DNA of 40,901 bases from a virus. The stretch covers positions 1 to 40,901 of the IMG/VR virus record IMGVR_UViG_3300008120_000151; one strand, 5' to 3'. Made by a program: the position numbers and the translations under genes. The notes under the pieces were generated by a model. It searched no databases and was not told where the DNA came from. It saw only the letters and a list, made by a program, of their open reading frames with translations. Positions 1 through 40,901 of the stretch are shown piece by piece (the stretch's first letter is position 1; every line of letters starts with the position of its first letter).

Positions 1-993
1 TACGAGTTTGTCTGCTATGCCGTCCCTCATCCAAGAATATACCCTCAAGTGTCTCAAGCTGGAATTTCTGACTGGTCTCTTATGGTTAAACTAGCTAAGC
101 AATGTGGATATAGCCTTAGAACTGAAAACACAGAGCTTTATTTTCAACCTATGTTTGAGGATTATAAAGAACTTCGCGAAGAAGCGCCTAGTTTTATAAT
201 GAGGTCTCCAAGCAGCCCAGAAGGGTCAACTTTATATTCTTTTGAACCCATTATCAGCGAGTCTATGCCGTATGACGGAGCTTGGAAGTCAGCAGTCGCT
301 ATTTCAGGCGTTGACGCAAACTCTGCGCAGCCTGTGTCAATTACGCAACAGCTAAGAAACAAAAAAACTAGAGGTAAAAATCAATTTGAGTTTTTTGACA
401 GCTTTGACGTTGAAACCGTGGCTTTAAGTTCAGAAGTAGCTACCTATGAAGCTGAAGCAGCAGAAAATAGAAACTCTTTTCCTTATAGAGCTAGGGCTGA
501 GGTTCTAGGCTTAGTAGAGCTTCGCCCTGATATGCCTATACATATAACAGGAGTTGACGCTCCTTATAACGGGTATTGGGTTGTTCTATCAACTGAGCAC
601 GTAATGGTAGAAGAGACAAGAAACGTTTTTAAATACACAACCATATTAGAACTAGGCTCTGACTCTTTAGGAATTGCTCAAACCTGGACAGACTCTAAAA
701 CCATTACAGCGCCAAATAAAAAAAGAAAACGCGTTGTAAAGGCAAACGTAAAGCAGACAAAAGTACGACCATTGACGGCACTTAATATCAAACGCAAAAG
801 GGTTGTAGATACAAATAAAGGTTCTTTTGGTACTATAAACAACAGAGCTAAGCCGTCCGCAGTTAATGGCAGGTCTACTGCCGCTAACACTTGGAAAAGT
901 AAAACACGGTCATTAAATACGGTAATTGCGGCTAAGAAAAAGAGTGTCGCTGTTACAAACAGATTAGCAAAGAAAAGAGGCCTTGTACAATGA
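1..993 (+). CDS. Baseplate hub protein (gp27/gpD-like), 5'-partial
   Basis: The reading frame is open to the first base of the window, so the gene starts upstream; the GTG at 49 is probably internal. The visible part, with 'SDWSLMVKLAKQCGY' followed by a beta-rich stretch, resembles tail hub proteins of the T4 gp27 / P2 gpD type, which form the ring carrying the central spike under the tail tube. Later a segment reading ITGVDAPYNGYWVV resembles a module repeated in the next baseplate genes. The C-terminal ~90 residues are Lys/Arg-rich (KKRKR occurs, NIKRKR recurs) and look disordered. The stop overlaps the next gene by 4 nt (ATGA), which suggests translational coupling with the spike protein. 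The assignment rests on context and general pattern, not on a catalytic motif. Confidence 0.6.
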   Translation, partial: YEFVCYAVPHPRIYPQVSQAGISDWSLMVKLAKQCGYSLRTENTELYFQPMFEDYKELREEAPSFIMRSPSSPEGSTLYSFEPIISESMPYDGAWKSAVAISGVDANSAQPVSITQQLRNKKTRGKNQFEFFDSFDVETVALSSEVATYEAEAAENRNSFPYRARAEVLGLVELRPDMPIHITGVDAPYNGYWVVLSTEHVMVEETRNVFKYTTILELGSDSLGIAQTWTDSKTITAPNKKRKRVVKANVKQTKVRPLTALNIKRKRVVDTNKGSFGTINNRAKPSAVNGRSTAANTWKSKTRSLNTVIAAKKKSVAVTNRLAKKRGLVQ

Positions 994-1463
994 GTGAACA
1001 ACGGTTTTACGGCCTATATAGAGGAATCTGCGTAGATAACTCTGACCCACAAAAACTAGATAGAATTACGTTAACTGTGCCTCAAATACTTGGCCCAACC
1101 GTTACAGATTGGGCGCTTCCTTGCACCCCTATAACTAATACGGCTGAGCACCTAGACCACCAAGCTCACACTGCAGCCCAGGTAGTTGCTTTAATCAATA
1201 ACCACACAGGAACTACTAACTCTGCAGGGACTGGAGAATTTGCTCACAGTCACACAGTTACCATTTCAGCTCACTCAGGAAACAGTAACACGCTCCGCCA
1301 CCCTCACGTAGCTATGACCGACCCCCTTGATAGGGACGGTACTGAAGAAGGTTTAGACGCTGCAGAGCACACCTATCACAGAAACGTTCCCGAAATTGGA
1401 CAGCCAGTATGGCTTATGTTTGTTGGCGGGGACCCTAATTTTCCAGTTTGGATGGGGGTTTAA
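990..1463 (+). CDS. Baseplate spike/hub protein with OB-fold (gp5 N-terminal-like)
   Basis: This 157-residue protein reads like the OB-fold domain of T4 gp5 / gpV-type spikes. It starts 'FYGLYRGICVDNSDPQKLDRITLTVPQILG', typical of OB-fold spike proteins in which the strand after xGxV.. leads to D..xxxRVxVxxP. It ends 'VWLMFVGGDPNFPVWMGV', matching the family's closing strand (V.v.F..GDp..PvwiG). A His-rich central insert (HDHQAHT-like, HSHTVTISAHSG, HPHVAM) may bind metal or be a flexible loop. There is no lysozyme domain and no long beta-helix, so tip sharpening would need another protein. ATG at 990 overlaps the upstream stop (ATGA). Confidence 0.75.
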   Translation: MSEQRFYGLYRGICVDNSDPQKLDRITLTVPQILGPTVTDWALPCTPITNTAEHLDHQAHTAAQVVALINNHTGTTNSAGTGEFAHSHTVTISAHSGNSNTLRHPHVAMTDPLDRDGTEEGLDAAEHTYHRNVPEIGQPVWLMFVGGDPNFPVWMGV

Positions 1464-1871
1464 ATGCCTAAATACGCAATGACATTGCCTTTTACTATTG
1501 GGTCAAATGGGGTTGGCAAAACATCTGACGTGTCTAAAATATGGAAAGACAGAGTATATGGGGTTGTGCTTACAAGCCTTAATGAGCGAGTAATGAACCC
1601 ATCGTTTGGTACTCAAGTAAAAGCAGCTTTGTTTTCAAATGTAAACGACGCTATAAACTCTGTGCGTCAGTCTGTCGAGGTTGGGTTTTCAAGCTGGCTA
1701 ACGCCACTAACTTTAAACTCTGTGGAAGGGTATTTAGATTCATCAGACGGCAACTTAAATATAGAAATTCTTTACTCTATACCTGGCACCATTGATGAGC
1801 AGAGTGTAACGCTAAAAACTGCTATTCTAAGCAGGTCTGGAGAAATTCTTTTGGAGGTACGAAATGGCTGA
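1464..1871 (+). CDS. Baseplate wedge protein, gp25-like
   Basis: This 135-residue protein matches the T4 gp25 / GPW_gp25 family, the small wedge component related to type VI secretion TssE that helps trigger sheath assembly. The typical layout is visible: an N-terminal 'PFTIGSNGVGKTSDVSKIWKDRVYGVVLTSLNERVMNPSFGTQV' (family signature R.m.p.fG), then an amphipathic helix and a C-terminal beta part ending in 'LKTAILSRSGEILLEV'. The length is close to T4 gp25 (about 130 residues). ATG directly follows the upstream stop, and the gene overlaps the gpJ-like gene by 8 nt. The order gp25 then gpJ then gpI is the classic myophage baseplate order and supports all three calls. Confidence 0.88.
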   Translation: MPKYAMTLPFTIGSNGVGKTSDVSKIWKDRVYGVVLTSLNERVMNPSFGTQVKAALFSNVNDAINSVRQSVEVGFSSWLTPLTLNSVEGYLDSSDGNLNIEILYSIPGTIDEQSVTLKTAILSRSGEILLEVRNG

Positions 1872-3579
1872 TATTAACTACGTCCCGCAGGTGGATTACA
1901 CCTCTAAGGACTATGCCGCTATACGCGAGGACTTAATTGACCTTATTCCTAAGTACTTCCCTGACTGGGTAAGCCGCGACCCTGCTGACTTTGGTATTGT
2001 CCTTATTGAGCTATTTTCTTACATGGGGGACATTCTTAACTATTATATTGACCGTTCTGCAAATGAAGCGTTTATTACCACAGCAAGCCAAAGAGATAGC
2101 GTCATTGAACTGGCCCGTCTTCTAGGATATAACCCTACAATTGCTGTAGCTTCTACAGTAACTTTAACGTTTTCTAACTCAACAGCCAGTGCAATAACCG
2201 TGCCAGCAGGTACGCAGGTAGCTACTTCGGCTTCAACTACTGGCGGAACTCAAATTATATTTGAAACAAATACCGCAGTAACTGTTCCAGCTAAGGTAGG
2301 AACTGTAAACGGAACAATTACCGTTAAAGCCACTCACGGTGAAACAAAAACAGAAGAACTTACCCCCTCTGACGGGTCTATTGGACAAATCCGTGAGCTA
2401 ACGTATTCACCAGTAGCTCAGGGCTCAGCCTCTCTACTTATTGGCTCTTCTACATTTACCGAAGTGCCTTACCTTATTGACTATAACAATTATGACCCTG
2501 TGTTTTCTATCTACACGAATGCCTCTGGGGTTTCTTTTGTAATATTTGGAGACGGAGTAAGCGGCCGCATACCAACCTCTGGCGCAACTATTACAGCTAC
2601 CTACAGAGTGGGTGGCGGGCTAATTGGAAACGTTGGAGTAAATCTTATTAAGTCAATTATTAAATCTAGTGTCCCGCTATCAACTCTAAGTGGTTTAACG
2701 GTGACTAACCTTACTGCTGCATCTGGAGGGGCTGAAGAAGAAAGCACAGACTCAATCAGAGCTAACGCACCGACTAGCATACGAGCGCTCAACAGAGCGG
2801 TGTCTCTTGCTGATTACTCTGCTTTATGCGTAGCTGCTGGGGTTGCTAAAGCAAACGCAGTAGCAGAGGTGTATACAAGCGTAACTGTGTACTTTGCACC
2901 ATCTGCTGGAGACATAGGATTAACTTCTATTTCTGGAACAACCCCTTCAGACGGATTTAATACAAAAGCAACAGCGCTTAGAAACTATTTAGTAGGAAAA
3001 ATTCCAGCAAATACAACTGTTACTTTCCAACCACCAACTTATGTTCCAGTAGGCCTTGTAGCTAGCATTACAACGCTACCTCAATATAAGAATAGTCTTG
3101 TAAGCACAGCAGTGAACGCGGCTATAGAAGAGTTATTTGCTTTTGATAATGTGTTTTTTCAAGACAAGATTACGCTCAATGACATCATGAGAACCATTAC
3201 CTCTGTAGAAGGCGTTGCTTATGTACAAGTAGAAAAACTTGTTCGTGCTCAAACAGGCTATGATTTTACATATGCTATTACAAACAAAGCTGCTTCTGGA
3301 ACAGTTGCAACTTTAACTATAGGAACACATGCGCTAACGGTAGGCAGCACTATTAAAGTTACTGGCGTTGACTCTGTGTTTAATGGTACTTTTGTTATTA
3401 CTTCTGTAACCTCAACGACTGTTTCGTACGGATTAATTTCTGCAGTTATTTCAAGTGCATCTACCTCTGGAAGCGCAACTAAGCTAACTGTTGGTGATAT
3501 TCAATGCTTTGAAAACGAAATCCCTTATCTAGATACAACAGGCCTGTCTCTAACTGTATCTGGAGGAATTGTCGCCTAA
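1864..3579 (+). CDS. Baseplate wedge protein J-like (gp6/gpJ)
   Basis: This 571-residue protein belongs to the baseplate J / T4 gp6 family. It opens 'YVPQVDYTSKDYAAIREDLIDLIPKYFPDWVSRDPADFGIVLIELFSYMGDILNYYIDRSANEAFI', the diagnostic N-terminus (D.g..LlelfA.l.d.l.y..dr..nE). A long beta domain follows, then 'SIRANAPTSIRALNRAVSLADYSALC', the usual second motif of the family. Around residues 477-522 it carries an inserted module (TLTIGTHALTVGSTIKVTGVDSVFNG..) that recurs in the following gene. Gp6-like proteins form the dimers that ring the baseplate. The stop overlaps the next ATG by 1 nt. Confidence 0.9.
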   Translation: MADINYVPQVDYTSKDYAAIREDLIDLIPKYFPDWVSRDPADFGIVLIELFSYMGDILNYYIDRSANEAFITTASQRDSVIELARLLGYNPTIAVASTVTLTFSNSTASAITVPAGTQVATSASTTGGTQIIFETNTAVTVPAKVGTVNGTITVKATHGETKTEELTPSDGSIGQIRELTYSPVAQGSASLLIGSSTFTEVPYLIDYNNYDPVFSIYTNASGVSFVIFGDGVSGRIPTSGATITATYRVGGGLIGNVGVNLIKSIIKSSVPLSTLSGLTVTNLTAASGGAEEESTDSIRANAPTSIRALNRAVSLADYSALCVAAGVAKANAVAEVYTSVTVYFAPSAGDIGLTSISGTTPSDGFNTKATALRNYLVGKIPANTTVTFQPPTYVPVGLVASITTLPQYKNSLVSTAVNAAIEELFAFDNVFFQDKITLNDIMRTITSVEGVAYVQVEKLVRAQTGYDFTYAITNKAASGTVATLTIGTHALTVGSTIKVTGVDSVFNGTFVITSVTSTTVSYGLISAVISSASTSGSATKLTVGDIQCFENEIPYLDTTGLSLTVSGGIVA

Positions 3580-6176
3580 TGTCACGGTATGGAGTCAGTA
3601 CATACGGCCTATCTGTATACGGCCAAGATACAAATGTTGCGTACGTATCTAATAGGTTTACCGCTACCCCTACAGACTATGGAACTATTCTTTTAGAATG
3701 GGATAGCCCTGCAGGTAGATGGTCAAAAATTAAACTAGTTCGTAACAGCTATGGGTTTCCTATTGATTACTTAGACGGAACTGAACTAGACATTAAAAAC
3801 AACGGTTTAAACGAGGCGTACAAAGAAACAGACCCAATTTCTTATTTAGATACTGAGCTGTCTACAAACGCGTTTTATTACTATTCTTTGTTTGTATTTG
3901 AGCGTATTAACTACAGATGGACTCGTGTTGCTAACGTTATTGGGCTATCCGTTAAAGATTACGGATTCTCTAACACATTAATGGAGTACTTGCCAGACAT
4001 CTATTCAGTTAACGCAGTGTCCCAGACAGGGGGAACAAGCAGCATTGTTAACGTGTCTAGCGTAGACGAAAACGAACAACTTAGAACATTTTTAAGCATG
4101 TTTGGGTTTGAGCTTAGCAAGTATTACACAACAACTAATTTACTATTTAAACGGTACGACACAACTAAAATAAGCGGTCTGCTACTTCCCTCCCTTATTC
4201 AGCAGCTAGGTCTAACCTATGAACCTGAAATTGGATACCAGCAAGCCCGAATCCTTATACGTGACGCCCTTGAAATTTATAAAACAAAAGGAAGTCTTGA
4301 TGGGGTCAGAGGGTTTTTAAAGGCCTTTACTGGGTGGGCAGTCCCAACAGTTTCTGCAACTGCGTCTAACCCTACAATCGACGGAATTACAGCAGGACCT
4401 AATAAAATGCTTGATTACAACGACTCTTCATTTGAAGAATCTATTGGGCATTGGGTAAGTGACAGTACAAACGCTGGAACACTTGCATGTTTAAAAGTAA
4501 AAACTGTAACAACCGTATCGTTAACCAGCAACGTGCTTACCTTAACGGTAGGGCCTCACAGCTATGCTGTTGGAAATGACATCTATGTATCTGGATTTGA
4601 TAAGCCATTATTTAATCAACCAACGGCGGTAGAAATTACAGCAGTTACCGCCACAACTGTGTCTTTTGCTTTGACAGGCGCTAACTACGCCTCAACTACT
4701 GCTTGGAACCCCGTAACTAATGAGTTCCCAACTATTGCTCCGTACCCTAACCCATGGAATGAATCAACTGCTCCAACTAATTACCCTAACCTTCAAAAGG
4801 GCATTCTTGCAGTTAAGAACGCAAGCGCCACCGCGGGCACTGTTAAAGTTCTTTGTGGGTCCTCTTCACCAATCACTTTAGGTATTCCAGTAACTGCTGG
4901 ATTAGCTTATTCATTTAGCGTTTATACTGTTAACTCAGCAACTACGCGCAACGTTACTCTTGGTATTGATTGGTACGACCGTTTTGGTGTTTACATCTCT
5001 TCAGATGCTGGAAGCGCTGTAGCTAGTGGGACTGGGGCGTTCTCTGCTCGCCCATCAGTAGTTAACAAAACAGCCCCATCTACAGCTTACTACGCAGTAC
5101 CTACTATCTCTATAGCATCTCTTGCTGGGTCTGCAAGCAACGAGTATCAGTATTTTGACTGCGCACAGTTTGAACAATCAGCAACTGCTACCTCTTTTGA
5201 TGAGGCTCGTCAGCTCCGTTTTACACTAAAAGCAAATAGAATCAATGAATTAAAAAACCCACACTTTGCTTCTCCAATTACTCCATGGACAGTATCTGGA
5301 GCAACTAGCTCTGTAGACACTTCTACAAGAGAGCCAGGCGCAACAGTATGGGACGTGGCCTACAAATCACTAACCTCAAACGTAGCCCGTATTGAAACTC
5401 ATTACACACATGACTACAGAACAGGCCAAACAGTAGTTATAAGCGGCGTTGATTCTACATTTAATGGTGTATACGTAATCACTGCTGTTGGGGAAACTGA
5501 GGTAAGTGGCGGAACAATAACTAACTATCCGTATATTGAATACGCAAAAACAGCAACTAACGTTACTAGAGCCGAAAGCACTGGAAGCATATGGGTTTCA
5601 GGAACTGCGTTAAAACTTACAGCTTCTGCTACAGGAACTGTATCTTTAACATCATGGGACGGCTCTACTCACTCTCAAAGAATGCCAATCCATTACCCAG
5701 GAGTCCCATACACGTTTAGCGTTTACTCACAGCTTGCAAGCGCTGGCTCTGAAAACGCAACCTTAAAGATAGTTTGGTATGACTCGTCAAATGACGACAT
5801 ATCCACTACTACTGGGACCGTCACCGCAGTTGACACTGCGTCTCCTGATTGGGAGCGACTTATAGTAACTGGCACCGCACCAGACGATGCGCACTCTGCA
5901 GCGGTTGTTGTTGAATGGGCAGCGGCCAACGGTGAAACTATCTATTTTGATTCTGCCTTGTTTGAGTCCTCTTCTAACGCTGACCCTTTCTTTAATGGCG
6001 CAAGTGGGACAGGAGACAACCCTGACTATGTGTGGGAGGGTGCGGCTAATGCTAGCCGAAGCCATTATTACAAAAACCGATACGCTGTGCAAACACGTAC
6101 TTCTAACTCAACTTTTAAAGACAAATTGCCGCTTGGAACTACCGTAGCCATCTACCTAGGACAACCTAAGACCTAG
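3579..6176 (+). CDS. Tail protein I-like baseplate/receptor-binding protein with repeated adhesive modules
   Basis: The N-terminal ~260 residues of this 865-residue protein contain a tail-protein-I-like core (LMEYLPDIYSV, then FLSMFGFELSKYY, LLLPSLIQQLGL and YKTKGSLDGVRGFLKAFTGW), as in P2 gpI, which links the baseplate to fibres. The rest consists of two rounds of the same composite. The first part is a short beta module with a (S)G[VF]D..[FL]N signature, near residues 309-367 and 596-645. The second part is a jelly-roll-like stretch resembling carbohydrate-binding modules (YSFSVYTVNSATTRNVTLGIDWYD and YTFSVYSQLASAGSENATLKIVWYD). This suggests a fused host-surface-binding protein instead of separate fibre genes. 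The length far exceeds that of P2 gpI (about 176 residues). Confidence 0.75.
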   Translation: MSRYGVSTYGLSVYGQDTNVAYVSNRFTATPTDYGTILLEWDSPAGRWSKIKLVRNSYGFPIDYLDGTELDIKNNGLNEAYKETDPISYLDTELSTNAFYYYSLFVFERINYRWTRVANVIGLSVKDYGFSNTLMEYLPDIYSVNAVSQTGGTSSIVNVSSVDENEQLRTFLSMFGFELSKYYTTTNLLFKRYDTTKISGLLLPSLIQQLGLTYEPEIGYQQARILIRDALEIYKTKGSLDGVRGFLKAFTGWAVPTVSATASNPTIDGITAGPNKMLDYNDSSFEESIGHWVSDSTNAGTLACLKVKTVTTVSLTSNVLTLTVGPHSYAVGNDIYVSGFDKPLFNQPTAVEITAVTATTVSFALTGANYASTTAWNPVTNEFPTIAPYPNPWNESTAPTNYPNLQKGILAVKNASATAGTVKVLCGSSSPITLGIPVTAGLAYSFSVYTVNSATTRNVTLGIDWYDRFGVYISSDAGSAVASGTGAFSARPSVVNKTAPSTAYYAVPTISIASLAGSASNEYQYFDCAQFEQSATATSFDEARQLRFTLKANRINELKNPHFASPITPWTVSGATSSVDTSTREPGATVWDVAYKSLTSNVARIETHYTHDYRTGQTVVISGVDSTFNGVYVITAVGETEVSGGTITNYPYIEYAKTATNVTRAESTGSIWVSGTALKLTASATGTVSLTSWDGSTHSQRMPIHYPGVPYTFSVYSQLASAGSENATLKIVWYDSSNDDISTTTGTVTAVDTASPDWERLIVTGTAPDDAHSAAVVVEWAAANGETIYFDSALFESSSNADPFFNGASGTGDNPDYVWEGAANASRSHYYKNRYAVQTRTSNSTFKDKLPLGTTVAIYLGQPKT

Positions 6177-6200
6177 TGTGCTAGCCTGTGCCTCCCCTAC

Positions 6201-6209
6201 AAAGGAGGT
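6201..6209 (+). promoter_or_regulatory. Strong Shine-Dalgarno site AAAGGAGGT
   Basis: This near-perfect anti-16S match sits 4 nt before GTG 6214 and decides the start of the acidic protein. Most other genes here have weaker sites or rely on overlap. Confidence 0.85.
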
Positions 6210-6213
6210 CCAA

Positions 6214-6885
6214 GTGGACAAATATTATGTGATAGTCGCTGGTAACGGCGTAACAACAAGAGCAAATTTAGAAGCTCTTATGGAAGACCACTTCTATGCC
6301 AACGGAGAGCATGGGATTGTCGTTCTACCTTATAAAGATAAACCAAGCCAGGGGCAGGTATTTGCTGCACAGCTTGCAAAAGATAAAAACAAAGACATCA
6401 TCGTTTATACCAAGTCTGGTAACTTTAACGGAATCCCTACATCAACAATGGTTGATGGGTATACAGCAGACGTTGCTAAAGATTTTATAAACGAAAAAAC
6501 TGTTGCGTTTTTACTATGGGATGACGAGGATTCAGAGAGCGCTAACATACTTGCTGACCTTAAAGGCATCCAATGCTTTGACCTTACAGACGGTCTTAAC
6601 AAAATTGGGCCATCAGAAGGGGTTCGGATTGTAGAACCAACAATTCCAGCACAAGAGCAGGTCAGCGCTAAAAAGGAGAAGCTGAATGTCGAGGAAGAGG
6701 AAGAAGAGGGCGAAGAAGAAAGCGAGTTCGCCGACACTGAAGAAGACGAAGAAGAAGACCTTGACGACGAAGTCATGGAAAATCTCTATTACGGGGTCCA
6801 AGCCATTGCCCAAATCTTTGCCCAAGCCTTAGTAGAAGCCATGGCAGATACCCCAGGGAAGCCTTTAAAGGACCCTGAGGCGTGA
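6214..6885 (+). CDS. Acidic protein of unknown function
   Basis: The start was set at GTG 6214 because a strong ribosome binding site, AAAGGAGGT (6201-6209), lies 4 nt upstream; an in-frame GTG at 6178 has no such site. The 223-residue product has an alpha/beta-looking N-terminal ~140 residues (YYVIVAGNGVTTRANLEALMEDHF, then KDIIVYTKSG and TVAFLLWDDEDSESANILADLKGIQCFDLTDGL). That pattern resembles a small nucleotide-binding-like sandwich, but no motif names a function. A Glu/Asp-rich linker follows (residues ~145-185), then a helix (NLYYGVQAIAQIFAQALVEAM). It lies between the baseplate genes and the replication genes and overlaps the next gene by 4 nt. The acidic linker could mimic DNA or bind a basic partner; that is speculation. 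Confidence 0.75.
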   Translation: MDKYYVIVAGNGVTTRANLEALMEDHFYANGEHGIVVLPYKDKPSQGQVFAAQLAKDKNKDIIVYTKSGNFNGIPTSTMVDGYTADVAKDFINEKTVAFLLWDDEDSESANILADLKGIQCFDLTDGLNKIGPSEGVRIVEPTIPAQEQVSAKKEKLNVEEEEEEGEEESEFADTEEDEEEDLDDEVMENLYYGVQAIAQIFAQALVEAMADTPGKPLKDPEA

Positions 6886-7694
6886 TTACAGCACGTGCCC
6901 TAGGCGTCTACGTGTACCTACAGGCCACAGGCGTCCATATAAGCGCTGAGAGCCTTTCTTCCATTTTCCCTGAGGGGCGAGAGGCTATGGCCACGTCCCT
7001 TAGAGAGCTCAGAGAACTTGGGCTTATTGAAACCAAGAAGGCTAGGGTTAACGGCAGGATTATGACCGTTAGCCAACTTGTGGAGTCGGATTACTGGGCC
7101 CCAGAAACCCGTCTTCTATCACAGCAGTCACAGCTGAATAGCAATAAATCCTTAATAGCATATTCATTTAATAGTAAACCGAATAGCGAACGGAGTTCGC
7201 GGGAGGTAAACGTGGAGTACTTTGAAAGCGAAGATGAACGTTTAGAGGCGCAACGCAAGTGGCGCGAAAAGAAGCATGCTGAGAAGATGGAGATTCACGA
7301 GTCTCGTCGTCAAGAGAAGATGCTTCGTCGTAATCCTGCAAATGCTTCTGGATGGTCACCTACAGATTCAGCGTTTGAGTTTGCAGAGCAGATGCACAAC
7401 CTGTGGCACATCCAGCCATGGCAGGTTACTCGTAGCCGTTTTCGGTACGCACTTGCAGACAAGCGCAAGGAGTACAACACGGACGGTGCGCTAGAGCTTC
7501 AGATGATGGCCCTGTTTTTCAGTCAGATTAAACACGATACCAAGCTAAGCGACCCTGAGATTGTATGGAAGAAGTTCATACTTCAGTTCCATAACTTGTT
7601 AACTGAGGTCCAGCGCTCTATGGTTACGCCAGAGAAGATGGAAGCCATAAAGGAAAAGTCAACTCGCTCTTTGGATTGGATGAACGATGTTTAA
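6882..7694 (+). CDS. Winged-helix replication initiation-like protein
   Basis: The N-terminal ~70 residues form a helix-turn-helix/winged-helix (ARALGVYVYLQATGVHISAESLSSIFPEGREAMATSLRELRELGLIETKK...GRIM) of the type found in phage O-like and DnaD-like initiators. A basic helical linker follows (EAQRKWREKKHAEKMEIHESRRQEKML). The C-terminal helical domain (AFEFAEQMHNLWHIQPWQVTRSRFRYALADKRKEY) may recruit the helicase loader, encoded next. GTG 6882 overlaps the upstream stop by 4 nt (GTGA). By analogy it would bind the origin and hand over to the DnaC-like protein. The replication role is inferred from fold and position. Confidence 0.65.
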   Translation: MITARALGVYVYLQATGVHISAESLSSIFPEGREAMATSLRELRELGLIETKKARVNGRIMTVSQLVESDYWAPETRLLSQQSQLNSNKSLIAYSFNSKPNSERSSREVNVEYFESEDERLEAQRKWREKKHAEKMEIHESRRQEKMLRRNPANASGWSPTDSAFEFAEQMHNLWHIQPWQVTRSRFRYALADKRKEYNTDGALELQMMALFFSQIKHDTKLSDPEIVWKKFILQFHNLLTEVQRSMVTPEKMEAIKEKSTRSLDWMNDV

Positions 7695-8376
7695 ATTGAA
7701 CGATTTAAAGATTCGTCGACGCTCGTGGGTGCAGATGGCTAACATCCCGACCGCTCGCTTAGGTTGGACGTTAGACGACTGCACAGAGGTTGACGAGAAG
7801 GACTTAACTAACATTAAACGATGGCTTGCTTCTGTAAAGGCTGGCAAAGTTATTCGCGCTGTTGGTTCCGTTGGTTGCGGCAAGGGTCTTATGTTTTGGG
7901 GAACCCCAGGTCACGGCAAGACCACGCTGTCTTTATCAGTTATACAAGAGGTGATGTCTACATTTCCCCTTGATGCTTTTGATGTTAAAGAGAATGGGCC
8001 TTTGATTCGCCCCTGTTATTTTGCAACGTTCAACGACATATTAGATTTAAAGGGGTCTATGATGGATGGCCCAACTGATGACCAAGAGGTTATTTACTCA
8101 GGGATGCTTGGGGAATGCCGAAATGACGCGTATAACATCAGGATTCTTGTTATTGACGATGTGGGCAAGGAGCATGCCAGCCTAAGCGGGTGGCAAAAGA
8201 ATATGCTTCACCACGTTTTACGCACACGTTTCAACAACGGACTGCCTACAATAGTTACTACTAACATTGAGTTAGAGGATTGGGCTGGTCTATACGGCGA
8301 TGCTACAGAAAGCTTTGCTAATGAGGCCTTTGGGTATATCCCTATTACGTCCAAGAGCGGTGACCTACGGAAATGA
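7687..8376 (+). CDS. DnaC-like helicase loader ATPase
   Basis: This is a 229-residue AAA+ ATPase with Walker A GTPGHGKTT (residues 72-80) and Walker B ILVIDDVGKE, followed by a sensor-1-like TIVTTNIE. The size and layout match DnaC/IstB-like loaders (about 245 residues), which place the replicative helicase on DNA. It sits between the initiator candidate and the DnaB-like helicase, which supports the role. ATG 7687 overlaps the upstream gene by 8 nt. An SVGCGKG stretch just before Walker A looks like a second P-loop but lacks the GKT/S ending, so it is probably not functional. Confidence 0.85.
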   Translation: MFKLNDLKIRRRSWVQMANIPTARLGWTLDDCTEVDEKDLTNIKRWLASVKAGKVIRAVGSVGCGKGLMFWGTPGHGKTTLSLSVIQEVMSTFPLDAFDVKENGPLIRPCYFATFNDILDLKGSMMDGPTDDQEVIYSGMLGECRNDAYNIRILVIDDVGKEHASLSGWQKNMLHHVLRTRFNNGLPTIVTTNIELEDWAGLYGDATESFANEAFGYIPITSKSGDLRK

Positions 8377-8690
8377 GAGAGCCATACGTGAGTGAAGATA
8401 CTAAACGCTTAGTTCAGGTTTTCCTAAGTCAACTTCAGACACCTGGCCCTGGTATCTTTGAGGTGTCTGCTGATAGCGCTGGCAAGTTGTACTGCACATG
8501 CCCAGGGTATAGTGGGAGAAAAGTTTGCAAGCACACTAAGTTTGTACAAGCCCGAATTGATAGCAATAATGGTAACTACCCATTAGTAATATCAGACAGG
8601 GCTACTAGCGAAGATGCTTTGAAAGCTAAAGAGTCTAACGAAGCGTTTCGCCACTTTGTAATTAAATTTGGAAAAATAGAGGTTCACTAA
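8373..8690 (+). CDS. SWIM-type zinc finger protein
   Basis: This 105-residue protein contains a SWIM-like zinc motif, CxCx(n)CxH, read as LYCTCPGYSGRKVCKHTKFV at about residues 38-57. SWIM domains bind DNA or proteins and occur in SWI2/SNF2-associated proteins; a SNF2-type helicase is encoded downstream at 12000-13589. ATG 8373 overlaps the DnaC-like stop by 4 nt and the stop overlaps the next ATG by 1 nt, so it is part of the replication operon. The precise function is unknown. Confidence 0.75.
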   Translation: MREPYVSEDTKRLVQVFLSQLQTPGPGIFEVSADSAGKLYCTCPGYSGRKVCKHTKFVQARIDSNNGNYPLVISDRATSEDALKAKESNEAFRHFVIKFGKIEVH

Positions 8691-9097
8691 TGCAAAAGGG
8701 AGACATCAGTAATGAGCTCCCGAGGAGAGTGCTAGTAGTAGCTGATGTTTTTTTAAATACAGAGGTAAAGATAACAAAACGTTTTAAGATATTTTCTATC
8801 CCTAAAATTGATAGAAATTTTAGACGCGAGTTACTTAGCTCTTTATATTTAACAACAACTAGGCGCGGCATTACTCTGGAGTTAGTTTCATTTGATTTGT
8901 CATACGAGCAATTATCAGATGTAATAGATACTCTTGACAACATGGGTACTAACCCGTTTAGATACTTTAATTCGTATGGTTCTATTGACCACTTAGTGGG
9001 AGAGTTACCATATAGGCCTGAGGTGGTTGGCGTACTAGATGTACCTAACCGTTTGCTACGATACGGACACTGGGGATTGGACTTCAATAGCTTATGA
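8690..9097 (+). CDS. Hypothetical protein in replication operon
   Basis: This 135-residue protein was not recognised with certainty. The pattern is alternating hydrophobic strands and helices (RVLVVADVFLN, ISFDLSYEQLSDVIDTL, VVGVLDVPNRLLRYGHWGLDF), suggesting a small alpha/beta fold. It looks faintly HAD-like but lacks a DxDxT catalytic motif. It is embedded between the SWIM protein and the helicase with 1-nt and 4-nt overlaps, so it is probably co-translated with them. Local base use is more AT-rich than in the flanking genes. Confidence 0.7.
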   Translation: MQKGDISNELPRRVLVVADVFLNTEVKITKRFKIFSIPKIDRNFRRELLSSLYLTTTRRGITLELVSFDLSYEQLSDVIDTLDNMGTNPFRYFNSYGSIDHLVGELPYRPEVVGVLDVPNRLLRYGHWGLDFNSL

Positions 9098-10320
9098 ACA
9101 ACGACGCACGGTTAATCAGCAAAATAATTGAAGACCGCAATATTGGCATTGTTCTTGAACGTAATGTAAACGAGAACTGGTTTGCAGACGTCAGTGACAA
9201 GAAGATGTTTCGTTTCTTGCACGACCACTACACCAACTATCAAGAGTGCCCAAGTCTTGAGGTTATTAGAGAAAACTTTCCTACTTATCAAACACTGGGT
9301 GTGCAGGACCGTATTGATTATTTAATTGATAAGGCTGTAGAGAGCCGACGTAAGTCTTCAATTATTAAAACTCTTGACGAGGCTTTGTCATCTATTGAGA
9401 GGGCACAGGACCACGAAGGTGCTGTACTTGCATTTGAACGCGGTCTTATTCGTTTAGAAGAAGAGGGTTTAACTAAGTCTAACGATTTAGAAATAACTGA
9501 AGCTGCTAAGAAAGCTAAAGAGGAGTATGAGTTTCGTAAAGCAAACCCAGGTTTACTAGGTATGGCTACAGGGTTTCCTACTATGGACGAGGCAACTTCT
9601 GGTTTACAACCAGGGCAGCTAATTGTTATTGTGGCTCCGCCAAAGACTGGTAAGTCAACTCTTGCGCTACAGATTGCTTTGAATGCTCACTTAGACGGCA
9701 AGGTCCCTATGTTCATGTCATTTGAGATGAGCAACGCAGAACAAAAGTCTCGTTACTACGCAATGCGCGCTCGCATTTCACACAGACGCCTTATGACAGG
9801 TACGTTGGCATCTGACGAAGAGACTCGTTACTTTAAAGTAGTTGAGGGTATTGAGAACATGCGCGAGCGTTTTTGGTTCGTTGACTCTTCAGGTGGCCAG
9901 ACTGTCGGAGCTGTAGCAAGCAAGGTACAGAGCAAGAACCCAGACATTGTATTCATTGATGGCACCTATTTGATGATTGATGAGCAGACTGGTGAGTCAA
10001 ACACGCCGCAGGCCATCACTAATATCACTCGTTCTTTGAAGCGTTTAGCGCAGAAAATTAACAAGCCTATTGTTATCTCTACACAGGCTCTTACTTGGAA
10101 GATGAAGAAGGGGCAGGTAACTGCAGACTCTATTGGGTACTCATCTTCCTTCCATCAAGACGCTGACGTTATCTTTGGTCTACAACGAGAGGACGAAAAC
10201 GTAGACGACACTCGTTTGCTACGCGTTGTGGCTAGTCGTAACGGCGGTCTAAGCGAGGTGTCTTTGATGTGGGACTGGAACACAGGCCACTTCCGTGAGA
10301 TTAGTGACGATGACTTATGA
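9094..10320 (+). CDS. DnaB-like replicative helicase
   Basis: This 408-residue protein has a RecA-fold core. Walker A APPKTGKST lies at residues 181-189, after GFPTMDEATSGLQPGQLIVIV, the standard DnaB/gp41 lead-in. Walker B is DIVFIDGTYLM. A later ALTWKMKKGQVTADSIGYSSSFHQDADVIFGLQRED matches the family's late motif (Q-D-aDvv). The N-terminal ~130 residues are helical and would be the primase-interacting domain. The length is slightly shorter than E. coli DnaB (471) and near T4 gp41. Loader, helicase and primase are consecutive genes with 4-nt overlaps. Confidence 0.92.
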   Translation: MNNDARLISKIIEDRNIGIVLERNVNENWFADVSDKKMFRFLHDHYTNYQECPSLEVIRENFPTYQTLGVQDRIDYLIDKAVESRRKSSIIKTLDEALSSIERAQDHEGAVLAFERGLIRLEEEGLTKSNDLEITEAAKKAKEEYEFRKANPGLLGMATGFPTMDEATSGLQPGQLIVIVAPPKTGKSTLALQIALNAHLDGKVPMFMSFEMSNAEQKSRYYAMRARISHRRLMTGTLASDEETRYFKVVEGIENMRERFWFVDSSGGQTVGAVASKVQSKNPDIVFIDGTYLMIDEQTGESNTPQAITNITRSLKRLAQKINKPIVISTQALTWKMKKGQVTADSIGYSSSFHQDADVIFGLQREDENVDDTRLLRVVASRNGGLSEVSLMWDWNTGHFREISDDDL

Positions 10321-11243
10321 CAGTAGAGGAGATGACAGACACGTTATCTCGTCTTGGTATTGAGGTATTAGATACTCGCGGAGATGAGATTAACGGTTAT
10401 TGCGCTGCTCACGAGCAACGCACGGGGCATGTAGACCATAACCCATCTTGGTGGATTAACGCTGACTCAGGAGCTTTCATTTGCTTCTCCTGCGGTTGGA
10501 AGGGGAACATTTATTCACTAGTCAGTTATATTCAAGATATTGAGTACGCAAAGGTAGGCGACTGGTTAGGTTCTGCCGCTAGTCTTACTGCTCGTTTTAG
10601 TCGTTTAACTAACGCGATAAAGCGCAAGCCAATTGAGGATGTAACAGCTGTTACTGAGTCAATGCTGTCTGCCTACACACAGGTCCCAGCTCACGCTTTA
10701 GAGGCCAGAGGACTTTTAGTTGAAAGTTCAACTAAGTACGGAGTTCTTTGGGATGAACGCGCAGGTAACTGGATTATTCCTATTAGAGAGCCCGCAACTG
10801 GTAAGTTATTAGGATGGCAGGAAAAGGGTTTTTCTAACCGTTACTTTAATAATAAGCCTGTGAAGGTGAAGAAGAGTGGAAGTTTATTTGGGTACGAGCA
10901 CTACAAGGGCGGAGACATGATTGTTGTTGAGTCCCCATTGGATGTTGTTCGTCTTAGCTCCATTGGTATTGATGGGGCTGTTGCAACTTATGGGGCTATA
11001 GTATCTGCCGCCCAGTTCAATCTTATACGCGGCGCCGATAGGATTATCTTTGCTATGGACAACGACGACGCGGGTAGGGCGTCTTCTCAAGCTCTACTGG
11101 AAATGTGCAAGCAGATGGGTGTAGAGTGCTGGTTCTTCAACTACAGTGGCATTGATTTAAAGGACGTAGGTGGCATGAGCAGGTCAGAGGCTTTGACAGG
11201 TTTGTCCACAGCACGTCATCAGTTACGAGGAGTATCAGCATGA
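10317..11243 (+). CDS. DNA primase (CHC2 zinc finger + TOPRIM)
   Basis: This 308-residue protein synthesises RNA primers for lagging-strand replication. The N-terminus has a zinc-binding motif with C..H then CFSCGWKG (CAAHEQ... FICFSCGWKGNI, residues ~28-62), as in DnaG-type CHC2 domains. The C-terminal half has a TOPRIM domain with the conserved Glu in MIVVESPLDVVRL and the DxD pair in IIFAMDNDDAGRASS. Short DnaG-like primases of this size are usual in phages. ATG 10317 overlaps the helicase stop (ATGA), and its own stop overlaps the kinase ATG in the same way. Confidence 0.92.
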   Translation: MTVEEMTDTLSRLGIEVLDTRGDEINGYCAAHEQRTGHVDHNPSWWINADSGAFICFSCGWKGNIYSLVSYIQDIEYAKVGDWLGSAASLTARFSRLTNAIKRKPIEDVTAVTESMLSAYTQVPAHALEARGLLVESSTKYGVLWDERAGNWIIPIREPATGKLLGWQEKGFSNRYFNNKPVKVKKSGSLFGYEHYKGGDMIVVESPLDVVRLSSIGIDGAVATYGAIVSAAQFNLIRGADRIIFAMDNDDAGRASSQALLEMCKQMGVECWFFNYSGIDLKDVGGMSRSEALTGLSTARHQLRGVSA

Positions 11244-11770
11244 TTATTGGACTTACAGGGTATGCGCAATCAGGCAAAGACACTTTGGCTGGGATGCTTA
11301 TTGGCCTTCACAAGTATGAGAACAGGTCGTTTGCTGACCCTATTCGTAAGCTGTTGTATGAAACAAATCCTTTACTAAAGGACGGATACAGAGTTAAAGG
11401 TGTTGTTGATGCGTACGGTTGGGATAAAGCTAAAGTAGAGTTCCCAGAACTTAGAAACCTTCTTCAAACTTTAGGAGTTGGCGCACGTACTGTGTTTAAC
11501 GACCAGTTCTGGGTAGCTCAAGGTTTAGCTGGAGTGTCTGCGGGTGACAAGGTTGTTATTACTGACGTTAGATTCCCAAATGAAGCAGACGCTATAAAAG
11601 AATTAGACGGTCAAATTTGGCGCGTCAAAAGAATTGGTGTTGGCGCTGTTAACAAGCATGTTTCTGAGACTGCTATGGATGGTTACCCAGTTGACCAGAT
11701 TTTTATAAATAACGGTTCTATTGAGGACCTTATGGCTTTATTGCAAGCTCGCATGAGGCAATTTCTATGA
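11240..11770 (+). CDS. Deoxynucleoside monophosphate kinase
   Basis: This 176-residue P-loop kinase opens IIGLTGYAQSGKDTLAGML. The GYAQSGKDT loop (residues 7-15) is characteristic of phage dNMP kinases related to T4 gp1. These phosphorylate dNMPs to dNDPs, recycling nucleotides for phage DNA. A later VVITDVRFPNEADAIKELDGQIWRVKR matches the family's DvRfpnE motif. The gene sits inside the replication block and complements the ribonucleotide reductase at 32156. The 4-nt overlaps on both sides indicate co-translation. Confidence 0.88.
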   Translation: MIIGLTGYAQSGKDTLAGMLIGLHKYENRSFADPIRKLLYETNPLLKDGYRVKGVVDAYGWDKAKVEFPELRNLLQTLGVGARTVFNDQFWVAQGLAGVSAGDKVVITDVRFPNEADAIKELDGQIWRVKRIGVGAVNKHVSETAMDGYPVDQIFINNGSIEDLMALLQARMRQFL

Positions 11771-12003
11771 TGCAATATTGGTCTTGGTTACTTGCTGTAA
11801 TAGGTGTGTTAGGTATCTACTTTGTAGGCCGTAAAACTATTTGGGGCTGGTTGGTATTACTTTTTAATGAGTGCTTGTGGATTACGTATGCTCTTATTAC
11901 TGACCAGTATGGATTTATATTTTCCGCACTTGCGTACGGTATTGTTTATATTAGGTCTTATATTCACTGGTCTAAAGAGAAAGTTAACGAGATTCCGCTG
12001 TGA
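11767..12003 (+). CDS. Small membrane protein
   Basis: This 78-residue protein has two to three hydrophobic segments (YWSWLLAVIGVLGIYFVG, WGWLVLLFNECLWITYAL and FIFSALAYGIVYI) and a charged C-terminal tail (HWSKEKVNEIPL). It therefore likely spans the cytoplasmic membrane. Similar Trp-rich three-helix miniproteins are frequent in actinophages, but I know no function. Its place inside the replication operon, with 4-nt overlaps to the kinase and the SNF2 helicase, argues against a dedicated lysis role. Confidence 0.8.
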   Translation: MMQYWSWLLAVIGVLGIYFVGRKTIWGWLVLLFNECLWITYALITDQYGFIFSALAYGIVYIRSYIHWSKEKVNEIPL

Positions 12004-13589
12004 CATTTACTGGTACCCTACTGCCTTACCAACCTGAGGCCGTAGACCGCATGTGCGAACGTGCTCGCATGCTTGTGGCTTACGACCTCGGGTTGGGAAA
12101 GACCGTCCTTACTATTGCAGCAATAGAGCGTCTTATGGATGAGTCACAGATTAAAGAGCCAGGCCTTATAATTTGTTTGTCATCTTTAAAATACCAATGG
12201 GCAAACCAGATTGAGAAATTTACAAATGGAACTTCAAAGGCTTTGGTCATTGATGGAACACCAAAGAAACGCGCAGAGCAGTACGCCGAAGCCATGGACT
12301 GGCGGAGTTCGGGCGTTGATTACATTATCCTTAACTATGAGCAAATTGTTAACGACTGGGACAAAGTACGACAGCTCCCACGTGGCTTCGTTGTCCTTGA
12401 CGAAGCAACCGCCATCAAATCTTTCAAATCAAAACGCTCCAAAGCAGTAAAGAAGTTAGTTAACTCCCCTTTTAGATTTGCTCTTACTGGCACACCGATT
12501 GAGAACGGCAAGCCCGAAGAGCTTTATTCAATCATGCAATTTGTAGATGCAAATGTTCTTGGGCGCTTTGATATTTTTGATACAGCTTTTATTGTTCGCA
12601 ACAGTTGGGGTGGGGTTCAGAGCTATAGAAATTTATCGTCTCTTCATACAAAAATGAAAGAGGCTTCGGTCCGCAAGGCGCAAAAAGACCCAGATGTAGC
12701 CCCGTACCTTCCAGACTCTATTCATAAAGAGCCAGTCAAGCTTACGTTAGATAGAAAAAGCTCAAAGCTATACACCAAGATTACTGAGGACTTACTATTT
12801 GATTTAGACGAGGCTGTGGCTTTGTTTGGCTCTTCATTTAACGTTCTAGCTCATTATGGCTACGCCTCTCAGCGAGGTGGGCCAGAGGATGAAATCCGTG
12901 GAAAGATTATGTCCAAGATTGGGTGTTTAAAGATGCTCTGCTCTCACCCTGATTTGCTACGAACTAGTGCTGAAAAGTTCAAGTTGATGGGTGGAGAAGG
13001 TTCATCCTATGCAGCTGGTTTAGTTGATGCAGGGGCTCTTGACGGCGTTACTAGTTCACCTAAGCTTGACTACCTTGTTCAGTATGTTAAAGAGTTTCTT
13101 GAGCAAGACGAGGCCAACAAGGTTGTTATTTTTGCTACTTACGTTGATATGCTTGACAAAATTGCAGAAGCGCTTGGGCCAGACCAGTGCCGCCTATACT
13201 CTGGAAAACTTGACGCTAAAACCAAAGAAGATAACAAGGTTGCCTTTAACACCTCACCCGATGTCCGTGTTCTTATAAGCTCTGACGCTGGCGGTTATGG
13301 TGTGGATTTGCCTGCCGCTAACCTCCTAATAAACTATGACTTGCCTTGGTCCTCTGGCGGTGCAATTCAAAGAAACGGCCGTATTAAAAGAGCTTCGTCT
13401 ACCTGGCCATCTATAGTCATTCAAGACCTTTTGGTTGCTGGGTCTATTGAGGAGCGCCAGCACGAGGCTCTGCAGCAGAAGACCGCTCTAGCCAACGCTA
13501 TTATTGATGGGGAGGGTATAGACGAGGATGGCGGAATTGCCATGACTACGGGCAGTTTAAAGCAGTTCTTAGAGGCAACTATCGTATAA
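12000..13589 (+). CDS. SNF2-family DEAD/DEAH-box helicase
   Basis: This 529-residue superfamily 2 ATPase shows the SNF2 motifs in order. They are LLPYQPEAVDRM (Q-like motif), YDLGLGKTVLTIAAI (motif I, residues ~28-42), LNYEQI (motif II region lead), VVLDEATAIKSFKSKRSKAV (motif II DEAT, 134-137), FALTGTPIENG (III), VVIFATYVDML (IV), LISSDAGGYGVDLPAANLLINYDLPW (V) and QRNGRIKRASS (VI). Phage proteins of this type probably help replication or remodelling of protein-DNA complexes. GTG 12000 overlaps the upstream stop by 4 nt. Motif I reads YDLGLGKT instead of the usual DEMGLGKT. Confidence 0.92.
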   Translation: MTFTGTLLPYQPEAVDRMCERARMLVAYDLGLGKTVLTIAAIERLMDESQIKEPGLIICLSSLKYQWANQIEKFTNGTSKALVIDGTPKKRAEQYAEAMDWRSSGVDYIILNYEQIVNDWDKVRQLPRGFVVLDEATAIKSFKSKRSKAVKKLVNSPFRFALTGTPIENGKPEELYSIMQFVDANVLGRFDIFDTAFIVRNSWGGVQSYRNLSSLHTKMKEASVRKAQKDPDVAPYLPDSIHKEPVKLTLDRKSSKLYTKITEDLLFDLDEAVALFGSSFNVLAHYGYASQRGGPEDEIRGKIMSKIGCLKMLCSHPDLLRTSAEKFKLMGGEGSSYAAGLVDAGALDGVTSSPKLDYLVQYVKEFLEQDEANKVVIFATYVDMLDKIAEALGPDQCRLYSGKLDAKTKEDNKVAFNTSPDVRVLISSDAGGYGVDLPAANLLINYDLPWSSGGAIQRNGRIKRASSTWPSIVIQDLLVAGSIEERQHEALQQKTALANAIIDGEGIDEDGGIAMTTGSLKQFLEATIV

Positions 13590-13590
13590 T
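13585..13590 (+). promoter_or_regulatory. -10 box TATAAT for leaderless gene
   Basis: A perfect TATAAT ends exactly 6 nt before ATG 13597, so transcription would start at or next to the A of the start codon. No Shine-Dalgarno site fits. It overlaps the end of the helicase gene. The same TANNNT-N6-ATG arrangement occurs at four other genes. Confidence 0.65.
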
Positions 13591-13596
13591 TATAGG

Positions 13597-13743
13597 ATGC
13601 CTAACGCACCTAAGACTCCTACGCGTACTATCCGCGTACCTGACGACCTTTGGCTTGCTGTACAGCGCAAAGCTAAGAGTGAGGGTGTTACAGTCACTAG
13701 CGTTATTATTAAGTCTTTAGAAGAGTACTTAAAGCCAGAATGA
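13597..13743 (+). CDS. Ribbon-helix-helix DNA-binding protein
   Basis: This 48-residue protein begins MPNAPKTPTRTIRVPDDLWL and continues AVQRKAKSEGVTVTSVIIKSLEEYL. A beta-strand TRTIRVP followed by two helices with a GVTVT turn is the Arc/MetJ ribbon-helix-helix pattern. Dimers bind operator DNA through the strand. The gene appears leaderless, with TATAAT 6 nt upstream of the ATG. An inverted repeat overlapping a strong promoter lies about 160 bp downstream and is a natural candidate operator. The stop overlaps the next ATG by 4 nt (ATGA). Confidence 0.8.
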   Translation: MPNAPKTPTRTIRVPDDLWLAVQRKAKSEGVTVTSVIIKSLEEYLKPE

Positions 13744-13892
13744 GCAAGCACAAAGATAAAGTTGCTGCAGCTTTAAAGTGGCGTCAAGAGACTATGCCTA
13801 AGGGCGCTGGGTTTAAGAAGCCTGGAAGCATGAACAAAAAGAAGACTGGCTACCGTAGTTACACGGCATCTGAGGCTCGCAAAGTAAGTTGA
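13740..13892 (+). CDS. Small basic hypothetical protein
   Basis: This 50-residue, Lys/Arg-rich protein (MSKHKDKVAAALKWRQETMP, later KKPGSMNKKKTGYRSYTASEARKVS) was not recognised. It overlaps the ribbon-helix-helix gene by 4 nt and ends inside the -35 box of the next promoter. The charge suggests nucleic-acid binding or a disordered peptide. Confidence 0.6.
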   Translation: MSKHKDKVAAALKWRQETMPKGAGFKKPGSMNKKKTGYRSYTASEARKVS

Positions 13893-13917
13893 CAGCCCCC
13901 TACCCAACGATTAGTGT
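13889..13917 (+). promoter_or_regulatory. Promoter TTGACA-N17-TAGTGT
   Basis: A consensus -35 box TTGACA (13889-13894) and a TANNNT -10 box TAGTGT (13912-13917) are separated by exactly 17 nt. Transcription would start near 13924, just before the ribosome binding site AAAAGGGG of the gene at 13944. This also rules out the in-frame GTG at 13914 as the start. It probably drives the second part of the replication genes. Confidence 0.75.
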
Positions 13918-13921
13918 TGGG
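13903..13921 (+). promoter_or_regulatory. Inverted repeat CCCAAC-N7-GTTGGG over the -10 box (candidate operator)
   Basis: The 6-bp arms (13903-13908 and 13916-13921) flank and overlap the -10 box of the promoter described above. A repressor bound here would block RNA polymerase. The ribbon-helix-helix protein encoded just upstream, or the MerR-like protein downstream, could be that repressor; this is inferred from position only. It is unlikely to be a terminator because no T-tract follows. Confidence 0.55.
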
Positions 13922-13943
13922 TGCACTTACAAAAGGGGATACT

Positions 13944-14345
13944 GTGGAAGATAAAGAACTTAAAAATACTATTCGTCAATACCTCATGCTTAAAGATGAG
14001 CTTGATGTAATTACAAAACGTCAAAATGATATTAAGCAGCGCCTTATTGAGGTAGTGGACACTGTTGAAGCAGATGACAGAGGTCATCGTGTTTTAACAG
14101 TTGAAGATGACGCACTTGGAGATGTAACACTTACCCGTCAACGCCGCGTCTCTAAGTCACTTAACATGGAAGTTGCAGAAGACATCCTTACTAAAAAAGG
14201 TATTAGAGACACTTGTATTAAGATGGTGCCCACTATTGATGAGGGCGCTATCATGGCGGCTTTCTATGAAAACTATTTAACAGAAGAAGACATTGACGCT
14301 ATGTTCCCATCTAAAATTAGTTACGCGTTTTTATTGGATAAGTAA
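13944..14345 (+). CDS. Hypothetical protein, coiled-coil N-terminus
   Basis: The start at GTG 13944 was chosen because AAAAGGGG lies 5 nt upstream and the promoter's start point lies downstream of the alternative GTG 13914. The 133-residue product begins with a charged helix (ELKNTIRQYLMLKDELDVITKRQNDIKQRLIEVVD) likely to form a coiled coil. A small beta/alpha part follows (HRVLTVEDDALGDVTLTRQRRVSKSLNMEVAEDILTKKGI). I know similar-looking genes in actinophages only as unknowns. It is the first gene after a strong promoter and overlaps the MerR-like gene by 1 nt. Confidence 0.75.
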   Translation: MEDKELKNTIRQYLMLKDELDVITKRQNDIKQRLIEVVDTVEADDRGHRVLTVEDDALGDVTLTRQRRVSKSLNMEVAEDILTKKGIRDTCIKMVPTIDEGAIMAAFYENYLTEEDIDAMFPSKISYAFLLDK

Positions 14346-14815
14346 TGTCAGACGAGATTGATAAACTGTTTGAAGACCTTGACGCTTACTACCCAGGTAG
14401 TAAGCGCAAGCGCAAAGAAAAAGTAGTTAAACCACCAGAGATAACACTAGATGCTGCTTGGGATGCAAAGCCTACTAAGAAGACTTTGCCCAACGGTAAA
14501 GAGGTAGAACTGTTTTCAATTGGCGCTTTGGCAGGGGCTTTAGGACGACCAGTTATCACTATACGCACATGGATAAAGGAAGGCTATCTTCCAGCTTCCC
14601 CATATAGACTTCCCGCTAAAAAGAACAAAAACGGTGAAGACCACCAAGGCCGTAGACTTTATTCTAGGGCCATGGTGGAAAAGACAGTTTCGTTGTTTGA
14701 TTCGGCTGGACTACTTTACACAAAACGTGTAGAATGGTCCTTACACCGACAGCTCAGCAATGAGATTGCCGAGGCTTGGAATCAAATCCGAGCAGACGAA
14801 ACTAAAATAAACTAA
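14345..14815 (+). CDS. MerR-like helix-turn-helix protein
   Basis: This 156-residue protein has a MerR/excisionase-type winged helix around residues 55-110: ELFSIGALAGALGRPVITIRTWIKEGYLP, then a wing with GRRLYSRAMVEKTVSLF. The N-terminus is charged and probably flexible. It could regulate phage genes, including the operator-like repeat at 13903, or act in replication. It lacks the coiled coil and effector domain of full MerR activators. ATG overlaps the upstream stop by 1 nt. Confidence 0.8.
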   Translation: MSDEIDKLFEDLDAYYPGSKRKRKEKVVKPPEITLDAAWDAKPTKKTLPNGKEVELFSIGALAGALGRPVITIRTWIKEGYLPASPYRLPAKKNKNGEDHQGRRLYSRAMVEKTVSLFDSAGLLYTKRVEWSLHRQLSNEIAEAWNQIRADETKIN

Positions 14816-14840
14816 ACTAAAATAAAAGGATGATAAACAA

Positions 14841-15509
14841 ATGGCAGTAGACAGAACAGCAGAATACGTTGTTGAAAACGACGAGTTCTCAAACACAGCA
14901 ATTACAGAACGCCCAGCCCAGAGCACAAGCAACAACATTTTATCTGGTTGGGAAGCCGCAGATAAAGCATCTGCACCAGCAGGCGGATATCCAGTTGAAT
15001 TTAAGTTCAACGATGGAGAGTTCCAAGTAATCAAGTTCCTTGACCAAGATGGCCCGTTCGCTATCTACAAGCAGCACTTCTTATCACAAATTACATCAGG
15101 TAAGCGTTCATTCGTGTCTCTTGGTGCTAATGACCCATTGTGCGTAAAGCTTGGAAGCAAGCCTGAAGACAAGAAGGCATTTACAATCGCTAACCTAAGT
15201 GCGCCTGGAGGCCCACAGCGTCAAATGCTTATTGCAAGTCCACGTCTCTATAAGTCCCTGCATGCCGCACACTTTTCACCAGCTGGTCCTCTAACAAAGA
15301 ACTACTGGGCGATTAGTCGTACAGGTAAGATGCAATCAACTGTGTACCACATTAACCCTGTTAAGCCACGAGACCTCGCTGAGGATTGGGGCATTACAGA
15401 TGAAGAGGCAATTGAAAACGCAATTGCTGCGATGGTGCCGTTTGACCGCTCCGTTATCAAGGAGCCAACTTGGGAAGAGCTAGAAGCAGTCGCTGCTTCA
15501 CTTCTCTAA
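14841..15509 (+). CDS. Presumed single-stranded DNA-binding protein
   Basis: This 222-residue protein has a beta-rich core (YPVEFKFNDGEFQVIKFLDQDGPFAIYKQHFL.. RSFVSLG..DPLCVKLG.. AFTIANLS.. NYWAISRTGKMQSTVYHINPVKP) and a C-terminus with scattered acids. Phage SSBs such as T7 gp2.5 and its relatives have this build and often precede the DNA polymerase gene, as here. The C-terminus (EPTWEELEAVAASLL) is only mildly acidic, not the strong acidic tail of typical SSBs. The call is an inference from context. A good ribosome binding site (AAAAGGATG) lies upstream. Confidence 0.55.
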   Translation: MAVDRTAEYVVENDEFSNTAITERPAQSTSNNILSGWEAADKASAPAGGYPVEFKFNDGEFQVIKFLDQDGPFAIYKQHFLSQITSGKRSFVSLGANDPLCVKLGSKPEDKKAFTIANLSAPGGPQRQMLIASPRLYKSLHAAHFSPAGPLTKNYWAISRTGKMQSTVYHINPVKPRDLAEDWGITDEEAIENAIAAMVPFDRSVIKEPTWEELEAVAASLL

Positions 15510-15524
15510 ACAACTAGGTCGCTG

Positions 15525-15560
15525 AAGGGCTAGGGTCTAAATCCCCTGGCTCTAGCCTTT
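15525..15560 (+). other. Stem-loop between SSB-like and polymerase genes
   Basis: AAGGGCTAG (15525-15533) pairs with CTAGCCTTT (15552-15560), giving nine pairs with one G-T wobble and an 18-nt loop. The loop itself contains GGTCTAAATCC, which could form a small inner stem. An alternative hairpin AGCC-TTTC-GGCT overlaps its 3' arm. It could be a weak terminator, an RNA-processing site or a translational control element for the polymerase. Confidence 0.5.
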
Positions 15561-15581
15561 CGGCTCTATAAGGGACATAAC

Positions 15582-17549
15582 TTGAATATTATTACAACAA
15601 AAAAGCAATTAGATGAGATGGTTGCGTACTATCTCAAGCAGGACGCGTTTGCATTTGACGTGGAGACTGTTGGAGATGACCGCGGTACTCCTGCTGTAAA
15701 CGAAGTTCTGTGGATTAGTTTTGCTACGCATGGTCGTGGTGATGTTATTCCTATGGGCCACCCTCATGGAGAATTTGTATCTGAGTCTTTCCCACTTACT
15801 GGGCAAGGTGAAAAGCGCGTTGCTGCTGGGCTACCAGCACGAGAGTTGGACTACTCACGCGATAAGAAGAAAGCAATTAAAGTATTTGATGAAGCACCTG
15901 TTCAACTGTTTCCCGCAGAGGTGTTTAAGGCTTTAAAGCCGTTATTGTTTAACGACAACCAGCTAACTATTGGCCACAACTTAGTGTTTGACCTTAGTTC
16001 AGTAGCTAAGTATTACGGTGGCGAGGTCCCTACAGGCCCTTACTTTGACACCTTGATGGCGTCTTTCTTGTATGACAACAAGAACAAGGGACGACTTGGC
16101 CTTGATGACTGCCTACAGCGCGAGCTTGGCTATAGCATGGAAAAAGGTATAGGTCACCAAGTAGAACTTTATTCGTTTAGCGATGTCGCCAAGTATTCTT
16201 ATTTAGATGCTAAGTACACATTTTTACTATGGAAGACCCTTGTTCCAAAGCTGACTGCTGCAGATGTAGATACTGTTATGCAGTTAGAGATGGATGTGCT
16301 ACGTGTCCTCTGCGATATGAAGCTTACTGGAGCCCCTATTGACACGGCAGAGCTACAGGTTCTATACGACAAGTTGATTATAGAGATTGAAGAAGTTAAG
16401 TCTAATATCTATCGCATCGCGGGTCAGCCTTTTAATATTAACTCTAATAACGAGAAGCAGTACATCCTTTATGGCCCACGTTCAGAGGGCTGCCGAGGGC
16501 TACGCCCACAGCTTCTAACTGGTAAAGGCTCTCAAAAAGAAGAGAGCGCTCTTGACTATAAAGACTACTCAGTATCAGCGGAGGCGCTTGAGCCTTATCG
16601 TGAGAAAGACGAGTTAGTTAACGCGCTTCTTGGGTACGCTGATTTAAACAAGTTGTTGAGTACTTATGTAATTCCTTATTTAGGTGGTGAGATTACTAAA
16701 ACTGTTGGCGGCAAGTCAAAGACTGAGATGCGAGAGTCAATGCTTGTTAACGGCCGTATTTACGGAGACTTTGTTCAATGGGGTGCAGAGACTGGTCGTT
16801 TTTCTAGTCGTAACCCGAACCTTCAAAACGTACCTGCCCCTCATACAGCGCACGGTAAGTCTATCCGTAATTTATTTTGTGCTCCAGAGGGGTACAAGTT
16901 AGTGGTGGCTGACTACTCACAGATTGAACCTCGTGTTATTGCTGCTATGTCGGAAGACCCTATTATGATGAAGAACTACTTAGACGGCGGAGACATTTAT
17001 ACAACCGTAGGTGACACTATGGGTGTTGACCGAAAAGCAGGCAAGGTTCTTGTGCTTGCTATGGCTTACGGCGTAGGCCCTGACAAGATTGCACGTTCTA
17101 TCGGGTGCTCTGTAACTGAGGCCAAGCATCTACTATCTGACTTTTCAGAGAAGTTTTCTTCTGTGGCAAAGTACCGCGCTAAGGTTATTGGCCTTTCTAG
17201 AAACAAAGGTTTTGTTACTACTATCATGAAGCGCAGACGTTACCTCCCTGACATTAACTCTAAGCAGATGGGATTTAGGGCTAGTGCTGAGCGTCAAGCT
17301 TTTAATACACGTATTCAAGGTACGGCTGCAGACATTATTAAGTTAGCTATGGTTCGTGCTCATCAAATGATTCCCGCTGGTGCTAAGCTGATACTTACAG
17401 TGCACGACGAAATTGTAACTTTAACCCCAGACGCGCTTGTAGATGACACTGTAAATGCCATTCGCGAGGCTATGGAAGGTATTAAATTGCTACCAATACC
17501 GTTAGTGGCCGACATAACCGTAGTTAGTAAGTGGGGAGAGGCAAAATGA
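15582..17549 (+). CDS. Family A DNA polymerase with 3'-5' exonuclease
   Basis: This 655-residue polymerase replicates the phage genome. Exonuclease motifs are intact: ExoI FAFDVETVGDD, ExoII IGHNLVFDLSSV and ExoIII YSYLDAKYTFLLW. Polymerase motif A is VVADYSQIEPRVIAAMSED, motif B is RKAGKVLVLAMAYGVGP (a variant of the K..NFG..YG pattern) and motif C is LILTVHDEIVTL. There is no 5'-3' exonuclease domain, as in many phage PolA enzymes. The start is taken as TTG 15582, with AAGGGA 7-12 nt upstream. The stop overlaps the oxygenase ATG by 4 nt (ATGA). Confidence 0.94.
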   Translation: MNIITTKKQLDEMVAYYLKQDAFAFDVETVGDDRGTPAVNEVLWISFATHGRGDVIPMGHPHGEFVSESFPLTGQGEKRVAAGLPARELDYSRDKKKAIKVFDEAPVQLFPAEVFKALKPLLFNDNQLTIGHNLVFDLSSVAKYYGGEVPTGPYFDTLMASFLYDNKNKGRLGLDDCLQRELGYSMEKGIGHQVELYSFSDVAKYSYLDAKYTFLLWKTLVPKLTAADVDTVMQLEMDVLRVLCDMKLTGAPIDTAELQVLYDKLIIEIEEVKSNIYRIAGQPFNINSNNEKQYILYGPRSEGCRGLRPQLLTGKGSQKEESALDYKDYSVSAEALEPYREKDELVNALLGYADLNKLLSTYVIPYLGGEITKTVGGKSKTEMRESMLVNGRIYGDFVQWGAETGRFSSRNPNLQNVPAPHTAHGKSIRNLFCAPEGYKLVVADYSQIEPRVIAAMSEDPIMMKNYLDGGDIYTTVGDTMGVDRKAGKVLVLAMAYGVGPDKIARSIGCSVTEAKHLLSDFSEKFSSVAKYRAKVIGLSRNKGFVTTIMKRRRYLPDINSKQMGFRASAERQAFNTRIQGTAADIIKLAMVRAHQMIPAGAKLILTVHDEIVTLTPDALVDDTVNAIREAMEGIKLLPIPLVADITVVSKWGEAK

Positions 17550-18115
17550 TAAAAGTAATAAGTAATTTTATTTCTTTGAGTGACGCTGCCACTTTAATTA
17601 AGTATATAGATGAGAACTCACCTTCTTTTTCATCAGATAACAAAGGGTTATGGTTTAAAAAGTTCTTTGGTATAGATGACATATACAAGCATGGCAAGGG
17701 TGAGCCTGTTATTGACGGTTTAGGTGCTATTAAAGAGGTGTCAATTAACATAGTAGAGGCTGTAAAAACCAGTATGTCCGAGCACTTTATGGATACTGAG
17801 CCTATATTTTTAAATTCCCTTTGGTTTGCTAAGCATCTGCCTGGGGATAATGTGCAGGCTCATGTTGATACAGAGGAAGGGTATAACCAGCAGTTTGTCT
17901 ATAGTGCTATTCTGTATTTAAACACAGTTGAGGACGGGGGAGTATTAAACTTTCCAAAACTTAACTTATCCTTTAAACCAAAGGCTTGCGATTTAATTAT
18001 ATTTCCGTCAGGCGGAGATAACATGGTGCACGAGGTCATGGGTATTGGGGAGAACAGGTATACGTTGCCTATGTGGTTTACTAAAGACAAAGACTTAGAA
18101 CTTAAGTTTACATAG
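17546..18115 (+). CDS. 2OG-Fe(II) dioxygenase (prolyl 4-hydroxylase-like)
   Basis: This 189-residue protein has the double-stranded beta-helix signature. The iron facial triad is H106xD108 (AHVDTEEG) and distal H162 (MVHEVMGIGENRYTLPMWF), with R171 placed to bind 2-oxoglutarate. The stretch SAILYLNTVEDGGVLNFPKL is typical of phage P4H-like enzymes. Substrates of this phage family are mostly unknown; protein or nucleobase hydroxylation is possible. ATG 17546 is preferred over GTG 17531 because it overlaps the polymerase stop and follows GGGGAGAGG. The next gene starts 16 nt downstream with its own ribosome binding site. Confidence 0.85.
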   Translation: MIKVISNFISLSDAATLIKYIDENSPSFSSDNKGLWFKKFFGIDDIYKHGKGEPVIDGLGAIKEVSINIVEAVKTSMSEHFMDTEPIFLNSLWFAKHLPGDNVQAHVDTEEGYNQQFVYSAILYLNTVEDGGVLNFPKLNLSFKPKACDLIIFPSGGDNMVHEVMGIGENRYTLPMWFTKDKDLELKFT

Positions 18116-18131
18116 AAAAGAGAGGAATACA

Positions 18132-18434
18132 ATGACATCAGAGTTTTACGAAGAGCCAGAGTTTTATGGGGCAGGGTTTGACCCAGCCAAAGACTCTGCG
18201 CGTTTAAATTCTCAACAGGCCAGAATCTACAACATTATGGTTGACCAGAACTGGCATACGCTTCGTGAGCTGTCAGAGGCCACTTCTACGCCAGAAGCTT
18301 CTGTATCTGCTCATATTAGGGCTTTTCGCAGAAAAACTCATGGAAGTCATATTGTAGATAGGCGCCGTGTTGATAACTATTATGAGTACCGTTTAAATCT
18401 AGAAGCAAAGGAAAATGCCAATGGCTTGGTTTAG
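18132..18434 (+). CDS. Winged-helix DNA-binding protein
   Basis: Residues ~20-90 of this 100-residue protein form a winged helix: LNSQQARIYNIMVDQNWHTLRELSEATSTPEASVSAHIRAFRRKTHGSHIVDRRRVDNYYEYRL, with a clear recognition helix (EASVSAHIRAFRRK) and wing. It is similar in style to DNA-binding domains of small phage regulators. The acidic N-terminus looks flexible. AGAGAGGAA precedes the ATG, so translation is independent. Its targets are unknown. Confidence 0.8.
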   Translation: MTSEFYEEPEFYGAGFDPAKDSARLNSQQARIYNIMVDQNWHTLRELSEATSTPEASVSAHIRAFRRKTHGSHIVDRRRVDNYYEYRLNLEAKENANGLV

Positions 18435-18864
18435 ACGACGGCCCAAGTACGAGGTTGTATCTACTGAGGTACCTATGTCTACTATTCTTCGGTGGTACTT
18501 GTATGACACTGGGCTAGACGATGCTAATAAATTAGCTGAGTTTGTAGGTTTAAACAAAGTAAGCGCAGAAGGCGATGCTAAAGAGCAAGAAGATAGCGAC
18601 ATTAGAGTTAGCCGTATTATGGAGTTAATGCCTTACATAGACGCTTTGTCAGACATTAGCGCTGACACTATGGTGGCACTGCATAGGTCAAACGGTAAAG
18701 GGGCAGACCTTACTCCTGAGGAGACAGCATCTTCTAAAATTATATATAAAGCTGTGAGCATGTCGTCACTCATAGGCGCGTTATCTATTGGTATTAATAT
18801 TGGTATATTAGACTCAGGGGCGTTAAGCTCAGGAAGAATAGAAATGGATATGGACTATGAGTAA
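18415..18864 (+). CDS. Hypothetical protein
   Basis: The 149-residue product was not recognised. A basic start (MPMAWFRRRPKYEVV) is followed by helical segments and a long hydrophobic helix near the C-terminus (KIIYKAVSMSSLIGALSIGINIGIL), which could be a membrane helix or a buried core helix. It overlaps the winged-helix gene by 20 nt; a second ATG at 18421 would reduce this. AAAGGAAA lies upstream. It overlaps the next gene by 8 nt. Confidence 0.7.
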   Translation: MPMAWFRRRPKYEVVSTEVPMSTILRWYLYDTGLDDANKLAEFVGLNKVSAEGDAKEQEDSDIRVSRIMELMPYIDALSDISADTMVALHRSNGKGADLTPEETASSKIIYKAVSMSSLIGALSIGINIGILDSGALSSGRIEMDMDYE

Positions 18865-19225
18865 TGCCGATTGGTTTGCTAGAAAGTTAGGCACACCTCA
18901 ACCACAGCAGCAAGCAGGCCCACAGCCTACTTATGTTCCGCAAACACAAAACCCAATGCCAAACGTTGGGCAGCCGTCGTACCCCTCTGCTACTCCAGCA
19001 ATTCCTAAAGGCGACCGTTGCCCTGGATGCGGTAGTGGCAACTATGGTGGTGCAACTCCCGAAGCACGTAAGCGTTGTTACGATTGCGGATACCCAATTA
19101 CCCAAAGCGGGTCAGGTATGGGTAAAGGAATTACAAGTGGACCGCAGGCGTCAGGCCCCACTCAAGCAGCAACTCAAGTTCCAACAGGCGGATGGAACCC
19201 AACTACAATCATTGGACATATTTAA
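18857..19225 (+). CDS. Zinc-ribbon protein with Pro/Gln-rich flanks
   Basis: This 122-residue protein has a central zinc ribbon, CPGCGSGNY..RCYDCGYP (about residues 54-77), with two CxxC knuckles. It is flanked by disordered Pro/Gln/Gly/Thr-rich segments. The layout suggests a tethered nucleic-acid or protein adaptor. It lies directly before RecA, with its stop overlapping the RecA ATG by 1 nt, so a recombination role is possible but not shown. Confidence 0.8.
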   Translation: MSNADWFARKLGTPQPQQQAGPQPTYVPQTQNPMPNVGQPSYPSATPAIPKGDRCPGCGSGNYGGATPEARKRCYDCGYPITQSGSGMGKGITSGPQASGPTQAATQVPTGGWNPTTIIGHI

Positions 19226-20277
19226 TGGGAATCTCAGGCGAACTAGCAAAAGTATTTAGTGCAATTAACAAGAAGATGGGCGCAGACACTATTGTTTTAG
19301 GCTCAGATATTAGAGACGATGTTATGGGCTACGTAACTACTGGTTCTATCTCATTAGATGTAGCCCTTGGCGGCGGTTGGCCTATTAATCAATGGCATGA
19401 GGTTATTGGGGAAGAGAGCCAAGGTAAGACCGCTATTGCTTTGAAGACTATCGCTGCTAATCAAAAGTTGGACCCAGAGTTCACAACCGTATGGGTTGCT
19501 GCAGAGCAGTGGGTACCAAAATATGCAGAGATGTGTGGCGTTGATACGTCACGTGTGTATGTAATATCTACTAATTTGATGGAGGAAGCCTATGAAGCGG
19601 TTATTAAAATCACTGAAAGTAAATCTGTGGATTGTATTGTTGTTGATAGTCTTCCTGCCCTCGTTCCTGGAGCAGAAGATGAGAAAGAAATGGATGAACA
19701 CACCGTTGGACGAGGAGCACTCCTCACCAACAAGTTCTTCAGAAAAGTAGGCCTTGCATCTAAACGAAGCTTGACAGAGTTTGAACGTCCATTTATTGGG
19801 ATTATGATTAACCAATGGCGCGATAAGGTTGGCGTTATGTACGGCGACCCCCGCACAACCCCTGGGGGTAAGGGCAAGAACTACAGTTACTTCACTCGTG
19901 TAGACGTCCGCAGAGATGATTGGATTGAGGCTGGCACAGGTGAGGAAAAGCGTCGTGTTGGTCAGTCTATTAAGGCACGAATCCTTAAGAATAAGTCAGC
20001 CCCACCGTCTCGTGTAGCCTCATTTGATTTTTACTTTGCAGAGGGCGGAGAGGTGCCTGCTGGAGAGCTTGACTTTGGTAAAGAGCTAATTGCAATTGGT
20101 AAACTTAACAAGGTTATTACTCGCGCTGGTGCCTATTATCGGTACGGCGAACGGCAATGGCAGGGCGCAGATGCTATGCTTGCCTCCATTCGGGAAGAGA
20201 TTGATTTGAAAGAGGCCCTTGAACGGGACGTTCTTGACTCCATTAAAGCGGGGTCTAAGTTCGCTTATGAAGAGTAA
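19225..20277 (+). CDS. recA: RecA/UvsX-like recombinase
   Basis: This 350-residue RecA-fold recombinase forms filaments on ssDNA for strand exchange and repair. Walker A is GEESQGKT (residues 62-69), preceded by TTGSISLDVALGGGWPINQWHEVIG as in RecA. Walker B is VDCIVVDSLPALVP. A GKGKNYSYFTRVDVRR stretch precedes the later beta-strands. ATG 19225 was chosen because it overlaps the upstream stop (TAATG) and the protein then begins at the conserved helix GELAKVFSAINKKMG. It overlaps the nuclease gene by 11 nt. Confidence 0.92.
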   Translation: MGISGELAKVFSAINKKMGADTIVLGSDIRDDVMGYVTTGSISLDVALGGGWPINQWHEVIGEESQGKTAIALKTIAANQKLDPEFTTVWVAAEQWVPKYAEMCGVDTSRVYVISTNLMEEAYEAVIKITESKSVDCIVVDSLPALVPGAEDEKEMDEHTVGRGALLTNKFFRKVGLASKRSLTEFERPFIGIMINQWRDKVGVMYGDPRTTPGGKGKNYSYFTRVDVRRDDWIEAGTGEEKRRVGQSIKARILKNKSAPPSRVASFDFYFAEGGEVPAGELDFGKELIAIGKLNKVITRAGAYYRYGERQWQGADAMLASIREEIDLKEALERDVLDSIKAGSKFAYEE

Positions 20278-20698
20278 GGGCCAACGAGAATCTAAGAAGC
20301 ACGAGGACCGACTTGCAAAGAAAGTTGGCGGACAGCGTAGCGCTGGAAGCGGGGCTTTCTGGAGTCGGAAAGGCGATGTCCGTTCACAAGACATGCTCAT
20401 AGAGCATAAGTGGACTGGCAAAGCTTCCTTTACCGTCAAAGCGGCGGTTCTGGAAAAGATTGTTGAAGAAGCAATTCTTGACAGTCGGATGCCTGTCCTC
20501 GGCTTCAGTTTAAATAACGAGAACTACGTTATGTTAACCGAAGATGATTTTCTAGAACTACGCTCTACTCTTCAGGAGCATACTTGTACGAATCAGATAT
20601 CGGTCACAACGAAGGATGGCGACACCGCGCCAAGTGCAGAGGGATGGACACCGAACTTTGGTATCCCCCAAGAGACAAAGACAAATACCAATCAGTAG
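20267..20698 (+). CDS. PD-(D/E)XK nuclease (Holliday junction resolvase-like)
   Basis: The 143-residue product starts at ATG 20267, inside the end of recA. It has the nuclease core RLAKKVGGQRSAGSGAFWSRKGDVRSQDMLIEHKWT. D in SQDMLIEHK with the E-x-K pair forms the PD-(D/E)XK active site, as in archaeal Hjc-like and phage resolvases. The C-terminal ~40 residues are polar and overlap the WhiB gene. With RecA upstream it probably processes recombination or replication intermediates. The family level is clear; the exact substrate is inferred. Confidence 0.8.
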   Translation: MKSKGQRESKKHEDRLAKKVGGQRSAGSGAFWSRKGDVRSQDMLIEHKWTGKASFTVKAAVLEKIVEEAILDSRMPVLGFSLNNENYVMLTEDDFLELRSTLQEHTCTNQISVTTKDGDTAPSAEGWTPNFGIPQETKTNTNQ

Positions 20699-20904
20699 CG
20701 CAGGTATCTAAAGCCGTTTGCTACGGTAAAGATGGTTTCCCTGAGTGCCCAGTACGTAAAGAGTGTTTGCTTTACTCAGACAAAATGGACGAGCAGCACG
20801 GCATATGGGGAGGCATGTCACATCGTGAACGAAATTCATTAAAGCGTAAAGCAAACAAAGCTGGCTTATCGTTTCAAGATTGGGTAGAAACTAAAAATAC
20901 GTGA
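20584..20904 (+). CDS. whiB: WhiB-family Fe-S transcription factor
   Basis: This 106-residue protein has the four WhiB cysteines (C18, C46, C55, C61), which bind a [4Fe-4S] cluster, and the hallmark turn GIWGG (73-77) followed by MSHRERNSLKRK, a basic DNA-contacting tail. WhiB proteins act with the sigma factor of actinobacterial RNA polymerase, and phage copies can repress host whiB genes. The second and third Cys are 8 residues apart (CYGKDGFPEC) instead of the usual CxxC. The start is taken as TTG 20584 with AGGAG upstream; it overlaps the nuclease gene by 115 nt in another frame. Confidence 0.88.
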   Translation: MYESDIGHNEGWRHRAKCRGMDTELWYPPRDKDKYQSVAQVSKAVCYGKDGFPECPVRKECLLYSDKMDEQHGIWGGMSHRERNSLKRKANKAGLSFQDWVETKNT

Positions 20905-20910
20905 TAGGTT

Positions 20911-21762
20911 GTGAACATGAAATACAAACCAAGCGGAACATTAAAGAGGTTTATAGACGTGGCTAAAAAAGATACAAGAGTGCTTGGTTCAGTAGAGAGG
21001 TTTCTACTATCTAAGCCTAGAGATATGTCTAGGCGAACAGATGTTCTACACCCATCAGAGATGGCTAGCGGCAACTGGTGTTACCGTGCGTCGTACTTTC
21101 AACTATTAGGACAAGCACCACAGGCTAATCGTAAGATGAGTATGCGGTTGTTGTCTGTTTTTGAAGAGGGCCATGCTATTCACGCAAAGTGGCAGCGTTG
21201 GTTCCAGCAGATGAACGTTCTGTATGGCAAGTGGTATTGCACTGAGTGCGAGGAGATGTTCTGGGGCGGGTCTGACTGCCATGATGGCCCTTTAGAATAC
21301 CGTGAAGTGCCTTTGTTTTATGAGCCGTTGCGCATCTCAGGTCACTCAGATGGGTGGCTAGTAGGTTTAGGCGACCCACTAATGTTAGAGATTAAATCAG
21401 TAGGTGTTGGAACCCTTAGATGGGAAGCCCCAGAGTTATTGATTGAACACGATAACGATATGGATAAGGCGTGGAAAGCTTTGAAGGCTCCATTTCAAAA
21501 GCATATAACACAGGTGCAAATCTATATGAAGTTAGCAGAATTACTTGGGTACGAGAACGTGCCTCAGGAAGCTGTACTTATCTATGAGTGCAAGAGCAAC
21601 CAAGAGGCTAAAGAGTTTGTAGTACACAAGAGCGATTTTGGCATTACTGAGCTGTTTGACGCCGCTGAGATGATTTGTAACGCAGTTAGGGATAGAATCC
21701 CACCAGCATGTAACCTATCGTCAACCGAATGTTCTAACTGTAAGGGGTATACAAATGATTAA
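20911..21762 (+). CDS. Cas4/RecB-like PD-(D/E)XK exonuclease
   Basis: This 283-residue protein resembles Cas4/RecB nucleases. The core is RISGHSDGWLVGLGDPLMLEIKSVGVGTLRW (D..x(n)..EIK active site), followed by HITQVQIYMKLAELLGYENVPQEAVLIYECKSNQEAKEFVV (the QxxxY motif). A Cys near the N-terminus (SGNWCYRASYFQLLG) and a C-terminal CNLSSTECSNC could hold an Fe-S cluster as in Cas4/AddB; an extra CTEC..C sits in the middle. The enzyme probably resects DNA ends for recombination. The start is GTG 20911 or ATG 20917. Confidence 0.8.
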   Translation: MNMKYKPSGTLKRFIDVAKKDTRVLGSVERFLLSKPRDMSRRTDVLHPSEMASGNWCYRASYFQLLGQAPQANRKMSMRLLSVFEEGHAIHAKWQRWFQQMNVLYGKWYCTECEEMFWGGSDCHDGPLEYREVPLFYEPLRISGHSDGWLVGLGDPLMLEIKSVGVGTLRWEAPELLIEHDNDMDKAWKALKAPFQKHITQVQIYMKLAELLGYENVPQEAVLIYECKSNQEAKEFVVHKSDFGITELFDAAEMICNAVRDRIPPACNLSSTECSNCKGYTND

Positions 21763-22231
21763 TATTGTTGCTACTGGCGTAAGTGATGAAGTTATGAAAA
21801 TCCTTGAAGCTCAGGGGATGCCAGTTCGTCGTAGCCTAGACATTGATGCCCCAATGTTTCCAAAAGATATTACAGTCGTAGACGACCAAGAGTTAATGGT
21901 TTTAGCTACTAAGTATATGGAGAACTATAGCTTTATTCGCACACAGGTTGCCTGTGCCGCATTGGCTGAGATGGAAGCAGAGAATGCCTACAGCACTGCT
22001 GAGGCAAAGGCGTTCCTATCTAAAACTAATGGTAAGACGACAGAGAAGGCAACGATGCTAAAGGCTGCGGTTATTACAGACCCAGAGATTGAAGAGCTAG
22101 CTAAGGTAAAGATGTATGCCTACGCCTACCGTAAGATGCTAGAGACTACTATGGATAACCTTGAGCGTTACTACAGCCTTACTAGCCGAGAGTTGACACG
22201 CCGTACCTCAGCGCTAAGAAACCGATTCTAA
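21755..22231 (+). CDS. Hypothetical helical protein between recombination nucleases
   Basis: This 158-residue protein is mostly helical after residue ~50 (ELMVLATKYMENYSFIRTQVACAALAEMEAENAYSTAEAKAFLSKTNGKTTEKATMLKAAVITDPEIEELAKVKMYAYAYRKMLETTMDNLERYY). The pattern of an N-terminal strand region and a long helical bundle would suit an accessory factor. Its position between Cas4-like and RuvC-like genes allows a UvsY-like mediator role for RecA, but no motif proves it. It overlaps the upstream gene by 8 nt and the next by 1 nt. Confidence 0.75.
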   Translation: MINIVATGVSDEVMKILEAQGMPVRRSLDIDAPMFPKDITVVDDQELMVLATKYMENYSFIRTQVACAALAEMEAENAYSTAEAKAFLSKTNGKTTEKATMLKAAVITDPEIEELAKVKMYAYAYRKMLETTMDNLERYYSLTSRELTRRTSALRNRF

Positions 22232-22764
22232 TGAAGTTCTTTGACGGCGGTTTGCCTAGAGATGTCCCTGTCTACATAGGCATTGACCAGTCATATAGCG
22301 GTTTTTCTATAACAGCCCTTAACGGAGAGTTGTACTCAACATCTGTTTACACCTCCCAATACAGAGGCATAAAGCGTTTAGCTGACATCAAAGAGTATAT
22401 GGTTACTAACCTAGGTCGTTATCAAATCTTAGATGTGGCTATAGAAGGTTACGCCTTTGGTTCACAGATGGCTAATATGCTTGGAGAACTGGGCGGTATG
22501 GTAAAACTAAGCCTATTTGATATGGGTATCTATCCGCTTATAGTTCCGCCCACTACGTTAAAGAAGTATGTAACAGGCAAGGGGACAGGGGTACCAAAGA
22601 GCCAAATGCTTTTGCAGGTGTACAAGAAGTGGGGCGCAGAGTTTACAGACGATAACGCAGCAGATTCGTATTCCCTTGCGCGTGTCGTTTCAGGTCAGCA
22701 TGCGTTGTCCTATGAAAAAGACGTGTACGATAAGCTACAAGACCCAAAATTCAGGGAGAGATAA
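22231..22764 (+). CDS. RuvC-like Holliday junction resolvase
   Basis: The 177-residue product has the RNase H-like fold of RuvC. Acidic residues fall in the expected motifs: D19 in VYIGIDQSYSGFSI, E72 in VAIEGYAFGSQ, and D141/D145 in FTDDNAADSYSLARV. A basic TLKKYVTGKGTGVPKSQM segment matches the RuvC loop. It would cut four-way junctions to free replicating DNA for packaging. It is the second potential junction nuclease after the one at 20267. ATG overlaps the upstream stop by 1 nt. Confidence 0.88.
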   Translation: MKFFDGGLPRDVPVYIGIDQSYSGFSITALNGELYSTSVYTSQYRGIKRLADIKEYMVTNLGRYQILDVAIEGYAFGSQMANMLGELGGMVKLSLFDMGIYPLIVPPTTLKKYVTGKGTGVPKSQMLLQVYKKWGAEFTDDNAADSYSLARVVSGQHALSYEKDVYDKLQDPKFRER

Positions 22765-22983
22765 ATGAGTGACAAAGCTCGTGAGTTATTAAGTAAGCTG
22801 AGAAAAGCCAAGGCTGACGTTAGCTTTTTAGAGACTGAGTACCGCAAAGTATGCGAATGCAATGAGAAAATTCCTGGTGTTAAGTTTGAGCCTCATTCGT
22901 ATAGCCAGATGTACAAGACGTGTAAGTACCATGAGGTACGGTACTACCACCACGCAGAAAGGCAGCATCATGCCCACGTATGA
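22765..22983 (+). CDS. Small hypothetical protein, Cys/His-rich C-terminus
   Basis: This 72-residue protein has an N-terminal charged helix (ELLSKLRKAKADVSFLETEYRKVCECNEKIPG) and a C-terminal tail rich in His and Cys (KTCKYHEVRYYHHAERQHHAHV) that could bind metal. It starts immediately after the RuvC-like stop, behind GGGAGAG, and overlaps the next gene by 14 nt. The function is unknown. Confidence 0.7.
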   Translation: MSDKARELLSKLRKAKADVSFLETEYRKVCECNEKIPGVKFEPHSYSQMYKTCKYHEVRYYHHAERQHHAHV

Positions 22984-23140
22984 TTTTGTATGTATGAAGT
23001 GCGACCGCACAGTAGAGATGCATTTTGCATTTGATTCTGTACAGAGGCCTACTTGCTCTGAATGTGGGGAATTTATGATTAAATCTTATACACCGCCAGC
23101 AGTACAGTTTAAAGGCGGAGGCTGGGGAGGACAAGGATGA
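22970..23140 (+). CDS. FmdB-type zinc ribbon protein
   Basis: The 56-residue product starts at ATG 22970 (MPTYDFVCMKCDRTVEMHF). Two CxxC knuckles, CMKC and CSEC, with the Y-x-C..CG pattern are typical of the FmdB/CxxC putative regulatory family. The tail is Gly/Trp-rich (GGGWGGQG). Proteins of this family are common in actinobacteria and their phages, with no firm function. It overlaps the following ATG by 4 nt. Confidence 0.85.
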   Translation: MPTYDFVCMKCDRTVEMHFAFDSVQRPTCSECGEFMIKSYTPPAVQFKGGGWGGQG

Positions 23141-23316
23141 AATTTGTTAGACGTTCACTAAAAGACGCACTTATTCCTGGTTTAACTAAGCTCCCTGTTC
23201 TTGTTGCAGATGATGATTTTATTGAGCATCTTTATGAACAAGGGTTTTACAGCATTGAGTTAGAAGAGTTGTACGTTGAATACGCCGATTGGGCAAAAGA
23301 AAATGTGGAGGAATAA
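23137..23316 (+). CDS. Small hypothetical protein
   Basis: This 59-residue protein (MKFVRRSLKDALIPGLTKLP..., then an acidic C-terminal helix ELEELYVEYADWAKENVEE) was not recognised. AAGG precedes the start and the ATG overlaps the FmdB-like stop (ATGA). It belongs to a chain of very short coupled genes. Confidence 0.65.
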   Translation: MKFVRRSLKDALIPGLTKLPVLVADDDFIEHLYEQGFYSIELEELYVEYADWAKENVEE

Positions 23317-23453
23317 TGCACAACGAACGAAAGATACTTAAAAAGTATTGGCTTTCATATGGTTACGGAAAGCGCCTAGCATTAGGGTTTTCTATTGATA
23401 AGTATTCAATTAATATTGATTTTCTATGCTTCTGGGTTGGAGTAGAGTTTTGA
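23316..23453 (+). CDS. Very small hypothetical protein
   Basis: This 45-residue protein is aromatic and basic (MHNERKILKKYWLSYGYGKR, then LALGFSIDKYSINIDFLCFWVGVEF). It shares one base with the upstream stop (TAATG) and is followed by the TTG start of the next gene. The hydrophobic C-terminus may fold as a beta hairpin or associate with membrane. The function is unknown. Confidence 0.55.
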   Translation: MHNERKILKKYWLSYGYGKRLALGFSIDKYSINIDFLCFWVGVEF

Positions 23454-23692
23454 GCAAACGTCAAGAAAAGATTGCGGCTAACCAAGCTGAAGCAGACGCA
23501 TTTGTCAGTGAGCGCCGAGGGATTCAATTAGCCATATTTGAACAAAACTTTGAGACAGGCCTCAAGATTTATGAGGCAAACAAAGATAAGCTAACTGAAG
23601 AGCAGGCCGCTATGCTTGAGGTAGAGATTGAGCGAAACAGGGCCCTAATAGAGAAGTTAAAGAATGACATCAATAAGGCAACTGAAGCCTGA
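23450..23692 (+). CDS. Small coiled-coil protein
   Basis: The start was placed at TTG 23450, which overlaps the upstream stop (TTGA) with GGAG 8-11 nt before it. The 80-residue product is almost wholly helical and charged (SKRQEKIAANQAEADAFVSERRGIQLAIFEQNF, then EEQAAMLEVEIERNRALIEKLKNDINKATEA), a likely coiled coil. Nothing points to a specific function. Confidence 0.7.
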   Translation: MSKRQEKIAANQAEADAFVSERRGIQLAIFEQNFETGLKIYEANKDKLTEEQAAMLEVEIERNRALIEKLKNDINKATEA

Positions 23693-23876
23693 TTACTCAG
23701 GCACCATGGAGTACGCCGATGAGGTGTGCCATGACTGCCCACATTGTGAGTCTAACTTATGGACTGTAAAAGCCTCATTTGAGGACTATGAGCTGTCCCA
23801 ATACATGCTGGATATGGAGTGCGCTATCTGCGGCACCTATGCAAAAGCGCCTACCCCTTTAGACAGACCTATTTAA
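23664..23876 (+). CDS. Zinc-ribbon hypothetical protein
   Basis: This 70-residue protein has CHDCPHCESN and CAICGTYAK, i.e. paired Cys knuckles of a zinc ribbon. ATG 23664 overlaps the previous gene by 29 nt. The ATG at 23706 (MEYADEVC) is a reasonable alternative that would remove the overlap. It is the last gene of the long replication/recombination run; a gap of 58 nt follows. Confidence 0.7.
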   Translation: MTSIRQLKPDYSGTMEYADEVCHDCPHCESNLWTVKASFEDYELSQYMLDMECAICGTYAKAPTPLDRPI

Positions 23877-23934
23877 GTAAAACCTTCATAATTGTTTGCA
23901 CGGGAACTAACACTATTCGTCAAACGAGGTATAT

Positions 23935-24213
23935 ATGTCCGAGCATCAAGAAGAAAACATCCTGCGAGTATCTGCAGGTAGCAATCCCCAGGCTGTAGCA
24001 TCAGCTATTGCTCACAGTATTTATGAGTCAAGGTCCTGCAAACTTCGCGCCGTAGGCGCTGGAGCCGTTAATCAGGCCACTAAGGCTATTGCAATCGCAC
24101 GTGGTTACACCGCACCACGAGGTTTAGACCTTGTATGCGTTCCAGGATTTTCAACTATTGACAGCCACGACGGGCAAATTTCTGCCATCGTATGGTCTGT
24201 AGAAGTCCGCTAA
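23935..24213 (+). CDS. SpoVS-like protein
   Basis: This 92-residue protein closely follows the stage V sporulation protein S family: ILRVSAGSNPQAVASAIAHSI, then LRAVGAGAVNQATKAIAIARGYTAPRGLDLVCVPGF. The core VSAxSNPxxVAxAIA...aiGAGAvNQAxKAiaIARGf.ap.G.dl.c.PaF is the family signature. SpoVS (about 86 residues) has an Alba-like fold linked to nucleic-acid binding; in Bacillus it affects sporulation and cell division. A phage copy may modulate host development or coat nucleic acid, which is inference. Its ribosome binding site GAGG lies 5 nt before ATG, and it stands as a separate unit. Confidence 0.88.
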   Translation: MSEHQEENILRVSAGSNPQAVASAIAHSIYESRSCKLRAVGAGAVNQATKAIAIARGYTAPRGLDLVCVPGFSTIDSHDGQISAIVWSVEVR

Positions 24214-24219
24214 TCCTGT

Positions 24220-24225
24220 TATTCT
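24220..24225 (+). promoter_or_regulatory. -10 box TATTCT, candidate promoter
   Basis: TATTCT fits the TANNNT pattern in the short gap after the SpoVS-like gene. Transcription would start near 24232 and leave a short leader with AAAGGAA before ATG 24256. No clear -35 box is seen. Confidence 0.4.
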
Positions 24226-24255
24226 GTATTAAACCCTTAGGCCAAAGGAACTTAA

Positions 24256-24597
24256 ATGAAAGATTCAATTAAGAACGACAAGCCACTTGCTCCTGCTTCA
24301 ACAGGTCCAGTGGCTTCTTCAAGCGCAAGAGCTCGCACGTCTGCGCCTGAACGAGGAACACTTGTAAAGAAGACAGGTAACGCTAAAGGCGGAACCGACC
24401 CATACGCACAGCCAAAGCCATCACGTCCAAACGTACTTGGTAAAGGCGCTCGTAACGGAGCTGCTTATGGAATTAGAGTAGGCATTGGCGCAGCACAGGT
24501 TGCTCCTGAAGCAGGAATGACACAAAGCAATGGTCGTCTAGTTCGCCCAGCAATGAATCGTCAACGTCCATCATTCCAAGAAGGAATGCAAGGATAA
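24256..24597 (+). CDS. Basic, low-complexity hypothetical protein
   Basis: This 113-residue protein is rich in Ser, Ala, Gly, Pro and Arg/Lys and looks disordered (PASTGPVASSSARARTSAPERGTLVKKTG, then PYAQPKPSRPNVLGKGARNGAAYGIRVGIG). AAAGGAA lies 5 nt before ATG. A canonical terminator follows, so it is probably a single-gene unit with strong expression. Basic disordered phage proteins may be packaged with DNA or bind virion parts; no evidence decides this. Confidence 0.75.
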   Translation: MKDSIKNDKPLAPASTGPVASSSARARTSAPERGTLVKKTGNAKGGTDPYAQPKPSRPNVLGKGARNGAAYGIRVGIGAAQVAPEAGMTQSNGRLVRPAMNRQRPSFQEGMQG

Positions 24598-24612
24598 ATA
24601 ATTAAACAATTA

Positions 24613-24640
24613 AACCCCACCAGAGATGGTGGGGTTTTTT
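24613..24640 (+). terminator. Rho-independent terminator
   Basis: AACCCCACC (24613-24621) and GGTGGGGTT (24628-24636) form a 9-bp stem with a 6-nt loop, followed by an uninterrupted T-run to 24640. It ends the transcript of the basic low-complexity gene. It is one of only two classical terminators I see. Confidence 0.93.
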
Positions 24641-24649
24641 GTTATGTGA

Positions 24650-24655
24650 TACTCT
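24650..24655 (+). promoter_or_regulatory. -10 box TACTCT, candidate promoter
   Basis: TACTCT lies just after the terminator and about 30 nt before the GTG start at 24686, which has GAGGAG. A new promoter is expected here because the terminator isolates the upstream unit. A TTGACG at 24655-24660 lies too close downstream to be its -35. Confidence 0.35.
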
Positions 24656-24685
24656 TGACGCATCACGTCGCGACGAGGAGACACA

Positions 24686-24922
24686 GTGTTAGTAGATATC
24701 CTGCAAAAGCATTTATCAAAACCTCCACTTGTTAAAGGTTGCATAGTCGCTAGTTGGGCTGCAGGGTTACCTGAAGAAGAACAACAAGCACTAGCCACCC
24801 TTCAAACAAAATCCGTTATTGTTGCTGATTTATATAGAGATTTAAGCGTAGTTAGCCTTCCATTTAAGTTAACTGCATTCCGTTCACATATGAAAGGATA
24901 TTGCGCATGTCCGAAGAGGTAA
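24686..24922 (+). CDS. Small hypothetical protein, possible helix-turn-helix
   Basis: The start at GTG 24686 has GAGGAG 5 nt upstream. The 78-residue product (GCIVASWAAGLPEEEQQALATLQTK, then VADLYRDLSVVSLPFKLTAFRSHMKGYCACPKR) has the look of a compact helical DNA-binding protein, with a possible recognition helix LTAFRSHMKG. This is not firm. Its 3' end overlaps the phosphoesterase gene by 16 nt. Confidence 0.65.
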   Translation: MLVDILQKHLSKPPLVKGCIVASWAAGLPEEEQQALATLQTKSVIVADLYRDLSVVSLPFKLTAFRSHMKGYCACPKR

Positions 24923-26112
24923 ACAACATACTTAATAAAGCATTGATAAACGCTGATTTAAATAGTATGCAAAACGACGTAAAGCAAAGCAATGTGCCGC
25001 AAGACTGGAGAGCAAAGCTAGACATAGGCGCAGACGGCGGCTATTTTATTTCTACGCCACGCAACGCTAACGAATTGCCTGACGCAGTAGAGTTATTTAA
25101 AGATTTTGATTTAGACCCAAAAGATTGGGTAGTTGTAAGTGTGCGAAAGAGCCGCTGGCAACGGTATGACGGTGAATGGCTAGAAGCAGCACGGGTAAAT
25201 GTAAAACCAGCAAACCAGCAAGGCCCGTCTGATATTGATTACGATAACTTAGTTAAGGAGATTTCAGAATATGAGCCAAGAAAAGCACAACCTATCTCAG
25301 GCCCTTTATACGCTATCTATGCTATCGGAGACACTCAATATGGCAAAGACGCAGGCGGAGGAACTGAAGAAACAGTTAAACGAGTCCTTAGAGGACTTGA
25401 CGAAGCTGTCGCAAGGCATGAAGAGCTCCTTGCGTCTGGAAGAAGAATTGGCACAGTTGTCCTCCCTCAGCTCGGTGATTGCATTGAAGGTAGCACCTCG
25501 CAAAACGGAAAAGTAATTGGTCGTAGTGACCTTGGAGTAACACAGCAGGTACGTATTGGGCGTCGTCTACTTATGGCATGGGTTAAGGCGTTTGCTCCAT
25601 TATGCGAAGAGCTGATTATTCCTGTGGTTCCAGGTAATCACGACGAGCCACATCGTATTATGATGACAGACCCTATTGATTCGTGGCAGATAGAGGTTGT
25701 AGCCGCGGTTCAAGACGCTTGCGAAATGAACCCAGCATTTTCACATGTTAAATTTTGCTACCCACCATCTGACCACGCTACACTTGCAATTAACTTAGGT
25801 GGAACTGTATTAGGTTTGGCGCACGGGCATCAAGCGCGTGACATGGGTAAGTGGATTTCAGGTCAAGCAACAGGTCGTACACCAGTAGGCTCAGCAGACG
25901 TTTTAATGACAGGCCATTTCCACCATTTCCGTGCAGACCAAATTGGTCCTCGTTTATGGATTCAAGTTCCAGCGATGGATGGCGGTAGTGCGTGGTTCCG
26001 TGACAAGAGCGGGTTAGAGTCACCAACAGGTATTGTTTCATTGGTAGTTGGTGATGGTCACGACCCTCGTAGGGATTTAGCAGTTCTAGCAGGGGAACAG
26101 CGCGTACCATAG
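24907..26112 (+). CDS. Metallophosphoesterase
   Basis: This 401-residue protein has a calcineurin-like phosphoesterase domain in its second half. Metal ligands appear in order: AIGDTQYGK (D142), LGDCIEG (D191), VPGNHDEPH (N244-H245-D246), LAHGHQ (H306, H308) and MTGHFHHFR (H337, H339). The N-terminal ~135 residues (helical, then DWRAKLDIGADGGYFISTP and WVVVSVRKSRWQRYDGEW) are phage-specific and may bind DNA. It could be an SbcD-like nuclease or a nucleotide phosphatase. ATG 24907 is chosen over TTG 24901; AAGGA lies 9 nt upstream. Confidence 0.87.
   Translation: MSEEVNNILNKALINADLNSMQNDVKQSNVPQDWRAKLDIGADGGYFISTPRNANELPDAVELFKDFDLDPKDWVVVSVRKSRWQRYDGEWLEAARVNVKPANQQGPSDIDYDNLVKEISEYEPRKAQPISGPLYAIYAIGDTQYGKDAGGGTEETVKRVLRGLDEAVARHEELLASGRRIGTVVLPQLGDCIEGSTSQNGKVIGRSDLGVTQQVRIGRRLLMAWVKAFAPLCEELIIPVVPGNHDEPHRIMMTDPIDSWQIEVVAAVQDACEMNPAFSHVKFCYPPSDHATLAINLGGTVLGLAHGHQARDMGKWISGQATGRTPVGSADVLMTGHFHHFRADQIGPRLWIQVPAMDGGSAWFRDKSGLESPTGIVSLVVGDGHDPRRDLAVLAGEQRVP
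26105..26110 (+). promoter_or_regulatory. -10 box TACCAT for leaderless gene
   Basis: TACCAT ends 6 nt before ATG 26117 and no ribosome binding site is present. It overlaps the phosphoesterase stop. The spacing is identical to the boxes at 13585, 28343, 29166 and 34200. Confidence 0.5.
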
Positions 26113-26116
26113 TGGT

Positions 26117-26650
26117 ATGGCACAGCCACATCAAAATACGCAGAACCTAGGCGCTGCGGGTATGTATGGGACCTACACCAATTACGGTGGAGGTGGAACC
26201 CCAGTAGCCCGTTCAGAGCTTGACTTTTTACGCCTTGGCGTTGGTCGCGCTCCACAAGCAGAATATCCAGATGGTTACTTAGGAACAATTCGTTCACGTC
26301 GTGATGACCGCGGTCGTCCTTCCAGCACATCAGACACAGTAATGAATAGTCTGAAGGTGCGTATAGGTCAGCGCTCATATCAACGTGGTGTTCACCGCGG
26401 AGAGCGCATTGATTCCTCTGATTATTATTACCCAGAAGGTTTAAGTAATATGCGTGGCATTGCACGTCAAATGCAAGCAGCAAAAGTTGGAAATGTTTAT
26501 ATGTCTAAGCGTAACGTTGAAGATGCAATGGTTGCACCAGCTCCGCATCTACCTAACGATGGTAAAGCAAATATGCGAAGCACATCGCCAATGGCATTGG
26601 ACAAGCAGCGCGTAGACCAGATGGCGCGTATGCGTCCAGCTTGGAAGTAA
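26117..26650 (+). CDS. Hypothetical protein, Gly/Tyr- and Arg-rich
   Basis: This 177-residue protein was not recognised. The N-terminus is Gly/Tyr/Asn-rich (QNLGAAGMYGTYTNYGGGGTPVARSELDFLRLGVGR). The middle has many Arg (LGTIRSRRDDRGRPSS, IGQRSYQRGVHRGERIDSS). The C-terminus reads ALDKQRVDQMARMRPAWK. No transmembrane or catalytic motif is seen. It looks partly disordered and could be a minor virion protein. It appears leaderless and heads a group of six coupled or adjacent genes ending at 28326. Confidence 0.75.
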   Translation: MAQPHQNTQNLGAAGMYGTYTNYGGGGTPVARSELDFLRLGVGRAPQAEYPDGYLGTIRSRRDDRGRPSSTSDTVMNSLKVRIGQRSYQRGVHRGERIDSSDYYYPEGLSNMRGIARQMQAAKVGNVYMSKRNVEDAMVAPAPHLPNDGKANMRSTSPMALDKQRVDQMARMRPAWK

Positions 26651-26651
26651 C

Positions 26652-27044
26652 ATGACAAACGGAGCAAACTTATACTCAGGGGGCGTTTACGGCCGTAAGC
26701 CATGGGACAAAGACCGTGCTGGCGTTATTACCCCAGAAGAGGCAGCTTTCCCACCACAGGCTTATATTGGACCATTTGCTTCTAATCAAGAGCGCTTGTT
26801 GAGCCAATCGTTAGCCGCGCTCACTATGAGCGGTGCTGAGCTACAACAATTGGTGCGCCCACCCCTACCTCAGATTAAACTGTTTCCTCCTCGTTACGGG
26901 TTTAGTGAATCTGAGATTGGTATTGAGGATATTATTGATTTACCACGTACAGCCCCAACGGCTCAGCGTGTAGAGTCTGACTTTAGCAATACGCCAAACA
27001 GCACTCAATCTAGCAGCCGTAACACATTAGGGGGCAGCGTATGA
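26652..27044 (+). CDS. Hypothetical protein
   Basis: This 130-residue protein begins MTNGANLYSGGVYGRKPWDKDRAGVITPEEAAFPPQAYIGPF. One helix (NQERLLSQSLAALTMSGAELQQLVR) is followed by a Pro-rich and then a Ser/Asn/Thr-rich tail. The 'YSGGVYGR' start recalls the 'AAGMYGTYTNYGG' start of the previous protein, so the two may be related in role. It begins 2 nt after the upstream stop and overlaps the next gene by 4 nt. Confidence 0.7.
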   Translation: MTNGANLYSGGVYGRKPWDKDRAGVITPEEAAFPPQAYIGPFASNQERLLSQSLAALTMSGAELQQLVRPPLPQIKLFPPRYGFSESEIGIEDIIDLPRTAPTAQRVESDFSNTPNSTQSSSRNTLGGSV

Positions 27045-27268
27045 TTAACGACCCAGGTTTATTTACAGACGCAACAGGTGAGGGCATGGCTGGGGCCATG
27101 GACGTTAGCCTTGAAACACAGCGCGAAATGCCTACTATTTACAATGGTTCTACCTCTTGTAAGACGTGTGGAATGATGCTGAACCCCGTACAATCATTAC
27201 ATATGGAGCTTTGCCCTTCCTGCAGTCGACGCAAGAAGATTAACTTAGTGAAAGGCCGAATGGCATGA
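27041..27268 (+). CDS. Zinc-ribbon hypothetical protein
   Basis: This 75-residue protein has a zinc ribbon CKTCGMMLNP..LCPSCSRRKK (two CxxC knuckles, about residues 40-64) and a basic C-terminus (RRKKINLVKGRMA). The N-terminal ~35 residues are acidic and flexible. ATG overlaps the upstream stop and the stop overlaps the next ATG, each by 4 nt. Confidence 0.78.
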   Translation: MINDPGLFTDATGEGMAGAMDVSLETQREMPTIYNGSTSCKTCGMMLNPVQSLHMELCPSCSRRKKINLVKGRMA

Positions 27269-27474
27269 CAGTAAACAAACTACGCTCAGAGAGCGCATCA
27301 CTTATTGAAGGCACAACAGACGGAAAGTACCGTAAGCGTCGTCCTAACACAGAGGTTGCACCAGGCATGGGCGACCAGCTAGTTGTTAAAAACCGTGCAG
27401 GCCTACATCCTTACATGAACTATGGGTTTATTAACTCAGAGGAATCAGCTAAGGTAAACCCAGGAGCTAACTAA
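27265..27474 (+). CDS. Small hypothetical protein
   Basis: This 69-residue protein (SESASLIEGTTDGKYRKRRPNTEVAPGMGDQLVVKNRAGLHPYMNYGF) has no recognisable motif and is basic in its middle. It overlaps the zinc-ribbon gene by 4 nt and the following ATG by 1 nt, so it is translated as part of the same chain. Confidence 0.65.
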   Translation: MTVNKLRSESASLIEGTTDGKYRKRRPNTEVAPGMGDQLVVKNRAGLHPYMNYGFINSEESAKVNPGAN

Positions 27475-28037
27475 TGCCAAGAGAAAAGGGTGGGTTTGTT
27501 AATAATACTATACGCACAATTGGCGAAGGTATTGGCGGAGCTATTAAAGGGGCCGTTAAAGGCGCTAATGATTATGTAGTTGGAAAAACTCCTGGAGGAC
27601 AGACTACTGTTGATATGCCACCTGTTAGCTTGTTTACTGGTTTAGCTGGCGCTGCTAGAGGTGCGTATTTAGGAGCTCAAGGTAAATATGCTGCGCCAAA
27701 AGGTTCAGCAGATTACCAAGGTCCTAGAAGTAAAGCAGCTTCTGCCCCAACAGATAAAGCTAATAACCCTAATCGTGTGACAGGCTCTGGCCCGTCAATG
27801 GGTAGAACCCTACCAAACTACGGCTCAGGGGCACCAAAGCCAAAGCAAGGTCCAAGCAATAGACCTGGCAGACCCCTTCCAATGCCTGTCCCAATGCCCA
27901 ACGTAACACCTGAAAACAAATATCCTGGAGCAAAGCCTGTACCAATGCCTAACCTAACGCCTAAAAACAACTTTGGTGGAGCAAAGCCTGTACCAATGCC
28001 AAACGTAATGCCTGACACAGGTAAGTTTGGAAAATAA
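27474..28037 (+). CDS. Gly/Pro-rich protein with C-terminal tandem repeats
   Basis: This 187-residue protein has a glycine-rich amphipathic N-terminus (NNTIRTIGEGIGGAIKGAVKGANDYVVGK) and a second such segment (SLFTGLAGAARGAYLGAQG), both able to touch membranes. The C-terminus carries about 2.6 copies of a 17-residue repeat of the form VPMPN-[VL]-TP-x-NK/NF-xxGAKP. The sequence is low-complexity throughout. It might be a membrane-active or virion-linked protein, but there is no solid clue. Confidence 0.7.
   Translation: MPREKGGFVNNTIRTIGEGIGGAIKGAVKGANDYVVGKTPGGQTTVDMPPVSLFTGLAGAARGAYLGAQGKYAAPKGSADYQGPRSKAASAPTDKANNPNRVTGSGPSMGRTLPNYGSGAPKPKQGPSNRPGRPLPMPVPMPNVTPENKYPGAKPVPMPNLTPKNNFGGAKPVPMPNVMPDTGKFGK
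27888..28018 (+). repeat. Tandem 51-nt coding repeat (about 2.6 copies)
   Basis: Units begin at 27888, 27939 and 27990, an exact 51-nt period (17 codons). Each opens with GTMCCAATGCC and codes VPMPN; the first two run on to GGAGCAAAGCCT. Third-position differences show the copies are not freshly duplicated. The repeat is in frame within the Gly/Pro-rich gene. Confidence 0.9.
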
Positions 28038-28038
28038 A

Positions 28039-28326
28039 ATGAGCGAAGAAAACGGCAGAAGTAACATATTTAAAGCGTCAAGCAACAGCCATAAGTTGTT
28101 GGACAGCTATGGGTTTACTGACCAAGGACGCGAATGGGCAGCCGAGCTAGACGAAAGAATTACTGAAAAAGACAATAATAAGAAACGCCTTGAAGGAAAA
28201 ATCCCAATTATTAAGATTGATTCAAACCCTATTACTCGTATGAGCAAGTGGGAAAAGGACGACGTTAGTGACGCAGAAATAAAAGACGATGGAAAACCCC
28301 TACCAAAAAGGAAACGCCGCCGTTAA
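28039..28326 (+). CDS. Hypothetical charged protein
   Basis: The 95-residue product starts at ATG 28039 (MSEENGRSNIFKASSNSHKLLDSYGF). An in-frame TTG at 28027 lies inside the previous gene. It is highly charged (ERITEKDNNKKRLEGKIPIIK; a basic end PLPKRKRRR). No motif was recognised. The polybasic tail may bind nucleic acid. Confidence 0.65.
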   Translation: MSEENGRSNIFKASSNSHKLLDSYGFTDQGREWAAELDERITEKDNNKKRLEGKIPIIKIDSNPITRMSKWEKDDVSDAEIKDDGKPLPKRKRRR

Positions 28327-28342
28327 TTACCTCAGTATGTGC

Positions 28343-28348
28343 TAGGAT
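28343..28348 (+). promoter_or_regulatory. -10 box TAGGAT for leaderless gene
   Basis: TAGGAT, preceded by TGC (an extended -10 TGN), ends 6 nt before ATG 28355. There is no ribosome binding site in the 6-nt gap TGCCCC. The match in spacing to the other leaderless starts supports it. Confidence 0.6.
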
Positions 28349-28354
28349 TGCCCC

Positions 28355-28909
28355 ATGGCAACTACTGAACTTGAAAACGAATACATCCTTCTGCTTGTTT
28401 GCAAAACCTGTAAAAGCATTCAAGAACTGCCCTATGTTAAATCAGGCAAGTACCTTGGGGATGGTAAGTTTGACCAAACCGATAACCCTTATTTGGCAGA
28501 GGCTAACGCCCCGCATGAGCGCAAGGGTTGCTACGGCGCGCTTGTAGATATTAACTGGGTTTATTGGATGACCCCAAAGATTAAAGAGTCTATCGTTGCT
28601 CAGATTAAAGAGCAGTTCACATCTAAAAGTCCACTGACCGCAGGTCTTGACGTATTTGGCACAGGATTTTACGACCTTAAAGATACATTTAGCGCAGATG
28701 CTATGTCCTGCTGGAAGGTTCATCAGAGCCCGAAGGGCCAGTGCCCAGACTATAAGACGGAGCGGAAGCTCCTAAAGCCTGGTACAGACAAGGAACGTGC
28801 TGCTGAGGGCTTGGCCAAGTCCACAATTAAGGTCCATTTGTGCGATTTTTGCCCTGTCAAGATGTACAACCAGCAAAAGGCCTATAAAGAGCGTGGCCTT
28901 TACGAATAA
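28355..28909 (+). CDS. Hypothetical zinc-binding protein
   Basis: This 184-residue protein has an N-terminal CKTCKSIQELP knuckle and later cysteines (CYGALVDI, MSCWKVHQSPKGQCPDYKT, HLCDFCPVKMYNQQKAY). The closing HLCDFCPVK looks like a second zinc knuckle. Proteins built this way are widespread in actinophages but unnamed. It appears to be transcribed from its own leaderless promoter and is followed by a 54-nt gap. Confidence 0.75.
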   Translation: MATTELENEYILLLVCKTCKSIQELPYVKSGKYLGDGKFDQTDNPYLAEANAPHERKGCYGALVDINWVYWMTPKIKESIVAQIKEQFTSKSPLTAGLDVFGTGFYDLKDTFSADAMSCWKVHQSPKGQCPDYKTERKLLKPGTDKERAAEGLAKSTIKVHLCDFCPVKMYNQQKAYKERGLYE

Positions 28910-28928
28910 ATAGCCCGTAACTCAGTTG

Positions 28929-28934
28929 TATACT
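28929..28934 (+). promoter_or_regulatory. -10 box TATACT, candidate promoter
   Basis: TATACT lies 29 nt before ATG 28964, leaving a leader of roughly 20 nt with AGAGCGG as a ribosome binding site. No convincing -35 box is visible. Confidence 0.45.
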
Positions 28935-28963
28935 GTACATACACAGCTAAGAGAGCGGTAGAT

Positions 28964-29170
28964 ATGTTCATAGAAATGAGTTGTAACTGCGAAGCATCGT
29001 TTCAAGCAGATGCGTCTGACAATGACACTTTGTTGTTAGTGTGGGCTCAATCATTTGTTAATGCCCACAATGAGTGTGGGTTTATGACTAAACCTATGCA
29101 GCGCGACATTGAAGAAAAGATGAAGCGATATGACGTTATCTACAAGGAAGAACGAGAAAAAGAACTATAA
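28964..29170 (+). CDS. Small hypothetical protein
   Basis: This 68-residue protein starts MFIEMSCNCEASFQADASDND and contains a helix LLVWAQSFVNAHNECGF. The C..C...H...C residues may bind zinc. A basic/acidic helix ends the protein (KRYDVIYKEEREKEL). It resembles other small actinophage unknowns only in general style. It probably has its own promoter. Confidence 0.65.
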   Translation: MFIEMSCNCEASFQADASDNDTLLLVWAQSFVNAHNECGFMTKPMQRDIEEKMKRYDVIYKEEREKEL

Positions 29171-29171
29171 T
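29166..29171 (+). promoter_or_regulatory. -10 box TATAAT for leaderless gene
   Basis: A perfect TATAAT overlaps the stop codon of the previous gene and ends 6 nt before ATG 29178. No other ribosome binding site is present. Confidence 0.62.
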
Positions 29172-29177
29172 AAGTAG

Positions 29178-30110
29178 ATGGACTTCTACAAAGCATTAGT
29201 TGCACAGGCAACACCCGTAGAAGTTGAGCCGTCAGAGACTTCCTACTTTGCCCCTTCCTCAGCAGGTCTAGACCCTCGCCTATTTAGAGACAATAAATTA
29301 GTTCCCGCTGTTCGTTCGGCTATATTGCGAATCCTTATTGAGCACCTACGGGTTCATTACTACAACCCTGAAGCTTATATTCATGCTTGGCTTGCTGGCT
29401 CAGCTGTGTCGTACCAATGGTCTGCCGCTAGAAGCCCAGCTGATTTAGACTGCCTAATAGGTGTTAACTACTTACAGTTTCGTCAATCTAATCCAGAATA
29501 CAAAGCGTTAAGTGACAAGCAGATTGCTGCGATGTTTAATGAAGACTTTAGAACGGCACTGCATCCAAAAACAGGAAACTTTTTAGAAGCGTACGAGTTG
29601 ACCTTTTATGTAAATGTTAAACCAGACATTATTTCTATTAAGCCGTATGCCGCCTACTCGTTAACCAACGACGACTGGACAGTTCAACCAGAGATTCGCA
29701 AAACTCCAGTTAATAAAATGTGGGATAGAAAAGTAGCACAAGATACGTCTATGGCAACAGAGATTCTATCTAGGTATTCAAAAGCGTTAACAGGTATAGG
29801 CTCAGCAACAACAGATAACGCACGTCGCAATGCGGAAGCCGCGTTGCATCTTGCCGTGCAACAAGGAGCTGCTTTATTTGAAGATATACATAGTGGTCGT
29901 AAGTCAGCGTTTAGCCCTGAAGGCTTAGGGTATGCTGATATCGCTAACTATCGCTGGCAATCTGGTAAATCTGCTGGTACAGTTCAAGCACTAAAGAAAT
30001 TAAAAGACATATCAACGCGAAGTAAAAAAGACTTTGAGCAATCAACCTATGGCATGGAACTACCAAGTACAGACACCTTAATAAGAAGAGCTTTAATAAA
30101 TCCTAAGTAA
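29178..30110 (+). CDS. Nucleotidyltransferase-like protein
   Basis: This 310-residue protein carries a pol-beta-type nucleotidyltransferase signature, WLAGSAVSYQWSAARSPADLDCLIGV. The GS motif (G74-S75) is followed by D89xD91 (DLD), which would bind metal and NTP. A later strand FYVNVKPDIISIKPY may give the third acidic residue. The C-terminal half is helical. The substrate could be RNA, a protein or a small molecule; it is unknown. It is probably leaderless and is the first gene of a three-gene set with the HAD-like and 484-residue proteins. Confidence 0.65.
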   Translation: MDFYKALVAQATPVEVEPSETSYFAPSSAGLDPRLFRDNKLVPAVRSAILRILIEHLRVHYYNPEAYIHAWLAGSAVSYQWSAARSPADLDCLIGVNYLQFRQSNPEYKALSDKQIAAMFNEDFRTALHPKTGNFLEAYELTFYVNVKPDIISIKPYAAYSLTNDDWTVQPEIRKTPVNKMWDRKVAQDTSMATEILSRYSKALTGIGSATTDNARRNAEAALHLAVQQGAALFEDIHSGRKSAFSPEGLGYADIANYRWQSGKSAGTVQALKKLKDISTRSKKDFEQSTYGMELPSTDTLIRRALINPK

Positions 30111-30136
30111 TTACTAAGCAGTTGGAGAACTAATTC

Positions 30137-30595
30137 GTGACATTTTTAATGTTTATAGACGGTGTTTTACGCTCGCATACAAACACGCCTATTTATCAAG
30201 GCTTAGGTTTATATAGATTACTTGCTGAGAACAACCGAGTCATACTTCTGTCTGCAAATAAAGCGGTTGATGACGTGTGGCTAAAGCAGCATAAAATTAA
30301 TAAGATAGACGACCTAATTGGGCGAGATATCCCATTTATGACAGATAATCCTGAGCTACGTCAAGTTGAATACTGCCGTAGCAATGGCCCAGTAGAGATG
30401 GTATTTACATCTAACCCTGTTCTAATTAAACAGCTGTTAGAGATAGGCATTACTGTAAACGCCTTCCTTCAGCCTTCTTATATTAAAGAAGAGTTCAGGC
30501 CAGACAGCCGCGAAGGCCGTAAGAGCTGGGCAGATATTGAGGCCGAGATAGCCACTCAGCAGGATTCAATTAAGGAAGACCCACGCCTTCAATGA
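30137..30595 (+). CDS. HAD-like protein, probably degenerate
   Basis: The 152-residue product starts at GTG 30137, with GGAG 9 nt upstream. It follows the HAD fold order: a first strand LMFIDGVL with only one of the two catalytic aspartates (DGV in place of DxD), then VILLSANKAVDDVWLKQHKI (motif II region) and later VEMVFTSNPVLIKQLLEIGITVNAFLQPSY. The loss of the second Asp suggests it is not a normal phosphatase. It overlaps the next gene by 4 nt. Confidence 0.6.
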   Translation: MTFLMFIDGVLRSHTNTPIYQGLGLYRLLAENNRVILLSANKAVDDVWLKQHKINKIDDLIGRDIPFMTDNPELRQVEYCRSNGPVEMVFTSNPVLIKQLLEIGITVNAFLQPSYIKEEFRPDSREGRKSWADIEAEIATQQDSIKEDPRLQ

Positions 30596-32046
30596 AACTA
30601 ATTTATTTAGGGGCTGAGGTCCCAAGTAACCGCACACTGTTAGAGACAACTTCAGCCACCCAGGTAGGCGTCAGCTTCTGGCGGCTGCGGGAGCGGGGAT
30701 TGCCTAAGAACAAGGATTACCTATTAGAAAACTACTTTAATGAGGATTACGCTATCTATGTGTACCCAGGGATTCCAAAAGGTACAAAGCTCAGCTCAGA
30801 CGACCTTGCAGCTTTTGCCGCAGAGTACGAAGACTTTATTGCTAACAACATAGACCGCCTCACTACTTTCAATGAGATTAGCGAGGTAGACCCAGCTTTT
30901 GTTGAGCTGCAGAGGAAGACAGCTTGGGCGGAGGTGCCGCCAGGTAAGTTCCAGCCCGTCTGGGACCCCGAATCTGGATTAAAAGGATTGAATCTAATGG
31001 TAGATGACTACTTAGATATTGCAATCCCTGGGTACGCGATTGAAGAGCAGACCCAGCTCGCCGTAGTGACCAGAACTCACGCAAGGACTAGCGGTACCCG
31101 TTTCCATGCGATAGGGTGTGCTAAACCAGACAATCTGCGTCAGGTCAGCATTGAGACGGCAAGCACCATGTCTTGGCTTAGCCCAATGATGCATGGTGAA
31201 ACCATCGTATGGGATGGTATGCAGGTCAAGCGCTACCCAAAGCGTATGAAGGACCAAGCGCGCTCACGGTACCGTAATGTGTACTTGAAAGCGGGTTTAG
31301 ATGTAGATAAGATTTTGGAAGATGACCCTAAGGAAGTCTGCCGACTAGCGGTGTGGTCGTATGGCCAATTTGAACGAAAGGTGAACGGCGTGAATGACGA
31401 AGGCTTCTTATATGATAACAGCGGTGAAATGGAAGTAGTATCTAACGCGGAAACTACCCCAACTGATATTGATAACAAGGGGTCTCAGGTGCGGAAACTT
31501 ATGCCACGTGACCCTGCTGAAATTGGCAACTTGCCAGTCTTTGGGTACGAGATAAATACCGTTGTTGAGGACGATGGAACCATCAAAGATGTACAAACAG
31601 TACAGTCACAGGCGTCTTCACTTAGGGCTTGTGATACCTGTTTTGTAGCCTCTAACTGCCCTGCTTTTAAGCCTCAAAGTGTGTGCGCTTTCAAGTTACC
31701 TATTGAGGTAAAGACCAAAGACCAACTCAAATCCCTTATCAATGCCATCATTGAAATGCAGGGACAACGCGTTGCTTTCATGCGTTTTGCTGAAGAAATG
31801 AGCGGTGGATACGCTGACCCGAACGTTTCTCAAGAGATTGACCGCCTGTTCAAACTGATTAAAACGACCAAAGAATTGGACGACTCACGTGAGTTTATTC
31901 GCATGACTGTAGAGCGACAAGGCTCCGCAGGTGTGCTAAGTTCCATCTTCGGAGACCGAGCAAACGTACTCAAAGAGTTACCAAACGACGGTCTAAACGA
32001 GGAGCAAACTACCCAAGTTATACGTGAAATCATAGAAGAAGGCTAG
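30592..32046 (+). CDS. Conserved-looking hypothetical protein, 484 residues
   Basis: I do not recognise this protein. The N-terminal part reads MKLIYLGAEVPSNRTLLETT, GVSFWRLRERGLPKNKDYLLENYF and YAIYVYPGIPKGT, suggesting an alpha/beta or TIM-barrel-like start. Mid-protein has ARTSGTRFHAIGCAKPDNLRQVSI. A Cys cluster CDTCFVASNCPAFKPQSVC (about residues 347-365) could bind zinc or an Fe-S cluster. The C-terminus is helical. It overlaps the HAD-like gene by 4 nt, so the two probably act together. A strong stem-loop covers its stop codon. Confidence 0.7.
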   Translation: MKLIYLGAEVPSNRTLLETTSATQVGVSFWRLRERGLPKNKDYLLENYFNEDYAIYVYPGIPKGTKLSSDDLAAFAAEYEDFIANNIDRLTTFNEISEVDPAFVELQRKTAWAEVPPGKFQPVWDPESGLKGLNLMVDDYLDIAIPGYAIEEQTQLAVVTRTHARTSGTRFHAIGCAKPDNLRQVSIETASTMSWLSPMMHGETIVWDGMQVKRYPKRMKDQARSRYRNVYLKAGLDVDKILEDDPKEVCRLAVWSYGQFERKVNGVNDEGFLYDNSGEMEVVSNAETTPTDIDNKGSQVRKLMPRDPAEIGNLPVFGYEINTVVEDDGTIKDVQTVQSQASSLRACDTCFVASNCPAFKPQSVCAFKLPIEVKTKDQLKSLINAIIEMQGQRVAFMRFAEEMSGGYADPNVSQEIDRLFKLIKTTKELDDSREFIRMTVERQGSAGVLSSIFGDRANVLKELPNDGLNEEQTTQVIREIIEEG

Positions 32047-32075
32047 CCACTCTTATCATATAAGAGAGTGCTAGC
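32042..32075 (+). terminator. Stem-loop terminator without T-tract
   Basis: GCTAGC (32042-32047) pairs with GCTAGC (32070-32075). ACTC with GAGT and TTAT with ATAA continue the stem across two small bulges to a 3-nt loop. No T-run follows; actinobacterial terminators often lack one. It sits at the stop codon of the 484-residue gene and before the reductase unit. Confidence 0.6.
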
Positions 32076-32121
32076 AGGGTATGGAACAACGTACTCGCTG
32101 AACTACCCGTAACGCATTAAG

Positions 32122-32127
32122 TAAACT
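32122..32127 (+). promoter_or_regulatory. -10 box TAAACT, candidate promoter for nrdJ
   Basis: TAAACT lies 29 nt before the reductase ATG, leaving a leader of about 20 nt with AGCGGAG. A stem-loop terminator lies upstream, so a new promoter is expected in this 109-nt gap. The leader is too short for a cobalamin riboswitch. Confidence 0.4.
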
Positions 32128-32155
32128 ATAAAACCAAGCATAGAGCGGAGAACGT

Positions 32156-34180
32156 ATGTCATTGTCATTTCATTTAGCTGAAGAGTTTGTATCAGGTTAC
32201 AAGGAGAAGAAAGTCCCTTGGGGTTACGTGGATGCAGGTGGCAACTCTGTTGGAGAAATTACCTTCCTTCGTACCTATTCTCGTTTGAAGGCTGACGGTA
32301 CCAAGGAGACTTGGGTTGATGTCTGCGAGCGCGTAATCAACGGTATGTATTCTATTCAGAAAGACCACGCTAAGACTAACCGCCTACCTTGGAATGATGC
32401 CAAAGCTCAGTCCTCGGCTAAGGAAGCCTTTGACCGCCTGTTTAATCTGAAGTGGACTCCCCCAGGGAGAGGTCTGTGGGTAATGGGAACGCCCCTAGTC
32501 AATGAGCAGAAGAACTCAGCGGCACTTCAGAACTGTTCCTTTGTTTCAACTGAATCTATGACCAAGATTAACCCAGCCAAGCCATTTGCTTTTCTAATGG
32601 AAGCTTCAATGCTCGGAGTGGGTGTTGGTTTTGACGACAAGGGCGCGGATAAGGACTTTACTATTTATGAACCACAACCAGATACCGACCCAATCATCAT
32701 TCCAGATACCAGAGAAGGTTGGGTTGAATCAACTTCGACCCTCATCAATGCCTACCTCAAACCAGATTGCAAGGCTCCAGTATTTGATTACAAAGAAATC
32801 CGCCCAGCGGGTGTCCCAATCAAAACCTTTGGCGGAACAGCCGCGGGCCCAGAGCCACTAATTAAACTTCACAACTACGTCCGTTCTATATTTAAGAACC
32901 GTGCTGGGGAGAAGTTAACTAGAAAAGACATTGCTGACCTTGGCAATCTAATTGGAGTTTGCGTAGTCTCTGGCAACGTTCGCCGCTCAGCTGAGCTACT
33001 CATGGGTAGATTAGATGACCAAGACTTCTTAAATCTGAAGAACCCTGCTATTTACCCTGAACGTAACTCCTACGACCCTGCAGCTCCTGGCTGGGCTTGG
33101 ATGTCTAACAACTCTGTTGAGGTTAGCGTGGGTTCTAATTTAGAACACATTGTTGAGGGTATTGCGCTCAACGGTGAGCCTGGCGTCATCTGGATGGATG
33201 TTACTCGCAAGTACGGGCGCTTGGTTGACCCTGCTAATAACAAGGACTGGCGAGCCGCGGGGTACAACCCTTGCGCTGAGCAGTCTCTTGAATCATTTGA
33301 GTGCTGTACTCTGGTTGAGACTTATTTGAATCGCCACGACAACTTGGAAGATTTCAAGAGAACTCTTAAGTTTGCCTACCTCTACGCTAAGACTGTTACC
33401 CTCTTGCCTACACATTGGGAAGAGACTAACGCAATTATGCAACGCAACCGTCGTATTGGAACTTCTATCTCTGGTGTGGCTAATTTTGCTGACCGCGTAG
33501 GGCTTCCGACTCTTCGTGAGTGGATGGATGCTGGGTACTCAACTGTTCAGCAGTACGACAAGTCTTACTCTGAGTGGCTAGGTATCCGCGAGTCTATTAA
33601 GACTACAACTGTTAAGCCTAGTGGAACTGTTTCTATCTTGGCTGGAGAGTCTCCTGGAGTACATTGGACTCCTGGCGGTCAATACTTCCTTCGTGCTATT
33701 AGATTTGGTAACGAAGACCCTATGTTGCCTCTCTTCAAAGCTAGCGGCTACATCGTAGAACCAGCTTCAGAATCTCCTAATACAACTTCAGTAGTCTTCT
33801 TTCCAATTAAATCCATGGCTCTCCGTTCAGAGAAGGACGTTTCTATATTTGAAAAGACCTCTCTCGCGGCTATGGCTCAACGCCATTGGTCTGATAACTC
33901 TGTCTCTGTAACTGTCTCTTTTGATGCGGTCAAGGAGAAGGACGCGGTTGGGACTGTGCTTCATATGTTTGACGGGCAACTCAAAACTGTCTCTTTCTTA
34001 CCTATGGGTAACCACGTCTATCCTCAAATGCCTTACACTCAAATGACGCAAGAGGACTACGAGAAGTACACGCACTCTCTCCTGCCTATTGACTTTACTG
34101 ACGTGTACGCAGGCATGGCTTCTGACGCTATTGGTGAGAAGTATTGCTCTACTGACTTTTGCGAAGTCCCTAAGGCATGA
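32156..34180 (+). CDS. nrdJ: Class II (adenosylcobalamin-dependent) ribonucleotide reductase
   Basis: This 674-residue monomeric reductase makes deoxyribonucleotides using vitamin B12. Hallmarks: LQNCSFVST (C127, active-site Cys), VVSGNVRRSAELLMG, YNPCAEQSLESFECCTLVETYL (cysteine of the radical site near residue ~373, with the following CC), TTTVKPSGTVSILAGESPGVHW, and a C-terminal redox pair KYCSTDFCEVPKA. The order and length match Lactobacillus-type RTPR (739 residues) with a shorter N-terminus. No activase or R2 subunit gene is needed or seen. A perfect terminator follows the next small gene. Confidence 0.94.
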   Translation: MSLSFHLAEEFVSGYKEKKVPWGYVDAGGNSVGEITFLRTYSRLKADGTKETWVDVCERVINGMYSIQKDHAKTNRLPWNDAKAQSSAKEAFDRLFNLKWTPPGRGLWVMGTPLVNEQKNSAALQNCSFVSTESMTKINPAKPFAFLMEASMLGVGVGFDDKGADKDFTIYEPQPDTDPIIIPDTREGWVESTSTLINAYLKPDCKAPVFDYKEIRPAGVPIKTFGGTAAGPEPLIKLHNYVRSIFKNRAGEKLTRKDIADLGNLIGVCVVSGNVRRSAELLMGRLDDQDFLNLKNPAIYPERNSYDPAAPGWAWMSNNSVEVSVGSNLEHIVEGIALNGEPGVIWMDVTRKYGRLVDPANNKDWRAAGYNPCAEQSLESFECCTLVETYLNRHDNLEDFKRTLKFAYLYAKTVTLLPTHWEETNAIMQRNRRIGTSISGVANFADRVGLPTLREWMDAGYSTVQQYDKSYSEWLGIRESIKTTTVKPSGTVSILAGESPGVHWTPGGQYFLRAIRFGNEDPMLPLFKASGYIVEPASESPNTTSVVFFPIKSMALRSEKDVSIFEKTSLAAMAQRHWSDNSVSVTVSFDAVKEKDAVGTVLHMFDGQLKTVSFLPMGNHVYPQMPYTQMTQEDYEKYTHSLLPIDFTDVYAGMASDAIGEKYCSTDFCEVPKA

Positions 34181-34199
34181 GGTAAAGAAGAAAACCCCA

Positions 34200-34205
34200 T
34201 ATACT
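34200..34205 (+). promoter_or_regulatory. -10 box TATACT for leaderless gene
   Basis: TATACT ends exactly 6 nt before ATG 34212, in the 31-nt gap after nrdJ. No ribosome binding site is present. It is the fifth start with this geometry. Confidence 0.55.
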
Positions 34206-34211
34206 CTCTAT

Positions 34212-34379
34212 ATGGGCAGAAATCATTTCTCAAAGCATGGCGGGCCATATTTTATTAACGATGGTCTCTCTAGGCATTTAGATAATGAACCTGCCCCATT
34301 GAACAAAGGGTTTTTTTACCTTATGGCGTTTTTTATTACGCTACCCATAAGTGCTCTTTTACTTATGTATATTCTCTAA
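34212..34379 (+). CDS. Small single-pass membrane protein
   Basis: The 55-residue product has a polar N-terminus (MGRNHFSKHGGPYFINDGLSRHLDNEPAP) and a C-terminal hydrophobic segment at residues 33-54 (FFYLMAFFITLPISALLLMYIL). It would sit in the membrane as a single-pass protein with its end buried. The start is set by the TATACT box 6 nt upstream. It is the last rightward gene, followed by the terminator. A holin- or antiholin-like role is possible but not supported by any other lysis gene nearby. Confidence 0.7.
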   Translation: MGRNHFSKHGGPYFINDGLSRHLDNEPAPLNKGFFYLMAFFITLPISALLLMYIL

Positions 34380-34382
34380 AGC

Positions 34383-34414
34383 GAAAGCCCCCTGAATACC
34401 AACAGGGGGCTTTC
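34383..34414. terminator. Bidirectional terminator between convergent units
   Basis: GAAAGCCCCCTG (34383-34394) and CAGGGGGCTTTC (34403-34414) form a perfect 12-bp stem with an 8-nt loop. TTTC at the 3' side of each strand gives a short T-run both ways. It separates the rightward genes from the leftward right arm and likely stops both transcripts. Confidence 0.9.
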
Positions 34415-34501
34415 TCATGTTCAGGCGCAGGTACGGCTCTCTCATTGTTTCCCGCAAGAATACAAAACAACGAGGTCATGACCGCCCTTAGCGTTAGAAA
34501 G

Positions 34502-34519
34502 GTTAAGACTCGCCTTAAC
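34502..34519. other. Hairpin in the trailer of the leftward operon
   Basis: GTTAAG (34502-34507) and CTTAAC (34514-34519) pair around a 6-nt loop. It lies downstream of the last leftward gene (34551) and may be a secondary terminator or RNA stabiliser. The stretch 34415-34550 holds no gene I can support. Confidence 0.4.
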
Positions 34520-34550
34520 GCCTAATCATGCGTAGTTAAAGCTCTCTCTC

Positions 34551-34643
34551 TTAATCCTCATCTTCTTCATCGTCGTCCTCGTAAGGGATAACCGTTGGGT
34601 CTTGACTTGGTGTCCAATCGGGTTGTGGATAAACGCCACTCAT
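34551..34643 (-). CDS. Small acidic peptide
   Basis: This 30-residue peptide is MSGVYPQPDWTPSQDPTVIP followed by YEDDDEEDED. Its ATG overlaps the upstream stop by 1 nt (TAATG), which is the main support for it being real. The run of acids at the end could mimic DNA or chelate cations. There is no family assignment. Confidence 0.5.
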   Translation of the reverse strand: MSGVYPQPDWTPSQDPTVIPYEDDDEEDED

Positions 34644-34930
34644 TATGCTTCTCGCTTATAGCCAATTTGACCTACGAACGCGACAGGCTTTCCTTTAGCA
34701 TCTACGTTCGTACTGGCAATCATCTTTACAGACTTGCGCGGTGTTAGTTCCTGCACCTTTTCCTTAATAAATCGCTTCGCTGCGGAAGCATTAGACCATG
34801 CTGCGGTGATTACTTCGTGAGGCGTATCCATGCCTTCATCAGTAATACGGATAGTCGTGAGCCACGCGCCACCTTTTGCTTGGTTTTTAATCGTTTCAGC
34901 ATAGAAAGTCACATGTACCTTTTTAGTCAT
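34643..34930 (-). CDS. Hypothetical protein
   Basis: This 95-residue basic protein starts MTKKVHVTFYAETIKNQAKGGAWLTTIRITDEG and continues with a helix SNASAAKRFIKEKVQEL and a strand pair SVKMIASTNV..KPVAFVGQIGY. It looks like a small alpha/beta fold. AAGGAG lies upstream of ATG. It is coupled to the acidic peptide downstream. It has no known function; basic and acidic neighbours could bind each other, which is speculation. Confidence 0.75.
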   Translation of the reverse strand: MTKKVHVTFYAETIKNQAKGGAWLTTIRITDEGMDTPHEVITAAWSNASAAKRFIKEKVQELTPRKSVKMIASTNVDAKGKPVAFVGQIGYKREA

Positions 34931-34970
34931 TTATTTACTCCTTGTTAATGGGCTTGTTAGCCACGGGTTT

Positions 34971-34976
34971 ATACTA
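34971..34976 (-). promoter_or_regulatory. -10 box TAGTAT (leftward), candidate promoter
   Basis: On the minus strand TAGTAT lies about 40 nt before ATG 34930, in the 79-nt gap before the 95-residue gene. It fits TANNNT and would give a leader holding AAGGAG. The -35 region is not clear. Confidence 0.35.
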
Positions 34977-35009
34977 CATCAAACAGGCGCGTTGTCGCGC
35001 CAACACAAA

Positions 35010-35309
35010 CTAATCGGCAAAGTTAATTTCCGTACTAGTCGTACCCTCAGGCACGATTAGTATATCTACGCACTCCACCATTTCTAACTCTCCTACCGCG
35101 TCGCAAAGATAATCTTCCTCTGCACTCCACATCTTCATAGGGTATACGCATATCCACTCAGCCCACCACGAAGTCTCTCCATGAGAATACTCCTCTTTGG
35201 TTGGCACTTCGGCTAACTGCCCGCACTCGGCGCACTCGACCTCTTGTATTCCATCAGAATAGTCTGAGTTAGAAAAGGGGTCGCCACTTAAATAGAACGG
35301 CTCACTCAC
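35010..35309 (-). CDS. Hypothetical Cys-containing protein
   Basis: The start at GTG 35309 gives a 4-nt GTGA overlap with the upstream zinc-finger gene and a 99-residue product (SEPFYLSGDPFSNSDYSDGIQEVECAECGQLAEVPTKEEY). An ATG at 35348 is an alternative but would overlap more. One CxxC knuckle (CAEC) and later Cys may bind zinc. The remainder is acidic. The function is unknown. Confidence 0.65.
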   Translation of the reverse strand: MSEPFYLSGDPFSNSDYSDGIQEVECAECGQLAEVPTKEEYSHGETSWWAEWICVYPMKMWSAEEDYLCDAVGELEMVECVDILIVPEGTTSTEINFAD

Positions 35310-35422
35310 GATACGCCGTCCATTTCTCTCACCGTAGGTTCGTCGCAATCATGCGGTCTGCCCCACGCGGTAACTTCGTACAGGTCTCCGCACCACGGAC
35401 ACATTGACTTATTGTTACTCAT
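35306..35422 (-). CDS. Very small zinc-finger protein
   Basis: This 38-residue protein (MSNNKSMCPWCGDLYEVTAW, then GRPHDCDEPTVREMDGVS) has CPWC and HDC residues that can form one zinc-binding site. GAGAGAG precedes the ATG. It overlaps the downstream GTG start by 4 nt. Its coupling to a second Cys protein suggests a joint role. Confidence 0.6.
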   Translation of the reverse strand: MSNNKSMCPWCGDLYEVTAWGRPHDCDEPTVREMDGVS

Positions 35423-35427
35423 CTCTC

Positions 35428-35904
35428 TCACCAACTACTCTGATAAGTGAAGTCCCAATCCTCAGGGACGGCTAACAATAGCGTGTTAATAGTTACAATC
35501 GTACTCTCTACATAATCCCAGTAGTAATCGTCATACTCAGTACCACCAAAAAAGAAACCCGAAGCGGTAGGTAAGTGCTTCTCAGCGTTCTCTTGATTAC
35601 CTTTCTCCGATAATACTGCTCTACACGCTTCTCTTAATTGAATAAGGCTATCGCGTGAGACATAAGCCTTCTGGCACTTATCCTCTCCACCTTGGCAGTT
35701 CTGAACGAACCAATCGTGGATAGCATTAGCCTTGCGCCAATACCCAACTTGAATATCAACGGTAGCACTACCAAACTCAGGCTTGGGGAAGTCGTCTGCA
35801 CCCACGGCTTTGATAATCTCTGCAAACCGCGTAGGGCTATCTTTCTCAAACACTTCGCTACTACTTACATACTTGCTTGCGTATAGGTACATATCTAGTC
35901 CCAT
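35428..35904 (-). CDS. Conserved phage hypothetical protein (MGLDMYL family)
   Basis: This 158-residue protein starts MGLDMYLYASKYV, continues IQVGYWRKANAIHDWFVQNCQGGEDKCQKAYVSRDSLIQLREACRAVL and has GFFFGGTEYDDYYWDYVESTIVTINTLL. This layout (MGLDMYL.., YWRKANAIH.WF, GFFFG...Y.eyY) is a widely seen but uncharacterised phage family. AAAGAGAAA lies before ATG. It follows a long structured non-coding stretch that could be its leader. Confidence 0.85.
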   Translation of the reverse strand: MGLDMYLYASKYVSSSEVFEKDSPTRFAEIIKAVGADDFPKPEFGSATVDIQVGYWRKANAIHDWFVQNCQGGEDKCQKAYVSRDSLIQLREACRAVLSEKGNQENAEKHLPTASGFFFGGTEYDDYYWDYVESTIVTINTLLLAVPEDWDFTYQSSW

Positions 35905-36501
35905 ATTATTTCTCTTTCTATTAGTCGGTTGTTGTTCAATCGTAATACCCTAGCGCACAATACAATTACGCGTACCTACGGGTAGGTAACTTCTTACCGC
36001 TAGGGTATTACAACTATCGGCACACGGAAGGTATCGGCACTCCATTATTGTTGGGCTACTATTGCTTCGCCCTCACCGCTTCCCACTCCACGGTCGTTGG
36101 TGCTTCCCCCTACCCAATCTATATGGGCGTGAGTGTTCTCCGTATCCAATTTAGTACCTAATCTACTTCGCACAACGTCACGCTTTCATCTAGTGTTGGC
36201 AATTTTAAGAGGCTATTTTACATAGGCTATTGTGCGTTACCGCACCCTACAACCCCACCAACGATTACTACCGTGATACTGACCCCCATAGTGCAGGCGT
36301 ATCTTATCGCTACCTAAGTAGATTAGGAATAATCTCGGATAAGGTTAGGCACAATGTCCTAAGGTCTATTGACGGCGTGGTTGGGTAGTTATGACGAGTA
36401 AGGGCTAAGATTATTCTTAATACCTTCGTCATTCTATGCCAACGCTTGCGGTGCTGAGACAGTTAGGTTTAGCACTACCCTAACCTTACCCAATTCTCTA
36501 T
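35905..36501. other. Long non-coding stretch with inverted repeats
   Basis: I can support no gene in this stretch. It holds a large perfect inverted repeat (35942-36011), a copy of TTCATCTAGTGTT (36185-36197) shared with the right-end boxes, two AGGCTATT direct repeats (36210 and 36224, 14-nt period), two ATCGGCAC copies near 36016 and 36032, and GTTAGG...CCTAAC arms around 36462-36484. It may be a promoter/operator region for the leftward genes, an origin, or a non-coding RNA. Confidence 0.6.
35942..36011. repeat. Perfect 14-bp inverted repeat with inner hairpin
   Basis: GTAATACCCTAGCG (35942-35955) is the exact reverse complement of 35998-36011. Between them TACCTA-CGGG-TAGGTA (35973-35988) forms a second hairpin with a tetraloop. 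The nested arrangement would give a stable branched RNA or a cruciform in DNA, just upstream of the leftward gene at 35904. Confidence 0.9.
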
Positions 36502-36726
36502 TTAGTTATATCTCTCATCATAATAATTAAGAAACTTTAATCCTAAGTGTAAGCGTTTGTTTAATCGCTCGTCCATAGCCTTAACGCTTTCATCTTCGTA
36601 CGATACCCAACCCATATTATGGTCGTATATCGTGTGGTTACCGAAGCGAGCGTTCTCGGTATTAGGACTCCAATCCCAACGCTTTTTATCCGTGTCGTAT
36701 TCCACGACGTAGTGATAGATAGCCAT
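36502..36726 (-). CDS. Hypothetical protein
   Basis: This 74-residue protein is aromatic and charged (MAIYHYVVEYDTDKKRWDWSPN, later AMDERLNKRLHLGLKFLNYYDERYN). A beta-strand start followed by a C-terminal helix suggests a small alpha/beta fold. No family was recognised. Its ATG overlaps the upstream stop by 1 nt. Confidence 0.7.
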   Translation of the reverse strand: MAIYHYVVEYDTDKKRWDWSPNTENARFGNHTIYDHNMGWVSYEDESVKAMDERLNKRLHLGLKFLNYYDERYN

Positions 36727-36902
36727 TACGCGGTTACCTCATCTACTACGGTTTTGATAACGAGGTCAATATGCGCCCATAGGTCGTCATTGGAGATAAT
36801 CTCGTCACGCACTTGTTCCCACTCACTATCTGAGATAGGACTAGCCGTTAATTGCTCAATTTCCTCACGCGTTACTAGAACAATATCGTTAGGGTTCATC
36901 AT
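36726..36902 (-). CDS. Small acidic hypothetical protein
   Basis: This 58-residue protein (MMNPNDIVLVTREEIEQLTA, SPISDSEWEQVRDEIISNDDLWAHIDLVIKTVVDEV) is acidic and helical. AGCAGG lies upstream. The first or second ATG may be used. Its stop overlaps the next start by 1 nt (TAATG), which supports it. The function is unknown. Confidence 0.65.
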   Translation of the reverse strand: MMNPNDIVLVTREEIEQLTASPISDSEWEQVRDEIISNDDLWAHIDLVIKTVVDEVTA

Positions 36903-36949
36903 TATTGCTACCTGCTTTCTATTAAGGCGTGTGCTTCCTATTTAAGTGA

Positions 36950-37204
36950 TTAAGCGTTTGGTACTTCGTCGGGCGTATCGGTGATATACGTCGTGTAATC
37001 AAAGATAGTTTGGACGAGACTTACGATTTCCGTAACGTCCATGCCGTTTGCTTGTAGGCGTTCGCACTCATCAAGGATACGGATAAGCGTAGCCTTGATA
37101 GCGAGCGTGTAGTTCATGCGTTTAACGTTGTTAAGTGCTACTTGTAGTTCTGCGACTATTTCTTTTCCGTCAATATGGTAGTTGATATTGTTTGTTGCGG
37201 TCAT
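36950..37204 (-). CDS. Hypothetical helical protein downstream of VWA gene
   Basis: This 84-residue protein is mostly helical (EIVAELQVALNNVKRMNYTLAIKATLIRILDECERLQ, then VTEIVSLVQTIFDYTTYI). GAAGGTGG lies before ATG, inside the end of the VWA gene, and only 3 nt separate the two genes, so it is probably made together with the AAA+/VWA pair. It may be a third small subunit. Confidence 0.75.
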   Translation of the reverse strand: MTATNNINYHIDGKEIVAELQVALNNVKRMNYTLAIKATLIRILDECERLQANGMDVTEIVSLVQTIFDYTTYITDTPDEVPNA

Positions 37205-37207
37205 GGC

Positions 37208-39121
37208 TCACGCCACCTTCTTTCCGTTTAGGGTGCTTTTGATAATCTCGTTGGCTAGTGCTAACGAGTGCTTAGGCTCAGATACCGACTTGAATATATG
37301 CGCCCCATGATTAAGTGAGGCTAGGTATGCCTTCGCTTGTTCCTCACCCTCACGGGCGCGTAGCATTATGTCGTGAAGGCTATCGCTATCGTTAGATAGA
37401 TAGACTACAACGGTGAGGATACCTGCTTCTTTCATGCGCTTGATAACGTCGTTGCAATCTTTATCGTCCGACCATTGACCGTCCGTGATAGCAAAGAATA
37501 ACTTGTTAGGCTTACTGCTCGCCTTTAGTGTGCGCTCGGCTTCTATGAGTGCGCGGTAGGGATTAGTCCACCCCGTGTTAGAAACGTAGCGATACACGTT
37601 AGGCTTAGCCTTCTCGTTGCTTTCATATACAACCTTGCTATCAGAATTGAAAGAATACACGCTAACGCTACCGTCAATACTTTCAATACCGCGCTTGATA
37701 ATCCATGCTTGCTCGCATACGGTGGACATAAGTCCCCACATTGAGCCTGAGTTATCTATTAGAATAGTCGCTTCAATCTCCGTGTTATCGTTGCCCGTAT
37801 CCCATACGTCGAAGGCTTCTCCGATAGCATTAACGTCGGGGTTCATAGTGCGAGAGATATTTAACTTACCGCTAGGCAGGAAGCGTTCCCACGAAGGGTC
37901 GTTATCACGGACGATACGCTCTAACTCACGACCGAACCTACGAGCATAGGCGATACCTTGCTCGGTGGCTTTCTGCTCACTAGCATTAGCCTTCGGTAAC
38001 TTAGTGCGTGTATCGGTACTGCCTAAGATAGCCGTACGGGTATCTTTAAGTTCACGGGCGATACGCTTATCGTTCTTGATTTCGTTCATGCGCTTTTCTA
38101 ATTGCGCTTGTAAGTCCTTATCCTTATCGCTAAGGTTATGGTCGTCTCCCTTGTATTCCTCAGGCTCACCTTTAGTTTCGTCACCGATACCATTACCGAA
38201 GCCCGTAGGATTATTGTTTAGTTCCTCAGGTTTATTATCTTTTGCTCGTTCTTGAAGTGAGCCTTGTTCCTTGCCCGACTTAGGGCGACCCTTCTCAGGT
38301 AGTACGCGGTCACCGTGACCTTGCGCCCACTCCGTTTCAGGCTCATCATCTTTTCCTATTAGATTAGTTAGTTGAGCGATTAGTTCCTTAGCGCGAGCAA
38401 AGTCGGTAGGGAAGGAGAGTGTGCGGTACTCATGCACGATAGCGTGTACCTCTTGCGCTAAGGCTATTCCGTATTGAGCGATAAACTTATCGGCAATAAC
38501 TTGACGTAGTTCTAGCGGTAGGTACATACGACCCGTAGTAGTAGCGAACGAGTTACCCCATTGGCTAGGGTGGTCACGCAGAATAAAGTCATGGTTCATG
38601 GCTTCAAGCGTAAGCGTAGTGCTAGGGTAAAGTGTTGTGATTAGTCGCTCAATACGACCTTCCTCTAACACGTTGAAGGCTCGCTTCATATTGTTAGTGG
38701 TGACGTACTGCCCTAGTGCGCTTCCAACGCGTGGAGAGAATAGGACGTGAGCGAGTTCGTGGTAATTAACGCCATTGAGTCCGATAATCGTATCGTCCGT
38801 CACGTCGTCAATAAGATTACCGTTAAGGATAATATCTTTACCGTCCGTCATTGAAGGCTCGGTCATTTCTTTAGTGCGAGTGATAGTCACGGCAATATCG
38901 CTATCGCCCGTGATAATTCTATCGGCGCGTTGATATACCGCACCGATAGCGTCTAGTCGGTTCATCTCGTCCGTTACGTCACCCATGAGTTCGTCACGGG
39001 TGAAGCCTTCGGCGTTAGTGTAGGCGTACCCACCGCCCTCTAGTTCAACGGCGATATTGAAACTATTATTAAAGTCGTTGAGGTAATCGTCGGACTTCTT
39101 GATTTGACGGATAGTGGTCAT
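37208..39121 (-). CDS. VWA-domain protein with HExxH motif (CobT-like partner of MoxR ATPase)
   Basis: This 637-residue protein has two readable domains. The N-terminal ~260 residues include NYHELAHVLFSPR (H121-E122-x2-H125), a zincin-like HExxH motif as in putative metallopeptidase domains fused to VWA. A charged linker (about 260-350) follows. The C-terminal von Willebrand factor A domain has MIDAS ILIDNSGSMW (DxSxS, residues 456-460), then a T in YVSNTGWTNPYRAL and an acidic FFAITDGQWSDD. CobT and MoxR-associated VWA proteins share this build. Its ATG overlaps the ATPase stop by 1 nt, so the two are surely partners. Confidence 0.85.
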   Translation of the reverse strand: MTTIRQIKKSDDYLNDFNNSFNIAVELEGGGYAYTNAEGFTRDELMGDVTDEMNRLDAIGAVYQRADRIITGDSDIAVTITRTKEMTEPSMTDGKDIILNGNLIDDVTDDTIIGLNGVNYHELAHVLFSPRVGSALGQYVTTNNMKRAFNVLEEGRIERLITTLYPSTTLTLEAMNHDFILRDHPSQWGNSFATTTGRMYLPLELRQVIADKFIAQYGIALAQEVHAIVHEYRTLSFPTDFARAKELIAQLTNLIGKDDEPETEWAQGHGDRVLPEKGRPKSGKEQGSLQERAKDNKPEELNNNPTGFGNGIGDETKGEPEEYKGDDHNLSDKDKDLQAQLEKRMNEIKNDKRIARELKDTRTAILGSTDTRTKLPKANASEQKATEQGIAYARRFGRELERIVRDNDPSWERFLPSGKLNISRTMNPDVNAIGEAFDVWDTGNDNTEIEATILIDNSGSMWGLMSTVCEQAWIIKRGIESIDGSVSVYSFNSDSKVVYESNEKAKPNVYRYVSNTGWTNPYRALIEAERTLKASSKPNKLFFAITDGQWSDDKDCNDVIKRMKEAGILTVVVYLSNDSDSLHDIMLRAREGEEQAKAYLASLNHGAHIFKSVSEPKHSLALANEIIKSTLNGKKVA

Positions 39122-40527
39122 TAGTTGAGTACCTCATAGGACTCGGACTCAGACACGGGTGAAGTAAGCGATAAGCCTAGTTCAGTAGCGATATTAAACT
39201 TGTGTGTCTCACACGCTAGTCTTACGCCACCGCGTTCCTCTTTATCAAAACCATTGACGTAGCAGGTAACCGCGAAGTCAATACCGAAGTTCTTAGCGTT
39301 GGAGATAAAGTCCACTAGCCCACGGGTTGAGATAGGGGTTGAGATTTCCTCAATATCGTATTGAGCGCGTAGTTGGTAGGCAAGGTCAAGGAGAGCCTTA
39401 TTCTTGACGACCTTAGACTCAATAGTCTTATCGTAGTTAAACTCTAACTTGATACCGAAGCGGTCATTGAACGCCTGATTTAGTGCTTGTGTACCTTTGT
39501 AGCCTAAGTTCATGTCGGCTACGATTAGCAGGTCGGGGTGAGCCTTGATTACTTCTCCACCGTTCTCCAATAGTTGGATTTCACGGCGGTAGTCAAGGAG
39601 TGAGAATAGTACGGTTGAGACACGGACGGGTAGGAAGTTCACTTCGTTCAATAGGAGTACGCCACCGTGACGGACGATTTGCGTAACCGCACCGTCTTGC
39701 CATTGGTAGCCGTGACCGTCTGCCTTAGGTATCCAACGACCGAATAGTTGAGACGGGTCAATACCGTTATTGCTTGATACGTTGAAGTAGCGTAAGCCTC
39801 TTGCACTTGCATAACTTTGGACGGAGATAGTTTTACCGCTACCTGCGCCACCTTCTACCAACACGTTGATAGCGTTAGCGCGAGCGTGGTCATAGATAGC
39901 CCAATCCTGAACGCCGTCAATCATACGATTAACGTATTGCTTAGCCCACTTAGGGTCGGGAACGCTAATCATGGCTAGGCTTAGTGCTTCTACCTGCTCA
40001 TTGAGTGCGACCTTGACGTCCTCATAAGCCTTAGGCTCAGTAGGCTCAATAGGCGCGGTTTGCGCGATTTCCGTAACGTCACCAATAGGCTTAGTGATAG
40101 ATAGGGGAGAGATAGTAATACCGTTAGTCCTACGCTTGTCGGTGAGGTAATCGGCTAGGTCAGGGTCTCCATATACTAGGCGACCGATAAGGTTATTGAC
40201 TACTTCCTTGTGTGCCGTCGGCGCGGTTGTAGGGGTGGCACTTTCATTAGCATATAGGGCTTTAACGGCGATATTGGTAACTAGACCTAGTTCGACCATA
40301 GATAGGTCACGGTCATTGAGGACAACGGCTACGGGGTCGTTGTAGATAAGGCTATCGGTATCAACGTGGCTAACCTTAGTCCATACCTGCCCACGACCTT
40401 TAGTGCCGTTGGAGATACGGTGATAGCATTGGACTTCGTTCTTGTACCCGAATAGCAGGGTTTGGTTATAGGCAGGAAGCCCGTCCATATCAGGGGCGGT
40501 ACTTTCTACGAGTAGGGCTAGGGACAT
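39121..40527 (-). CDS. MoxR/CobS-like AAA+ ATPase
   Basis: The start at ATG 40527 (MSLALLVESTAPD) has AAAGGTCACC just upstream; the frame runs open to ATG 40620, but that extension has no such site. The 468-residue product has Walker A VEGGAGSGKT (about residues 224-233) and Walker B GGVLLLNEVNFLP (N in place of the usual D, as seen in some dynein-related AAA proteins). IVADMNLGYKGTQALNQAFNDRFGIKLEF supplies sensor 1 and the arginine finger. The ~220-residue N-terminus is unique. With the VWA partner it resembles chelatase or MoxR chaperone machines that remodel or load metal into proteins. Confidence 0.87.
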   Translation of the reverse strand: MSLALLVESTAPDMDGLPAYNQTLLFGYKNEVQCYHRISNGTKGRGQVWTKVSHVDTDSLIYNDPVAVVLNDRDLSMVELGLVTNIAVKALYANESATPTTAPTAHKEVVNNLIGRLVYGDPDLADYLTDKRRTNGITISPLSITKPIGDVTEIAQTAPIEPTEPKAYEDVKVALNEQVEALSLAMISVPDPKWAKQYVNRMIDGVQDWAIYDHARANAINVLVEGGAGSGKTISVQSYASARGLRYFNVSSNNGIDPSQLFGRWIPKADGHGYQWQDGAVTQIVRHGGVLLLNEVNFLPVRVSTVLFSLLDYRREIQLLENGGEVIKAHPDLLIVADMNLGYKGTQALNQAFNDRFGIKLEFNYDKTIESKVVKNKALLDLAYQLRAQYDIEEISTPISTRGLVDFISNAKNFGIDFAVTCYVNGFDKEERGGVRLACETHKFNIATELGLSLTSPVSESESYEVLN

Positions 40528-40608
40528 TTGGTGACCTTTCATAGTCGGTTGGTTGTAGGAGTATTGAAGGGCATAATCTAATAGGAAGCAACTCAGGCTC
40601 ACGCTCAG

Positions 40609-40630
40609 CAAGATGAACACTAGGTGAACA
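40609..40630 (-). promoter_or_regulatory. Tandem 11-bp boxes, leftward-facing
   Basis: On the minus strand TGTTCACCTAG (40630-40620) is followed directly by TGTTCATCTTG (40619-40609), two 11-bp direct repeats on the same helix face. They lie about 80 bp ahead of the ATPase start. They mirror the pair at 40847-40868 in the opposite orientation. Confidence 0.75.
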
Positions 40631-40728
40631 AATGGGAAACAATAATCTCTCTCAGCCTAAGGCTAGTTCTCTCTCTGCATATATAACTCTCGGCTAACCC
40701 TAGCCGTATATCTGGTCGTACGACCGAT

Positions 40729-40760
40729 AAGGCTATTGCTCGCCGTGGCAGTAGCCTTTT
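40729..40760 (+). terminator. Hairpin AAGGCTA...TAGCCTT with T-run
   Basis: A 7-bp perfect stem (40729-40735 with 40752-40758) with a 16-nt loop is followed by TTTT (40757-40760, partly within the arm). It could end a rightward transcript or act as part of a structured control region. The loop is large for a strong terminator. Confidence 0.4.
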
Positions 40761-40846
40761 CGCCTAGCATAGCCGTCGGCTTGCCGTCAATAGCGGGGCG
40801 GTGTGACTTCTCTCACTCTCTCGGCTCTCTCTCCTCTCTCAGCCAA

Positions 40847-40868
40847 TGTTCATCTAGTGTTCATCTAA
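40847..40868 (+). promoter_or_regulatory. Tandem 11-bp boxes, rightward-facing
   Basis: TGTTCATCTAG (40847-40857) is followed directly by TGTTCATCTAA (40858-40868), giving an exact 11-bp period. A TTGACG follows about 20 bp later. It is probably a binding site for an activator or repressor controlling genes beyond the window. Confidence 0.75.
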
Positions 40869-40901
40869 GACACGGCGTGTCGGCTTGACGCGTTGTTTGT
40901 G

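Follow-up and report, generated by a model that had tools for sequence, protein, structure and literature searches.

What is the role of the paired genes for an AAA+ ATPase and a VWA protein, which are widespread in phages and usually labelled as a vitamin B12 enzyme? The published readings conflict, since such pairs have been interpreted as a cobaltochelatase (Liu et al. 2021, PMC8651126) and as a chaperone-peptidase (Iyer et al. 2021, PMC7824862). One pair is found in the window, by which we mean the whole stretch of 40,901 nucleotides of viral DNA analysed here (IMG/VR record IMGVR_UViG_3300008120_000151), and the genes concerned are:

39121 to 40527, minus strand: MoxR/NorQ-type AAA+ ATPase of 468 amino acids (Pfam AAA_5, PHROG_249, PDB profile comparison, tree)
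37208 to 39121, minus strand: HExxH-VWA partner of 637 amino acids (open reading frame, Pfam VWA; AF2 model with pLDDT 88.3, pTM 0.78)
36950 to 37204, minus strand: small protein of 84 amino acids, directly downstream and outside the conserved core
32156 to 34180, plus strand: nrdJ, class II (B12-dependent) ribonucleotide reductase (RNR_Alpha 1.2e-28, RNR-II_ins_dom 7.5e-14, phrog_367 1.8e-138)

The ATPase and HExxH/VWA gene pair is real. The ATPase frame runs from an ATG at 40527, preceded by a plausible ribosome site (AAAGG), to 39121, and a GTG at 40620, 93 nt upstream, is an alternative start that would yield 499 amino acids. Its stop shares 1 nt with the start of the partner (TAATG), an overlap already seen in the initial annotation. 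The extension of the pair to a three-gene machine, proposed there since the 84-residue gene starts 3 nt after the HExxH/VWA gene, was dropped, because a recognisable relative of this gene is found downstream in only 3 of 76 representative loci (L070, L095 and L112), that is, in the closest relatives. A defence-system label was likewise discarded, as PADLOC gave no real match and a Cas11f score of 0.026 on the 84-residue protein was disregarded.

An IMG/VR scan with the single VWA protein returned no relatives, and alignments were therefore needed to find them. The initial annotation had staked its proposal on co-occurrence of the two genes in related phages, and by a strict test the ATPase gene was followed by an adjacent VWA gene on the same strand in 160 of 172 loci, counts that are redundant because two scans share contigs (118 distinct VWA proteins). 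Five of the remaining 12 loci are open reading frame start overlaps and one is a contig end. Among IMG/VR relatives, the two genes were neighbours in every case in which both were readable. Retention of HExxH, MIDAS and gene adjacency across distant phage relatives exceeds what chance would give.

The following features were recognized in the ATPase:

39829 to 39852, minus strand: Walker A, GGAGSGKT, residues 226-233 (G226, G229, K232 and T233 invariant in the alignment)
39643 to 39660, minus strand: Walker B region, VLLLNE, residues 290-295 (V290, L291, L292, N294 and E295 invariant columns)
39961 to 40527, minus strand: N-terminal extension, residues 1-189, matched in closer IMG/VR relatives

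The AAA+ core is of the MoxR/dynein-like (AAA_5/AAA_3) type, with a match to AAA_5 above cutoff (2.5e-19) and one to AAA_3 at 8.8e-6 (26.1 bits versus a cutoff of 27). The extension is variable, in that many of the relatives L095-L147 match from query residue 1 and many others only from residues 172-192, and it is absent in the aligned Gordonia phage ATPases. The ATPase also matches PHROG_249, labelled 'porphyrin biosynthesis' (2.7e-43). The pair had initially been considered as CobS/CobT serving the nearby nrdJ, a gene whose presence we confirmed. A related proposal has been made for phage cobST (Liu et al. 2021, PMC8651126), and here the pair would use CobN of the host to raise cobalamin for NrdJ. 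The separation of CobS/CobT from MoxR-VWA profiles, suggested in the initial annotation, was carried out and disfavours this reading. The ATPase scored 22.2 bits against the CobS equivalog TIGR01650, whose cutoff is 558.55 and on which the S. meliloti CobS control scored 651. The CobT domains PF06213 and PF11775 had no match in the window, whereas the S. meliloti CobT control matched them at 4e-97 and 7e-112. Among PDB profiles, midasin (2e-60), NorQ (2e-26) and CbbQ (5e-26) were nearest and CobS followed at 1e-9. In tree tests, a clade joining the ATPases of the window's clade with CobS was rejected (p-AU 0.000576), and one clade with NorQ/CbbQ was not rejected (p-AU 0.128).

The features of the partner protein are:

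38306 to 39004, minus strand: zincin-like N-terminal domain, residues 40-272 (AF2 pLDDT 94.7, pTM 0.90; PDB fold comparison)
38747 to 38761, minus strand: HExxH motif, H121-E122-L-A-H125 (H121, E122 and H125 unchanged in all 77 aligned relatives)
38648 to 38665, minus strand: second motif E(E/D)xRIE, E153 to E158 (E153 in 76, R156 in 77 and E158 in 76 of 77)
38129 to 38233, minus strand: linker joining the zincin-like half to the VWA half, modelled with low confidence, about residues 297-331 (pLDDT 44-51 over 301-330)
37211 to 37786, minus strand: VWA domain, about residues 446-637 (Pfam VWA 2e-7; Rea1/MDN1 MIDAS and NorD fold matches)
37742 to 37756, minus strand: MIDAS, D456-x-S458-x-S460, with T519 and D547 (kept in 76-77 of 77 relatives)

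H121 and E122 had been placed correctly, within NYHELAH. As in zincins, HExxH is followed downstream by a candidate third zinc ligand, E(E/D)xRIE, on the following helix (residues 146-164 in the AF2 model), and we infer which of its glutamates would serve. HExxH was present in 49 of 49 distinct partners found in IMG/VR via the ATPase alone. As these partners were reached through ATPase patterns, the set is unselected for HExxH, and the claim of conservation rests on it, since the loci found through the other alignment are partly HExxH-selected. In the PDB the fold neighbours of the N-domain are almost all HExxH zinc metallopeptidases, among them selecase, abylysin, Q74D82, SPRTN, BlaR1, Wss1, aminopeptidase N and LTA4H. 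Since these matches are modest (Z no higher than 6.2 and a best Foldseek E of 0.28), the assignment as a peptidase relies chiefly on the conserved motifs and on which proteins appear in this list. The minigluzincins (selecase, abylysin, jannalysin) and SprT/Wss1-type zincins are structural neighbours of the domain and have an HExxH helix, but they show no sequence-level match to it and reach a Z of only 4.6-6.0. The N-terminus of the partner is thus predicted to form a zinc peptidase domain of the zincin type that seems intact.

Structure prediction of the partner, also called for initially, points to a NorD/midasin-type VWA domain in addition to the zincin-like one. The VWA half matched the Rea1/MDN1 MIDAS domain with Z 20-21.6 and the NorD VWA domain with Z 18.1, and NorD was the top Foldseek match (1.7e-7). 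The VWA protein next to the ATPase carries a complete MIDAS, as in MoxR/VWA pairs. In the PDB, midasin (Rea1/Mdn1) is the top profile match for the ATPase and also gives the highest Z for the MIDAS domain. Midasin is a single giant polypeptide in ribosome assembly and is not known to have a peptidase domain. NorQ/NorD and CbbQ/CbbO, the nearest bacterial systems by ATPase profile, differ from the phage pair since M. tundrae NorD lacks HExxH and they are known to act on nitric oxide reductase and Rubisco.

The VWA half is also related to CobT_C (hhalign E 4.4e-8), and CobS/CobT shares with the phage pair the AAA+ plus VWA composition, a charged middle region and a faint likeness of the N-domain (ExxRxE motif). 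However, in a genome scan targeting authentic CobT, HExxH was present in none of 78 proteins, the ATPase falls outside the CobS clade and scores lie below the family cutoffs. No CobN was found in 50 carrier records, although that of the host could be used. We refrain from describing CobT as a dead zincin, because a direct comparison of the phage and CobT N-domain profiles lent no support (E 0.23) and bridge sequences scored close to shuffled ones against a narrow CobT-N profile. The Stenotrophomonas ANB28 protein matched the phage N-domain profile at 3e-5 and PF06213 at 1.3e-4, below cutoff. The solved CobT structures 9uka and 21vu were not among the fold matches, which is evidence for neither side.

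The relation to NrdJ is close within the phage clade of the window, where nrdJ is a syntenic neighbour on the opposite strand to the pair, at a distance of 1.8-7.2 kb in all 25 relatives that were measured, and NrdJ is found in 36 of 38 IMG/VR carriers. Beyond this clade the RNR large subunit was not detected in Gordonia, Brevibacterium, Bacteroides and halovirus carriers, and many carriers, among them at least eight isolate records, had no detected RNR, whichever the class. Conversely, a class II RNR relative occurs in more than a thousand phage records, mostly from Mycobacterium and Streptomyces phages, which are absent among the partner's matches. Taken with the profile and tree results, these distributions make a cobaltochelatase highly improbable. 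RNR maturation as a general role was also rejected, because many carriers have no detected RNR. A narrower variant, in which the pair activates or matures an enzyme of the phage, perhaps NrdJ in this clade, and the zincin-like domain is a binding scaffold only, draws on the known activation of enzymes by MoxR-VWA pairs, such as metal insertion by NorQD (PMC13036017), on the tight synteny and on the existence of relatives without HExxH. Such relatives (Stenotrophomonas ANB28, an Acinetobacter plasmid) imply that the pair can work without the peptidase site. We nevertheless regard this variant as quite unlikely, as pairs occur without detected RNR and a site in which HExxH and E153 are so strictly kept is probably in use.

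Gene neighbourhoods indirectly favour the replication, nucleotide or takeover phase over head-tail assembly and cobalamin synthesis. In cyanophages the pair lies between gp46/47 and gp45, in Gordonia phages near DnaB/primase (one with a helicase), in Cantare with ThyX/DnaE, and in the relatives of the window with NrdJ, tgt, HNH and DnaB. A role in virion assembly was put forward for the MoxR AAA+ and metallopeptidase-vWA proteins encoded by group 2.2 jumbo phages, on the model of a chaperone pair in the Acidianus two-tailed virus (Iyer et al. 2021, PMC7824862). Motor and adaptor would then fold, and the peptidase process, structural proteins. Phages do process virion proteins, and the ATV VWA protein ORF892 was recovered in a viral fold search (E 1.1e-5). 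Yet annotated isolates with recognisable neighbours place the pair among replication and nucleotide genes, and no head, tail or other structural family is among the 25 that most often neighbour the pair in the window's relatives. Context does not fix function, and the literature searched held no expression timing or virion proteome data for these genes, but we consider the virion assembly role unlikely.

The hypothesis we favour, and hold to be probable, is that the pair is an ATP-driven remodelling protease of the replication or takeover phase. Its parts would be a ring motor, the MoxR-type AAA+ ATPase of the phage, and a VWA adaptor with a zincin-type domain at its N-terminus. By fold and partner synteny, the VWA half would dock on the ATPase hexamer as in NorQ-NorD; ATP hydrolysis may twist or pull the adaptor via the flexible linker and remodel a bound target, which the peptidase domain would then cut. 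Motif conservation, structure models and phylogeny thus support what had been offered initially as the alternative, a MoxR-VWA device coupled to a peptidase. At the level of sequence, the evidence agrees better with a machine that remodels or cuts proteins than with a vitamin B12 enzyme.

The designation as an undescribed system was too strong. Iyer et al. (2021, PMC7824862) had already described in jumbo phages a MoxR gene beside a vWA gene with an N-terminal metallopeptidase domain, in the same domain order, and the present phage is a new carrier of a predicted kind, likened to it by architecture. The published description covers jumbo phages only, whereas the carriers here are phages of roughly 80-180 kb, with the pair in the setting of a replication module. 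The viral 'cobST' cluster, in which the peptidase annotation was seen as a mistake (Liu et al. 2021, PMC8651126), differs in interpretation, since HExxH is conserved in the phage partners and missing in authentic CobT. Profile comparison finds the HExxH N-domain in the partners of S-CREM1 (E 3.6e-9) and syn9 (gp150, E 7.6e-7), which also carry the LEDxRxE motif and MIDAS and lie near a gene annotated cobS. Judged by these profiles, cyanophage 'cobS' is accompanied by the same kind of module.

The evidence separates HExxH-intact pairs with non-CobS ATPases (the clade of the window, Gordonia, Brevibacterium) from HExxH-less pairs with ATPases branching with CobS (Stenotrophomonas ANB28, the Acinetobacter plasmid); Bacteroides and cyanophage pairs keep HExxH and their ATPases are not firmly placed. 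Ocean virology counts phage cobS and cobT among the auxiliary metabolic genes for vitamin B12. It is conceivable, if rather speculative, that tailed phages carry a widespread class of ATP-driven metalloproteases, built of AAA+ ring, VWA adaptor and zincin, whose early targets are host or replication proteins and whose members include marine cyanophage 'cobS', in which case cobS would not be a vitamin B12 auxiliary metabolic gene. The function of this core cyanophage gene is directly testable by means of an active-site mutant.

The three open reading frames lie where the initial annotation had placed them, and both the one-nucleotide overlap and the three-nucleotide spacing it claimed are correct.

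36950-37204, minus strand: third open reading frame, 84 aa
37208-39121, minus strand: HExxH/VWA protein (the partner), 637 aa
39121-40527, minus strand: ATPase, 468 aa
39961-40527, minus strand: N-terminal extension of the ATPase (~190 residues), a domain without assignment, kept in closer IMG/VR relatives and missing from Gordonia phages

The window, an IMG/VR virus record of 40,901 bases, also encodes baseplate, DnaB helicase, primase, DNA polymerase, UvsX-like and exonuclease genes, and since related records reach ~100 kb it is probably a fragment of a larger virus genome.

ATPase and partner were found side by side by tblastn in Gordonia Bendigovirus phages and Brevibacterium phage Cantare. 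Among more distant ATPase relatives (DSL-LC01, BS162P1, S-CREM1, Mareelih, Hardycor1 and ANB28), a large MIDAS or HExxH protein adjoins the ATPase or lies one gene off, that of ANB28 being without HExxH; in phage Bestia and Lactobacillus phage 3-521 no partner was recognised among the neighbours read. Alignment scans of IMG/VR gave 80 loci for the partner and 80 for the ATPase. A strict adjacency test was passed by 160 of 172 loci, the 12 failures being five artefacts of ORF start, one contig end and six divergent isolates whose partners the narrow partner profile cannot detect. HExxH was present in all 49 distinct partners reached through the ATPase alone. In a 77-member partner alignment H121, E122, H125 and R156 are the same in every sequence, and there is little or no variation at E153, E158 and the five MIDAS positions. 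A haloarchaeal plasmid carries a similar pair, as indicated by gene order and motifs in Natribaculum luteum (L178:3839-6626), where the gene immediately after that of a MoxR ATPase encodes a protein of 615 aa containing HELGH and a MIDAS-like DRSTS.

The initial annotation had offered two readings, a CobS/CobT pair serving the B12-dependent ribonucleotide reductase (RNR) NrdJ, or a MoxR-VWA or protease-coupled device. Domain matches are to AAA_5 in the ATPase and to VWA in the partner; the PHROGs name for the ATPase, 'porphyrin biosynthesis', is a label and no test of function. The CobS equivalog model scored 22 bits on the window ATPase against a cutoff of 558, and a six-member ATPase profile matched solved structures of midasin (2e-60), NorQ (2e-26) and CbbQ (5e-26) far better than CobS (1e-9). 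CobS forms its own clade in ATPase trees. Grouping it with the clade of the window's phage (window clade) was rejected (p-AU 0.0006), and grouping that clade with NorQ/CbbQ was not rejected (p-AU 0.128). Confidence in the architecture and family placement of the pair is high.

AlphaFold modelled the whole partner confidently (pLDDT 88.3), as it did the N-domain alone (pLDDT 94.7, pTM 0.90), which has a long helix, a small sheet, the HExxH helix and a later helix with E153-E158. HExxH metallopeptidases make up nearly all of its PDB neighbours, with scores that are modest (Z <= 6.2), and the model suggests a zincin-like domain that is probably active; confidence in an active zinc peptidase is moderate. 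The closest matches of the VWA half are the MIDAS domain of midasin and, within the NorQD complex, NorD. In NorQD a VWA finger enters the ATPase ring pore and the motor remodels the adaptor linker (PMC13036017), and by analogy this complex offers the best mechanistic template for how the phage pair may work.

Liu et al. 2021 (PMC8651126) assigned cobST to viruses from eight host orders and considered the peptidase annotation of cobT to be mistaken. The VWA halves of phage partner and CobT are related (4.4e-8), and comparison of their N-domains gave no support for relatedness. Authentic CobT, taken from 78 genomes that are mainly of Hyphomicrobiales, has no HExxH and reads H[DN]xxxH and then EQARVEA at the apparently corresponding place. 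CobN was not found in 50 carriers by a search that was positive in control genomes. For the window lineage we favour the peptidase-type description over the cobST reading. ATPases of Stenotrophomonas phage ANB28 and of Acinetobacter and Methylobacterium plasmids fall on the CobS branch (99/97), and HExxH is missing from the nearby VWA proteins; phage 'cobST' therefore appears to be a mixture of at least two lineages.

The HExxH-less form of the gene pair, a second lineage with CobS-branching ATPases of MoxR type, is represented by Acinetobacter baumannii plasmid p1OC068 (L180) and ANB28 (L014), where QEVAK or REVST stands in place of HExxH. By tblastn, ATPase matches occur on 146 Acinetobacter plasmids. 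AAA-VWA neighbours are also found on a Rhodococcus plasmid, HExxH being absent (L175:4857-7892), and on a P. aeruginosa conjugative plasmid with HEILCH, one residue too long, where a DUF3150 gene follows the ATPase (L181:1876-6029).

With the CobS model the cyanophage ATPases reach 59-70 bits, and a joint clade with CobS was borderline rejected (p-AU 0.049), so that their placement is not firm. The partner N-domain groups with that of the window in profile comparison, and HEVGH and LEDxRxE occur in both partners read; relatives of the S-CREM1 partner occur in 463 phage records.

NrdJ was present in 36 of 38 window-clade contigs searched; its distance to the partner gene was measured in 25 and was always 1.8-7.2 kb. 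This synteny is real, and shared descent of related phages may be its simple cause. No RNR large subunit was detected in other pair carriers, namely four Bendigovirus records, Cantare, BS162P1, Mareelih, Hardycor1 and six IMG/VR contigs, which may be fragments. Relatives of class II RNR occur in 1069 phage records, mostly of Mycobacterium and Streptomyces phages, and no such phages are among the hits of the partner. The window NrdJ (32156-34180, plus strand) and its counterpart in Actinomycetia phage DSL-LC01, itself a carrier of an ATPase/HExxH-VWA pair, share 77.5% identity over 99%, and this close match suggests an actinobacterial host.

Two further window proteins have counterparts beside the pair in relatives.

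30592-32046, plus strand: 484-aa protein, phrog_887 queuine tRNA-ribosyltransferase (2.3e-47), no Pfam match; recurs in 5 of 146 neighbours
35428-35904, minus strand: 158-aa protein, phrog_7971 (1.8e-11); 4 of 146 neighbour proteins match this family too, e.g. at L015, one of the relatives

Phage proteins of the queuine tRNA-ribosyltransferase type can act in DNA 7-deazaguanine modification.

A MoxR/peptidase-vWA pair was named in group 2.2 jumbo phages by Iyer et al. 2021 (PMC7824862), who proposed virion assembly. The families most often found next to the pair, across 30 loci of the window clade, were NrdJ, queuine tRNA-ribosyltransferase, endonucleases and DnaB. The cyanophage pair sits between gp46/gp47 and gp45, that of Bendigovirus near DnaB and primase, that of Cantare near ThyX and DnaE, and that of ANB28 near DnaE. 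Because of these neighbourhoods, which bear on function indirectly, a role in replication or takeover is favoured over virion assembly, with low to moderate confidence in the biological role of the pair.
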